44,360 bases of DNA from a virus. Every line of letters begins with the position of its first letter. Within the stretch, counting starts at the first letter, position 1. The DNA is taken from positions 1 through 44,360 of the IMG/VR virus record IMGVR_UViG_3300045015_000022. One strand, written 5' to 3'. The position numbers and the translations under genes are program-made. The notes beneath the pieces are model-generated. The model ran no database searches, was not told the DNA's origin, and worked only from the letters and a program-made list of their open reading frames with translations. Positions 1 through 44,360 of this stretch are shown here, one piece after another.

Positions 1-308
1 ATGTAGAGCTTCTGGCCGCTGACCATGCGCAACGCGGCCAGCGCCTCCTCGTCGTCGCAGAACACGACGAACGCATGGTCCCAGTGGTCGTCGATCCAGG
101 TGCCGACCACCTGCTTCACCACACCGAAGTCGACCACGCGGCCCAGCTCGTCCAGGTGCGGGCCTGCGATGGTCACGTGTGCGACGTAGTTGTGGCCGTG
201 CAGGTGGCGGCACTTCGACTCGTGGTTGAACACCCTGTGACCACTGCAGAACTGCAACCTGCGGGTCACGGTCACGTTGGGGTCGGTCTTGCGGCGGGGC
301 TTGTTCAT
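1..308 (-). CDS. queD: QueD, 6-carboxy-tetrahydropterin synthase (3' end outside window)
   Basis: I translated this partial gene by hand from the ATG at 308; about 102 residues are visible before the window edge. It shows the QueD signature: a zinc-ligand His in CSGHR (residues 21-25), then C33-R-H-L-H37-G-H39-N-Y, which is the CxxxHGHxY motif with the catalytic Cys that separates QueD from plain pyruvoyl-tetrahydropterin synthases. VDFG and DHAF follow further on. The known reaction converts dihydroneopterin triphosphate to 6-carboxy-tetrahydropterin, the second step of preQ0 synthesis. Its start overlaps the transporter stop by 4 nt (ATGA), so it belongs to the dpdA operon. Later steps (QueE, QueC) may lie beyond the window. 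Confidence 0.88.
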   Translation of the reverse strand, partial: MNKPRRKTDPNVTVTRRLQFCSGHRVFNHESKCRHLHGHNYVAHVTIAGPHLDELGRVVDFGVVKQVVGTWIDDHWDHAFVVFCDDEEALAALRMVSGQKLY

Positions 309-787
309 GGAGCAACCTTGCGGATCAGCAGGAGCGAACACAGGATCGACCCGATCACCTTGATCGCGGTCTGCGATGCCACGACCGACACGTCGAGGGC
401 ACCCCAGGCCACCACCTGGAACACCACCGAGTCGCACAGTGCGCCCGCCGCGTTGCTGGCGTTGACGCGCACCAGCTTGGTGCCGGGCGTGCGTTGGTAG
501 ACCAAGGCGTCAACGGTGCCAGCGACCGCGAACGCCGCGCACGAAGCAACGGCCACAGGCCATGCGGCCGTGTTGACCACCAAGGTCAGCAACGACCCAC
601 CTGCGATCAGTGCGGCCATGCGCGACCACAGGCGCGACCGCCACCGCTCGTGCAGCGCGTCACGCAGCGTCAGGTCGAGCGGGATCATCACCAGGGCCGT
701 CAGCCACAGGATCGAAGGCCCGAACGCAGCGACGCACAGGTTCGCGCACACCGCCGCGCCCAGGTAGCACACCACGAGCCAGCTCAC
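305..787 (-). CDS. yhhQ: YhhQ/VUT-family queuosine-precursor transporter
   Basis: This 160-aa hydrophobic protein has about five or six membrane segments. It carries family hallmarks of the YhhQ (DUF165, VUT) transporters: the LTLRDALHE motif, an AF...D.LVYQ stretch, RVNASNAAGALCDS, and a final SQTAIKV...LLLI helix. Members characterised in bacteria import queuosine precursors such as preQ0/preQ1 across the inner membrane. I chose the GTG at 787, which overlaps the upstream stop as GTGA and has GGGTGG ahead of it; a longer reading from 823 is possible. Placement between a QueD-like gene and QueD supports a role in supplying 7-deazaguanine bases for DpdA. The exact substrate is inferred. Confidence 0.82.
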   Translation of the reverse strand: MSWLVVCYLGAAVCANLCVAAFGPSILWLTALVMIPLDLTLRDALHERWRSRLWSRMAALIAGGSLLTLVVNTAAWPVAVASCAAFAVAGTVDALVYQRTPGTKLVRVNASNAAGALCDSVVFQVVAWGALDVSVVASQTAIKVIGSILCSLLLIRKVAP

Positions 788-1134
788 GGCACCACCCGAG
801 CGCCGAAGCACTGGTCCTCCCACACCTCACACGACACCGGCCGCCAGCCCTTGGTCTGCGCCCAGCCGATCGCGGCCTCGCACCAGTGCTCGCACGACCA
901 GTCGATCGACAGAGGCCACTGCGGTGGTGATGCGGTCGCAGAGATCCATGCGTCCAGGCACTCGCGCACGTCGTGAAACTCGACCGCCCTGTCACTGTGG
1001 TCGACTTCCAGCTCCAGCTTCATGGTGAACGGGTGGCCGTGTGGCTCGCGCAGGTATGCGCGCCGTCCCTCGGCCTCCTTCCACCTGTGCAGGGCGAAGA
1101 ACTGCGTGCACACCAGGATCGACCTCTTGCTCAC
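784..1134 (-). CDS. QueD/PTPS-like protein lacking the catalytic Cys
   Basis: This 116-aa protein resembles the tunnel-fold pterin synthase family. His16 (in ALHRW) and PHGH with His32 and His34 match the three zinc ligands, and HSDR.VEF resembles the conserved strand of the family. The Cys expected four residues before HGH is Leu28, so it is not a canonical QueD. SCEHWCEAAI matches the C-terminal helix with SCE seen in QueD-like paralogues. The GTG at 1134 overlaps the dpdA stop (GTGA) and has an excellent AAGGAGG site 7 nt upstream. It probably acts with the neighbouring 7-deazaguanine genes, but its reaction is unknown. Confidence 0.7.
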   Translation of the reverse strand: MSKRSILVCTQFFALHRWKEAEGRRAYLREPHGHPFTMKLELEVDHSDRAVEFHDVRECLDAWISATASPPQWPLSIDWSCEHWCEAAIGWAQTKGWRPVSCEVWEDQCFGARVVP

Positions 1135-2033
1135 GTGCTTGCCTCCTTGGAACACCGCAGCTCCTCGCGCTCGATCTCGGCCACCAGCGCCTCGATGTCG
1201 ACGTTGGTGACCGCGTTGAACACGCGCACCCCGTAGCGCAGCAGCATGTCCCTGCTGTAGCGCACGAACGAGTTGAGGGTGATCGCGCCCAGCTTGTTCG
1301 CGTTGTTCATGCCGCGCCGCAGGCCTGGGTCGTTGTTCGCGCTGCCGCGCCTGCGTGCTGTTGGGTTGGCCAGCTCGGTCGCATGGAAGCCCATGCGGTT
1401 GATCCAACGCAGCTCGGCAGTGGTGAACGGGATGTCCCTGGTGGTGCCGAGGCTGCTGTGCTCGGTCCACGTCCTGCAGTCGCCGTGGTAGACGGCCAAG
1501 CGGCCGTAGCGGTAGCCAGACACCACGTTCGACGAGTCGCACGAGTAGGGCCGCAGGGCACGCACCATCGAGCCGTTGGTGTAGCCGAGCCAGTGAACGC
1601 GCCGACCCTTCGCCCACCTGTGCTTTGCGATCACGTAGCTCTTGCTGCTGTGGGTGCTGTGCGGTCGCCGCAGACCACCGAGCGCCACCCAATCGGACAG
1701 TCCGAACAGCTCGTCCATGCGCGCCTCGTTGTCACCCCACACGTGCACCGGAACAGGCCGCAGACCGCGTGCGATCATCTCGCGCAGGTTGCGCTCGGTG
1801 ACCACGGGGTCGCCAACCCGGTCGAGGGCGATGTAGCCGTGCAGGTGCTGCTTCCACTTGTCGAGCCAAGCGCAGTACTCGTCGAGCGTGATCTCGTGGC
1901 CTGCGTTCAACGCCGAGAAGCCGCCCGAGTCGATCAGCCAGTCGATGTGCGGGCACGCAAAGAGCCGCGCCATGTCCTCGTCACGCATGAGGCGCATGTA
2001 GGCGTAGCTCACCAACACCGGATGGCGTGCCAT
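1131..2033 (-). CDS. dpdA: DpdA-like DNA 7-deazaguanine transglycosylase
   Basis: This 300-aa protein has the TIM-barrel motifs of tRNA-guanine transglycosylases in their DNA-acting (DpdA) form. D35-S-G-G-F-S supplies the general acid/base Asp, YIALDRVGDP (residues 68-76) supplies candidate nucleophile Asp71 or Asp75, and WVALGGL (115-121) matches the substrate-pocket glycines. In characterised systems DpdA swaps guanine in DNA for preQ0 or a relative, protecting phage DNA from restriction. The neighbours (QueD, QueD-like, YhhQ) are all 7-deazaguanine genes, which strongly supports this reading over a tRNA-modifying enzyme. ATG at 2033 follows the ParB-gene stop by 4 nt; its ribosome site is weak, suggesting coupling. 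Confidence 0.82.
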   Translation of the reverse strand: MARHPVLVSYAYMRLMRDEDMARLFACPHIDWLIDSGGFSALNAGHEITLDEYCAWLDKWKQHLHGYIALDRVGDPVVTERNLREMIARGLRPVPVHVWGDNEARMDELFGLSDWVALGGLRRPHSTHSSKSYVIAKHRWAKGRRVHWLGYTNGSMVRALRPYSCDSSNVVSGYRYGRLAVYHGDCRTWTEHSSLGTTRDIPFTTAELRWINRMGFHATELANPTARRRGSANNDPGLRRGMNNANKLGAITLNSFVRYSRDMLLRYGVRVFNAVTNVDIEALVAEIEREELRCSKEAST

Positions 2034-2037
2034 GGTC

Positions 2038-2658
2038 TCAGTGCAGGATCACTTTGTAGGGCAACGCGGCTGCGTCGAGCGCGGCCTGCAGCACGTCGGC
2101 CACGCGCTGGCCGTCCTCTTGTGCGATGCCCACCACCTTGATCGACCGCGTGTCGGTCTTCGGGTCGTAGGCGGGCACGCTGTCGACATCGAGTTCTTGG
2201 GCCTCCTCGGTGCCACCTGGAGCGAACAGGTTGTCGAGGTCCTGCTGCGACCACCCGATCAGTGCAGCGTCGGCGCTGGCGAGTTCGCGCAGGTTGTCGG
2301 TGAGCTGTTCCCAGTCCCAGGTCGCAAGCTCGGCCGTGCGATTGTCGGCCAGTGCGAACGCCATCGCCTTGGCCTTGTCGTCGTCGACGAAGTGAACCGG
2401 AGCGTGCGACCACCCGAGCAGCTTGGCCGCCTCGACCCGTCCGTGACCGGCGATGATCTGCTTGGTGTCCTTGTGGGCCACCACGACACCGCGCCACCCG
2501 AACGCACGAAGCGAGGCCACCACGGCCTCGATGTTGCGCTCGCCGTGTTGGCGAGCGTTGGCCGGGTCAGGTTGCAGCTCGGCGACTGGGAATGACAGGT
2601 GACGCAGCGATTCGGGGATCGGGTCGTCGCTGCTCTGCTTCGGCTTGGGCTTGGCCAT
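2038..2658 (-). CDS. ParB/Srx-domain protein
   Basis: This 206-aa protein carries a ParB-like nuclease fold: ELQPDPANARQHGERNIE near the N-terminus, IIAGHGRVEAAKLLG (the GxxR box), and DNRTAELATWDW. Phage proteins of this type often sit next to DNA-modification enzymes. Here it lies 4 nt upstream of dpdA and no methyltransferase is adjacent. In bacterial dpd clusters the partner DpdB carries a ParB/DndB-like domain, so a supporting role in base exchange is an attractive inference. The ATG at 2658 overlaps the preceding gene by 92 nt and has only a weak ribosome site, so the start is uncertain. Confidence 0.75.
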   Translation of the reverse strand: MAKPKPKQSSDDPIPESLRHLSFPVAELQPDPANARQHGERNIEAVVASLRAFGWRGVVVAHKDTKQIIAGHGRVEAAKLLGWSHAPVHFVDDDKAKAMAFALADNRTAELATWDWEQLTDNLRELASADAALIGWSQQDLDNLFAPGGTEEAQELDVDSVPAYDPKTDTRSIKVVGIAQEDGQRVADVLQAALDAAALPYKVILH

Positions 2659-3055
2659 TGCGACCGACGATAGCCTGCGCACCACCGAAGCGCACCGCCA
2701 TCGCATCGATGACGTTCAACACCAGGGCGTCGGCGAGTCCCTTCCTGATCCAGTTGACCTCGCCAGCGACCTTCTCACGCGCACCCTTCGATCGCGCCTT
2801 CCAGATGGTCTCGGGGTCGGCCTCAAGTGCGCGCACCAGCCACCCAGGACCGTGGCCGGTGCCCAGGCCGTGCAAGGCCCAGGTCAGCACGTCGCTCGCT
2901 GTCACCTTGCGACGCACAAGGTCACGCGCAAAGACGCGCCGCCTTGCCGTTGCCTGATCCCAAACACCGGCCGCGCCCAGGATGCCGCTCACGGCCTCCA
3001 GTTCGTCGGACCACTCACGCCGACCTGCGGTCAGCACCTGCTCCACTCGATCCAC
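2567..3055 (-). CDS. Hypothetical protein, first gene of the dpdA operon
   Basis: This 162-aa soluble protein is rich in Ala, Arg and Trp and appears mostly helical (VTASDVLTWALHGLG, ETIWKARSKGAREKVAGEVNW). I do not recognise a family. The start is the GTG at 3055, with GAGG 7 nt upstream. Its C-terminal 30 codons overlap the ParB gene in another frame. It follows a gene-free region holding a hairpin and a promoter-like element, so it is probably the first gene of the modification operon. Confidence 0.6.
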   Translation of the reverse strand: MDRVEQVLTAGRREWSDELEAVSGILGAAGVWDQATARRRVFARDLVRRKVTASDVLTWALHGLGTGHGPGWLVRALEADPETIWKARSKGAREKVAGEVNWIRKGLADALVLNVIDAMAVRFGGAQAIVGRNGQAQAEAEQRRPDPRIAASPVIPSRRAAT

Positions 3056-3099
3056 GGCAGCACCTCGTTGGCCGCCGGCACCACCCGGCGGGGGAGCCG

Positions 3100-3129
3100 C
3101 CCGTAACGGGTCACGCGACCACGGTCAAG
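3100..3129 (-). promoter_or_regulatory. Putative promoter/operator upstream of the dpdA operon
   Basis: On the minus strand TGCTTGACC (3123-3131) is followed after 9 nt by TGACCCGTT (3105-3113). TTGACC could be a -35 with a poor -10 (TACGGG) 17 nt downstream. The same two 9-mers in the same order occur at 8771-8794, also in a gap between operons, which argues for a real regulatory element. The gene at 3055 starts about 45 nt downstream. Confidence 0.4.
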
Positions 3130-3141
3130 CACGGACAAGGA

Positions 3142-3180
3142 GACGCCCGGCTCGTGCTGGTGATGGCACGGCCGGGCGTC
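3142..3180 (-). terminator. Strong hairpin, probable terminator
   Basis: GACGCCCGGC (3142-3151) pairs perfectly with GCCGGGCGTC (3171-3180), and the inner CGTGC/GCACG adds 5 bp with one bulged base, around an 8-nt loop. On the minus strand it is followed by TCTCCTTG, a weak pyrimidine tract. It lies between the operon ending at 3684 and the one starting at 3055. Confidence 0.55.
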
Positions 3181-3683
3181 GGGGCGGCTGCTGCGGGAGG
3201 GTGCTGGGGGTCCGATCGCAGGTGGTGGCCGCACGGGGTGGAGCCTCCGCGCAACCTGCTGCGATGCGCGGGACCCCCTGCGGGTGGTGCTGCGCGCAAG
3301 GGGGTGTAGCCGAACACGGCTCGCATCGCAAGACCTGGGGGCTTGTCTCGCTGGTTCGCAGGTCGGTAGCGTGCCCCACCTTGCCCGCCTGCCCACCAAG
3401 GGGGGGTAGGGGGGGATTCTGGAGGGCTTCGCCTGCTGGGGTGGGAGAGCCCCTGCTGGTGCTGGGCTTGGTGGTACCGGAAGGGCGAGGGTGCGGTACT
3501 CGGTACCCTGGGCGGCCTGCCCCACCTGGGCCTCGGTCGCCGGGTGCGGCCAGCGCCCAGGATGCCCCAGGTTCGACGATCGGCTGGGGGGGCGGCCAAC
3601 GGTCGGCGGCGAGCCACAACGCGCAACCACGGGGCAACGTCGCGCAGTCCTGCGGCCCTGGTGACCTGGGCAGCGGTCCACCC

Positions 3684-3947
3684 TCACAGGGTGGGGTCGA
3701 TCAGGCGCACGAACGCACGGCGTGCCCCCTCGATGACCATGCCCGTCAGCAGGTCGCCAGGGGCGGCGCGGTACGGCCCGCGCCACGTGCTGACCGACAG
3801 GTGCTCGACCAACGGCCTGCCGCTGGGCAGGCGGGACCACACGGCCAGCACCCGCCAGCCAACGTCATGGGCCTCGGTGGCCGTGCGCCCGCTGGCGAGC
3901 CGCACGTCCATGCGCGAGGCCGGGTCGAGTTCGATGGTCACGTGCAT
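3684..3947 (-). CDS. Hypothetical protein (87 aa)
   Basis: This small acidic/basic protein (MHVTIELDPASRMDVR at the N-terminus) is probably beta-rich, with EAHDVGWRVLAVWSRLPSG in the middle. I do not recognise the family. The ATG at 3947 overlaps the upstream gene by 10 nt and is preceded by AGGGTGG. It is the last gene of the small-gene operon, followed by the 628-bp gap. Confidence 0.62.
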   Translation of the reverse strand: MHVTIELDPASRMDVRLASGRTATEAHDVGWRVLAVWSRLPSGRPLVEHLSVSTWRGPYRAAPGDLLTGMVIEGARRAFVRLIDPTL

Positions 3948-4186
3948 CGGACCACCCTGTGGCTGTTGCGCCACATGGGAGCGCGCCAGTGGCGCAACAG
4001 GAACGCATCGGGAGCAGACTGGAGGTCCTTGTCGCACCCACCGAGCAACCACCTGATCGCATGCAGCCTCGTTGCGAACGAGGCAGGCGCTCCAGGCATC
4101 GGCACCCAGTCGAACGTCGTCGAGCCGCCTTCGTACACGTTTGCACGTGTCACGCTGCGGCGGACCTCGATACGCCAGGGCCTCAC
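3938..4186 (-). CDS. Hypothetical protein (82 aa)
   Basis: This small basic protein (VRPWRIEVRRSVTR...) contains AIRWLLGGCDKD and a C-terminus rich in Arg, Trp and His. No family is recognised. The GTG at 4186 overlaps the upstream stop (GTGA), with AGGTGG 4-5 nt ahead. It is part of a tight chain of small genes. Confidence 0.62.
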   Translation of the reverse strand: MRPWRIEVRRSVTRANVYEGGSTTFDWVPMPGAPASFATRLHAIRWLLGGCDKDLQSAPDAFLLRHWRAPMWRNSHRVVRCT

Positions 4187-4365
4187 GACGCCACCTGCCG
4201 CCGCTGGGCGTTCCACTCGCGCCGCAGGTGGTTGTCGGGCTCCCACCGCCAACCCTGGCGGTGCGCCACGCCCTGCTCCCAACAGGCTCGGAAGTCGTTG
4301 GGGCAGGGCAGCCCGTCCAGGCCCGCACAGTAGGCGGCTCCCATCTCCTCGGCCCAGGCGGTCAC
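4183..4365 (-). CDS. Hypothetical protein (60 aa), cysteine-containing
   Basis: The GTG at 4365 overlaps the upstream stop as GTGA and has GGGAGG 5 nt ahead, which fixes the start well inside a longer open frame. The sequence AYCAGLDGLPCPNDFRACWEQG has three spaced cysteines, then a Trp/Arg-rich tail (HRQGWRWEPDNHLRREW). It could bind metal, but no family is recognised. Confidence 0.62.
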   Translation of the reverse strand: MTAWAEEMGAAYCAGLDGLPCPNDFRACWEQGVAHRQGWRWEPDNHLRREWNAQRRQVAS

Positions 4366-4592
4366 GATCGCCTCCCGGTGCAGCTCGGGTGCGTGCCTGC
4401 ACTGGTGCGGCACGCCACGGACATCGCAGTCTCGCGTTCGCTTGGCCGGTATCGGGCGAGCACGTGGTCGCACAAGGCGCACACCACGTAGACGCGGAAC
4501 GGCGACCGCAGGGTCACCAACGCATCGTAGACCGCTCGGTTGCCCACCAGCAGCACACGTTCGAACCGCTTGTCGGTGCTGATGGCGTTCAT
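4362..4592 (-). CDS. Hypothetical protein (76 aa)
   Basis: This small protein starts MNAISTDKRFERVLLVGNRAVYDAL and carries VVCALCDHVLARYRP, a CxxC pair that may bind zinc together with the later Cys residues. ATG at 4592 overlaps the previous stop (ATGA) with a GGAGG site upstream. Function unknown. Confidence 0.65.
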   Translation of the reverse strand: MNAISTDKRFERVLLVGNRAVYDALVTLRSPFRVYVVCALCDHVLARYRPSERETAMSVACRTSAGTHPSCTGRRS

Positions 4593-4861
4593 CGCGGCAC
4601 CTCCGGTGCTGGCACTGCTTCGACGGACCTGGGAGGTCCGTTGTCGTCAAGCCAACCCATGAGCTGCATCGCAGCGCCGCGCTTCGCCACCACGACGACA
4701 GTGAAGTCGTCGCTGTCCATCTCGGATCGCAGGTCGGTCGCAACGTCGCCGGTCACGTTGTTGACGCCAACGATGGTGAGCATGCAGTTGACCCTCTGGT
4801 CAGCGATCATCTTCGCCGCCAGACGCCGCGCACACGCTGCAATCTCGTCGGGGTGCTTCAC
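4589..4861 (-). CDS. Hypothetical protein (90 aa)
   Basis: An alpha/beta small protein: VKHPDEIAACARRLAAKMI forms a likely helix, and SDDFTVVVVAKRGAAMQLMGWL a strand-helix pair. The GTG at 4861 overlaps the previous stop and is preceded by a purine-rich GAGGGGGAG site. No known family. Confidence 0.65.
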   Translation of the reverse strand: MKHPDEIAACARRLAAKMIADQRVNCMLTIVGVNNVTGDVATDLRSEMDSDDFTVVVVAKRGAAMQLMGWLDDNGPPRSVEAVPAPEVPR

Positions 4862-5079
4862 GACTCCCCCTCGGCCGTGTCGGCCTCGTAGAGCAGCGCG
4901 TCCCACGCTGCTGCGTTGAGTCCCGCAGAGCGACACGCGATGTCGGCGATGTCGCGGTAGTTGAGTCCAGCCACGCGAGCGGCGTCGCACAGGCTTGCGA
5001 TCCTGCGCACGTTGTTCGCGGTGATGGCCTCGACGAGCGCCGTGGTCCAGACGCCCAGGTTGAAGCGCGTCGAGTTCAC
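4858..5079 (-). CDS. Hypothetical helical protein (73 aa)
   Basis: This protein is predicted mostly helical (FNLGVWTTALVEAITANNVRRIASLCDAARVAG; LNYRDIADIACRSAGL), reminiscent of small helical DNA-binding or partner proteins, but no family is clear. The GTG at 5079 overlaps the upstream stop (GTGA) and has GGAGG 7 nt before it. Confidence 0.65.
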   Translation of the reverse strand: MNSTRFNLGVWTTALVEAITANNVRRIASLCDAARVAGLNYRDIADIACRSAGLNAAAWDALLYEADTAEGES

Positions 5080-5381
5080 AGCGATGCCTCCGCGTGCAGC
5101 AGCTCGACAACGTGTCGGCGCGTGGCCGCGCCGAACTCGTTGCCGCTCCACCACACGTCCCACGGCGACGGGTGCACCAGGGCGAGGCCAGCGAACGACA
5201 ACACGGTGCCGGTGGCCGAGGGGACCACCTTGCAGAGCAGTTGCGAGCGCCACCGTTCGCGGCGCGGCTGCGTTTCGTCGAACCACACGACGCCCCACTG
5301 CATGCCAGGGCACCGCACCAGCGACGCGCCCTTGGGCTTCTGCGCCAGGGCCGCCGCCTTCTGATCGCAGGTGAGTCTCAC
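5076..5381 (-). CDS. Hypothetical protein (101 aa)
   Basis: A Trp-rich, probably beta-stranded protein: GMQWGVVWFDETQPRRERW, then LSFAGLALVHPSPWDVWWSGNE. I do not recognise it. The start is the GTG at 5381, which overlaps the upstream stop and has GGAGG 6 nt ahead. Confidence 0.65.
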   Translation of the reverse strand: MRLTCDQKAAALAQKPKGASLVRCPGMQWGVVWFDETQPRRERWRSQLLCKVVPSATGTVLSFAGLALVHPSPWDVWWSGNEFGAATRRHVVELLHAEASL

Positions 5382-5632
5382 GACGCACCTCCGTGCCACA
5401 GCACCAGCAGCTCGCGCACCCTGGGGCCGTTCTCGCCCGTGTTGGTGGTCCGCAGAGCGGCGGCCAGCTTGGCCACCAGTGCTGCAGGCACCTTCACGTG
5501 CTTTCGGTTGCGCAGGTTCCACAGGCCCTGCTTGGTGAGGCCGAGTCGAGCGGCCAGCTCCACCTGGGTGCCCAGGTAAAGGTCGAACACGCCGTGCCAC
5601 GTGGTGGCCTTCTTCTTGGTGATGGTGCTCAC
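5378..5632 (-). CDS. Cro/YdaS-like helix-turn-helix protein
   Basis: Residues about 20-42 (GTQVELAARLGLTKQGLWNL) read as a classic helix-turn-helix, with the turn at GLT and a recognition helix KQGLWNLRNR. The pattern of a Cro/YdaS-like phage regulator fits the 84-aa length. The GTG at 5632 overlaps the previous stop (GTGA). It could control the small-gene operons on either side; its operator is unknown. Confidence 0.72.
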   Translation of the reverse strand: MSTITKKKATTWHGVFDLYLGTQVELAARLGLTKQGLWNLRNRKHVKVPAALVAKLAAALRTTNTGENGPRVRELLVLWHGGAS

Positions 5633-5880
5633 AGCACACCACCTGCTCGCAGCACGAGCCACACGATGCCCCACGCAACACCAGCCACCACCACGATGCC
5701 GAAGACGCCCGCAGCGCCCATTGCATCGCGTTCCAGGTCCTCGGCCGACCTGCCCTGGCCACCACCAACGAGGAACAGCTCGTCGCCGTCCTTGCGGTTC
5801 TGCATCGCCTTGCGCGTGATCGTGCAAGGGCAATCGGGGTCGCCGCACTCGGTGCCCCGCTTCCTGTTGTCCTTCTTCAT
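5629..5880 (-). CDS. Small single-span membrane protein with CxxxxCxC motif
   Basis: This 83-aa protein has a cytoplasmic-looking charged N-terminus with ECGDPDCPC (four cysteines within nine residues counted from C12, a possible metal site), a linker, and one C-terminal membrane helix (VFGIVVVAGVAWGIVWLVL). ATG at 5880 has AAGG 9 nt upstream. Function unknown; accessory phage membrane proteins of this size often act on the host envelope or superinfection. Confidence 0.65.
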   Translation of the reverse strand: MKKDNRKRGTECGDPDCPCTITRKAMQNRKDGDELFLVGGGQGRSAEDLERDAMGAAGVFGIVVVAGVAWGIVWLVLRAGGVL

Positions 5881-5884
5881 GGGT

Positions 5885-6088
5885 TCACACCTTCGCGCCG
5901 TTTCGGCGCAGTAGAGACCTTGAGTTGTGCAGCGCGCGCCAGTCGCCGCTGCCTCCAGCAAACACAACAGCGCCGGAAGGCGCGCGGCACCGGAAGTGCC
6001 CACGCGCCGTCTCCGTCACCGACCACCCCTGCTCCAACAGCTTGCGGAGCAGGGTCAGCAGCTCACGACGTTCGTGTCGCTTGGCCAC
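5885..6088 (-). CDS. HicA-like small basic protein
   Basis: This 67-aa protein reads RRELLTLLRKLLEQGWSV...GHFRCRAPSGAVVFAGGSGDWRAL.N.RSLLRRNG, the helix-strand-strand-strand-helix layout of HicA/YcfA (double-stranded-RNA-binding fold) proteins. The conserved His of HicA is at GHFR. No HicB-like antitoxin is adjacent, so it may be a solitary phage variant with another role. The start is the GTG at 6088, with AGG 7 nt before it. Confidence 0.62.
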   Translation of the reverse strand: MAKRHERRELLTLLRKLLEQGWSVTETARGHFRCRAPSGAVVFAGGSGDWRALHNSRSLLRRNGAKV

Positions 6089-6101
6089 GTCGGCACCTGT
6101 G

Positions 6102-7175
6102 TCACAGGGTCGAAGCGATCAGGTCGAACGCCTTGCGGCGCTTGCGCGCCCCCTCACCGAACCAGCTCGATGCCATGCGGCGGTCCTGGCCGCCGCTGAC
6201 CTTGTGGTCCAGGTAGTCCGTGACCGCGTTGAACGCTCCCCAGGCGGTCTCACCAGCGAGGTCAGCGCCGGGGCCGTTGTGGAACGAGTCGACGATCACC
6301 TTCTCGACGCGCCCCGTGTTGTTGAGCAGCTTCTCCAGGTCGGCGATCGCCGCACGGGTCTGCTCGCGGATCGAGACGTCGGCCTGTTCCTCGCGCACCC
6401 GGAACTTGGCGATCAGGTCCTTGGCCTTGATGTAGTCCGCATCGAACAGCTCCTTGGCGAGCCGCCGCACGTAGTCTTCGGTCACAGGGAGACCGGCCAT
6501 CTTGCGATAGGCGTCGACCGTCACCTTGAGTTCGCGGTTCATGGCCACGATCGCACGACGCGCCGCCTCGGCCTTGGCGCGCACGTCGCCCTTGTGGCTG
6601 ATGGCGAAGCCCTTGGCCGCGATCGCGTCATCACCCTCGGCGTCGCCGTCCTCGACGGCACCTGCCGCCTGCATCGTGTTGCAGCACACCACCCGCGTGG
6701 GCGTGTTGATGATCCGCAGGCTCATCTTGCCGTCGTGGCCATTGGCCAACAGCAGGTAGGGGATCAGCGCATCGCCGTCCGTGACCTCGATCGCGTCAGC
6801 GTAGCGGGCCTGCACCCACACCTTGCGACCACCCTGCAGCGAGCCAGCCGTCTCGATGCGGCACGTGCCGTCCTTCACCAGCTCACCGAACCACCCGAAG
6901 GCGTCCTTGTTCTGGAACGGGTTGAACTGGTCGGTCACCACCCCGAGCACCGCGTTGTCGCGGTCCCGCAGCAGCGCCTTCCAACCCTTGACCGCCACGG
7001 GGCCGACGCCCTGGGCGGTCATCACGTTGGTGGTGAGTTCGCCCTCGACCACGTTCCAGTCGAGACCCGCCTTCACGATGGCGTCCTCGATGCTGGGGTT
7101 GTCCTGCAGGACCACCGCCAGACCGTGCCACGCCTGCTCCCGAACGACGAAACCACTTTCGAACTCGTGTGCCAT
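6102..7175 (-). CDS. DUF932 phage/plasmid-like protein
   Basis: This 357-aa protein matches the DUF932 (phage/plasmid-like TIGR03299) family: MAHEFESGFVVREQAWHGLA at the N-terminus, VVTDQFNPFQNKDAFGWFGELV, GRKVWVQARYAD, LLLANGHDGKMSLRI and TRVVCCNTM, followed by a long helical C-terminal half and a terminal RRMASSWFGEGARKRRKAF. Family function is not established; members are often encoded near replication or recombination genes. The start ATG at 7175 has GGAG 8 nt upstream. A 93-bp gap with a small palindrome precedes it, so it may have its own promoter. Confidence 0.85.
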   Translation of the reverse strand: MAHEFESGFVVREQAWHGLAVVLQDNPSIEDAIVKAGLDWNVVEGELTTNVMTAQGVGPVAVKGWKALLRDRDNAVLGVVTDQFNPFQNKDAFGWFGELVKDGTCRIETAGSLQGGRKVWVQARYADAIEVTDGDALIPYLLLANGHDGKMSLRIINTPTRVVCCNTMQAAGAVEDGDAEGDDAIAAKGFAISHKGDVRAKAEAARRAIVAMNRELKVTVDAYRKMAGLPVTEDYVRRLAKELFDADYIKAKDLIAKFRVREEQADVSIREQTRAAIADLEKLLNNTGRVEKVIVDSFHNGPGADLAGETAWGAFNAVTDYLDHKVSGGQDRRMASSWFGEGARKRRKAFDLIASTL

Positions 7176-7211
7176 GACTCAATCTCCACTGCCCTGTTGG
7201 TTGTGCGCCTC

Positions 7212-7224
7212 GTGCAACGTGCAC
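7212..7224. repeat. Short palindrome with ACG loop upstream of DUF932 gene
   Basis: GTGCA-ACG-TGCAC lies in the 93-bp gap, 37-49 nt ahead of the start codon. Its core matches two longer palindromes at 40658-40676 and 41874-41892, so it may be an operator half-match. Confidence 0.3.
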
Positions 7225-7268
7225 TCGGTCGCGCCGGTAGGGCTTGCCGGCAATGGTTGCCACGGCTG

Positions 7269-7481
7269 TCACTGGGCCGCCGTGGCCTTCGCCTCGCCGC
7301 GCAGCACCGCCATCGCGGGCTCGCGCAGTCTCTGCACCTCGGCCCAGGCGGCCCGGACCTCCTCAGTCCAGGCTCGTGGCCGGTAGCGGATCTCGCACGC
7401 TGCGTCGCCGTAGACGCTGCGCAGCAGGTCGCCGAACCGATCGTCGGCATCGAACAGGGCACGGATCGGGTGGGTGCTCAT
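7269..7481 (-). CDS. Hypothetical protein (70 aa)
   Basis: A small helical protein (HPIRALFDADDRFGDLLRSVYGDAAC; AWTEEVRAAWAEVQRLREPAM). The ATG at 7481 overlaps the upstream stop and has GGAGG 8 nt ahead, favoured over an upstream GTG at 7490. Function unknown. Confidence 0.65.
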   Translation of the reverse strand: MSTHPIRALFDADDRFGDLLRSVYGDAACEIRYRPRAWTEEVRAAWAEVQRLREPAMAVLRGEAKATAAQ

Positions 7482-7741
7482 GGGAAGCACCTCCGCAGGT
7501 TGGTGGGCACCTGCATGATGTGCTCGTGCAGGGCAAGCGCCCCCTTGTCGGTCAGCATGAACCGAGGCCGCTTCTCAACCTTGCCCATCACGATGGTGGC
7601 CTGCGTGCCGGTTTGCATCAGCAGGCCACGCTCAACCAGGGCCTCGGCGGTGGCCGAGGCGGCGCGGCCGTAGACGACCGCCTCGTTCGCGTACCACACC
7701 AGCGACAGCAGATCGACCTGCTTTGCGTTGAGCGTGCTCAC
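7478..7741 (-). CDS. Winged-helix-like small protein
   Basis: This 87-aa protein has a helix-helix-strand-strand pattern (LVWYANEAVVYGRAASATAEALVERGLL, then RFMLTDKGALALHEHI) typical of phage winged-helix proteins of MarR-like type; the LTDKG turn is characteristic. The GTG at 7741 overlaps the previous stop. It could be a regulator of the surrounding small genes. Confidence 0.62.
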   Translation of the reverse strand: MSTLNAKQVDLLSLVWYANEAVVYGRAASATAEALVERGLLMQTGTQATIVMGKVEKRPRFMLTDKGALALHEHIMQVPTNLRRCFP

Positions 7742-8124
7742 AGTTGCTCCTTCTTGGCCGCCTCGACCAATGCCTTGTAGGTGTTCATCGCGTCCTCGCA
7801 GTCCGTGGTGAAGTAGGTGCGGGCCTCGCACTCCTCGCCGTTGATCTTGGTGACCACCACCCACTCCTCGGCGTCCGCGTCCCACCTGGGCTTCAACACC
7901 CGGATGCGAACCCGGTCCTTCGCAGTGGCCTCAACCTTGGAGGCCAGCAGGTGAAGGTTGCCCACCGGGAACCTGTCGTCGCCACGTTGCAGCATGTAGG
8001 TCACCACCTTGCCGAACGGCGTGCTGCGCTCCTCGTAGTCGACCACGACGTAGCGCTCGCCCTTGGTCATGCCCTGGGTGGTGGCCGAAGCCACCACCAC
8101 GTCGCCCGTGAAGAAGGCGCTCAC
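7738..8124 (-). CDS. Hypothetical protein (128 aa)
   Basis: The N-terminal half (MTKGERYVVVDYEERSTPFG...YMLQRGDDRFPVGNLHLL) looks like a small beta-barrel of the kind found in phage DNA- or RNA-associated proteins. The C-terminal half (WVVVTKINGEECEARTYFTTDCEDAMNTYKALV) is alpha/beta. The GTG at 8124 overlaps the upstream stop (GTGA), preceded by GGGTGG; a longer reading from 8154 is possible. No function assigned. Confidence 0.66.
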   Translation of the reverse strand: MSAFFTGDVVVASATTQGMTKGERYVVVDYEERSTPFGKVVTYMLQRGDDRFPVGNLHLLASKVEATAKDRVRIRVLKPRWDADAEEWVVVTKINGEECEARTYFTTDCEDAMNTYKALVEAAKKEQL

Positions 8125-8510
8125 GACGACCACCCCGAGCGCTGCAGGTGGCACTCAACGACGAACTTGTTCGAAGCGGCCTGACGGGTGGCGTTGTGGA
8201 ACGCCTGCTCGCGCACGTCCTCCTTTCGCTGGGCAGCCTTGAGCTGGCCCTCCAGGTCGGAGCACCCGGCGGCCTGCGCCGCTTGCAGGGCCTTGCGTTC
8301 GGCGACCGCCGCCTTCCACAGCAGGCGCAGGGCGGCCAGTTGCTGCTTTGTGATCGGCTCCAGGTCGGCGGGCACGCCGCAGTCTTGCACCTTGACCGGC
8401 GACATGCGGACCACGCCGTACTTGATGCGCCGAGCCTCGTTCATCGCAGCCTCACGCTTCATGGCTGCGGCCTTCTTGGCTTCGGACAGGTTGTCAGAGT
8501 TGGCTTTCAT
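8121..8510 (-). CDS. Hypothetical coiled-coil-like protein (129 aa)
   Basis: An alanine- and charge-rich helical protein (SEAKKAAAMKREAAMNEARRIKYG; WKAAVAERKALQAAQAAGCSDLEGQLKAAQRKEDVREQAFHNATRQ). The ribosome site before ATG 8510 is weak (GAAGTGA). It is the first well-supported gene after the promoter-like element at 8762-8794. Function unknown. Confidence 0.6.
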   Translation of the reverse strand: MKANSDNLSEAKKAAAMKREAAMNEARRIKYGVVRMSPVKVQDCGVPADLEPITKQQLAALRLLWKAAVAERKALQAAQAAGCSDLEGQLKAAQRKEDVREQAFHNATRQAASNKFVVECHLQRSGWSS

Positions 8511-8514
8511 GGCA

Positions 8515-8766
8515 TCACTTCGCGGTTTCGCCCCTGGTGATCTGATGGGGCACCCCTTGCGGGGCCGTGCGTTGCACGTCGTCAGCAGGTGGCTCCACCA
8601 CCTGGACCGCTGCCCGCCACCCGTTGCGCGGGTGGTGCACCTTCACGTCGGCCGCTCGTATCGTCGCGGGTCCCGGCGTTCGGGTTCGGGTCACCAGGGC
8701 TGTCAAGGACACGGCTGTCGGCGCACAGGGCCTGCCGGTCGGCCCGCTGGCCGACCCGCACATCAT
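8515..8766 (-). CDS. Doubtful small reading frame
   Basis: An 83-codon frame ends 4 nt before the next gene, which fits the local packing. However, its first ATG overlaps the -10 of the promoter candidate and no ribosome site is visible, so any real product would start inside (for example near a GTG at the VKVHHPRNGW codons). The sequence is low-complexity and unrecognised. Confidence 0.25.
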   Translation of the reverse strand: MMCGSASGPTGRPCAPTAVSLTALVTRTRTPGPATIRAADVKVHHPRNGWRAAVQVVEPPADDVQRTAPQGVPHQITRGETAK

Positions 8767-8794
8767 CGGAAACGGGTCAACCGAAGGTCAAGCA
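8762..8794 (-). promoter_or_regulatory. Putative promoter/operator for the small-gene operon
   Basis: On the minus strand TGCTTGACC (8786-8794) is followed after 6 nt by TGACCCGTT (8771-8779), and GATGAT (8762-8767) could be a -10, 18 nt from TTGACC. The two 9-mers recur in the same order at 3105-3131. Downstream lie the genes from 8510 to 3684. Confidence 0.45.
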
Positions 8795-8986
8795 AGGGTC
8801 ACCGATTTCGGGGGTGCCCCGATCGTGCCGAGGTTGCGAGACTTACGGCATCGCCCTGCGCTGGACCGGGCTCCAGGGGGTGGGGTGGCCACCCCCGAAC
8901 TCGCGGCACGGGGCGGGTGGGTGGGCCTGGGGAGGCCAACACCTGCTGCGGCACCACCTGGGCCTTGCGCGAGGCCCAGGCCCAGG
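8767..8986. other. Gene-free stretch between late and accessory operons
   Basis: About 220 bp without a credible gene (about 470 bp if the doubtful frame at 8515-8766 is not real). It contains the hairpin just after the lipoprotein stop, a perfect 14-bp palindrome GGGGTGGCCACCCC (8882-8895) and the promoter-like element. Confidence 0.55.
8957..8980 (-). terminator. Hairpin after the lipoprotein gene
   Basis: CCTGGGCCT (8957-8965) and AGGCCCAGG (8972-8980) form a perfect 9-bp stem with a 6-nt loop, only 6 nt beyond the lipoprotein stop. There is no U tract on the minus strand, so it may be a weak terminator or an RNA-stabilising end for the late transcript. Confidence 0.45.
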
Positions 8987-9433
8987 TCACGCAGGCTGCG
9001 CCATGCGGCCGACCTTGCCGTGCTTGATGGCGGCCATGCCGCGAGAGGCCGCCAGGGTGATCGCGGCCGTGCCGGCATTGTAGGCGACAAGCTGTTCCTG
9101 GGTCGGCGCACCTGCGACCTGCAGCTCCAGCTTGTGGGTGGCGTCGGCGAGCGCTGCGGCGTTGGTTGCTGCACTGGCCTTCATCTGCGCAATCGCTTCG
9201 GCCACGGTGTGGAACGCTTGCGCGGTCGCCTGCACCGTTCCGTCAATCGAGCTTGCGGTCGCCTGCAGCGCAGCCACCTTCTCAGGTGGGAGCAGTGGTG
9301 CAAGCGCGTCGACCAGTGCGGTGGCGGTCGCCCCCACAACGGCAACGGCTGCGGTGGTCTGCTCGGGCGTCGCACATGCTGCGAACGAGAAGCAGCACAC
9401 GGCGAGCAACAGCAGCAGCATGGTGGTCTTCAT
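8987..9433 (-). CDS. Small lipoprotein, possible outer-membrane spanin or exclusion lipoprotein
   Basis: The N-terminus is a clear lipoprotein signal: MKTTMLLLLLAVCCFSFAAC, with a FAAC lipobox and Cys20 as the predicted lipidated residue. The mature part is an Ala-rich helix (Gln/Thr/Ala repeats, residues 25-120) likely to form a coiled coil in the periplasm. It overlaps the upstream membrane-protein gene (ATGA) and has AAGGA before its start. Position after tail-fibre genes and pairing with a membrane/coiled-coil protein suggest an Rz/Rz1-like spanin pair, but this is inferred from layout only. Confidence 0.72.
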   Translation of the reverse strand: MKTTMLLLLLAVCCFSFAACATPEQTTAAVAVVGATATALVDALAPLLPPEKVAALQATASSIDGTVQATAQAFHTVAEAIAQMKASAATNAAALADATHKLELQVAGAPTQEQLVAYNAGTAAITLAASRGMAAIKHGKVGRMAQPA

Positions 9434-9840
9434 CGGGTCGGTTCCTTCGGGTTGTGCCGCTCCGGTGTGGCGCGGCGGGTGCGTTCGTCCAGGTGCTCCG
9501 CGATGCGGTGGGGCAGGTGGTCGAGCTGGACGCGCAGCTCGCGCATCTCCTCCAGCAGTGACTCGACCGCCTTGGCGTGCACGGCACCTTCGCGCTGCCC
9601 CACGCGCACGCTGGCGGTCAGCGACTCGATCAGCCGCTCGTTCTGCTTCTGCTGCGCGTCGAGGCGACTCAACACCCAGCGCATCAGTGGGGCGGTGACC
9701 AGGAACACCACCAGACCAGCGATGCCAAGCTCGACGGCCTTGGCCATGGTGGAGTCCTTCTCGGTCTCGACGACCATGAAGAAGCCGGTCAGCGTGGCTG
9801 GAACCATCGCCGGGAACAGGAGAGCGGTGAGGTTGAGCAT
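9430..9840 (-). CDS. Membrane protein with coiled coil (holin or inner spanin candidate)
   Basis: As read from the ATG at 9840 (136 aa) there are two hydrophobic segments (LTALLFPAMVPATLTGFFMVV; AVELGIAGLVVFLVTAPLMRW), then a long coiled coil (residues 60-120). An internal ATG at 9747 has a much better ribosome site (AAGGA) and would give 105 aa with a single membrane helix. It is probably a class-III-like holin or an Rz-type inner spanin paired with the lipoprotein that follows. No endolysin is recognisable nearby. Confidence 0.6.
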   Translation of the reverse strand: MLNLTALLFPAMVPATLTGFFMVVETEKDSTMAKAVELGIAGLVVFLVTAPLMRWVLSRLDAQQKQNERLIESLTASVRVGQREGAVHAKAVESLLEEMRELRVQLDHLPHRIAEHLDERTRRATPERHNPKEPTR

Positions 9841-9853
9841 GGGGTCGTTTCGG

Positions 9854-10756
9854 TCAGTAGATGATGGCCAGCCAAGCGGCGAGGGCAGTCGCGCCTTCGA
9901 TGGTGAACACCACGCCCGTGCCCACGTTGAGTGAGGGACGCATGACAGCGCTGCCCTGGAACCCTGACTGCAGGTCGTCGGCGATGCTCTGCGCTCGCAC
10001 GACGGTGGCCGTGGTCGCGTTGCACCCGATCAGCAGCCACAGGTCGTCGCCCTCGGCCACCTGTTGACCGCTGGCCACGGTGAGCGTGTGCGTCTTCTGG
10101 CCGGTGCTGTTGTGGCTGGCCGACACGTCGAGGAACCCCACGGTGGTCAGGGTCGGGTTGCCTGCGACCACGGGCGCGCCCTTGGCCAGCGCGACCTCGG
10201 CCCAGGTGATGGTCGCCACGGCCGTGGTCACACGCAGACGCATCTGCACGCTGGTCAACGCACGCGGGGCCTTGCCCATGTAGAGCGCGAACGTGTTGGT
10301 GCTGGTGATGGTCTTGACGCTGGTGAGGTTGGCCGTGGCGAAGATGGGCGACATCTGGGCCGCTGGCACTGGCAGGATCTGGATGACCGATTGCTTGCGG
10401 TTGCCGTTGGCGTCGAACGCGACCCAGCCCTGGCCGTCCGTGTAGTGCAGCGCCTCACCTGACAGCAGGGTCATCACCAGGATCTCGCGGTCGGTGCCGC
10501 TCACGTCCTTCTGGATCGTGACCACGTTGCTGGACGCGCCGACGTTCCGCAACGAGATGAACTTGACCTGCCGCTGCGTCGATGCGGCAGGTGCTGCGAT
10601 CAGCGTGGTCGACGTTGCAGACGACACAGTGCCGTCGCTGGCGTCTGGTGTGAACGCGCTGCTGGTCATGTCGACCCAGCTCGCGGTCCAATCGATCTTC
10701 GACGCGCCTCCGGTCTTGAGTTCCAGGATCGAGGTGGTGGTGGTCAGCAACATCAT
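9854..10756 (-). CDS. Tail appendage/fibre-associated protein
   Basis: This 300-aa protein begins MMLLTTTTSILELKTGG and contains AAPAASTQRQVKFISLRN, TIQKDVSGTDREILVMTLLSGEALHYTDGQGWVAFDANG, a pattern I recognise from phage tail-associated proteins with beta-sandwich folds found next to fibres. The C-terminal half resembles an appended beta-domain. Two adjacent ATG codons (10756, 10753) may serve as starts. It sits last in the tail module and is likely on the virion. Confidence 0.65.
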   Translation of the reverse strand: MMLLTTTTSILELKTGGASKIDWTASWVDMTSSAFTPDASDGTVSSATSTTLIAAPAASTQRQVKFISLRNVGASSNVVTIQKDVSGTDREILVMTLLSGEALHYTDGQGWVAFDANGNRKQSVIQILPVPAAQMSPIFATANLTSVKTITSTNTFALYMGKAPRALTSVQMRLRVTTAVATITWAEVALAKGAPVVAGNPTLTTVGFLDVSASHNSTGQKTHTLTVASGQQVAEGDDLWLLIGCNATTATVVRAQSIADDLQSGFQGSAVMRPSLNVGTGVVFTIEGATALAAWLAIIY

Positions 10757-10761
10757 GGGCG

Positions 10762-11967
10762 TCAGATCCTCAGTGAGACGCGCTTGCGGACGTTGAAGTC
10801 CTCCAGGCCAGCACCACCGCTTGCGTTGATGGTCACGTCCACCTCCTCGTTGCCGGCGTCGTCGGCGATGTTGAGGGTCACGTTGGTGCCGGGGATGAAG
10901 TTGATGGTGCGGCGCGTGCCCACCAGCGTGCCGTTGTTCTCGACCGCCACGCGGGCGTTGTTATCCAGTGCGGTGGTGCCGTCCCACCCGAAGGATCGGT
11001 CGGCGCTCAGGTCACCACCACCCGTGATCGGGGCACTGACGGTCAGGTTGCGCGTGCTTGGTGGCACGCCAAGGTTGGCGCGTGCGTTGGTCGCGTCACT
11101 CGCACCCGTGCCGCCGTTCAACACTGCGAGGTCGGTGCCACTCCATTGCGCGTTGTTGATGGTGCTCAGGCTCGCCAGTGCGCCGGGCGTGAAGTACTTG
11201 AGCTGCGTGCCCGCGACGCCGCTGTCCTTCTGGACCAGCGACCCGTCAGGCCAGCCCGACAGGTCGAAGAAGACCCAGGTGTTGATGTCTGCGTCCAACG
11301 CAACGAACCCAGGGCTGCCACCACTCGCGGGCGCGAGGGCCGTGTAGGCGTCGATCGCCGTGGTCTGTCCGGTGCCGCCCAGGCTGATGGCCAGCGGCGT
11401 GCCTGCGGTCGCAAGCGGTCCCAGGCCCAACGTGGTGCGCTGCGCTGCGGCGCTCGCATCGTCCAGCAGAGCCCGACCTGCGGCCGTGCACGTGATCGCC
11501 TCGGGGTCGCCAGTGCCAGCAGTCGCACGACCGATCAGGGTGTCGGTGGCGATGTCTTGCATCTTGGCGAACGTGACTGCGTTGGCCGCGATGGTGGTGG
11601 CGTTGCTGTTGGCCGATGCGGTCACGTCGCCGGTCAGGGCCGCACGTTCGAACGACACCGCGCCAGCAGTTGCCCAGTTCGCCGTCACCGAGGTCGAGTC
11701 GCCAACGACACGCTCTGCAGAGAGGCCAGCGTTGGCCGTCTTGACGAGGTAGTCGGCGGTGGTCGGTGCACCACCACCACCACCACCAAGGCCGTCGATG
11801 ATGGTCTGCAGGTTGGCCACCTGCGTGGCGTTCACGCGGATCGCGTGCTCGCCGTTGAGGCCGGTCACGATGACCACGTTGTCGCCGTCGACACGCTGGA
11901 CCATTCCGGCGACCACGTACAGGTCGCCGACGTCCACTGCTTCACCCATCAGGTCGACGGTTGGCAT
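10762..11967 (-). CDS. Tail fibre protein
   Basis: A 401-aa, Ala/Thr/Gly-rich beta-structured protein with phage-fibre repeats: AISLGGTGQTTAIDAYTAL (residues ~198-216) and LNGGTGASDATNARANLGV, plus SAPITGGGDLSADRSFG and an intermediate hexaglycine linker. The N-terminus (MPTVDLMGEAVDVGDLYVVAGMVQRV) probably docks to the tail tip. These motifs are typical of trimeric side fibres or tips that recognise the host. The gene is placed just after the other fibre genes. Confidence 0.8.
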   Translation of the reverse strand: MPTVDLMGEAVDVGDLYVVAGMVQRVDGDNVVIVTGLNGEHAIRVNATQVANLQTIIDGLGGGGGGAPTTADYLVKTANAGLSAERVVGDSTSVTANWATAGAVSFERAALTGDVTASANSNATTIAANAVTFAKMQDIATDTLIGRATAGTGDPEAITCTAAGRALLDDASAAAQRTTLGLGPLATAGTPLAISLGGTGQTTAIDAYTALAPASGGSPGFVALDADINTWVFFDLSGWPDGSLVQKDSGVAGTQLKYFTPGALASLSTINNAQWSGTDLAVLNGGTGASDATNARANLGVPPSTRNLTVSAPITGGGDLSADRSFGWDGTTALDNNARVAVENNGTLVGTRRTINFIPGTNVTLNIADDAGNEEVDVTINASGGAGLEDFNVRKRVSLRI

Positions 11968-11978
11968 GGTGCGTCAGC

Positions 11979-12614
11979 CTACTCCATCTCGACCCACGCT
12001 CGCACGTTGGTCATGGTGGTCGCGGTGCCCAGCTTGGTCAGGGTCAGCTCAAGCACGTCCTTCGCCGCCACGGTGGCGTTCTGGTTCGGTGTCAGCTCGT
12101 AGACCTTGTGCGCCACGAACTCGGCACCGCCACCAACGCCCACGAGGCTCGTGAACGTGCCGACCGTGGCCGAGAACAGGGCGACCGTGGAACCTGGGGA
12201 TGCGTTGGTGCGCTTGTTGAGCACGAACTGCCACTCGTTGCCGCTGCTGCTGGTGCTGGCGGTTTCCGACAGCACGCACACGCGCAGGATGGTGCCAGCT
12301 CGCGGGGCCGCGCCCACCTTGTGCGGACCTGACGACGCCGACAGCGAGGCCACGGTGTCGAACAGGTTGGGGAGCTGCAGCACGCCATCGGTCGCCAGCG
12401 GCACGACCTTGACCCAGGCCGTGTTCGCTGCGTTGCGCATCTTGAGGAAGCCCGTCGTGGTGTCGGCCCACAGTTGGTAGGGCGTGCGCGCACTGGGCTC
12501 GGTCGCACCAGAGAAGCAGGTGCGCAGCGCCTCGAAAGCGTCTGGCATGGTGCCCTTGAGCACCGTGTGCACGAAGTCGGTGCCCAGCGGGGGCATGGAG
12601 TAGGCTTGCGACAT
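11979..12614 (-). CDS. Tail fibre/tip-associated protein
   Basis: This 211-aa protein has the motif FEALRTCFSGATEPSARTPYQLWADTTTGFLKMRNAANTAWVKV, a common phage tail-fibre module after which a beta-domain follows. It lies directly after the I-J protein, a usual position for fibre components. AGGG 5 nt before the ATG at 12614 supports the start. Confidence 0.7.
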   Translation of the reverse strand: MSQAYSMPPLGTDFVHTVLKGTMPDAFEALRTCFSGATEPSARTPYQLWADTTTGFLKMRNAANTAWVKVVPLATDGVLQLPNLFDTVASLSASSGPHKVGAAPRAGTILRVCVLSETASTSSSGNEWQFVLNKRTNASPGSTVALFSATVGTFTSLVGVGGGAEFVAHKVYELTPNQNATVAAKDVLELTLTKLGTATTMTNVRAWVEME

Positions 12615-12621
12615 TGGAACC

Positions 12622-15600
12622 CTAGATCGAGCCCACGTAGGTCAAAGCGGTCACGCGGGGCTCGTAGCGCGTGCTCGCACGGTTGAGGGTGATCCGCACC
12701 TGCATCTTGCGGGCGACCACGGTGCGATCGGTGTGCTCGGAGTAGGCGGTCCACACGCCACCCACTTCGAACCTGGACTCGACGAAGATGCGCGTGTGCG
12801 ACCCGACCTCGCCGACGTGGCCGTGCACCAGCAGCTCTGAGCGCAGGTCGTCGATGGGCTTGGCGAGGTCGTCGACCTTGGTCTGCCAGTCGATGCCCGG
12901 CGACCCTGGGCTCGCAGGCCGACCGTCGACCGTCCACCATCGCGCCTCGCCGCTCGCCACCTGCACCTGCAGTTCGTTGACGGGTGCGTTCTCGATCTCG
13001 GACCCCAGCAGACGGACCTGCCAGTAGATCGGCGCTTGATAGCCAACGTCCTGGGCGAGGCTGACGTAGTTGCCCGTCAGCTTGCCCGCCTGGAGTTGCA
13101 GTCGGCCACCAGAGAACTCGGTGTCGGTGTGGGTGCCAGCGGGTGATGGTGCAAGGTCGTCGTCGCTCACTGCGGCGACCGTGTTGCGCGGCGTCCAGGT
13201 GGGCAAGGTCAGCGGCACCGGGTTGCCGTAGAGACCGCTGGTGCTGCGCGCCGCCACCAGCACGGTGCCGCTCCCTGGCGCGTTGGCCAGCAGTGCGCGA
13301 GGCGCACGCGATCGGTGCAGCACACGCCCGGCGGTCCAGTTGCTGCCCAGGCGCAGCTCGTAGGTGTCCAGGTCCCGCAGGTCCAGGTCGTCCCACTGCA
13401 CCAGCACAAGGTCGTCGAGGGCCACGGCGCGGGCGTTGGTGACACTGGGCGGCGCGAACGGCGGGAACTCGGGTGCGGTGAATCGAAGCTGCGCGCCGTC
13501 GTCTGGTGTCGGGTGCTGGCCGTTGCTCCCCTCCAGGCACGCACTGATCGAGTACAGGACCCCAGCGGTGCACCCGAGCCACCCGATGTCGCTGGTGGCG
13601 GTCTCACCCACCAGCGACCAGCCGATGGTCGCGTCGGTCCTGACGTAGACGCGCACCGATGCCGTGGCGCGGTTCGGCGGCTTGGTCCAGGCGATCCGGT
13701 GCGTGCCGTCGCGCATGACCACCACCTGCAGGTCGGAAACGGTCGGCTCACCCTCGTCAGGTTGGTCGAGGAAGCCCTCGGGGCCGTCAACGCCACCGTC
13801 GATGCCTCCCGCCGCATACTCGGCGGGCGTCACTTCGTCGTGAACCTCGGGCACCCACTGCACCGCACGGACCTCGCGCTTGAGGTCTTTCTGCAACGAG
13901 ATGGCGACCACCTCGTAGATCTCGGTCAGCTTGGAGGCGAGGCCCAGCACGCACGTGGCACCCGCTGCGACTGTGACCGGCGCGTTGAGGGTGAGCTGCG
14001 TGGTCGACCCCACCACGACCGTGCCAGTGATGGTGCGCGTGACCGGCTTGCCGTCCGCGTCGCGCATCACGATGGCGGTGGCACCTGTGGCCACGTGGTC
14101 GACGGTGACCACCGACACTGCGCTGCCGCCGACAGAGACCACCATGTTGAGCGGCACGTCGGCGTCGAACGGCCGCAGCACGTCGTGTTCGAACTCGATC
14201 AGGTCGCCAACCTCTGCGGCGAGCGCCCACCTGCCAGCCGTGAACTGCAGCTCGCGGCGGATCAGGCGGTTGACTCGGTGCCGGTACACACCCTCGCGGA
14301 AAAGCTGTGACGGCCGCGTCACCCCGTATGCCTGCACGGTCTCGGGCCGCCACTGCTCTTTGATCAGTGCGCTCGGGTCGTTGAGCGTGCCCTCGCTGTC
14401 CTCGACCGGCAGCACGTCCTGCACGTAGAGGTTGGTGGCGTTGAGGAACTGGAACAGGTAGGCGGTGGGCCTGCTGCCCTTGGGCAACCACGTGACCTGC
14501 ACCTTCTCGACTGACGAACTGGTGAGGAGCTGCACGGGTGCCTTGGCGGCCACACCGATGCCCGCATCGAAGTGCGTGTCGCGGTATTGGTAGACGACGC
14601 CGATCTTGCCGTTGCGCACCACTGGCGAGGCGCGGCCTGCGGCGCAGATGGTCAGCACCCACTCCCAGGCCGGGCGCGGCGAGTCGCCAACGAGATCGCA
14701 CTGGAACGCAGGCTCGTTCCACGGGGTGCCGGGCGACGGGTCCATGTCGCAGAACGCGGCCCAGCGGCGGAACGACGGAAGGTCGAGGTCCGCGTCCTTG
14801 ATCCACTTGCCCAAGCCCCATGGGCTCGTGAAGAAGTCGAGCAGGATCCAGGCGGGGTTGCGCCCTGGCGGCTTGGTCGAGAAGGCCCAGTTGCCCGATG
14901 TGAATGCGTCCCACGTGCGCGCAGAGAACCCGTGCGTCGGGTCCCACAGGCGCACCAGCAGACCGTCAACCCGCACGGTCACGTTGGGCAGGCCGCCAGA
15001 GAAGCGAGCACCAGCAGACAGCTCCATGCCCATCAGGGCGACGCGGGGATAGGCGAACGTGTGGGCCGTGTTGAAGAACACGTTGCGCCACACCATGCCG
15101 CTGATGGCGTTGGTGCCGCCGCTTGGCGAGCGACGCACCATCCTGACCTCGATCGGCCCGCGCTCGGGGTATCCCTGCAGCGACGCAAGGTCCGCACCCC
15201 ATGACTCCAACACAGGCCCGACTCGCGGCGTGCTGCCGATGCTGCGGCTGTTGACCTGGGTGCTGGTCCCTGGCGCGTAGAAGCTGCGCCATGCCGTGGT
15301 GCCCTGCGGTCGCCAGTAGAACTCGACGAGGACAGGGTAGGCGAGCTGCGCACCCTGCGGGTCGAGCGCGTAGAGGCCAGCGGGGAACGCGACCACGAAC
15401 CCGATGGTGGTGATCTGCTCGGTCCCGCCGTACGTGAACACCGACTCATCGGAGACCTCGTTGAGCTGGATGTTGGGCGTGAACGTGACCGACGCACCAC
15501 GGAACGGGTTGCTGGGCAGCGGCGTCTGGTCCAGGGTGCCGGGCCTGATCCACACGCGCACGCCCGGCGTCTGGTTGACCCTGATGATGGTGGTCACCAG

Positions 15601-16515
15601 CGTCAGCGTGGCCGTTGGCTGCGGCGCGAAGGAACCGATGTCGTGCAGCGTGTTGCCGATGGCGATGGTGCCTGACACCAGCACAAGGTCGAGATCGGTG
15701 CGCTGCGGGTTGCGCACGTCCAGCACCTGGACGGTGCCCACTGGTGTGCCAGCGCTCTTGACCGTCAGCACCGCGCCCACTGTGAACGTGGCGACAGGCG
15801 ACCACGCGGTGCAGTTGATGTTCGTGGTGGGGATGCCCACCGCTTGGTTCTGCAGCAGGTTGTTGTTGACGCGGATGTGGTTCGGGATCGGCGGGCCAGG
15901 GATCACGCCAGTGAGGCCGCCCAGGCCGTTGAGTTCCGTGGCGGTGACATCGCCCACGCGGGCGATTGGACCCTCGCACAGTGCCAGCACCATCTTGAGG
16001 CGGTCGTCGAGCGTTCCGCCTGCGGTGCTCGCATAGACATCGGTGTAGATCACCTGCCCGCCCACAGCGTGCCGCCCGTACACGAACGGCACCGGGAAGC
16101 CCTGGCCGTAGCTGGTTTGAATGCCGTCCCACGCATAGGTCGGTGACGACTCGTCACCACGCTCCTGGGGCACGCCCGGCGGCTTCGGCCGTGGCGACAG
16201 CGTGCTCATCAGGTAGTTGACGGCAAAGCTGACCACCGCCATCACGACCGCGTAGACCAGCAACGCCACGAGGTCGAGGCCGAACGTGGTTCGCGGCACC
16301 AGGAACACGTCCTGGCCGTCTTGCAGCTCAACGTCGAGCTGGTCGTCGGTCAGCAGGTTGCCGCCCAGGCCCACGTCGATCGGCACGCTGGACGGCAAGT
16401 GCCGTGCGAAGGACTCCAGCAGCTTGCGCGGCGTCAGCCCAACCAGAGGCTCAAGCTGGACGGTCTCAGCGCCGTCCTCACCGAGCAGGCCCTTCTTGAT
16501 GTGCAGCCGGATCAT
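12622..16515 (-). CDS. Fused tail-tip protein: I-like N-terminus plus J-like central fibre
   Basis: This 1297-aa protein begins with about 170 residues that match tail assembly protein I of lambda: a ubiquitin-like beginning ending in DVFLVPRT, a hydrophobic segment (LDLVALLVYAVVMAVVSFAVNYLMS), then SPRPKPP, SYGQGFPVPFVYGRHAVGGQVI. The rest resembles lambda gpJ: ALCEGPIA, SVTFTPNIQLNEVSDESVFTYGGTEQ, GELS/FxxxLP features, fibronectin-type repeats around residues 930-1100, and a beta-rich C-terminus that probably contacts the host receptor. ATG 16515 overlaps the K-like gene by 38 nt. In lambda I and J are separate genes. Around residues 235-305 it carries a module also present in the tail tube protein. 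Confidence 0.82.
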   Translation of the reverse strand: MIRLHIKKGLLGEDGAETVQLEPLVGLTPRKLLESFARHLPSSVPIDVGLGGNLLTDDQLDVELQDGQDVFLVPRTTFGLDLVALLVYAVVMAVVSFAVNYLMSTLSPRPKPPGVPQERGDESSPTYAWDGIQTSYGQGFPVPFVYGRHAVGGQVIYTDVYASTAGGTLDDRLKMVLALCEGPIARVGDVTATELNGLGGLTGVIPGPPIPNHIRVNNNLLQNQAVGIPTTNINCTAWSPVATFTVGAVLTVKSAGTPVGTVQVLDVRNPQRTDLDLVLVSGTIAIGNTLHDIGSFAPQPTATLTLVTTIIRVNQTPGVRVWIRPGTLDQTPLPSNPFRGASVTFTPNIQLNEVSDESVFTYGGTEQITTIGFVVAFPAGLYALDPQGAQLAYPVLVEFYWRPQGTTAWRSFYAPGTSTQVNSRSIGSTPRVGPVLESWGADLASLQGYPERGPIEVRMVRRSPSGGTNAISGMVWRNVFFNTAHTFAYPRVALMGMELSAGARFSGGLPNVTVRVDGLLVRLWDPTHGFSARTWDAFTSGNWAFSTKPPGRNPAWILLDFFTSPWGLGKWIKDADLDLPSFRRWAAFCDMDPSPGTPWNEPAFQCDLVGDSPRPAWEWVLTICAAGRASPVVRNGKIGVVYQYRDTHFDAGIGVAAKAPVQLLTSSSVEKVQVTWLPKGSRPTAYLFQFLNATNLYVQDVLPVEDSEGTLNDPSALIKEQWRPETVQAYGVTRPSQLFREGVYRHRVNRLIRRELQFTAGRWALAAEVGDLIEFEHDVLRPFDADVPLNMVVSVGGSAVSVVTVDHVATGATAIVMRDADGKPVTRTITGTVVVGSTTQLTLNAPVTVAAGATCVLGLASKLTEIYEVVAISLQKDLKREVRAVQWVPEVHDEVTPAEYAAGGIDGGVDGPEGFLDQPDEGEPTVSDLQVVVMRDGTHRIAWTKPPNRATASVRVYVRTDATIGWSLVGETATSDIGWLGCTAGVLYSISACLEGSNGQHPTPDDGAQLRFTAPEFPPFAPPSVTNARAVALDDLVLVQWDDLDLRDLDTYELRLGSNWTAGRVLHRSRAPRALLANAPGSGTVLVAARSTSGLYGNPVPLTLPTWTPRNTVAAVSDDDLAPSPAGTHTDTEFSGGRLQLQAGKLTGNYVSLAQDVGYQAPIYWQVRLLGSEIENAPVNELQVQVASGEARWWTVDGRPASPGSPGIDWQTKVDDLAKPIDDLRSELLVHGHVGEVGSHTRIFVESRFEVGGVWTAYSEHTDRTVVARKMQVRITLNRASTRYEPRVTALTYVGSI

Positions 16516-16885
16516 GTCGCCAGACCTCGGCAGGGCGTCGCTCCCAGCGAGCGAGCGGCCTGCAGTAGACGCCAACGCCTGGGTCAGCACTCCACACAAG
16601 GCCAGCGCAGACGATGGCTGACCATGGGTGGGTGCCATAGAACAGCAACACGTCTCCCTCGCGCAAAGGTTGGCCATCCGTCAGGCGGAACCAACACGGC
16701 GGGAAGCCGCACGGCACGTGCAGGGTGCTCTTGCTCCACGCCTGGGCGATCGACGACCACGGGTCAGCGGCACACAAGCCCATGCGGCCAGCGATCACCA
16801 GCACCGTGCCCAGGCAGTCGAGGCCTTTGCCCGGCTCGCGCCCGCCGAGCACGTATGGGGTGCGCCGAACGTCGGCGAGGTTCAC
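16478..16885 (-). CDS. K-like NlpC/P60 tail-tip peptidase
   Basis: This 135-aa protein shows the NlpC/P60 pattern: G21-L-D-C24-L-G (nucleophile Cys24), then PLREGDVLLFYGTH with His86 at the expected place for the catalytic His. It matches the C-terminal half of lambda gpK and lies between L-like and I/J-like genes. It probably cleaves peptidoglycan stem peptides during DNA entry. The GTG at 16885 overlaps the L-like stop (GTGA) with GAGG 5 nt ahead. The usual N-terminal JAB-like domain of gpK is missing. Confidence 0.78.
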   Translation of the reverse strand: MNLADVRRTPYVLGGREPGKGLDCLGTVLVIAGRMGLCAADPWSSIAQAWSKSTLHVPCGFPPCWFRLTDGQPLREGDVLLFYGTHPWSAIVCAGLVWSADPGVGVYCRPLARWERRPAEVWRHDPAAHQEGPAR

Positions 16886-17583
16886 CGCTGCCTCGGGATG
16901 CCAGGGAACCCGCCGAACCTGCGCGGGTGCAACACGGGAAGGCCACGAGACGCATGGTCCTCGCCACGTGCGATGCACGCCTCGACCGTCTTGGGGCACG
17001 ACGTGTAGCCCGCAACGTCGTTGATGATGTAGCCGCACTCGGTGCTGCCGAACTCCCATCGGCACCGCGATGCGACGTAGCGATCCTGCGGCGCTTGGCG
17101 CGTGAAGAAGTTGGCGCGCTCCAGTCGGAAGGTCACGGCCTCGTCGTTGGCCACCACACCAGCGACCGTCAGGTCCCACCGCTGATACTCGTGGTTCGGG
17201 TGGGCGATCGACAGGCCGTTGCCGGGCACGAGGTAGATCCTGCAGTAGTTGCCCTCCAGCCCGAAGCCGCTGTGCAGGTAGCGCATCAGCAGTCGCGTCG
17301 AGTTGTCGACCGACAGGTCGATCTGCGGCAGGTTGCCTTCCTGGTCCTGCTCGATCGGCGTGAACGTGAAGTTGAACGGGTCCCAGGTCTCCGAGCCTGG
17401 ACTCGACACCGGCCAAGCGATCTGCGTGTGGTGGCTGGTGACCCGAACGATCGTGTCGGGAACGACCGTCAGGCCCACGTTGTAAGCGCGGGCGAGCTGC
17501 AGCTCGACGAACCAGACCATGGGCGACACGCCGTGCGGGCGCTCGATCTCGGTCTTGAACGATGCGGGCAGGGTGATGGGCAT
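16882..17583 (-). CDS. Minor tail protein L-like, four-Cys cluster
   Basis: This 233-aa protein fits the gpL family: an N-terminal beta-domain (ITLPASFKTEIE...), and a C-terminal region with four cysteines in the family pattern (ASRCRWEFGSTECGYIIND..., TSCPKTVEACIARG), followed by RFGGFPGIP. In lambda gpL these Cys bind an iron-sulfur cluster. The protein connects the M-like protein to the tip. The neighbouring K- and M-like genes complete the lambda order M-L-K-I-J. Confidence 0.85.
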   Translation of the reverse strand: MPITLPASFKTEIERPHGVSPMVWFVELQLARAYNVGLTVVPDTIVRVTSHHTQIAWPVSSPGSETWDPFNFTFTPIEQDQEGNLPQIDLSVDNSTRLLMRYLHSGFGLEGNYCRIYLVPGNGLSIAHPNHEYQRWDLTVAGVVANDEAVTFRLERANFFTRQAPQDRYVASRCRWEFGSTECGYIINDVAGYTSCPKTVEACIARGEDHASRGLPVLHPRRFGGFPGIPRQR

Positions 17584-17587
17584 GGCG

Positions 17588-19357
17588 TCAGTTGGTCCAG
17601 ATCAGCTCGACGCACCGCACGACCATCGAGAACACGTGCGCCGAGACCTGTTGCCGCAGTGGTGCGTCCAGTTGCACGACCGCGATGTCGGCTGCGGCGC
17701 GGTGCGGCCGCAACGCGAAGGCCGGGTTGTCGCGGAGGAAGCCGTAGAGCGTGGTGGCCTGCGACTCGGACAGGCGCGACCACGACAGCGTGAACGTGCG
17801 CCGCACCTTGGCGAACAGCGGCCACGTGCGCGAGTAGCCAGTCGCACCGTCGATGCGCGCCTCCTCGCGTGCGCTGTCCTCGGGCATCGAGCCATCGGGC
17901 TTGATGGGGAGCTGCAGCAGGCTCGCCGGGTTGGCGCTCTCACGCCCTGGCGACAGCACCAGCGGCGGGCCGACAGCGGGTGGCACGTTGGGCAGCACCT
18001 CGGGGTCGCGCACCATGTAGAACGAGACGATCGTGATGTCGCGCACGTTCAATGGCAGCGGCGGCGCGTTGTGGAACCCGATCCAGAGAGCCCGGTACTG
18101 GATGTCTGGCTCGGTCGGTGACAGGCCCAGGGGCGAGAACGCCATGGCACTCACCCCCTCCTGCTTGGCGGCGTCGGACTGCGCGCACATCTCAACGAAG
18201 TCGAGCACGGTCCCGAGGTTGGTGTTGATGCCCGCGTCGTAGCTCTGGCGTCCGGTGGTCTGCACGATGCCGTGCGTCAGCACGCAGGGCAGACTGACGG
18301 TGCCAGTCGCAGGCCGCTCCAGCGGCACGTACACGTCGGGCCACGAGGGGTATCCGTTGAGGTTGCACGTTGCATTGACCACCTCGGTCTCGGTGCGCTG
18401 CAACACGTCGAGCAGGTTGTCGAGGCGCACGCCCACGTAGCACACGCGCCGCACACGTGTGGCCGTGCCGGACTGTCGATCGGCACCGCGCAGGCCGGGC
18501 AGGAACACGCCGGTCGGCCTCTGCTGATACCAGAAGCACCCCTGCGACAGCGTTGCCTCCTCGGTTGCACCTGCGGTCGGCAGTGCACGCATCTGCCCCC
18601 ATCGCCCATTGGTGCCCACCGTTGCCGTGTATCCGGTGAACGAGCCCGGCGTTGGGCTCCAGCCGAAGTCGAAGCGAGGGGCGTTGGCGAGGTGCTGTCG
18701 CGGCTCGTAGGTGAGGGCCATGAAGTGGAGCCATTTCTGGTTCACGAGGCCGGGGCTGTTGCTGGTGACGAACACGCCCGCGAGCGTGGTCGTCAGACTC
18801 ACAGGAACCGCAGGGTGGTAGTGCTCGGTCAGTTGGTCGGTGGACGGGATGCGATCGGTGTCCCACCACAACCAGCCCACGTCGGCGATGTCGAAGCTGA
18901 CCGCATATTGCGGCGAGTCGCCGTTCCAGTACGTGCGCGCCCACAGGCAGAACCGCGCACCGCTTGAGTTGTTGAAGGTGTTGCCGAAGAACGGGTCGCT
19001 GATCGATGGCGACGAGTTCATCAGCACCACGAACATGAACGGGATGCCCTCGGTCTCCCCGAGCTGTTCGCCGACGGGGATGTTGACCTTGTGGATCGGT
19101 GAGATGGCTCCGGTGTCGTGGCCGAGGCACACCTGGATGACGCCTCGCTGTGGCACCGCACCCGATCGGTGCACGTGGCCGATCTTGCCGGTCACGATGA
19201 TCGCGTAGCGCCCGGTGCCAGCAGGAAGGCGGTCCTGCGGCAGTCGGTGTGCGATCTGCCAGCCATCGCCACCAACAGGCCCAGGCTGCATGCCGATGCC
19301 AGTGATGTTGACCGCGCCGGGCTGCGGGATCACGTCGCCATAGCGGATCTCGACCAT
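17588..19357 (-). CDS. Large tail protein with gpM-like C-terminus
   Basis: Only the last about 110 residues (SRTWPLFAKVRRTFTLSWSRLSESQATTLYGFLRDNPAFAL...) look like lambda gpM, the tail-tip completion protein. The first 480 residues form an additional beta-rich region rich in Trp and Gly (ISPIHKVNIPVGEQL, SFDIADVGWLWWDTDRI) that I do not recognise; it may decorate the tip or bind host surface glycans. The ATG at 19357 overlaps the tape-measure stop by 1 nt. The family M protein is only about 110 aa, so this is about five times larger. Confidence 0.62.
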   Translation of the reverse strand: MVEIRYGDVIPQPGAVNITGIGMQPGPVGGDGWQIAHRLPQDRLPAGTGRYAIIVTGKIGHVHRSGAVPQRGVIQVCLGHDTGAISPIHKVNIPVGEQLGETEGIPFMFVVLMNSSPSISDPFFGNTFNNSSGARFCLWARTYWNGDSPQYAVSFDIADVGWLWWDTDRIPSTDQLTEHYHPAVPVSLTTTLAGVFVTSNSPGLVNQKWLHFMALTYEPRQHLANAPRFDFGWSPTPGSFTGYTATVGTNGRWGQMRALPTAGATEEATLSQGCFWYQQRPTGVFLPGLRGADRQSGTATRVRRVCYVGVRLDNLLDVLQRTETEVVNATCNLNGYPSWPDVYVPLERPATGTVSLPCVLTHGIVQTTGRQSYDAGINTNLGTVLDFVEMCAQSDAAKQEGVSAMAFSPLGLSPTEPDIQYRALWIGFHNAPPLPLNVRDITIVSFYMVRDPEVLPNVPPAVGPPLVLSPGRESANPASLLQLPIKPDGSMPEDSAREEARIDGATGYSRTWPLFAKVRRTFTLSWSRLSESQATTLYGFLRDNPAFALRPHRAAADIAVVQLDAPLRQQVSAHVFSMVVRCVELIWTN

Positions 19358-21648
19358 CAGCCTGCGGTCCTCCGAACCACCTGACGCATGCCGTGCTTCG
19401 TCTCAAGCTGGTTCGTCCAGATGTTGCGCAGCGTGCCCTGCTGCTCCAGCAACACCCGGCTCACGTCGCGGCTGTCCATTGCGGTGATGTTGACGTTCAC
19501 GTTGTTCCCACCGCTCGGGCCTCCACCGACGAACGACACGGGGATCGATCTGTTGTCGGGCAGCGGCACGAACGCCTCTGCGGTCTTGCCCTCGCCGAAC
19601 AGCACGGTCGGCCTGCGCGCCACGCCGCCGTTGCGGTTGACGCCGCCACTGGCGAACGCCTGGATCACGCCGCCCTTTTCCATTGCAGGAAGCACGCCGC
19701 CCTTCTCTGCACCGAAGATCGCTTGCAGGGTCTGCATGACGATCATCTTGGCGATGATGCGTGCGAGGTCGGCCAGCATCGCCTTGGCGAAGTCCTTGAA
19801 CGCCTCCTTGGCGCTCTTGGTGCCGGTGATGATGTCGGCGAACGCATCGGTCAGGCCGTTGAGCCCGCCGTCCACGAGCGTCGCCGCAGCCTCCTCGCCA
19901 GCCGCAGTGAAGTCGGTCCACGACCGCAGTGCCTTGCGCGCACCACGTGAGAACCCGTCGAAGAAGCTGCCGCCTGACACCAGTTGCTTCGTGCGTTCGA
20001 ACTGCAGGTTCACCCAGGCGATCGCGTCGGCCAGCTCCTTCGCGTTGATGGTGCCCTGCTCCTTGGCCTCGGCGAGCGACAGGATCACGCTCTGGCGCTC
20101 GATGTCGGCAAGTGCGTCCTGCACAGGGCCGAGGTCGGAAGCGAGCGACCCGAGCTGCTGGAGGACGGCAAGCCGTGCACGCGGGTCGGCCTGCTGCTCC
20201 AACGGCTGCGGCAGCGCCTTGTTCGTCGGCTTGCGAAACACCGACCCGGCGTCCTTGGCGACGCTTGCGATCACGCGGCCAGCTTCGGCTGCATATTGCT
20301 GCAGGGTGTCGAGCGACGGCAGGCCCAGCTTCTCCACTGCGGCGGTGCCTCCAGTCGCCCCCTTCTTGATGTCCTTGGTCGCAAGGTCCAGCTCGCGGCC
20401 CAGGCGCTCGCGGGCCTTCTGCAGCGCGCCAGCCACGCCGTCCTGCAGCGTCGTCTCAAGCGTCGCCAGCTCGGACAGCATCTCCTTCTCACGCTCTGCG
20501 AGGTGGGCGATCCACTTCTTGCTCCGTGCACTGACGATCTCAACGTCGAGCGCTTCCAGCTCCTCTTTGAACCGTCGCACGTGCTTGGAACCGAGCTGGC
20601 GAAACTGCTCAGGGTCGCCAAGGATCGCCAGGATCTCGTTCTTGCGCTTGGTGCTGGAACCCGTGCGCGCCTCGTCCAGATCACGCAGGTGGTTCTTGAT
20701 CACCGTGATCTTCTGTCGCACATCGTCCTCGTCGATCAGATCCACGAAGGGGATGTTCTCGATCACCCCGATGAGTCCGATCAGGGCGTCGATGGCAAGG
20801 TTGACAGCGACCACGATGCCCTTGCCGATGGCCTCGGCGATGGCGAGCACCTGCTCCTTGTTCTCTGCGATCCCCTTGGCCACGCGCTCCAGCACCGCGA
20901 TGGTCCGTGGTCCGAATGCCTCGATGAGAGCACGAGCGACGCCGCTGGCCGCCACGCTGATCTTGGTCAGCGAGTCGTTGAGCCGCGCACTGGTGTTCGC
21001 CTGGGCCTCGGTGACCGTGGCACCCAGGCCGCGCACCTCCTTGATCGACTCCTGGAACTGCTTGAGGCCCGTGCCAAGCAGCGGCAGCAGTTGCATGAAC
21101 TGCTTGGGGAACAGGCGTGACAGCGCAAGGGCCTTCTCCTGGGCGGTGGCGTACTGGTCGAGCCCGCCGGCAATCCGTTCGAACATCTCGGACGGTGCCA
21201 TGGCCTGCAGCTCGTCGATCGAGATGCCCAGCCCAGCGAACGCCTCGCGTGCACGGTCGCTCCCGCTGACGGCCTTGTTCTGCGCGGCCACCAGCGAGGT
21301 CAGGGTCGATTCAAAGTCGAGGCCAGGGCCTGCGTGCACCTTGAACGCGGCACCCAGCTCGCTCAGGTTCTCCACCATGTCGCCCGTCGATTGGGCGAGG
21401 TCCATCATCTGGTCGGCTTCCTCGCCGAACTTGCGCACGAGGCTGATGGCCTGCAGCGCCGCATATCCGGTCGCCAGCCCGGTCAGTGCGGTCTTGAGGT
21501 TGAAGGTGGCACCGACCAGCCCCTGCATCACACGTGAGCCACGCACGCCGAAGCTCACCAGTGCACGCTCGACCTTGGTGAGATCGCGTGACAGGAAGTC
21601 CTTGAGCCTCGCCTCGATCTGCAGGATCCGACGTTCGGCGCTCACCAT
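19357..21648 (-). CDS. Tape measure protein
   Basis: This 763-aa protein is largely helical, with hydrophobic N-terminal stretches (VMQGLVGATFNLKTALTGLATGYAALQ), a central domain with IAEAIGKGIVVAVNLAIDALIGLIGVI, and a lambda-gpH-like C-terminus with GAEKGGVLPAMEKGGVIQAFASGGV, LFGEGKTAEAFVPLPDN. By the usual scaling of about 1.5 angstrom per residue the tail would be near 115 nm, so a siphovirus tail is expected. It follows the G/GT chaperone genes as in lambda. Confidence 0.9.
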   Translation of the reverse strand: MVSAERRILQIEARLKDFLSRDLTKVERALVSFGVRGSRVMQGLVGATFNLKTALTGLATGYAALQAISLVRKFGEEADQMMDLAQSTGDMVENLSELGAAFKVHAGPGLDFESTLTSLVAAQNKAVSGSDRAREAFAGLGISIDELQAMAPSEMFERIAGGLDQYATAQEKALALSRLFPKQFMQLLPLLGTGLKQFQESIKEVRGLGATVTEAQANTSARLNDSLTKISVAASGVARALIEAFGPRTIAVLERVAKGIAENKEQVLAIAEAIGKGIVVAVNLAIDALIGLIGVIENIPFVDLIDEDDVRQKITVIKNHLRDLDEARTGSSTKRKNEILAILGDPEQFRQLGSKHVRRFKEELEALDVEIVSARSKKWIAHLAEREKEMLSELATLETTLQDGVAGALQKARERLGRELDLATKDIKKGATGGTAAVEKLGLPSLDTLQQYAAEAGRVIASVAKDAGSVFRKPTNKALPQPLEQQADPRARLAVLQQLGSLASDLGPVQDALADIERQSVILSLAEAKEQGTINAKELADAIAWVNLQFERTKQLVSGGSFFDGFSRGARKALRSWTDFTAAGEEAAATLVDGGLNGLTDAFADIITGTKSAKEAFKDFAKAMLADLARIIAKMIVMQTLQAIFGAEKGGVLPAMEKGGVIQAFASGGVNRNGGVARRPTVLFGEGKTAEAFVPLPDNRSIPVSFVGGGPSGGNNVNVNITAMDSRDVSRVLLEQQGTLRNIWTNQLETKHGMRQVVRRTAG

Positions 21649-21659
21649 GGGTCACGTCC

Positions 21660-22447
21660 TCACTTCTTCATTGCCTGGGCGCGACGCACCTCGCGCCAGT
21701 GGTTGATCTCGGTCATCACCAGCGGCCACGCGGCCGTGAACGTGGCGGCCTGCTCCTGCCACCCACCTGGGTCGGGGAGCACGCCGTTCTCGACCAGGGC
21801 GCACATCGTCACCACGTCCAGCTCGGTGCGCGTGACCAGCTTGTTCGGGCACCGCGTCACAGGCACTCGGTTGGTGCCCTGACAGTGCTCGCACGTCTCC
21901 CGCGTGCCGCCGCAGAACGGGCACGGGTTGATCCATGCCAACGGCTCGGCCGCCGGTTCGTCGCAGCCCCACAGGCGTCGCTTTTCGGGATCGTGGCATT
22001 GCGTGCAGTCCTGCTCGAAACCCGAACCGCGTGGCGCACAGGCGACGACGGCGGCCAGGATCAGTTTTTTGCGTCGGATGCCGTCAGGGTGTTCCCCTCG
22101 ATGATGGCCGTCAGCAGTTCGGTCGTTGCGTCGAGCGGCAGCAGGTCCAGGCACTCGGGCGACAGCGGTTCGGTGACCGCGATGCCCTCCACCATCTGCA
22201 CGCCGGGCATCCGCACGCACGGGACTGGTTTGCCCGCACTGTCCGCGAAGTTGCGCCAGCCAGAGATGCCCACGCGCAACACGAACTCGGCCATCGCTGG
22301 CTGGTTCGTGGTGAGGGCCTGGGCACGGATCTGTTGGCGCGTCGACAGGCGGCGCAGGGTGAACACGGTCTGCTCGCTTGGCGGCAGACTGCGCTCGGAC
22401 TCCAGCACGTAGTCGAACACCTCAAGGACGGAACGGGCGACAGCCAT
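21660..22447 (-). CDS. Tail assembly chaperone GT (frameshift product)
   Basis: Ribosomes that slip -1 at the A AAA AAC heptamer (22064-22070) bypass the TGA directly after it and continue in the overlapping frame. The product has the first 127 residues of G, then about 135 more (KLILAAVVACAPRG...), ending at 21660. The added T part has CTQC, CPFC and CEHC plus other cysteines, resembling DnaJ-like zinc knuckles, before a helical C-terminus. As in lambda it should be made at a few percent of G and help the tube assemble around the tape measure. Confidence 0.75.
22061..22447 (-). CDS. Tail assembly chaperone G
   Basis: A 128-aa protein placed between tube and tape measure genes, where lambda gpG lies. 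It is moderately helical (VARSVLEVFDYVLESERSLPPSEQTVFTLRRL) and ends two codons after the slippery site with AK-N-stop. ATG at 22447 has TAGGAG 8 nt ahead. No strong sequence motif exists for this family; the call rests on position and the frameshift signal. Confidence 0.8.
   Translation of the reverse strand: MAVARSVLEVFDYVLESERSLPPSEQTVFTLRRLSTRQQIRAQALTTNQPAMAEFVLRVGISGWRNFADSAGKPVPCVRMPGVQMVEGIAVTEPLSPECLDLLPLDATTELLTAIIEGNTLTASDAKN
22064..22070 (-). promoter_or_regulatory. -1 programmed frameshift site A AAA AAC
   Basis: On the minus strand the reading frame is GCA AAA AAC TGA. The heptamer A AAA AAC is a canonical X XXY YYZ slippery site. Slipping one base back reads AAA AAA CTG and enters the long T frame. 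The stop codon follows directly, and the T-frame continues open to 21660. Confidence 0.85.
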
Positions 22448-22458
22448 CTTTGCGACTC

Positions 22459-23883
22459 CTACACTTGGACTAGGAACACCTCGTCGTCACCCGCCTCCAG
22501 CACGCGGCGCGGCCGCAACGTCACATCGAACGTCGCAATGCCGTCCGCATCGCCTTGGGTCACCTCGGTGACCTGACAGATCGGTGCGACGAGCGCGATC
22601 ATGTTGCCAGCAGCGGTTCCGAGAAGGAAGGCCGCTCGTACCGTGGTGCCGTTGTTCCGGGCCGCCTCCCAGTCGAAGGCGCTGTGCGTCTGGTCGACCG
22701 AGATCGTGAACGCCGGGTCGCGGTCGGTGATGTTGCTCCCCGTGGCACCACCAGTGCGGTTCGCGTCCAGGTTGGGGTTGACGCTGCCGCCGTTGGCGAA
22801 CGACACGCGCTTGGTGGTGATGCGGAAGACCTCGGCCCCGAGGCCGTAGAGGCAGAACGCGCCCATGAGGCGCGGCGGCCTGATGGTGGACAGCCCCGAC
22901 GTGGCGACCGCTGGCGCGTCCACGGTGGTGCCGATGTCACCCGAGAAGGTCCACGAGAACTGCAGCGGCTGGCCGACCTCGCCTTCGACCGTGAAGTCGC
23001 CACGCGCCCCCAGCAGGTCGCGCTGCCGCCCGTCCAGGTTGTGCCTGATCGTGAGGCTCGGCGTCTTGGTCTGCGTGGGTCCGGTGCCGATGGTCTGCGT
23101 GCCACCACCAGCGCTGCGGAGGGTGTTGCCGTTGGCGATGGTCCCGAACAGCAGGGTCACATCGACATCGGTGAAGCCGCTGTTGTTGACGATGATCTGG
23201 ACCGCACCCACCTGCGTGCCCGCAGGGTTTTCGACCTTCAACACCTCGCCCAGTGCGGCGGGTGCAGCACCCGACCACGCGCCGCTCGTCACGATGTTGA
23301 TGAGCTTCTCGCTGGTGGGCTGGTAGCCGACGCCTTCCATGGCGGCCACGGCCGACGCGGTGCTGCTGCTGGCACTCGACTCGCCAGTGGTCGCGGCGGC
23401 GGTCAGGGTGCCCACGATCTTGGCCACGACCAGGATGTCGCCCGAGGCCGTGCCGCGCTGCACGAAGGCACCCGTGCGAAGGACGGCAACCACCACTGCG
23501 CGGATGCTGCCCGCGCTCTGCGAAACGATCTCGCCCGGCTGGAACCCCGTGCCGGTCACTGCGCCCAGCGTGACCTTCTGCAGCGTGGCGGTCTTGTAGC
23601 CGCACGCCTTCGCCAGCATGCCCCAGTCGGGCTCGGTGATGGGGATGGACGTATCGCCACTGCCGCGCAGGTCGCTCTTGAACGTGATCTGCCGGGTCTG
23701 GCGACCGACAGGGGCGAAGTCGCGTGACAGGGTGGGGCCTGCTGGAACGCGGTCCAGCACGTCCACGCTGTCGGCCAGGGACGGGTCGAACACCAGGATC
23801 GCGTCGCTTGCGCCAGGGCTGCTCGACACGCCCTCGCTGGTTTCGACCTTGGCGAGCACCTGCTGCTTGCGGTTGACGGGCAT
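22459..23883 (-). CDS. Major tail tube protein
   Basis: This 474-aa protein starts MPVNRKQQVLAKVETSEGVSSSPGASDAI, typical of large phage tail tube proteins, and has an internal loop domain (residues ~95-270) of repeated beta-modules. It is longer than lambda gpV (246 aa), because it carries two inserted modules; one (GAWSGAAPAALGEVLKVENPAGTQVG) also occurs in the I-J protein. It lies between the tube-terminator genes and the G chaperone. GAGG before the ATG at 23883 supports the start. Confidence 0.85.
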   Translation of the reverse strand: MPVNRKQQVLAKVETSEGVSSSPGASDAILVFDPSLADSVDVLDRVPAGPTLSRDFAPVGRQTRQITFKSDLRGSGDTSIPITEPDWGMLAKACGYKTATLQKVTLGAVTGTGFQPGEIVSQSAGSIRAVVVAVLRTGAFVQRGTASGDILVVAKIVGTLTAAATTGESSASSSTASAVAAMEGVGYQPTSEKLINIVTSGAWSGAAPAALGEVLKVENPAGTQVGAVQIIVNNSGFTDVDVTLLFGTIANGNTLRSAGGGTQTIGTGPTQTKTPSLTIRHNLDGRQRDLLGARGDFTVEGEVGQPLQFSWTFSGDIGTTVDAPAVATSGLSTIRPPRLMGAFCLYGLGAEVFRITTKRVSFANGGSVNPNLDANRTGGATGSNITDRDPAFTISVDQTHSAFDWEAARNNGTTVRAAFLLGTAAGNMIALVAPICQVTEVTQGDADGIATFDVTLRPRRVLEAGDDEVFLVQV

Positions 23884-23891
23884 CGTTTACC

Positions 23892-24239
23892 TCACTCGTG
23901 CGCCAGCGCTTCCTCAAGCTCGACGGTCGCGCTGGCGGTGACCGCAGAGTTCCATTGGATTGAAGGGGGAGACAGATACCGCACGGTCACCACCTCTGCA
24001 CTGATCGGCAGCTTGACCGTGAACGTGGCCGCGTTGTGCTCGTCCCAGTGTCGACGCACCGCATCGATCACAGGTGCCGGGCACTGCGTGTAGGTGAACA
24101 TGAACTGGCGCGGCGACAGAGCTGCGTCAGGCTGGCGCATGAACACGAAGTTGCCAGCGGCACTGATCGTGCGCTTCTTGGTGCATCGCACGTCGAAGCT
24201 GCTCGGCCTGGGCAGGTTGTCGCTTTGGATCGTGGCCAT
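23892..24239 (-). CDS. Probable minor tail protein (115 aa)
   Basis: This small protein contains FDVRCTKKRTISAAGNFVFMRQPDAALS and FTYTQCPAPVIDAVRRHWDEHNAATFTVKLPISAEVVTVRYL, a strand-helix-strand layout seen in small phage tail proteins. It is placed between the U-like terminator and the tube protein. The start overlaps the upstream stop by 1 nt. Exact role unknown. Confidence 0.65.
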   Translation of the reverse strand: MATIQSDNLPRPSSFDVRCTKKRTISAAGNFVFMRQPDAALSPRQFMFTYTQCPAPVIDAVRRHWDEHNAATFTVKLPISAEVVTVRYLSPPSIQWNSAVTASATVELEEALAHE

Positions 24240-24685
24240 CAGAGCGCCGGGTCTTGGTAGTGGTGTCGGTACGTGAACGTGAGCTGGACCACCGCCGCGA
24301 CCACGTTGGACTCGTCGGGGTCGGCGACCACGTGCCCAGTGCACACCACGTCGGTGAAGTCGGGGTCGATGCCCCACGAGTCTGGTGCGTGCACCTTCTT
24401 CTCGACCTGCACCACCAGCCTGTCGAGGTAGCGGTATGGGTTGCCAGCATCGAGGGTGGCGTCGGCGTCCTCTGCGCGGCCCTGCACCAGCACCTCCACC
24501 TGCAGCGTGGCGCTGTAGACCTCACTGCTGGCCAGCACCTTGGACTCGTTGACCATGGCCACGATGGCCAGCACAGGAACGTCACCGCCGACGTTGACCG
24601 CACCACGCAGTTGCGCGGTCCAGCCCGCGATCGATGCGAGCCGGGTGACCAGGGCGTTGAGAATGGTGTCGCGGATGCTGGCCAT
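24239..24685 (-). CDS. Tail terminator protein U-like
   Basis: This 148-aa protein starts MASIRDTILNALVTRLASIAG and has YSATLQVEVLVQGRAED, LDRLVVQVEKKVH and VQLTFTYRHHY, the pattern of the gpU tail-terminator family that caps the growing tail tube. It lies after the Z-like gene as in lambda. The ATG at 24685 shares its A with the preceding stop. Confidence 0.75.
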   Translation of the reverse strand: MASIRDTILNALVTRLASIAGWTAQLRGAVNVGGDVPVLAIVAMVNESKVLASSEVYSATLQVEVLVQGRAEDADATLDAGNPYRYLDRLVVQVEKKVHAPDSWGIDPDFTDVVCTGHVVADPDESNVVAAVVQLTFTYRHHYQDPAL

Positions 24686-25455
24686 CACAGGTCCCTCGGG
24701 TCGCGCCGCGCAAGGTCGCGCAGCATCTTGTCGGCGACATCGGCGAACAGCTTGGTCCGCACCGACGCGCCAGAGTCCCACGACTCGTAGAACTTGAGGG
24801 TGGGCTTGACGACCACGGCGCGCTTCACCAGGAAGCGCAGGCGCAGCTTCTCGACGGTGCGCGACTCGGTGCCGTCCTTGCGCGGGCGTCCACGGCCTCG
24901 CTTCTTGGTGACCTCGTAGATCAGCCGCTCACTCTTGTCGCGCTTGCTGGGAAGCATCAGCAGCTTCTTGTTCGGGTACTTCTTGCGCCACCTGCGGACG
25001 TTGCCGGGCACCGTTCGCACAGGCACGAACAAGCCGATGCGCCTCACGGGCTTCATCGTGGCACCGAACTGGTGCACGCCCAGCACCTCGTTGCCTGTGG
25101 CGATCTCTGCCTGCATCCGGCGCAGGCCGTCCACAGCAGCCGCACGATTCGGCTGGCGGGCCTCCGTTGGTTGCACGCTGTACCTGACCTCGTTGGGCGC
25201 GAGGGGTCCAGATCCATGGCCGACGTTGCCCACCCTGATGCCCTTGCCGCCCTCGGTCGAGCGACCGAACCGCGTGCTCTTGGTCGCCAGCCACTGCTTG
25301 CGGTGCAAGCCGAAGCTGCGGCCGAAGAACTCTCGCAGCCAGAAGTAAGCGACTTTCGGCATCGCGTGGATCACGCGCTGCACTGGCTCGATGTCGACCT
25401 TGAAGGCGATGCCCTCTTTCACGAGGTCGCGCACGCCCGCACTGGTGGTGGTCAC
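24685..25455 (-). CDS. Tail completion protein Z-like
   Basis: A basic 256-aa protein (RLRFLVKRAVVVKPTLKFYESW; RRWRKKYPNKKLLMLPSKRDKSERL) in the place of lambda gpZ, between the head-completion and U-like genes. The GTG at 25455 overlaps the upstream stop (GTGA), so the true start is inside a longer open frame. Sequence motifs resemble Z-like and Mu-like minor tail/morphogenesis proteins; the exact family is not certain. Confidence 0.68.
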   Translation of the reverse strand: MTTTSAGVRDLVKEGIAFKVDIEPVQRVIHAMPKVAYFWLREFFGRSFGLHRKQWLATKSTRFGRSTEGGKGIRVGNVGHGSGPLAPNEVRYSVQPTEARQPNRAAAVDGLRRMQAEIATGNEVLGVHQFGATMKPVRRIGLFVPVRTVPGNVRRWRKKYPNKKLLMLPSKRDKSERLIYEVTKKRGRGRPRKDGTESRTVEKLRLRFLVKRAVVVKPTLKFYESWDSGASVRTKLFADVADKMLRDLARRDPRDL

Positions 25456-25811
25456 GCCTCGACCTCCACCTTGAACATGCCCTCGTCTTGTGACACGACG
25501 CGGGTGATGCGGGCGACCACCTCTGCGGCCCCCATCTGCATCGCAAGCACCAGTCGGTCGCCGGGCTTGACCGAAGTGACGCCGATGGTGGCGTGGTTGG
25601 CCAGCTCCACCAGAGCGCGCAGCTTCGCCACCTGCCTCGCCTCTGGCATGGCGGGCTCGGTGTCCAAACGGTTCACCACGGCGCGGACGGTCCGGTCCTG
25701 GGAGCCGTTGCTCGGTGCGCCCTTCGGCCTGACCTTGATGGTCTCGCCGAAATGGTCGGATCGGGTCAGGACCGTCCGACCGTGCCGCGCCATGGTGTCC
25801 CGCAATGTCAT
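25452..25811 (-). CDS. Head-tail connector/FII-like protein
   Basis: A 119-aa beta-rich protein (HGRTVLTRSDHFGETIKVRPKGA; VTSVKPGDRLVLAMQMGAAEVVARITRVVS) placed where lambda FII sits, between the decorator/capsid genes and the Z-like gene. The ATG at 25811 overlaps the previous stop. The call is based on position and fold pattern. Confidence 0.62.
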   Translation of the reverse strand: MTLRDTMARHGRTVLTRSDHFGETIKVRPKGAPSNGSQDRTVRAVVNRLDTEPAMPEARQVAKLRALVELANHATIGVTSVKPGDRLVLAMQMGAAEVVARITRVVSQDEGMFKVEVEA

Positions 25812-26026
25812 CGACGCCGGGCCTTGCCCCTTGGGCGTTCGTGTTCGGGCGGGCCGCCTGCAACCTGCGGCTCGCCTTCCAGCATGGCGTGCGTGATCGC
25901 TTCGACCTGCACGCGGTCCTGCTTGAAGGCGAGCACGACAGCACCCGGCGCACAGTCGTCGACCGTGCGCAGGGTGCCGAGCAGCTTGCCGGTCCCTGCT
26001 TCGCGCATCTGGAACTCGCGGGCCAT
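25808..26026 (-). CDS. Hypothetical small head gene (72 aa)
   Basis: This small protein (MAREFQMREAGTGKLLGTLRTVDDCAPGAVVLAFKQDRV) is likely beta-stranded with a basic tail. It lies between the decorator and the connector, with an ATGA junction to the next gene. Its ribosome site is weak (TAGG), suggesting coupling. Function unknown; the lambda FI position is comparable. Confidence 0.6.
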   Translation of the reverse strand: MAREFQMREAGTGKLLGTLRTVDDCAPGAVVLAFKQDRVQVEAITHAMLEGEPQVAGGPPEHERPRGKARRR

Positions 26027-26030
26027 GCGC

Positions 26031-26474
26031 CTACGCGGCCTGCGCGCCCTTGAAGCCCACGACCATCGTGCCGTTCGCGCCGGCCGTGACCATGCGCATG
26101 AACTTGCCGATGTTGGTGCCGGTGACGGTCGCGGCGGTTTCGATGCGGAGGGTGTCGTCGTCGGTGGCCTCGGGCACGGTCGCCGCCACGCCCACCAGGG
26201 TGATGGCCGCCACGTCGCCGCCTGCGAGGGCGATCTCCATTGCGCCCGACACGCGCACCTTGACCAGCACGGTGCCGTCGCTCGCGCCGCCCAGGGCCGT
26301 TTCGAGGCACACGCCAGCGAAGATGCCAGCGCCCGACACTGGCGTCACCGCACCGCTGGAGAACATGAGAAGGGAACCCTCGTAGACCTGGGTGGTCGCC
26401 TTGAGCGGCAACACCATGTCGATCTGAGGAACGTCCGCGACGAACACGCGGGGCTTCGCTGCACTGAGAGCCAT
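26031..26474 (-). CDS. Capsid decorator/cement protein
   Basis: This 147-aa Ala/Val/Gly-rich beta protein (PLKATTQVYEGSLLMFSSGAVTPVSG; GKFMRMVTAGANGTMVVGF) has the features of phage capsid cement proteins (DUF2190-like). It sits just after the major capsid gene. Its leader is a 28-nt A/C-only stretch and GGAG lies 7 nt before the ATG at 26474, suited to high expression. Confidence 0.75.
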   Translation of the reverse strand: MALSAAKPRVFVADVPQIDMVLPLKATTQVYEGSLLMFSSGAVTPVSGAGIFAGVCLETALGGASDGTVLVKVRVSGAMEIALAGGDVAAITLVGVAATVPEATDDDTLRIETAATVTGTNIGKFMRMVTAGANGTMVVGFKGAQAA

Positions 26475-26496
26475 TGGGGAACTCCGTCTTGGGAAA

Positions 26497-26524
26497 GGGT
26501 TGTGGTTGGTTGGTTGGTTGGTTG
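26497..26524 (-). promoter_or_regulatory. A/C-only mRNA leader before the decorator gene
   Basis: On the plus strand these 28 bases contain only G and T, including five GGTT repeats (26504-26523), so the transcript has only C and A. Such an unstructured leader would favour ribosome access to the GGAG site at about 26483. Confidence 0.45.
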
Positions 26525-26552
26525 CGGCCTGGGCGTGTCACCGCCCAGGCCG
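26525..26552 (-). terminator. Hairpin after the major capsid gene
   Basis: CGGCCTGGGCG (26525-26535) and CGCCCAGGCCG (26542-26552) form a perfect 11-bp stem with a 6-nt loop, 8 nt after the capsid stop. There is no U tract behind it on the minus strand, so it could stabilise the capsid transcript or partly attenuate downstream transcription. Confidence 0.55.
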
Positions 26553-26560
26553 TTCACCTA

Positions 26561-27484
26561 CTAGGTGAACTGGAGCTTGACCGCCTGATCGAAGCGGCCG
26601 TACCCCGCGTTGCAGACGCGCTTGGCGAAGTAGAGCCGGGCGTCGTTGAGGGTGTGGTAGTCGCTGCCCTCGACCAGCGGCCGCAGCTCGGTCGGCACCT
26701 CGTCCTGCCACACGAACGGCTTCACGTCCGAGTCGGCGCGGAACAGGAACACCGAGTCCGTCGACGTGAGGCGCGGGTTCATCACCGGGTCGATCTGGAA
26801 CCCGCTGTTGCGCAGCGTGTTGGTCGCACCGTTGCTGGTGAAGTCGTTGCGGATCGCACCGACGATCGCCGCCCACATCACCGGCGGGCACATCACGACG
26901 AACCGCTGGGCGAACTCGTTGCGCGGCTCACCCGCGTCATCCTTGAACCCCAGCATCTGTTGGATCGCCGCCAGCAGGCCGTCCGTGGCCTCCGCGATGG
27001 TCGGCGAGGTGCCGGTGGCCGCCGTCTGCGTCACGATGTTGTCGACCACCGCACCGCTGGCGGTCACGTGCGACGAGTCGTGGAAGAAGGCCGCGCCGTC
27101 GTAGGCGTTGCCGTTGGCGTTGATGAGGTCGCTGATCAGCTTCTGCGGGAGCTGCGCGGCGCGCACCGCCAGCTCGTTGACGCGGACCATGATCTGGCTG
27201 GTCTTGTCACGCCGCCAGTCGTCCTCGTCGATCTCCAGGCCCGCGCCGAACCGCTTGTTCTTGAGCGTGAACTCGTAGCGGCGCAGCCCTTCCTTGGTGT
27301 AGTTGCTGACCTTCTCCTTCATGGTCGGCGCGTCGCCGAGGAAGGTGTAGGTCTCGCTCTCCTGATTGCTCGTGAACGGCGTGGCGATCGAGCCGATCCA
27401 CGAGGCGGCGGTGACTTCCTCCAGCCGCTTGAAGAATGCCCCGATGATCGCACGCGACCCGAGGCCCTTGAGAGTTCCCGTCAT
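26561..27484 (-). CDS. Major capsid protein, Mu gpT-like
   Basis: This 307-aa protein has the Mu major-head-subunit pattern: YTFLGDAPTMKE, GLRRYEFTLKNKRFGAGLEIDEDDWRRD, NGNAYDGAAFFHDSSH and KPFVWQDE near the C-terminus, all matching gpT-type capsid proteins rather than lambda gpE. It lies after the protease-scaffold gene and before the decorator. GGAG 7 nt ahead of ATG 27484 and an A/C-only leader fit high expression. Confidence 0.85.
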   Translation of the reverse strand: MTGTLKGLGSRAIIGAFFKRLEEVTAASWIGSIATPFTSNQESETYTFLGDAPTMKEKVSNYTKEGLRRYEFTLKNKRFGAGLEIDEDDWRRDKTSQIMVRVNELAVRAAQLPQKLISDLINANGNAYDGAAFFHDSSHVTASGAVVDNIVTQTAATGTSPTIAEATDGLLAAIQQMLGFKDDAGEPRNEFAQRFVVMCPPVMWAAIVGAIRNDFTSNGATNTLRNSGFQIDPVMNPRLTSTDSVFLFRADSDVKPFVWQDEVPTELRPLVEGSDYHTLNDARLYFAKRVCNAGYGRFDQAVKLQFT

Positions 27485-27495
27485 GTCCTATCTCC

Positions 27496-27529
27496 GTGTG
27501 GTGGTGTTGGTGTTGGTTTGGGTGTGGTG
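27496..27529 (-). promoter_or_regulatory. A/C-only mRNA leader before the capsid gene
   Basis: These 34 plus-strand bases contain only G and T, so the transcript leader contains only A and C. It ends at the GGAG ribosome site. In a genome this GC-rich such a stretch is striking and resembles an unstructured translation enhancer. Confidence 0.5.
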
Positions 27530-27543
27530 CTTGGTGTCGAGAC

Positions 27544-28656
27544 TCAGACGGCCTCGGCCTCCTTGCGACTGTGCGCCAAGCGCGCACGGCCCTCGTTCTT
27601 CTTGAACGACACGTAGAGCGACACGTCGCCCAGGAACTCGTCGCGCAGCGCGGCGCTCGCCGCGAACTGGGCCTTCCACTTCTCGTCGCCTTCCGGCATG
27701 GCGGCGAGGCGGGCGGCCTCGGGGTCGCTGTTGGTCACGTTGGCCGTGTTGCCCTTGGCCAGCGACGCGGCCGAGGTGTTGGCCTTGGCGTGCGCCTCCG
27801 ACAACCTGACGCGCAGGTCGTGGTTGAGCTGCAGCAGGGCGTCCGACAGCGGCACGCCATCGGCGACCAGCTTGGCCGCCAGTTCGCGCTGCGCGTCGGC
27901 GGCCGACGACAGGATGGCCGTGGCACGTGCGCGCTCCTGCTTCTCGCGTTCGGCGAGCGCGGCCGTGTTGTCTTGGGCGGGGGATGCCGCAAGCACGGCC
28001 GGGGCCGCTGCGGCGACGGTGGCCGCTGGGGCCTCGTTCGTCTTGGTGGTCATGGGTGTCACAGAAAGAAGTGCCACCACGTCGTCGTCGGCCCCATTGC
28101 CGGCGAGCGGGGTGGCAGTGGTGTCGTCATCGACGCCGAGCGCAGTGAACGTCACTTCGCGCAGCGTTGACTCGCGGAAGATGGTGGCCGGTCCCTTGAC
28201 CAAGCGACCGTTGAGTTCGGCCTCCTCGTTGAGCCCCAGCCGTTGGATTCGGTTGGCCTGCAGGTAGGTCGATGCCTGCCACGGGAAGCCCTCTGCGTGG
28301 TCGGCCAGCACCGCCTGGGCCGCCTCGCTCTTGGCCATGAGCTTGCCCTCGGCGATCAGGCCGCGCCCTGCGTCGACCCGCATCGAGGTCGTGTAGCCGA
28401 GGCGCTGCTCGGTGTCGTGGTCCTTGAGCACCGGGAGGCGCTGCTTCATGCGGACGCCCGACAGGTCGATGCCCAGGGTGCCGAACCACCAGTGCGCCAG
28501 CGGCTTGCCGGTCAAGGCAACCATCGAGAACGACCGAGGCTCGCCACCCTTGCCCAGCTCAAGCTGGGCCTCGTCGATGTCCTGGCGAAGCTGACACGCC
28601 TTGCGCGGGATGCGGACGGTCTCCCCGTCCTGTGCGTTCATCAGGGCTGCGTTCAT
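27544..28656 (-). CDS. Prohead protease-scaffold fusion
   Basis: This 370-aa protein has an N-terminal protease domain: LPVLKDHDTEQRLGYTTSMRVD with His in KDHD, GRGLIAEGKL, PWQASTYL with Ser as candidate nucleophile, and STLREVTFTALGVDDD, fitting the S78/U35-type prohead proteases. From residue about 195 it becomes an Ala-rich, charged helical scaffold (LAEREKQERARATAILSSAADAQRELAAKL...), probably a coiled coil. It matches the usual protease-scaffold order before the capsid gene. ATG 28656 overlaps the portal stop (ATGA) with GGAGG upstream. Confidence 0.8.
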   Translation of the reverse strand: MNAALMNAQDGETVRIPRKACQLRQDIDEAQLELGKGGEPRSFSMVALTGKPLAHWWFGTLGIDLSGVRMKQRLPVLKDHDTEQRLGYTTSMRVDAGRGLIAEGKLMAKSEAAQAVLADHAEGFPWQASTYLQANRIQRLGLNEEAELNGRLVKGPATIFRESTLREVTFTALGVDDDTTATPLAGNGADDDVVALLSVTPMTTKTNEAPAATVAAAAPAVLAASPAQDNTAALAEREKQERARATAILSSAADAQRELAAKLVADGVPLSDALLQLNHDLRVRLSEAHAKANTSAASLAKGNTANVTNSDPEAARLAAMPEGDEKWKAQFAASAALRDEFLGDVSLYVSFKKNEGRARLAHSRKEAEAV

Positions 28657-30359
28657 GGTTCCTCCGCTTGGTCGGCGGGTTCGGGTTGCTCCTCGGACTC
28701 GGCCTCGGGTTCGGGCTGTTCGTCGTCGGAAGGGTCGGCAGCGCCAGGGGCGTCGGGGGAGTCGGTCCCGGTGGTGGTTGCCCGTGGCGCTGCCGATTGT
28801 GGTGCGAGCGCGCCCGGCTCCAGGCCGAACTCGCTCTCGATGTCGCGTTGCGCCACCAGGAACCGCGCCCGCTCGCGCAGCACCTGTTCGGCGTCCAGGC
28901 CCTGGCGTGCGGCCTCCTCGTAGGGCGTGCTCAGGTTGGCGCTGATCGCGGCGACGCTGCCCTCCACGTCGGTCACCGGGTCGACCATGCCGTAGCTGGG
29001 CGACACCCACCTCGCGGCCAGGAACGCCTCGGGGGTGTCGAGGAACGCACCCGGCGGCTTGATGCGGCCAGCCTGCACCGCCATGCGAATGACGTTGGAG
29101 TACCACGGCGCGCAGAACTGACGCACCATGCGGCGGCGCAGCAGGTCGAACCCGCGCCTGCACTCGCGCAACACGGCGCGGGCGCTGGACAGGTTCATGC
29201 GGCCGAAGTCCTTGCAGACCAGCTCGTAGGCGAGCCCCATCGACGCGGCCATGGCACGCAACACCCGCTCGACGAACGCAGCGAAGGCCGTGCCCGGTCG
29301 GTTCGGGTTGAACGCCACCGGCTCCTCGCCCTCGTTCAGATACTCGATGGTGCCGGGCTGCAGCTCCTCGTAGTAGTCCTGCCCACCCGCCGCTTCGCTG
29401 TCCTGCACCGGGAACACGTCCTGGTCGGTGGTGCTGACCGCCTTCTTGATGAACAGGGCGTAGTTCGACGCGGCGCGGGCCGCGATCAGCTCCGAGTCGA
29501 GGTAGTGGTGCAGGTGCCGTCCGTACAGCATCGACGAAGTGACAAGCGGCACGCCCCGCGTCTGCCCTGGCCGGGTGCGGCGGAACACGTGCTGCACCAC
29601 CGACAGGCCACCCGCCTCGGCCTCGATGCGGACAGGGTTGCGTGACGCACGCGACCCCAGGAAGTAGTCGTCGGGGTGCTGCGGCAGGATGTGGAACGCC
29701 ACCTGCTCGCCGTGCGGCCCCAGCTCGACGCCGCCACGGATGCGGTCGGTGTCGATCATGCCCGGCGACTCCAGGCGGTCGGCGTCCACCAGCTCGCACG
29801 CGATCATGCCGTCGCCACCCATCACGAGGTGACCGATGGCGTCGCCGTCGCCGATCATGGTTCGCAGCACCAACGCCTGCAGGTCGTAGAACGTGCCCAC
29901 GCGGGTGGCGTCGGCCTCTCCGATCGCCCAGCGTTCCCATTCGGCCTCGCACGCAGCTCGCCACTCCTGGCACTGCTCGGGGGTCATGCCCGTGGCCTCG
30001 GGGGTGCAGATGCTCTGCGGCCGAACACCCTCGCCGACCACGTTCTCCTCGATGACGTTGACCGCACTCGACACGTGCGCGTCGTCGCGCACCAGGGCAC
30101 GCGACAGGTCGCGCAGACGCTTGAGGTCTGGCATCACATCCGAGTCGGCGCTGGTGCTGCTGGTGGCCGGGTTGACCCGCGAGATGCGCGCCGCTTCGAA
30201 GGCCAGCAGGGCCTCGCTCTTGACGCGGGCCTGACGCAGCCGGTGGGCCAGCCGTGGCGCGAGCACCCCCACGGTGGCGTCGACCACCTGCGCCAGCCTT
30301 CCGGTGAACCCGCTGTAGATGGGTCGGCGATCGCGCCCGCCCTTGATCCGCTTGGTCAC
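28653..30359 (-). CDS. Portal protein, lambda gpB-like
   Basis: This 568-aa protein shows the lambda-type portal pattern (TIGR01539): SDVMPDLKRLRDLSRALVRDDAHVSSAVNVIEENVVGEGVRPQ, MIGDGDAIGHLVM, GVPLVTSSMLYGRHLHHYLDSELIAARAASNYALFI, LQPGTIEYLNEGEEPVAFNPNRPG, and a C-terminal acidic, Pro/Glu-rich tail. It forms the dodecameric channel at the capsid vertex. The GTG at 30359 overlaps the esterase-gpW gene stop (GTGA); a good AAGGTGAGG ribosome site lies inside that gene's last codons. Confidence 0.9.
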   Translation of the reverse strand: MTKRIKGGRDRRPIYSGFTGRLAQVVDATVGVLAPRLAHRLRQARVKSEALLAFEAARISRVNPATSSTSADSDVMPDLKRLRDLSRALVRDDAHVSSAVNVIEENVVGEGVRPQSICTPEATGMTPEQCQEWRAACEAEWERWAIGEADATRVGTFYDLQALVLRTMIGDGDAIGHLVMGGDGMIACELVDADRLESPGMIDTDRIRGGVELGPHGEQVAFHILPQHPDDYFLGSRASRNPVRIEAEAGGLSVVQHVFRRTRPGQTRGVPLVTSSMLYGRHLHHYLDSELIAARAASNYALFIKKAVSTTDQDVFPVQDSEAAGGQDYYEELQPGTIEYLNEGEEPVAFNPNRPGTAFAAFVERVLRAMAASMGLAYELVCKDFGRMNLSSARAVLRECRRGFDLLRRRMVRQFCAPWYSNVIRMAVQAGRIKPPGAFLDTPEAFLAARWVSPSYGMVDPVTDVEGSVAAISANLSTPYEEAARQGLDAEQVLRERARFLVAQRDIESEFGLEPGALAPQSAAPRATTTGTDSPDAPGAADPSDDEQPEPEAESEEQPEPADQAEEP

Positions 30360-33300
30360 GTGAACCTCACCTTGGTGCGCCGCAGACCGCGAGCGCGTTG
30401 TTCCTGTGCTTCGAAGTAGCGCAGAGCCTGCAGCAGCTCTCCCATCGACCGCATCTGCACCGTGCGGCCGTTGATCGTGTAGCCAGACACGTCGCCGCCG
30501 TTGGCGATGGCCTCGCGCAACGAGCTGGCCATGGACGACGCCTCGCTGGCCGTCTGCTGGCTGGGCTCGCTGGTCGGACCATCGGCCTCCTCAACGGTCT
30601 CGGCCTCCGGGCCATCGGTGCCTCCGAGTTCACTGACGCCGCCGTCCGCACCGAACTCAACGGCGGCGTCACCATCGGGATGCGCAGGGATGCCAGCGAG
30701 TTCGCCAGCAGCCGCGTCGGCCATGAACCCGAGCATGATGTAGCCTCGGGTCGTGAAGTGAACTCCGTTGTGCTGGCGGGTCGTGCGCGGCCAGACCGCC
30801 GGGTTGCTGGTCTCCAGCGGCAGCTTGTCGGTGTTGACCGACACCGCGTTGCCCAGCTCGGCCATCACCGCCTGCTGGTCGGTCAGCAGTTGCTCGATGT
30901 AGGCGTCGGGCACTCCCCATGGTGTTCGCCTCGTGGTTTGCAGGTGCACGCACGCGATGGGCGTCTCACCCTTGTGCCGCATCGAGAAGATGGTGCGCAG
31001 GCCGGTCCACACACGTCGCAGCGCGTCGCGGTAGGCGCTCACCGTGTTGAGGTCGCTCTCGCCCTGGCACCCCACGATCAGCACGGGCTTGGGCACCCGC
31101 CTCAGTTGGGTGGCGCACTTCTCCAGTGCAGACCGCACCTGCTTCTCGACCAGCGGCCACAGCGGGTACTGGCCGTTCTTGATCGTGAACGTGGCGGTCT
31201 CGGCAACGTAGGACACCGACACCAGTGGCACCTGCAGGTCCACCCATGAATGGTCGGTCGCTTTGGCGATGCAGGTGACGGTTGCATAGGGTGCCGTGTT
31301 GTTCCCGCCAGCGCCCAACAGGCCGAGCGCACTGCCCTCGATCTGGCACTGCGCACCCACCACGAACGTGGCGAACGTGCCTGCGGTGGCGACGAAGTGC
31401 CCGTGCGCGGGCTTCATCGGCGTGGCCGCCACGTGGCTCACGGTCATTGAGGCCACCGCCGCCGAACGGTCAGGCGCTTGGGGGTCCCAGGTGGCCAGCG
31501 ACCCCGTGGCTCCCGCGTAGCACGACGTGGCGTTGACCGCGAGGTGCACCAGACCGATCTCGGCGCTGCCGGTTCCCGTCGAGAACCGGCGCTTCATCCG
31601 CAGCGCCAGGGCAACCACCACACCCGAGAACGTGCCCGGCCCCATGCCGAAGAACGTGTTGCCGTTCGTCACGATGTCGAACGGCTGCCACGCCTGCACG
31701 GCGTCCTGCGCGTTCCACATCCACACCGCCGGGTCCACGGTGCTGACCCCAGGCCATGACGCGGTGCTGTACAGGTCGGGGTCCCTGTCCAGGGTTGCGA
31801 ACCCCGCACTGATGCCGCCCACCATGTTGCTCTGCCCCCAGGTCAGGATCAGGGGCAGTGGGGCGAAGTTCTCGGTGGGCGCGACGTAGGTGGCGAACTC
31901 CAGTGCGCGCCACGCACGCCAGCCGAGTTCGATGTAGTCGTCCGTGCGCAGGAACACGATCGACTCGGGGTTGGGCAGCGGCAGGGTGCTCGCACCTTCG
32001 AACCCGGTGGTGGGCACCAACGTCAGGTGGTCCACCAGCGTGACCAGCTTCTCCATCAGGCCCCGCACCACGTAGGCGAACGGGATGCCCATGAGCTGGA
32101 TGCTCGATGCCTGCGACCGCACGTCCATGTGGAACAGTGCGATCGGCAGGTCGGCACGCCCGAGTTCGGTTCGCAGATCGGTGATGAAGTCGATCCACTC
32201 CTCCAGCATCTGGGCCTCGGTGGGCCACGCCGCCTTCCCTGGTGCGAACGGCGACAGCTCGGACTCCCAGACCATCAGGAACACGCCCTCCCACTGCGCG
32301 GCCTGTGCCGCGTAGAGGCCGCCGGACGCAGCCTTGGCCGTGTTGATCTCGCTCACGAGCTGGTTCCAGAACGCGCTACCCTTCTGCCAGCCGAAGCACG
32401 CAGAGGCGGTTGCCGTTGCACCGCTGGTGCCGCCAGTGACCGTTCCTGCGGTCAGGGTCGAACCGTTGACCCGGCGCACGTAGATCTCCTTGAGCGACAC
32501 CGACCACCCGTGCACCGTGGCGCTCCAGCCACCCGGCCCAGTGATGGTCTCGCCGATCTGGAACGTGCCGCTGGCCGGGAACGTGCCGGTGCACAGCACG
32601 GTCTGGATCGTGATGCCGCCGCGCAGCGCGTCGTTGTACGTCTGGTCGAACGTCGAGTAGGGCACCACCCGCGTGCCGCGATCATTCACGTCGGCACTGA
32701 CCACGTGCTTGTTGAAGGCGTTGCGGATCAGGTGGAACTCGGGGCCGATGCCAGCATCGCCGCCATCGGTTCCGTTGCCGTTGGAGATGCGTTCGAAGTA
32801 GGTGCCAAGGCCGCCGAGGTTGGGCATCACATGATGCGGCACCCACGCGCCGATTGGGTGTGCCGCTTGCACCGTCGAGATGGTGCCAGTGCCACCAGTG
32901 AAGGCGACCGTGTGCGTGGCCGTGATCGTGCCGGTCACGCGGATGACCTTGAGGTCGAGCGACCCACCTGCGCCGTTCGTGATCTGCAGCACCGTGAACG
33001 AAGCGCTGCCGCTGGTGGTCAACCTGTCGCCCTTGGCCACCGTGCCCGTGTATCCCGCTGCGATGTTGACGTTGCGAGCGAGCTGGCAGTTGCGGTCCCA
33101 CCACGGCACATCGCTCGCACCGTCGCTGGGAACGAACGAGTTGAACTGCGCGTCGTACTTCTGCGGCGTGTACTGCATGCCGCCGGGCCACGTGCCCACC
33201 GACAGGATCGCGCTTGCCGTGGCGGTCGACCCGTTGTCGAAGTTCAACGTCTCGCCTGCGCGGAACGCAATCGGACCAAACAGCTCCAGCGTGCAGGAGA

Positions 33301-33514
33301 CCCCGACCGTTCCCACGTTGGTGATGCGACCGATCGCGCCACTGGTGGCACCGCGCACCACGAGGTTCAGCTCGACGGTTCCAACCAAACTGCCGTACTG
33401 CAGCACATATCCAGCAACGGGGTCCACGAGGCCGGGACGAGGGCCACCACGACCACGCACGTGGCCATCACCGAACAGCCCGTAATAGTGGGTCTTGGCT
33501 GGCATGGCGGGCAT
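30356..33514 (-). CDS. SGNH/sialate-O-acetylesterase-like protein with gpW-like C-terminus
   Basis: This giant protein (about 1052 aa) has several parts. The N-terminal 340 residues hold beta-modules with a GATSGA/FxxGExxt pattern. A degenerate SGNH hydrolase-like domain follows (VWESELSPFAP...LRTELGRADLPIALFHMD). A second domain (about 550-935) has complete SASA/CE6 motifs: GQSNM, GCQGESD and HNGVH with the catalytic His. After an acidic linker, the last about 58 residues (SLREAIANGGDVSG, then YTINGRTVQMRS, then GELLQALRYFEAQE) have the helix-hairpin-helix shape and conserved NGR/EL residues of lambda gpW. It lies between terminase and portal, the exact gpW position. The start could be 33514 or 33505. 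Internal ATG 30532 (with GAGG) might also yield free gpW. Confidence 0.8.
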   Translation of the reverse strand: MPAMPAKTHYYGLFGDGHVRGRGGPRPGLVDPVAGYVLQYGSLVGTVELNLVVRGATSGAIGRITNVGTVGVSCTLELFGPIAFRAGETLNFDNGSTATASAILSVGTWPGGMQYTPQKYDAQFNSFVPSDGASDVPWWDRNCQLARNVNIAAGYTGTVAKGDRLTTSGSASFTVLQITNGAGGSLDLKVIRVTGTITATHTVAFTGGTGTISTVQAAHPIGAWVPHHVMPNLGGLGTYFERISNGNGTDGGDAGIGPEFHLIRNAFNKHVVSADVNDRGTRVVPYSTFDQTYNDALRGGITIQTVLCTGTFPASGTFQIGETITGPGGWSATVHGWSVSLKEIYVRRVNGSTLTAGTVTGGTSGATATASACFGWQKGSAFWNQLVSEINTAKAASGGLYAAQAAQWEGVFLMVWESELSPFAPGKAAWPTEAQMLEEWIDFITDLRTELGRADLPIALFHMDVRSQASSIQLMGIPFAYVVRGLMEKLVTLVDHLTLVPTTGFEGASTLPLPNPESIVFLRTDDYIELGWRAWRALEFATYVAPTENFAPLPLILTWGQSNMVGGISAGFATLDRDPDLYSTASWPGVSTVDPAVWMWNAQDAVQAWQPFDIVTNGNTFFGMGPGTFSGVVVALALRMKRRFSTGTGSAEIGLVHLAVNATSCYAGATGSLATWDPQAPDRSAAVASMTVSHVAATPMKPAHGHFVATAGTFATFVVGAQCQIEGSALGLLGAGGNNTAPYATVTCIAKATDHSWVDLQVPLVSVSYVAETATFTIKNGQYPLWPLVEKQVRSALEKCATQLRRVPKPVLIVGCQGESDLNTVSAYRDALRRVWTGLRTIFSMRHKGETPIACVHLQTTRRTPWGVPDAYIEQLLTDQQAVMAELGNAVSVNTDKLPLETSNPAVWPRTTRQHNGVHFTTRGYIMLGFMADAAAGELAGIPAHPDGDAAVEFGADGGVSELGGTDGPEAETVEEADGPTSEPSQQTASEASSMASSLREAIANGGDVSGYTINGRTVQMRSMGELLQALRYFEAQEQRARGLRRTKVRFT

Positions 33515-33547
33515 GGTGCCGCCAACCACGCACACGCATGCGCTTCG

Positions 33548-33775
33548 TCATCCGTCCTGCGGATCAGGTGGTGGCGTGAAGGTGGTCACAGAGTCCGCGC
33601 CGCACTCCCAGGAGCGGTACTTGCGGTTGCAGTTCTGGCACCTGTGGTAGCGCATGCGGCCACGCACCGCGTAGGTGAACGGCTTGTGCCTCCCGCAGAA
33701 CGGACAGCGGAACGGCACGAAGGGAACGCACGGCCGCACGTGCTGGTCGTCGTCGTCGTCGTGGTCGTTCCTCAT
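33548..33775 (-). CDS. Zinc-ribbon protein (75 aa)
   Basis: FRCPFCGRHKPF...MRYHRCQNCNRKYRSWEC forms a clear CxxC...CxxC zinc ribbon, after an acidic Asp-rich N-terminus (RNDHDDDDDQHV). The start ATG 33775 overlaps the large terminase stop (ATGA). Small zinc-ribbon proteins near terminase are common in phages, sometimes regulators; role not known here. Confidence 0.72.
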   Translation of the reverse strand: MRNDHDDDDDQHVRPCVPFVPFRCPFCGRHKPFTYAVRGRMRYHRCQNCNRKYRSWECGADSVTTFTPPPDPQDG

Positions 33776-35664
33776 TGGCCACCCAGTCGCGGGAAGTTGC
33801 GGATCGCACGATGCGGCCGCTTGGGCCGCGTCGGTTGCGGCGGCGGTGCTGGGCGTGCGAGCGGACTGTTCTCGGAGCGCAACACGTCCACACGGATCAG
33901 GCGCGACGCCGCGACATTGTAGACCGTGAGGTCCCATGCCTCGTTGCGCTGGTGCCCAGGCTTGAGCACCCACCGCATGCGCTCCTTGTTCCCGCTGCGC
34001 TCGCGCACCTTGTGCTCGCTGGCGAGCTGCTTCACGAACTCGGCGTCGAGGTTCTGCGGCAGGTGCAGCCGACCCGCCTTCGACTCAGGCTCGGCCTGGG
34101 CCTTCTGCATGCGCGTCGCCAGCAGGTCCTTGAAGAACCCGACGTTGACCGTCCAGATGGTCATGCTGGTGGGGAGCTGCTGCCCCGTGCGCGGGTGCTT
34201 GTCGAGCTTGAGCGTGCCGAACGGCACAGGCATCTCGCGTTCGACGCCAGCGATCATCTTGGCCACCGGACTCCACCGCCGGCAGAAGTCCATCACTTCA
34301 TCGCGGCGGTGGCGGCTGTCGATCAGCACGCATCGGAGCTGCGCCTGCGCGTCGCCCCACCGATTGCGGAACAGCACGTCGGCAAGGTCCTCCCAGGTTG
34401 CAGCGCGGCCTGCGGCCACCAGCCAGCTCTCCTCGTCGAGGCCCCACCCGTGCACCGACCACTCAAGGCGGTCCTTCTGCACGTCGACAGCTCCCGTGAG
34501 CACCTTCACGTCGCTCGGCACCTCAAACATCGATCGCGGCTCGATGCACGCTGCCACCACCGCGTCGCTGGTGTCGGTCACGCGGTCCTCCCACACCTCG
34601 GCCAACCACGAGTTGACGAAGTTCTGCATGCGCGCCGGGTCGCCCACGCTGTGCAGGAACTGGGCCGCCAGTTGCCACCACTGCAGCCACGGCGAGTAGG
34701 CGGCCCACACGTGGTAGCTGCGGTGCTGCGCCTTGTCCTTGCGGTGCTCGCCGTCGCGCCACGCGATGGGGTCCCTGCCCTCGGGCACCCACACACCAGC
34801 GGCCAGCATCGCCCGCTTGTCGCGGTCCTCGATCCGCTTGGCGCACACGTGGCACTCGTACCACGCCTCCCGGCGCTCGCCCATCTCCTTGCTGGTGGTG
34901 ATCTCGCTGTTCCACTTCACCTGCTGCCACCGCAACACCTGCATCGCGCTGCAGTGCGGGCAGGGCACGTGGTAGCGGCGGCGGTCGCCGTCCTCCCACT
35001 CTCGCAGGATCAGGCCGCTTCGCGTGGTTGGCGTTGAGCCAAGGAACACCAGCGAGTCGAAGAACGTGCGCGTGCGCTCGGTGACCAGCGACAGCGGGCT
35101 CGCCTCGCGGCCGGTCCACTGCGGCCACTTGTCGCACTCGTCGCCACACACCACGCGCACGGGAACCGACGCGAGGTCTGCGGGTGACTGCGCCGCGCGG
35201 AAGTAGAGCACGCTGCGCTTGAACGCCATCTCCCTGGCCTTGATGTCGTGCGACCTGTCGGTGCACTCCTCGCGCAGCACACGTGAGGCCATCACCATGG
35301 GAAGCACGCGGCGCTCCTGTGCCAGCCGTGCGTCGTCGCCACGCGGCACCACCAACATCATGGGGCTGGGCCGCTGGTGAATGAAGAAGCCCAGCAGGTT
35401 GTTCATCGCCTCGGTCTTGCCCACCTGGGTCGAGGCCATCAGGGTCACGCGACGCACGTGCGGCACGCAGGCCGAGTCCATCCATTCCCTCGCGTACGGC
35501 GCTCGGCTGGTGCGCCACCGCCCTGGCTCGCTTGCGAACCGTTCATCGAGCACGCGGTGCTCGTCGGCCCACTCACTGACCGTCAGCTTCCTCGGCTGTC
35601 GGAAGTTGGCCAGGATCAGCGGCTCCCGCGTCAACGGCGGCGGGTTCGATGCGTTCGTGCTCAT
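33772..35664 (-). CDS. Terminase large subunit, GpA family
   Basis: This 630-aa protein belongs to the GpA family. Walker A is at residues 77-85 (ASTQVGKTE), Walker B at 169-178 (VRVVCGDECD), a zinc ribbon CPHC...CHVC around residues 235-270, and the nuclease domain begins near TGAVDVQKDRLEWSV. It powers DNA packaging and makes the terminal cuts. It overlaps the small-terminase gene by 92 nt. The family usually works by a cos mechanism. Confidence 0.93.
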   Translation of the reverse strand: MSTNASNPPPLTREPLILANFRQPRKLTVSEWADEHRVLDERFASEPGRWRTSRAPYAREWMDSACVPHVRRVTLMASTQVGKTEAMNNLLGFFIHQRPSPMMLVVPRGDDARLAQERRVLPMVMASRVLREECTDRSHDIKAREMAFKRSVLYFRAAQSPADLASVPVRVVCGDECDKWPQWTGREASPLSLVTERTRTFFDSLVFLGSTPTTRSGLILREWEDGDRRRYHVPCPHCSAMQVLRWQQVKWNSEITTSKEMGERREAWYECHVCAKRIEDRDKRAMLAAGVWVPEGRDPIAWRDGEHRKDKAQHRSYHVWAAYSPWLQWWQLAAQFLHSVGDPARMQNFVNSWLAEVWEDRVTDTSDAVVAACIEPRSMFEVPSDVKVLTGAVDVQKDRLEWSVHGWGLDEESWLVAAGRAATWEDLADVLFRNRWGDAQAQLRCVLIDSRHRRDEVMDFCRRWSPVAKMIAGVEREMPVPFGTLKLDKHPRTGQQLPTSMTIWTVNVGFFKDLLATRMQKAQAEPESKAGRLHLPQNLDAEFVKQLASEHKVRERSGNKERMRWVLKPGHQRNEAWDLTVYNVAASRLIRVDVLRSENSPLARPAPPPQPTRPKRPHRAIRNFPRLGGQ

Positions 35665-36145
35665 GGGCGGGCTCCAGTCCTCGTTCGAACGACGCCAGGG
35701 CGTCGTCGACTTCCAGTTGTGCAGCCTGCATCACTTCGTCTCCGAACTGCGCACCCAGCTTCTGCACGAGCTGGTTGAGGCGGTTCCTGATGGTGAGCGC
35801 CGCCTTGCCCGCGAACGCCACCACGTCCTTGCGCTGCACCAGCTCGCGCATGCGAATGCCGAACTCCATCTTGGCCAGCATCGCCAGCCACTTCTTGCGC
35901 TCGTTGGTCCACTTCGCGCCCTCGGCGTCGACTGGCACCTGCGCCGAGCCCGCGACTGGTGTTCCCTTGCCGTTGGCGCGTCGCCACTGGTGGTAGCGCG
36001 TCACCCACGAGGTCAGGTCTGACTGCGACCTGGGCTTCGGTGCCCCCTGGGCCTTGTGCGCTTTCCAGGTGGTCTCGCTGACCCCGGCCATCGCCGCCAG
36101 GGCTTCCTCCGACAGCACGTGCTTTGCAGTGGTGTGCGGCTTCAC
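35573..36145 (-). CDS. Terminase small subunit, Nu1-like
   Basis: This 190-aa protein has an N-terminal helix-turn-helix (LSEEALAAMAGVSETTWKAHKAQGAP), a basic linker, and helical dimerisation/large-subunit-contact regions (WLAMLAKMEFGIRMRELVQRKDVVAFAGKAALTIRNRLNQLVQKL), as in Nu1-type small terminases. The annotated GTG start at 36145 has no visible ribosome site; ATG at 36091 (MAGVSETTW) has GGAGGA but with a 13-nt gap. The gap region upstream is a candidate packaging site. Confidence 0.82.
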   Translation of the reverse strand: MKPHTTAKHVLSEEALAAMAGVSETTWKAHKAQGAPKPRSQSDLTSWVTRYHQWRRANGKGTPVAGSAQVPVDAEGAKWTNERKKWLAMLAKMEFGIRMRELVQRKDVVAFAGKAALTIRNRLNQLVQKLGAQFGDEVMQAAQLEVDDALASFERGLEPAHEHERIEPAAVDAGAADPGQLPTAEEADGQ

Positions 36146-36408
36146 AGGGCAGGGGGGCAGGGGTAAATCGAAAACCCAGGTCCCCTAAAAGGGGTCGACC
36201 CGCACCCCTCGTTGCGAGGGGGGGGTGGGGGGTCAGGGACCCAACCCATCGCCCCCATCGCCCCTCGACCCCTACAGACCCCCCCCCTGCGCTGACGTTG
36301 CCCCAGGTTGCGCTCGGTTCTGCGGCCTCGACCCATGGGCGAGCCAAGAGATCGGGGCTTGTAGGGGCTTCCAGGTGGGGGGGTGGTCATGCCGTGGCCA
36401 GGGCAAGT
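36146..36408. other. Gene-free C/G-tract region before terminase, candidate cos/pac
   Basis: These 263 bp hold no credible gene. The plus strand carries long G and C runs (GAGGGGGGGG, TGGGGGG, ACCCCCCCCC), a CCCCTCG-TTG-CGAGGGG hairpin (36205-36221), a CCCC-TAAAA-GGGG hairpin (36183-36195) and the doubled phrase GCCCC-TACAA-GCCCC on the minus strand. In lambda-like phages the packaging site lies just before the small terminase. Confidence 0.5.
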
Positions 36409-38451
36409 CTACGCGGTCGGCACGGTCACAGGTCGGTCCACGGGTGGCACGAAGCTCTGCACCCCGTCACCCGTGGCCGCCTCGGACCGCAAGCGCTCGT
36501 AGATCGACAGCGCCCGCTGGTGCGTGGGCTCGTTGCGCAACACGGTCCAGGCGGCGAGGGGCATCCAGAAGAAGCGGAACGACCCCGTGCCCCGTGCGCC
36601 TCGACCGTTGGCCATCTCCTCGGGTGGCAACGCACCACCGCCATCGGGGATGCCCATGACCTCCCACTCCTTCCACCCACGCTCGGGGTCGGGCGTGTAG
36701 CAGTAGTCGACCAGGGCCAGCGCACCCTGCATGGCGAGCTGCCGAGCCTCGGGCAGATCGAACGCCTCGCCCATGATCTGGAGACCACCAACACCAAGGG
36801 CCTGCTGGTAGGGCATCCAGGCGTTGGGCCAGTGGTAGACGCGCCGGTACGACAAGGCGTTGGGCGGCAACGTGTCGGAGCGTGCGATGGTGTTGCCATC
36901 GGGCAGCACGATGTCCTCGAAATGCATGCCCAGGCCCGACGACAGGCGGTCATCGCGTCGCGGGTCCCACACCTCGGGTCGCGTGGTGCGGTTGAGCTTG
37001 GGCACGTACACGAGCCGCACGCGCTCCTCGGCACGGCGACGCACACGCCATGCGATCGCCCGGTCCTTGAGGCAGCACCACAGTGCCACGGCCAGGATGC
37101 CGAACCAGCCCACGCTGCGCGCTGCATCGGGTCCGCTGGTCGACAGGTTGGGCCGCGTGGTCTCGCCGAACCACACCAGCCGAGCCTGTGCCTCCAGTTG
37201 GAACTGCAGCGCACGCGACCCCGTGATCATCGAGGCCAGCCACAGCGAGCCGTAGAACCAGTGCTGGCGGTCGGGTCCACCCCAGCCGTTGCGCTCGAAA
37301 TCGGTGGGCATGGACACCAAGCCCAGGCGGTCGGGGCTGACGCCAGGGTTCCAGTGCGGGCCGCCACTCCAGAACACGAGCTGCGGGTGCGCTTCGAAGT
37401 CGAGCAGGCGGCCATCGGCTTCGCGCCAGTGGCACGGACGCTTGAACAGGTCGAGCGCGGTGAGGTACCGCGTGCACCCTGCGATCACGTTCTCGATCGC
37501 GGTGCCGAAGCACTCGGTGCCGCGTGCCCCGTAGCACTGGTCCTCCTGTGCTCCGGTGATGCCGCTCTGCGGCGCAGGTCCCAGGGGTCCGTTGCGCCAG
37601 CGCCATGCGGCCTGCAGCGCATCGGGGTAGGTGCGAGCCACCAGTGCGCGCACGTTGAAGTTGCTTTGCCGCTCGGGCACGCCCATGCCGGCAACCACGT
37701 CGCGCAGGCGCTGGTCGATGGCCATGGGCGACCCCACCAGCATGCTCAAGGCCATCTCGGCCTTCTCCTCGTTGCCCAGGTGCGGCCAGTAGCACACGCC
37801 AGGGAACGCACGCGCCTGACCTTGGGCGATGGCGTCGCCGTGGAGCACGCGGCCGAACCGCTGGCCATACCAACCCACCAGGGCGTTGCCGATGCGCAGC
37901 TCGAAACCGTTGGGGAAGCTCTCGGCGGTGCTGCCCACCGTTGGGTTGGCCGTGTTGAGCACCAGCTCGATGCGCGCCCAGGGCTCGGTCGGCACCCAGG
38001 CCACGAACAGGTCGGCCCAGGTCATCACACCGACGCGGCCGCGCCAGTGGGCACGGATGGCGCACCCGTCCTGCTGCACCATGCGCCCCGTGTCGTCGTG
38101 CACCAGGGACAGCGGCACCCCGTTGATGGTGGGCAGGTGGGTGCCCGCAGGGTCGGCCATCACTGCGGCGGGAACCGATGGAAGGGTCGGCTTGATGACC
38201 GTTCCCTGGCCAACGTCCACGGCCCAGGTCTCACCAGGGTCGAGGTCTGCATCGATCCAGGCGCTGCGAACCTGTCCCAGCTTCTGGCCGAGCCACACGG
38301 TCGTCGGTGGAAGCTGCTCGCCGTTGGAACACCGGGTCACTGGGCACGCCAGGGCAACGCCCTCGCCAGGGTCTGCGCCCTCGCGCACGTAGACGGTGCC
38401 AGGGACGAAGCCCTTGAAGCGGGTGGGGGAGAAGTTGCCTGCGATCAGCAT
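36409..38451 (-). CDS. Large protein of unknown function (680 aa)
   Basis: This protein is rich in Trp, Gly and Pro. It begins MLIAGNFSPTRFKGFVPGTVY, has a CPVTRC pair, EFHxDTG/GNEEKAEMALSMLVGSP-like stretches, and a helical second half with many Trp/Tyr (VYHWPNAWMPYQQALGVGGLQIMGEAFDLPEARQLAMQGALALVDYCYTPD) that vaguely recalls an alpha/alpha-toroid. I do not recognise the family. It overlaps rusA by 7 nt and precedes the 263-bp region before terminase. A virion or surface-acting role is possible but only guessed. Confidence 0.68.
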   Translation of the reverse strand: MLIAGNFSPTRFKGFVPGTVYVREGADPGEGVALACPVTRCSNGEQLPPTTVWLGQKLGQVRSAWIDADLDPGETWAVDVGQGTVIKPTLPSVPAAVMADPAGTHLPTINGVPLSLVHDDTGRMVQQDGCAIRAHWRGRVGVMTWADLFVAWVPTEPWARIELVLNTANPTVGSTAESFPNGFELRIGNALVGWYGQRFGRVLHGDAIAQGQARAFPGVCYWPHLGNEEKAEMALSMLVGSPMAIDQRLRDVVAGMGVPERQSNFNVRALVARTYPDALQAAWRWRNGPLGPAPQSGITGAQEDQCYGARGTECFGTAIENVIAGCTRYLTALDLFKRPCHWREADGRLLDFEAHPQLVFWSGGPHWNPGVSPDRLGLVSMPTDFERNGWGGPDRQHWFYGSLWLASMITGSRALQFQLEAQARLVWFGETTRPNLSTSGPDAARSVGWFGILAVALWCCLKDRAIAWRVRRRAEERVRLVYVPKLNRTTRPEVWDPRRDDRLSSGLGMHFEDIVLPDGNTIARSDTLPPNALSYRRVYHWPNAWMPYQQALGVGGLQIMGEAFDLPEARQLAMQGALALVDYCYTPDPERGWKEWEVMGIPDGGGALPPEEMANGRGARGTGSFRFFWMPLAAWTVLRNEPTHQRALSIYERLRSEAATGDGVQSFVPPVDRPVTVPTA

Positions 38452-39101
38452 GAAGCACCTCGGTCGGTTGAAGGGGTGCCGACGTTGCGCCACACGCGCA
38501 GGTCGGCCACCTGATTGTCGTTGGCGAACGCGATGCGCTGGATCGCGTCGAGCACCAGCTCGGGCAGGTTCACAACGTCGCGGCGTCGACCCGTGCGGCC
38601 CTTGGGCCTTGGACCCATGCCGCGCACGGTCACATCGACGCTCTCGTTGGCCACGTTGTGCACCATCTCGACCTGCGCGTCCTCGTCTTGCAGCAGCGGG
38701 ACGCGAGATCGGTAGCACGTTGGCGCTTGCTGGCGCAGTGCCTCGCACGCGATCTCTTGGATCTGCTTCGTGGCCTGCACCACCTCGCGCTTGCGGAACA
38801 TGCGCGCACGGCCAGCGATGACCGCCATGCCCTTGCTGTTCTTGCTGGAAGGTGGTGTCGGGATCACGAAGTGCAGCGAAGGCATCGGCGTGGCCGTTGG
38901 CGCGTAGGGCGACAACGGCTCGGCGAACAGCTCGCGCATCGTGGGCTTGCTGGCCTCAAGCGCTGCGTCGATCTTGCACAGGACCGAAGTGATGTAGGCG
39001 GCACCGAGGGCGTCGTCGCGCCTGTGAAGGCGCGCGTGTGCATCGGACAGGGTGTCGCGTGCGAGCTGCAACGCAGCGCGCAAAGAGGTGTCGTGCTTCA
39101 T
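38445..39101 (-). CDS. rusA: RusA-type Holliday junction resolvase
   Basis: After an N-terminal 75-residue extension, the core reads LHFVIPTPPSSKNSKGM, then a basic middle, then RRRDVVNLPELVLDAIQRIAFANDNQVADLRVWR. The three acidic residues (RRRD.V, LVLD, VADL) match the catalytic Asp set of RusA. It resolves branched intermediates during phage recombination or replication. GGAG lies 8 nt before the ATG at 39101; a terminator-like hairpin lies just upstream. Confidence 0.82.
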   Translation of the reverse strand: MKHDTSLRAALQLARDTLSDAHARLHRRDDALGAAYITSVLCKIDAALEASKPTMRELFAEPLSPYAPTATPMPSLHFVIPTPPSSKNSKGMAVIAGRARMFRKREVVQATKQIQEIACEALRQQAPTCYRSRVPLLQDEDAQVEMVHNVANESVDVTVRGMGPRPKGRTGRRRDVVNLPELVLDAIQRIAFANDNQVADLRVWRNVGTPSTDRGASC

Positions 39102-39112
39102 GGGTCGACTCC

Positions 39113-39150
39113 AACGAAAAGGCCCCGCCCACCTGCTGGCGGACGGGGCC
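39113..39150 (-). terminator. Rho-independent-type terminator in the rusA leader
   Basis: On the minus strand GGCCCCGTCCGCC, AGCA loop, GGTGGGCGGGGCC (39121-39150; 13-bp arms with two mismatches) is followed by TTTTCGTT (39113-39120). It would stop transcripts from the gene at 40574 or attenuate entry into rusA, whose start codon is only about 12 nt further on. Confidence 0.7.
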
Positions 39151-39206
39151 GAACCCGACGCGGCACGGTGCGCGGACGTGACTCGCGCACCATGAACGAC
39201 CCACCA

Positions 39207-40574
39207 CTAGGTCGTCGGGTTGTCGGTGGCTCGTTGAACCGTCAGCAGTTGGTCCAAGGACAGGTCAGCCAGCTTGCCCGGCGGCTTGGGCAAGCGCAAC
39301 GTCTCAGCGACGAAGGCCATGGCCTGATCGCGCTCCATGCGCGCCCGCTTGAAGTGCTGCGTCAGCGTGCGCTGCAGCGATCGATGCGCGAACTGCGCGC
39401 CGAGCTTCTGGTCCGCGAACGGGAGCCACTGCTTCCCGTCCCACTGCAGGAAGTTGCCGTGCTGGTATGCGAGCGTGCCGGACGGGAAGTCGTCGATGGT
39501 GCTTTCGTCGTCGGTCAGCAGCTCCGTTTCGTCACTGATCGGCAACGCCAACGTGCCCGCAGGCGGCGACGCGGCTGCGGCGGCCTGCTGGGCCTTGGCC
39601 TCGTTGTCGAACTGCGCCTGCTCGGCGTTGGCGGGCGGCTGCTCGTGCTCGGTCACCTTGACCGGCTCGTCCTTCTTCGCCTTCTTGGGCTTGGGCTCGG
39701 CCTTGGGCTTGGGCTCGCCCAGCGTCTCCTCCTCCTCGACCACTGCGTTCGCAGGTGCCCCACCCTGCGCGGTGCTGGCCGTGGCTTGGCCATCGTTGAA
39801 CCAGTCCTCAGGGCTGCTCATGCCGTCGCGCAAGCTCGCATAGACCTTGCGCAGCGCCACCACCTGGGCGGGCTGGATCGCATCGAGGCGACGCTGCACC
39901 CGTGCTTCGATCTGCTGCTTGGTGACGCCCAGGGCCGCGAACACCTCGACCAGCTTGGCGATGGCCTGGGGGCTGGTGTCGGCCTTGCTGCGCAGCGTTT
40001 CGTCGCACTGCTTGACGGCCGCGTCCACCACGTCGCCAGGGATCACCGCGAGGATGCACGCACGCACGCGCCGCGCTCCTTGGTTGGCCACGGTCTCGTA
40101 GATGTCGCGGGGGTCGGTGAGCCGGGTCGAGCCGCTGCGGGTGTGCCGCTCGTGCTTCACCTGGAACGTGACCTCGCGGCGGGTGTTGGTCTCCACGTCC
40201 CAGGCGAACGCCTGCACCGTGCTCACACCGCCACGCTGGTCGATCTCGCGGATGCCGAACTGCAGGTTGCCCCAGTGCTGGGCCACCGCCTCGGCAAGAC
40301 GAATGCTCGGCCCGCTGATGTCGCTGCCGCCCCTGCTGTAGCTGTAGACGGCATTCTCGGCGAGGCCGGGCCGCTGGCACGCATTGAGGATGCGGTCCAT
40401 GGCGCGGCGCTCATCGCGTGGGTTGGCACGCGCCACCACCAGTGCGGCCTGCACCTCCGCGATGGCACGGCTCGCGTCGGTCTGCGCGGTGGCGTTCATC
40501 GGCACCACTGCGCGGTCGTTGCCACCTGCGAACGGGTTGTTCGTGGTGACGGGAAGGTTCTCGGTCTCGGTCAT
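39207..40574 (-). CDS. Possible phage recombination/annealing protein (455 aa)
   Basis: The first about 250 residues form a conserved phage domain: AIAEVQAALVVARANPRDERRAMDRILNACQRPGLAENAVYSYSRGG, ISGPSIRLAEAVAQHWGNLQFGI, ETNTRREVTFQVKHERHTRSG, ANQGARRVRACILAVIPGDVVDAAVKQC. I have seen this family in phages next to nucleases, but not with an agreed function; annealing or ssDNA binding is inferred from neighbours. A long charged Ala/Lys/Glu linker follows and then a small C-terminal domain (TLAYQHGNFLQWDGKQWLPF). Start ATG 40574 has GGAG 7 nt upstream. Confidence 0.65.
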   Translation of the reverse strand: MTETENLPVTTNNPFAGGNDRAVVPMNATAQTDASRAIAEVQAALVVARANPRDERRAMDRILNACQRPGLAENAVYSYSRGGSDISGPSIRLAEAVAQHWGNLQFGIREIDQRGGVSTVQAFAWDVETNTRREVTFQVKHERHTRSGSTRLTDPRDIYETVANQGARRVRACILAVIPGDVVDAAVKQCDETLRSKADTSPQAIAKLVEVFAALGVTKQQIEARVQRRLDAIQPAQVVALRKVYASLRDGMSSPEDWFNDGQATASTAQGGAPANAVVEEEETLGEPKPKAEPKPKKAKKDEPVKVTEHEQPPANAEQAQFDNEAKAQQAAAAASPPAGTLALPISDETELLTDDESTIDDFPSGTLAYQHGNFLQWDGKQWLPFADQKLGAQFAHRSLQRTLTQHFKRARMERDQAMAFVAETLRLPKPPGKLADLSLDQLLTVQRATDNPTT

Positions 40575-40657
40575 GGTTCGACTCCATCTCACGTCAGGCC
40601 CTGCACCTGATGTTGCTCGCGCCTCGCCAGGGCCATGCGGGGCGGTCGACCGTGCTG

Positions 40658-40676
40658 CACGCGCAACGTGCGCGTG
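40658..40676. repeat. Perfect 8-bp palindrome with ACG loop
   Basis: CACGCGCA-ACG-TGCGCGTG lies in the 117-bp gap before the 455-aa gene, 84-102 nt from its start. A similar palindrome with the same loop lies at 41874-41892. It could be an operator or a hairpin. Confidence 0.45.
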
Positions 40677-40691
40677 ACCACGGCATGTGAA

Positions 40692-41081
40692 TCACCACGT
40701 CTCTGCGTCGTCCTTCTGCTCCTTGCCTCCAAGCGCATCGCCAAGCGCAGCGATGATCGCCGTCAGCACCTGCTTGTCGCGCTCCTCGCCGTCGAGGTTG
40801 CTCTCGTGAATCCAGGTCAGCACGCGCAGGGCCTCGGTTGCCACTGCGTGCAGCTTCTTGGTCGCGGCCGAGAACTGGTCGCGCTTCGGGCAGGTCACGA
40901 AGTGCGACACCATCGCCTCGCGCAGTCGATTCACCTGACACCCGCGCACGTCCTCCACAGCGAGGTAGACGGGTGGTCGTGGGTCCAGCGGGATCGCCTT
41001 TCCGTCACGATCTCGCCCCCACACGATCGGCTTCCCGCAGCCCTTGCACTCGGTCGTCTTGAATCGTTCGGCTCTGCTCAT
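40692..41081 (-). CDS. Zinc-ribbon-containing small protein (129 aa)
   Basis: The N-terminus TECKGCGKPIVWGRDRDGKAIPLDPRPPVYLAV is a phage motif (C-x2-C-GxPIxW...DGKxIPLDP) with a distal VTCPK Cys that may complete a zinc site. The C-terminal half is helical. ATG 41081 overlaps the upstream stop (ATGA). Function not established. Confidence 0.72.
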   Translation of the reverse strand: MSRAERFKTTECKGCGKPIVWGRDRDGKAIPLDPRPPVYLAVEDVRGCQVNRLREAMVSHFVTCPKRDQFSAATKKLHAVATEALRVLTWIHESNLDGEERDKQVLTAIIAALGDALGGKEQKDDAETW

Positions 41082-41272
41082 CACCACACCTCGTCGTCGT
41101 TGTCGTTGTTCTTGATCGGGGTCGCCTGCACCTGCTCGTTGAGCCGTTGCACCACGGCCTCCACGTCCTTGCGCGAAAGGGTGGTGCCTCGCTCCTGTGC
41201 TGCAGCGTCGCGCAGTCGCTGCCACACGTCGCGCTCGTCGAGGCACTTCACGTTGCGTGACTTCTTCACCAC
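41081..41272 (-). CDS. Hypothetical protein (63 aa)
   Basis: A small charged helical protein (CLDERDVWQRLRDAAAQERG; SRKDVEAVVQRLNEQVQ). It starts at one of two adjacent GTG codons (41272 or 41269), with AGAGGAGA ahead, and ends in an acidic KNNDNDDEVW tail. Function unknown. Confidence 0.65.
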   Translation of the reverse strand: MVKKSRNVKCLDERDVWQRLRDAAAQERGTTLSRKDVEAVVQRLNEQVQATPIKNNDNDDEVW

Positions 41273-41490
41273 GAGGTCTCTCCTCTGATCTTGAGCGTTG
41301 CGCCGCAGTAGTCGCAGCACGGGTCCTTGGTGTCGACCACCTTGGCGCTGGTGCACAGGCACCGCTGGCACTGCAACGTCACGATGCCACGCACGAGCTG
41401 CGGCCTGGGCTGCGAAGCACGTGGTGCCCCGTAGCCTGCCGCAGCTCGTGCGCGCATCTGGTGACTGTCGACTCCAGTGGGCTTCCTCAC
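41266..41490 (-). CDS. Zinc-ribbon protein (74 aa)
   Basis: LQCQRCLCTSAKVVDTKDPCCDYCGATL forms a CxxC...CxxC zinc ribbon at the C-terminus. The N-terminal part is basic and Ala/Arg-rich. The GTG at 41490 overlaps the upstream stop (GTGA). It may bind nucleic acid; role unknown. Confidence 0.68.
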   Translation of the reverse strand: MRKPTGVDSHQMRARAAAGYGAPRASQPRPQLVRGIVTLQCQRCLCTSAKVVDTKDPCCDYCGATLKIRGETSW

Positions 41491-41828
41491 GCCTTGTCGC
41501 CCTGCAGGTTGCGGTTCTCGCTCTTGGCCGAGCGGATGGCCGCACGCGAACCGTCGCGCACGCTGTTGCCCAGGTCGGCGATCTCCTCCAGGCACGCCAG
41601 CTTCACGCTGTCGCTGTCGCTGGCGAGGCCGTGTGCGATCGCCTTGGCCATGGTCGCCACCATGTCCTTGGCCGCCTTCAACCCCTTGTTCGCGTGCTTG
41701 GCCTTGGCGTCCATGCGGTCATCGTCGGCCTGCCCCGACAGGAAGTCCTGCGCCGACACCTTGTCGGGGCTCACCGACGCCGCATCCATCACACCACGGT
41801 CCTGGTCACGCTTCTTCTTGGTTGCCAT
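41487..41828 (-). CDS. Hypothetical helical protein (113 aa)
   Basis: A charged helical protein beginning MATKKKRDQDRG and containing KAAKDMVATMAKAIAHGLASDSDSVKLACLEEIADLGN. The pattern around VRDGSRAAIRSA resembles the C-terminal region of the 107-aa protein encoded at 43072-43395 (NSVREAAIAKL). AAGGAG before ATG 41828 is excellent. Function unknown. Confidence 0.66.
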   Translation of the reverse strand: MATKKKRDQDRGVMDAASVSPDKVSAQDFLSGQADDDRMDAKAKHANKGLKAAKDMVATMAKAIAHGLASDSDSVKLACLEEIADLGNSVRDGSRAAIRSAKSENRNLQGDKA

Positions 41829-41873
41829 CGTTGACTCCTTTCTCACTTCAACACGTTGCCGCCACCCGCAGGC

Positions 41874-41892
41874 CGTGGCCACGTTGGCCACG
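41874..41892. repeat. Perfect 8-bp palindrome with CGT/ACG loop
   Basis: CGTGGCCA-CGT-TGGCCACG lies in the 87-bp gap ahead of the 113-aa gene, 46-64 nt before its start. It shares the loop and CAACGTG core (reverse strand) with the palindromes at 40658 and 7212. Confidence 0.45.
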
Positions 41893-41915
41893 ACTCAACA
41901 GGTGGTCGGCGTGGT

Positions 41916-42293
41916 TCACGCCAACGCCCACACCACGCAGCGCCGTCCGTTCGCGTTGTCGCGGGTCTTGCCGCTGTCGCGCAGCTTGCCCATGCGCACC
42001 AGCTCGGCGCGGCGCGTGCGCAGGCCGCTCTCACTCTGGTCGGGCATCGAGCCGTCGTCGTGGCCGTAGGCCGACACCAGTTCGAAGTCGGTCAGCTCGC
42101 CGCACTGCTCAAAGGTGGCCAGCACGGCCTCGCGGTTCTTGGTCATGTTGACCACGCTCGCGGCGGCCTCCTTGCTGGTGCTTGGGTCGCTGCGGCGTGC
42201 GTGCGCTTGCAGCAGTATGCGCGCCATCTCGGCTGCCTCGCCATCAAGCACGCGATCGGTTGCTGCAATCTCTGCGATTCGTGACGGGTTCAT
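41916..42293 (-). CDS. Winged-helix DNA-binding protein (125 aa)
   Basis: The C-terminal two thirds match the phage winged-helix pattern: STSKEAAASVVNMTKNREAVLATFEQCGELTDFELVSAYG, then SGLRTRRAELVRMGKLRDSGKTRDNANGRRCVVWAL, with the second helix and beta-wing clear. Such proteins are found in many phages and are probably regulators. ATG 42293 overlaps the previous stop (ATGA) with AAGGAG 5 nt ahead. Confidence 0.75.
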   Translation of the reverse strand: MNPSRIAEIAATDRVLDGEAAEMARILLQAHARRSDPSTSKEAAASVVNMTKNREAVLATFEQCGELTDFELVSAYGHDDGSMPDQSESGLRTRRAELVRMGKLRDSGKTRDNANGRRCVVWALA

Positions 42294-43075
42294 GGTGACT
42301 CCTTTTCGATCAGTGGGCACTGTTGCATCTTGGGTCGTCCGGGCCTGCGCTTTGAGCGCATTGCAGGCCCAATCATGCGGGTCGAGCACTTCAACATCTT
42401 GGCCGCCTTGTTCCTTGTGACGCCGCCAGCGGCAAGAAGCGACGCAAGGCGTTCGTTCGTGCTGCGCCGCAGATGCCACTTTTCCCGGAAACCGCGTGCA
42501 GTGCTTTTCCTTTTCCTTGCACGCCAGCGCAACAGCGGGCACCGCTTCCTGAACTTCTTGGTGCGGCCCGGAATGGGTGTTAGTGAACTGAAATCGCACT
42601 CAAGCAGGTCGGCGGCTTTCGATCGGCCCACTCCTGCACACCTGAGCAGCGACCACAGTCGGTGCCGCTGTTGTTGCAGAACCTGCTGTCTGCGGGTCCG
42701 CAGCACCTTCAACAGTGGACACGTGGTCCGCTTGAAACGCTTTGGTGGACACGTCCATTCACCACCGACGTCCAACCGAAGAAGGCACGCGACCCTCGTT
42801 GGTGGCGCACCACCTTCCAACAGCAGCCGATGAATGTGCAGCATGGAGGCTCGCATGCATTCGCCCATGAGCTTGCGCACGATGACGCGCTTGAGGCGGA
42901 TTGGAGCCATCAGGTTCACGTGTGCACCGTCACGCTTGTTGTCCTTGCGTTTCCTCGCCGGTCGCACACGCAGCTCGACGTAGCGTCCAGACTTGAACTG
43001 AAACTGGCGCACGCGCCCACACGACGACACTTGCAAGAGGTCTCCGTACTTCGGGTGCGAGCGCCAGAAGGTCAC
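42290..43075 (-). CDS. NUMOD4-like protein with two tandem helix-turn-helix repeats
   Basis: The N-terminus (FWRSHPKYGDLLQVSSCGRVRQF) matches the NUMOD4 motif of homing endonucleases, and LHIHRLLLEGG recalls the first His-containing helix of HNH enzymes, but the rest of the nuclease motif is missing. Two units of about 62-73 residues then follow, each starting CPLL and containing RL.SLL..(A)G(G)V.R.KAA.(M/L)L.C, the look of helix-turn-helix repeats. The gene is visibly more A/T-rich than its surroundings. GTG 43075 overlaps the upstream stop (GTGA) and the end overlaps the next gene (ATGA). Confidence 0.68.
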   Translation of the reverse strand: MTFWRSHPKYGDLLQVSSCGRVRQFQFKSGRYVELRVRPARKRKDNKRDGAHVNLMAPIRLKRVIVRKLMGECMRASMLHIHRLLLEGGAPPTRVACLLRLDVGGEWTCPPKRFKRTTCPLLKVLRTRRQQVLQQQRHRLWSLLRCAGVGRSKAADLLECDFSSLTPIPGRTKKFRKRCPLLRWRARKRKSTARGFREKWHLRRSTNERLASLLAAGGVTRNKAAKMLKCSTRMIGPAMRSKRRPGRPKMQQCPLIEKESP

Positions 43076-43395
43076 AGGCCCAACGCCTCCCTCTCGCACG
43101 GGGTCAGCTTGGCGATCGCCGCCTCGCGCACGCTGTTGCCACTCGACTCGCTGGTCTTGACCAGCTTCATCGGCTCGCCGCGCCCGTACTTGCTGCGCAG
43201 CTCGATCATCTTGAGCAGCTTGCCTGCCGCGTTGCACGAAGCGTTGGCCACGTTGGGCGTGATCGCACCGCTCAGCGTGTCACCGATCAGGGCGGTGAAC
43301 ACACCAGCGAAGTCTGCATCGGTCTGAATGCCCTTCGCTGCAAGCTGCGTGCTCATGGGCACCGCCGACTCCTCGTTCTTCTTCTTCTCGCTCAT
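43072..43395 (-). CDS. Hypothetical protein (107 aa)
   Basis: A helical protein beginning MSEKKKNEESAVPMSTQLAAKGIQTDADFAGVFTALIGDTLSGAITPNVANASCNAAGKLLKMIELRSKYG. AAGGAGGG sits 8 nt before this ATG (43395) and only 1-2 nt before the alternative ATG at 43401, which decides the start. Its position just after the nuclease suggests a recombination- or replication-related partner, unproven. Confidence 0.68.
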   Translation of the reverse strand: MSEKKKNEESAVPMSTQLAAKGIQTDADFAGVFTALIGDTLSGAITPNVANASCNAAGKLLKMIELRSKYGRGEPMKLVKTSESSGNSVREAAIAKLTPCEREALGL

Positions 43396-43427
43396 CGTCA
43401 TGCCCTCCTTGGGCTTGGTTGCGGGTC

Positions 43428-44237
43428 TCACTCGGGAACGCGACCACCATGGCGCTTCTCGCAGGTCGACCAGAACTCGCAGAAGCGGCGGCTGCACAGC
43501 ATGTGCCCTCGGTTGGGCAGCCAGTCGCCGCTGGTGAAGGCGTGCGCCACCTGACGCCGCAGCATGCCTGCGCGACGCAGGAACGACTCGCGGTCGCTGT
43601 CGGGGAGCGTGGCGCGCATGATTTGCGTCTGCGGCTCCTTGGTGGTGGTGAGCACGTGGTATTCGAAGGTCGGGATGCCCGTGAGCAGCGTGTAGGTGAC
43701 CGGCTGAAAGCGGCGTGCGAACACGTCTGGCCGATAGGCGCGGCCCGAGGTCTTGAGGTCGGCAACGACCCTGCGCTGCTTCGACGGCACGTTGCCGCGC
43801 ACGTCCAGGTAGCCGGTCAGCGTGAACTGCTCGCCCGTGCTCGGGTCGGCAACCACGGTCTCCAGCTTCTCCTGCACGGCCTCGGGCACCACGTGCACTG
43901 CGATGCGGTCGCGCCACGCCGACACGCACCGCACGCCAACGTCGAGCAGGGCACCGCGCTCCTCGCCCTCCCAGTCGTCGACCGCGCTGGCCTCCCAGTC
44001 CCAGGCCGCAGCGAAGCGATCCTGCACGTCGCGCACAGGTGCGGTCTCGCCGCTCTTGAGCTTGGCCTCGTAGACGCCATTGCCTGTGGCGTCGACTGCG
44101 TTCCCGAACTGCATCGCGGCTCGGAACCGCTCGGGCAGGCGCTCGATGTAGCGGAACGCGAACTGCGCAAGGCACCTCGCGGCCGTCTCAAGCCGCGAAG
44201 GCGACACGCGCCCGATCAGAGACTCCAGAGTGACCAC
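43428..44237 (-). CDS. RecB/Cas4-like PD-(D/E)XK exonuclease with iron-sulfur Cys set
   Basis: This 269-aa protein (start 44237, with GGAGG 6 nt ahead; a 284-aa reading from 44282 is possible) has LTGYLD (motif II Asp), VVADLKTSG (DxK motif III) and RFQPVTYTL with the QxxxY box of RecB nucleases. One N-terminal Cys (TAARC) and three C-terminal Cys (LCSRRFCEFWSTC) match the iron-sulfur cluster pattern of Cas4/AddB. It probably resects DNA ends for phage recombination with the proteins encoded downstream. Confidence 0.85.
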   Translation of the reverse strand: MVTLESLIGRVSPSRLETAARCLAQFAFRYIERLPERFRAAMQFGNAVDATGNGVYEAKLKSGETAPVRDVQDRFAAAWDWEASAVDDWEGEERGALLDVGVRCVSAWRDRIAVHVVPEAVQEKLETVVADPSTGEQFTLTGYLDVRGNVPSKQRRVVADLKTSGRAYRPDVFARRFQPVTYTLLTGIPTFEYHVLTTTKEPQTQIMRATLPDSDRESFLRRAGMLRRQVAHAFTSGDWLPNRGHMLCSRRFCEFWSTCEKRHGGRVPE

Positions 44238-44312
44238 CAACCACCTCCACGGGTGGCGCACGTTTGGCGTCGTCGGCACCACCCGACCACGCCCGCCGCC
44301 CGATGCGCGCGG

Positions 44313-44342
44313 ACCCTATGCGCTCTCCGCTCGTCCCGTCAA
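44313..44342 (-). promoter_or_regulatory. Possible promoter before the nuclease gene
   Basis: TTGACG (44337-44342) and TAGGGT (44313-44318) are 18 nt apart on the minus strand, about 76 nt before the start at 44237. Sequence matches to the -10 consensus are weak (3 of 6). Confidence 0.3.
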
Positions 44343-44360
44343 CGGGCGAGGGCCAAAAAC

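Follow-up and report, generated by a model that had tools for sequence, protein, structure and literature searches.

The operons most similar to the locus studied here are the preQ0 operons of actinophages (Mycobacterium phages Rosebush and Quesadilla and Arthrobacter phage Sonali), which have the gene order ParB-DpdA-QueC-QueD-QueE-FolE, and the DNA of Rosebush carries dPreQ0 (PMC6884629). Phages encoding DpdA, phages encoding YhhQ and an operon without QueC, the ParB-DpdA-x-QueD-QueE-FolE operon of Mycobacterium phage Bipper, are also already known (PMC6884629), and YhhQ of E. coli imports preQ0 and preQ1 (PMC11130926; PMC6884629).

Further relatives are found among isolated phages. Cellulophaga phage phiST, Acidovorax phage ACP17 and Xanthomonas phage X1 encode the same QueD-like family as our locus (termed QueDL below), along with FolE, QueD and QueE and without a full QueC; unlike our locus they lack YhhQ and have other DpdA types, and X1 and ACP17 additionally possess a GT4-like glycosyltransferase, which in X1 is a match to PF00534. 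In Faecalibacterium phage Roos the same four families as in our locus adjoin one another as ParB-QueDL-DpdA-YhhQ, all annotated 'hypothetical protein', but FolE, QueD and QueC were not found in its complete genome, and the cassette looks like a salvage-only version.

Here we analyse a linear viral contig of 44,360 bases, which is the whole of an IMG/VR record and is referred to as the window. Its operon shares order and logic with the actinophage preQ0 operons, together with a related DpdA and a ParB-like first gene, but has QueDL and YhhQ at the place where those operons have QueC. With moderate confidence, we propose that it replaces guanine in the phage DNA post-replicatively by a 7-deazaguanine made without QueC. 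The following appear to be new: in operons of this type QueDL together with YhhQ systematically replaces QueC, QueC and QueDL strictly exclude each other, and QueDL is tied to a glycosyltransferase.

Results and discussion

An operon of five genes at the end of the contig

The contig has 52 predicted genes, all of them encoded on the minus strand; no exact terminal repeat was found in it, and terminase, portal, major head and tape-measure proteins indicate a tailed phage. A DUF932 protein is encoded at 6102-7175 (PF06067, 146.6 bits). The operon consists of the last genes of the strand, in this order:

2038..2658, minus strand: ParB-like gene, first in the operon, 206 aa with a GHGR motif (phrog_620 ParB-like, E 6.5e-36)
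1131..2033, minus strand: DpdA, 300 aa (phrog_887, E 3.9e-28), with putative catalytic D35 (DSGGF) and D166 (SCDSS), and D71 in ALDRVGD
784..1134, minus strand: QueDL, QueD-like paralogue, 116 aa, GTG start (phrog_17812, E 3.6e-6)
305..787, minus strand: predicted YhhQ/QPTR-family transporter, 160 aa, hydrophobic, GTG start (PF02592; phrog_4899, E 3.5e-29)
3..308, minus strand, cut by the contig end: QueD (6-carboxytetrahydropterin synthase), 102 codons from the start (PF01242 with 71.1 bits, cut-off 22.4)

Neighbouring genes share exactly 4 nt at DpdA/QueDL, QueDL/YhhQ and YhhQ/QueD, as an earlier sequence-only reading had described for these four genes. To them the ParB-like gene must be added: it ends 4 nt before the start of dpdA and is part of the same operon unit, and among 78 related loci there are 67 in which such a gene sits next to DpdA. 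GC3 lies at 0.84-0.94 throughout the operon genes, and chance ORFs are ruled out by the family matches and synteny. The contig ends at position 1, where queD is incomplete, and the record holds no sequence further on. In bacterial dpd islands DpdB is the DNA-side partner of DpdA, and by analogy the ParB-like protein may be such a partner here.

DpdA

The identity of the 300-aa protein as a DpdA is well supported by sequence and model comparisons. It matched queuine tRNA-ribosyltransferase families of PHROG (E 4e-28 for phrog_887, and 6e-20); a TGT match was absent in Pfam and in NCBIfam. An AlphaFold model built from 52 sequences reached a pLDDT of 89, and its viral fold neighbours are annotated as queuine tRNA-ribosyltransferase, among them R9TGF0 of Vibrio phage nt-1, the phage in which DpdA2 was first defined. 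The sole PDB match of the family profile was the DNA-guanine transglycosylase 7UI4 (E 0.0035), the alignment covering both catalytic stretches; a PDB fold search with the model returned generic TIM barrels only, and the fold placement therefore comes from the viral structure library and the profile search. D35, D71 and D166 are invariant in the 52 sequences, and D35 and D166 align with the corresponding stretches of 7UI4. H147 is likewise invariant in this alignment; the criterion that separates the subfamilies DpdA1 and DpdA2 is the conserved His196 of 9g DpdA.

The protein thus combines sequence and fold homology to the DpdA/TGT superfamily with its two catalytic aspartates. The motifs recognised in the sequence-only reading (DSGGFS from residue 35, ALDRVGDP from residue 69) are in place, and both the structure prediction that it had proposed as a check and the homology search that it had named as a possible refutation put the protein inside the superfamily. 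The family match, the fold, the catalytic aspartates and 7UI4 together support its prediction of a DpdA-type guanine exchange in the phage's own DNA. Several related operons (L183, L185, L187, L189-L192) contain at least two DpdA genes or gene pieces.

QueD, YhhQ and the paralogue QueDL

Besides its match to the PTPS model, the QueD of the window has the predicted catalytic cysteine, zinc histidines and Asp-His pair of a QueD (C33, H37, H39 and D77-H78), the first three in the motif CRHLHGH that had already been noticed. Its score against the NCBIfam equivalog is 67.8 against a cut-off of 89.25, the C-terminal part of the protein lying beyond the contig. The YhhQ protein, which shows hydrophobic segments, scores 39.4 bits against PF02592, above the cut-off of 27.2, and 20.1 bits against TIGR00697, the NCBIfam equivalog for the transporter proper, below 50.95. 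Its earlier assignment consequently holds for the wider PF02592 family, to which E. coli YhhQ (QPTR) also belongs, and not for the equivalog; the window protein is the shorter of the two and is a predicted transporter.

QueDL remains under the cut-off of PF01242 (16.7 bits against 22.4). Its model (pLDDT 92) nevertheless matches the fold of E. coli QueD with probability 1.00 and a TM of 0.78, and hhalign relates it to QueD at 95-98%. Alignments of 13 and of 60 sequences show the zinc triad H16/H32/H34 kept at the zinc positions of QueD, and in neither was a counterpart of the QueD catalytic cysteine or Asp-His found. In the 60 sequences R49, E52, S80-C81-E82 and E106 are invariant too, and all are present in the window protein; a glutamate of QueDL aligns with that of V-x-E-T in QueD. 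The QueD-like label of the sequence-only reading is borne out by the fold, but without the PTPS score, the cysteine and the Asp-His pair the protein is not a second QueD. Nor is it a decayed one, a possibility ruled out by 14 invariant residues common to 60 diverse relatives. QueDL falls within phrog_17812, annotated 'unknown function' in PHROG, and its nearest members there are the unannotated phiST CGPG_00067 (E 4e-69) and ACP17 gp125 (E 6e-53). These comparisons point to a QueD paralogue with presumably the same metal site and another active site; since the cysteine is lost while the zinc histidines and the glutamate are kept, QueDL would be expected to carry out another reaction with a related ring as substrate.

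QueDL takes the place of QueC

Related loci were gathered through a DpdA scan, with DpdA alignments as query (a single DpdA protein gave none), and a QueE scan, for which a broad alignment had no conserved stretch and a narrower one was used; near-duplicates were merged, and loci were counted if DpdA, QueE and FolE were present. The common operon in loci from both scans is ParB-DpdA-x-QueD-QueE-FolE, x being QueC in most. The DpdA scan gave 10 loci with QueDL, 43 with QueC, none with both and 5 with neither (P 6e-8, a guide only, as related loci are not independent), and the corresponding numbers in the QueE scan were 5, 36, 0 and 14. Pooled, 144 non-redundant loci, including some chosen for QueDL, comprise 52 with QueDL, 73 with QueC, none with both and 19 with neither. 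QueC and QueDL take the same operon place and are mutually exclusive within one operon.

This pattern extends beyond the operons counted. IMG/VR holds 163 candidate places that encode QueDL relatives. Pfam QueC was found in 0 of 50 QueDL contigs and, in a second run, in 0 of 18 (3 shared with the first run), with all 4 QueC controls recovered; another 50 contigs, mostly of large phages with QueDL, included 2-3 with weak partial QueC matches far from QueDL and no full gene. Twelve isolate phages with QueDL have FolE in 11 cases and a separate PTPS-model match in 11 (10 above cut-off), and QueC is missing from them except for partial matches in D479 and X1. The idea that QueC simply lies off the contig is rejected by these exclusion tests. 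Across the DpdA tree QueDL occurs in several clades, and its label requires 8 changes, of which starred branches force at least 4; the window's own clade (99*) holds 11 QueDL and 2 QueC operons, and Quesadilla, Sonali and L181 have sister QueC operons of the order ParB-DpdA-QueC-QueD-QueE-FolE.

The order DpdA-QueDL-YhhQ-QueD is kept in ten IMG/VR loci (L179, L180, L183-L188, L194 and L050). QueE and FolE follow QueD in nine of them and lie upstream in L187, which leads us to expect both just past position 1 here and, by analogy, a synthesis up to 7-carboxy-7-deazaguanine (CDG) that is probably complete beyond that position. The sequence-only reading had supposed partial synthesis and had proposed looking beyond position 1 for FolE, QueE and QueC; the first two are expected there, and QueC is not. 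Its proposal of a preQ0-type base also needs revision: since QueDL and YhhQ hold the place of QueC, and QueC and QueDL were never found together in one operon, preQ0 and its derivatives are unlikely products of de novo synthesis here.

A proposed pathway without QueC

According to the model that we favour, FolE and QueE, which we infer to lie beyond the contig end, would act with QueD to make CDG, and a CDG-type base would be made, imported or both. QueDL, probably Zn-binding and at the usual position of QueC, would convert CDG. The likeliest step, which rests on context, would be decarboxylation to plain 7-deazaguanine, a reaction in keeping with a QueDL that has lost the cysteine but kept its metal-binding and ring-binding residues. 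DpdA would swap this product for guanine in DNA, possibly partnered by the ParB-like protein, YhhQ would take up a base of the pathway from outside, and the purpose would probably be escape from restriction. Decarboxylation also fits Cui et al. (2023), who reportedly detected both carboxy-deazaguanine and 7-deazaguanine in the DNA of phages and predicted a CDG decarboxylase, DpdL. We take QueDL (phrog_17812) to be probably this DpdL and treat the assumption as a lead only.

The tie between QueDL and a glycosyltransferase

Among 110 loci with QueDL, 51 encode a GT4-like glycosyltransferase close to it; none of 145 loci lacking QueDL does, but these are all of one operon type, so that lineage effects partly remain. 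In the reverse scan, by the GT4-like protein, QueDL was present in 72 of 76 newly fetched loci, among them all 49 of at least 12 kb, and QueC in none. Examples come from large phages and some bacterial islands:

L009:3374-4534, GT4-like glycosyltransferase
L076:5765-6823, GT4-like glycosyltransferase
L256:6814-7998, GT4-like glycosyltransferase
L259:2328-3425, GT4-like glycosyltransferase
L269:8360-9433, GT4-like glycosyltransferase

The gene is absent from the window. QueDL thus belongs to a branch whose product may be glycosylated elsewhere. The tie calls for caution on plain decarboxylation, 7-deazaguanine offering no obvious attachment point for a sugar, and it speaks for an alternative that we still regard as rather unlikely, in which QueDL would convert CDG into another, undescribed base or ready it for conjugation; some phages would then glycosylate the base, and here it would be inserted unglycosylated. 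The invariance of R49, E52 and the SCE motif in the QueDL family agrees with such a chemistry. However, the glycosyltransferase is dispensable, as QueDL occurs without it in all 25 loci with a DpdA of the MA9/phiST type and in the window's clade, and it may act on another base.

YhhQ and the possibility of import

In the DpdA scan YhhQ was present in 9 of 10 QueDL operons, which are close kin, against 0 of 48 others, and the link is concentrated in one clade; of four independent tree pairs, 2-3 agree and none is opposite, too few for significance. YhhQ also adjoins DpdA without QueDL, in phages PEAT2 and AB3P2. Here preQ0 would be possible only by import, which is unlikely. An explanation along these lines, close to that of the sequence-only reading, in which YhhQ brings preQ0 or a derived base from host or medium for DpdA while QueD and QueDL merely supplement it, draws on the known substrates of E. 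coli YhhQ, on PEAT2 and AB3P2, in which YhhQ is all that stands beside DpdA and import may feed it, and on the Roos cassette. We consider it decidedly improbable: with preQ0 imported, there would be no need for QueD, QueE and FolE, yet these three are retained in the relatives that encode YhhQ, where QueC is the only gene missing, and QueDL would be left without a role.

A role in providing host tRNA with queuosine precursors, with no DNA modification, recalls 48 phages with queuosine-pathway genes and no DpdA (PMC6884629) but is very improbable indeed, the core of this operon being DpdA, whose nearest relatives are phage DpdAs and the sole solved DNA-guanine transglycosylase, and preQ0 for tRNA being impossible to make without QueC.

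The favoured pathway from CDG through QueDL to 7-deazaguanine means that, for a group of phage genomes, the predicted base is no longer preQ0 but one made without QueC, and gives a 'hypothetical protein' family a testable role. It suggests that a one-gene swap in an otherwise fixed operon varies the DNA base met by host restriction enzymes. The glycosyltransferase link predicts glycosylated 7-deazaguanines and concerns the already isolated phages X1, ACP17 and PA5oct. More broadly, we offer as a tentative suggestion, possible though doubtful, that QueDL defines a little-recognised branch of phage DNA modification diverting CDG from QueC to another base. In jumbo phages, T4-like phages and certain bacterial islands this base would be glycosylated by a GT4-like enzyme of its own, and in the lineage of the window QueDL would be coupled to a transporter. 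The gene position that separates dpdA from queD would then be an exchangeable tailoring slot, filled by QueC, QueDL with YhhQ, a Bipper-type protein or a SAM methyltransferase, and would set the chemistry of the base.

Other genes in the slot and bacterial operons

Where neither QueC nor QueDL is present, several loci encode a SAM methyltransferase or a Bipper-type protein at the QueC place. The Bipper-type protein is a family of ~135 aa with the motifs HxHT, PSFxxTN and DATNEDVAxRLF (L107, L109:2047-2469, which is Bipper, L114, L116, L132, L153, L166, L168 and L174), for which no Pfam or PHROG matches were found. Bipper thus differs from the window, which has QueDL in this slot; a QueD paralogue was also considered for the Bipper-type gene and rejected, hhalign detecting no similarity to QueD. 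Methyltransferase genes fill the slot in the QueC-less operons L203:1563-2141 and L113:1886-2707, identified by Pfam match, and L207:2085-2699, identified by similarity to L203, which suggests methylated bases.

QueDL operons are also present in bacterial genomes, namely in Pseudonocardia (L257), Amycolatopsis (L260-L261), Methylobacterium (L259) and Aurantimonas (L269). The actinobacterial ones have the order ParB-DpdA-QueDL-QueD-QueE-FolE, and those of Methylobacterium and Aurantimonas encode a TGT-like protein, YhhQ, QueDL and a glycosyltransferase in a row.
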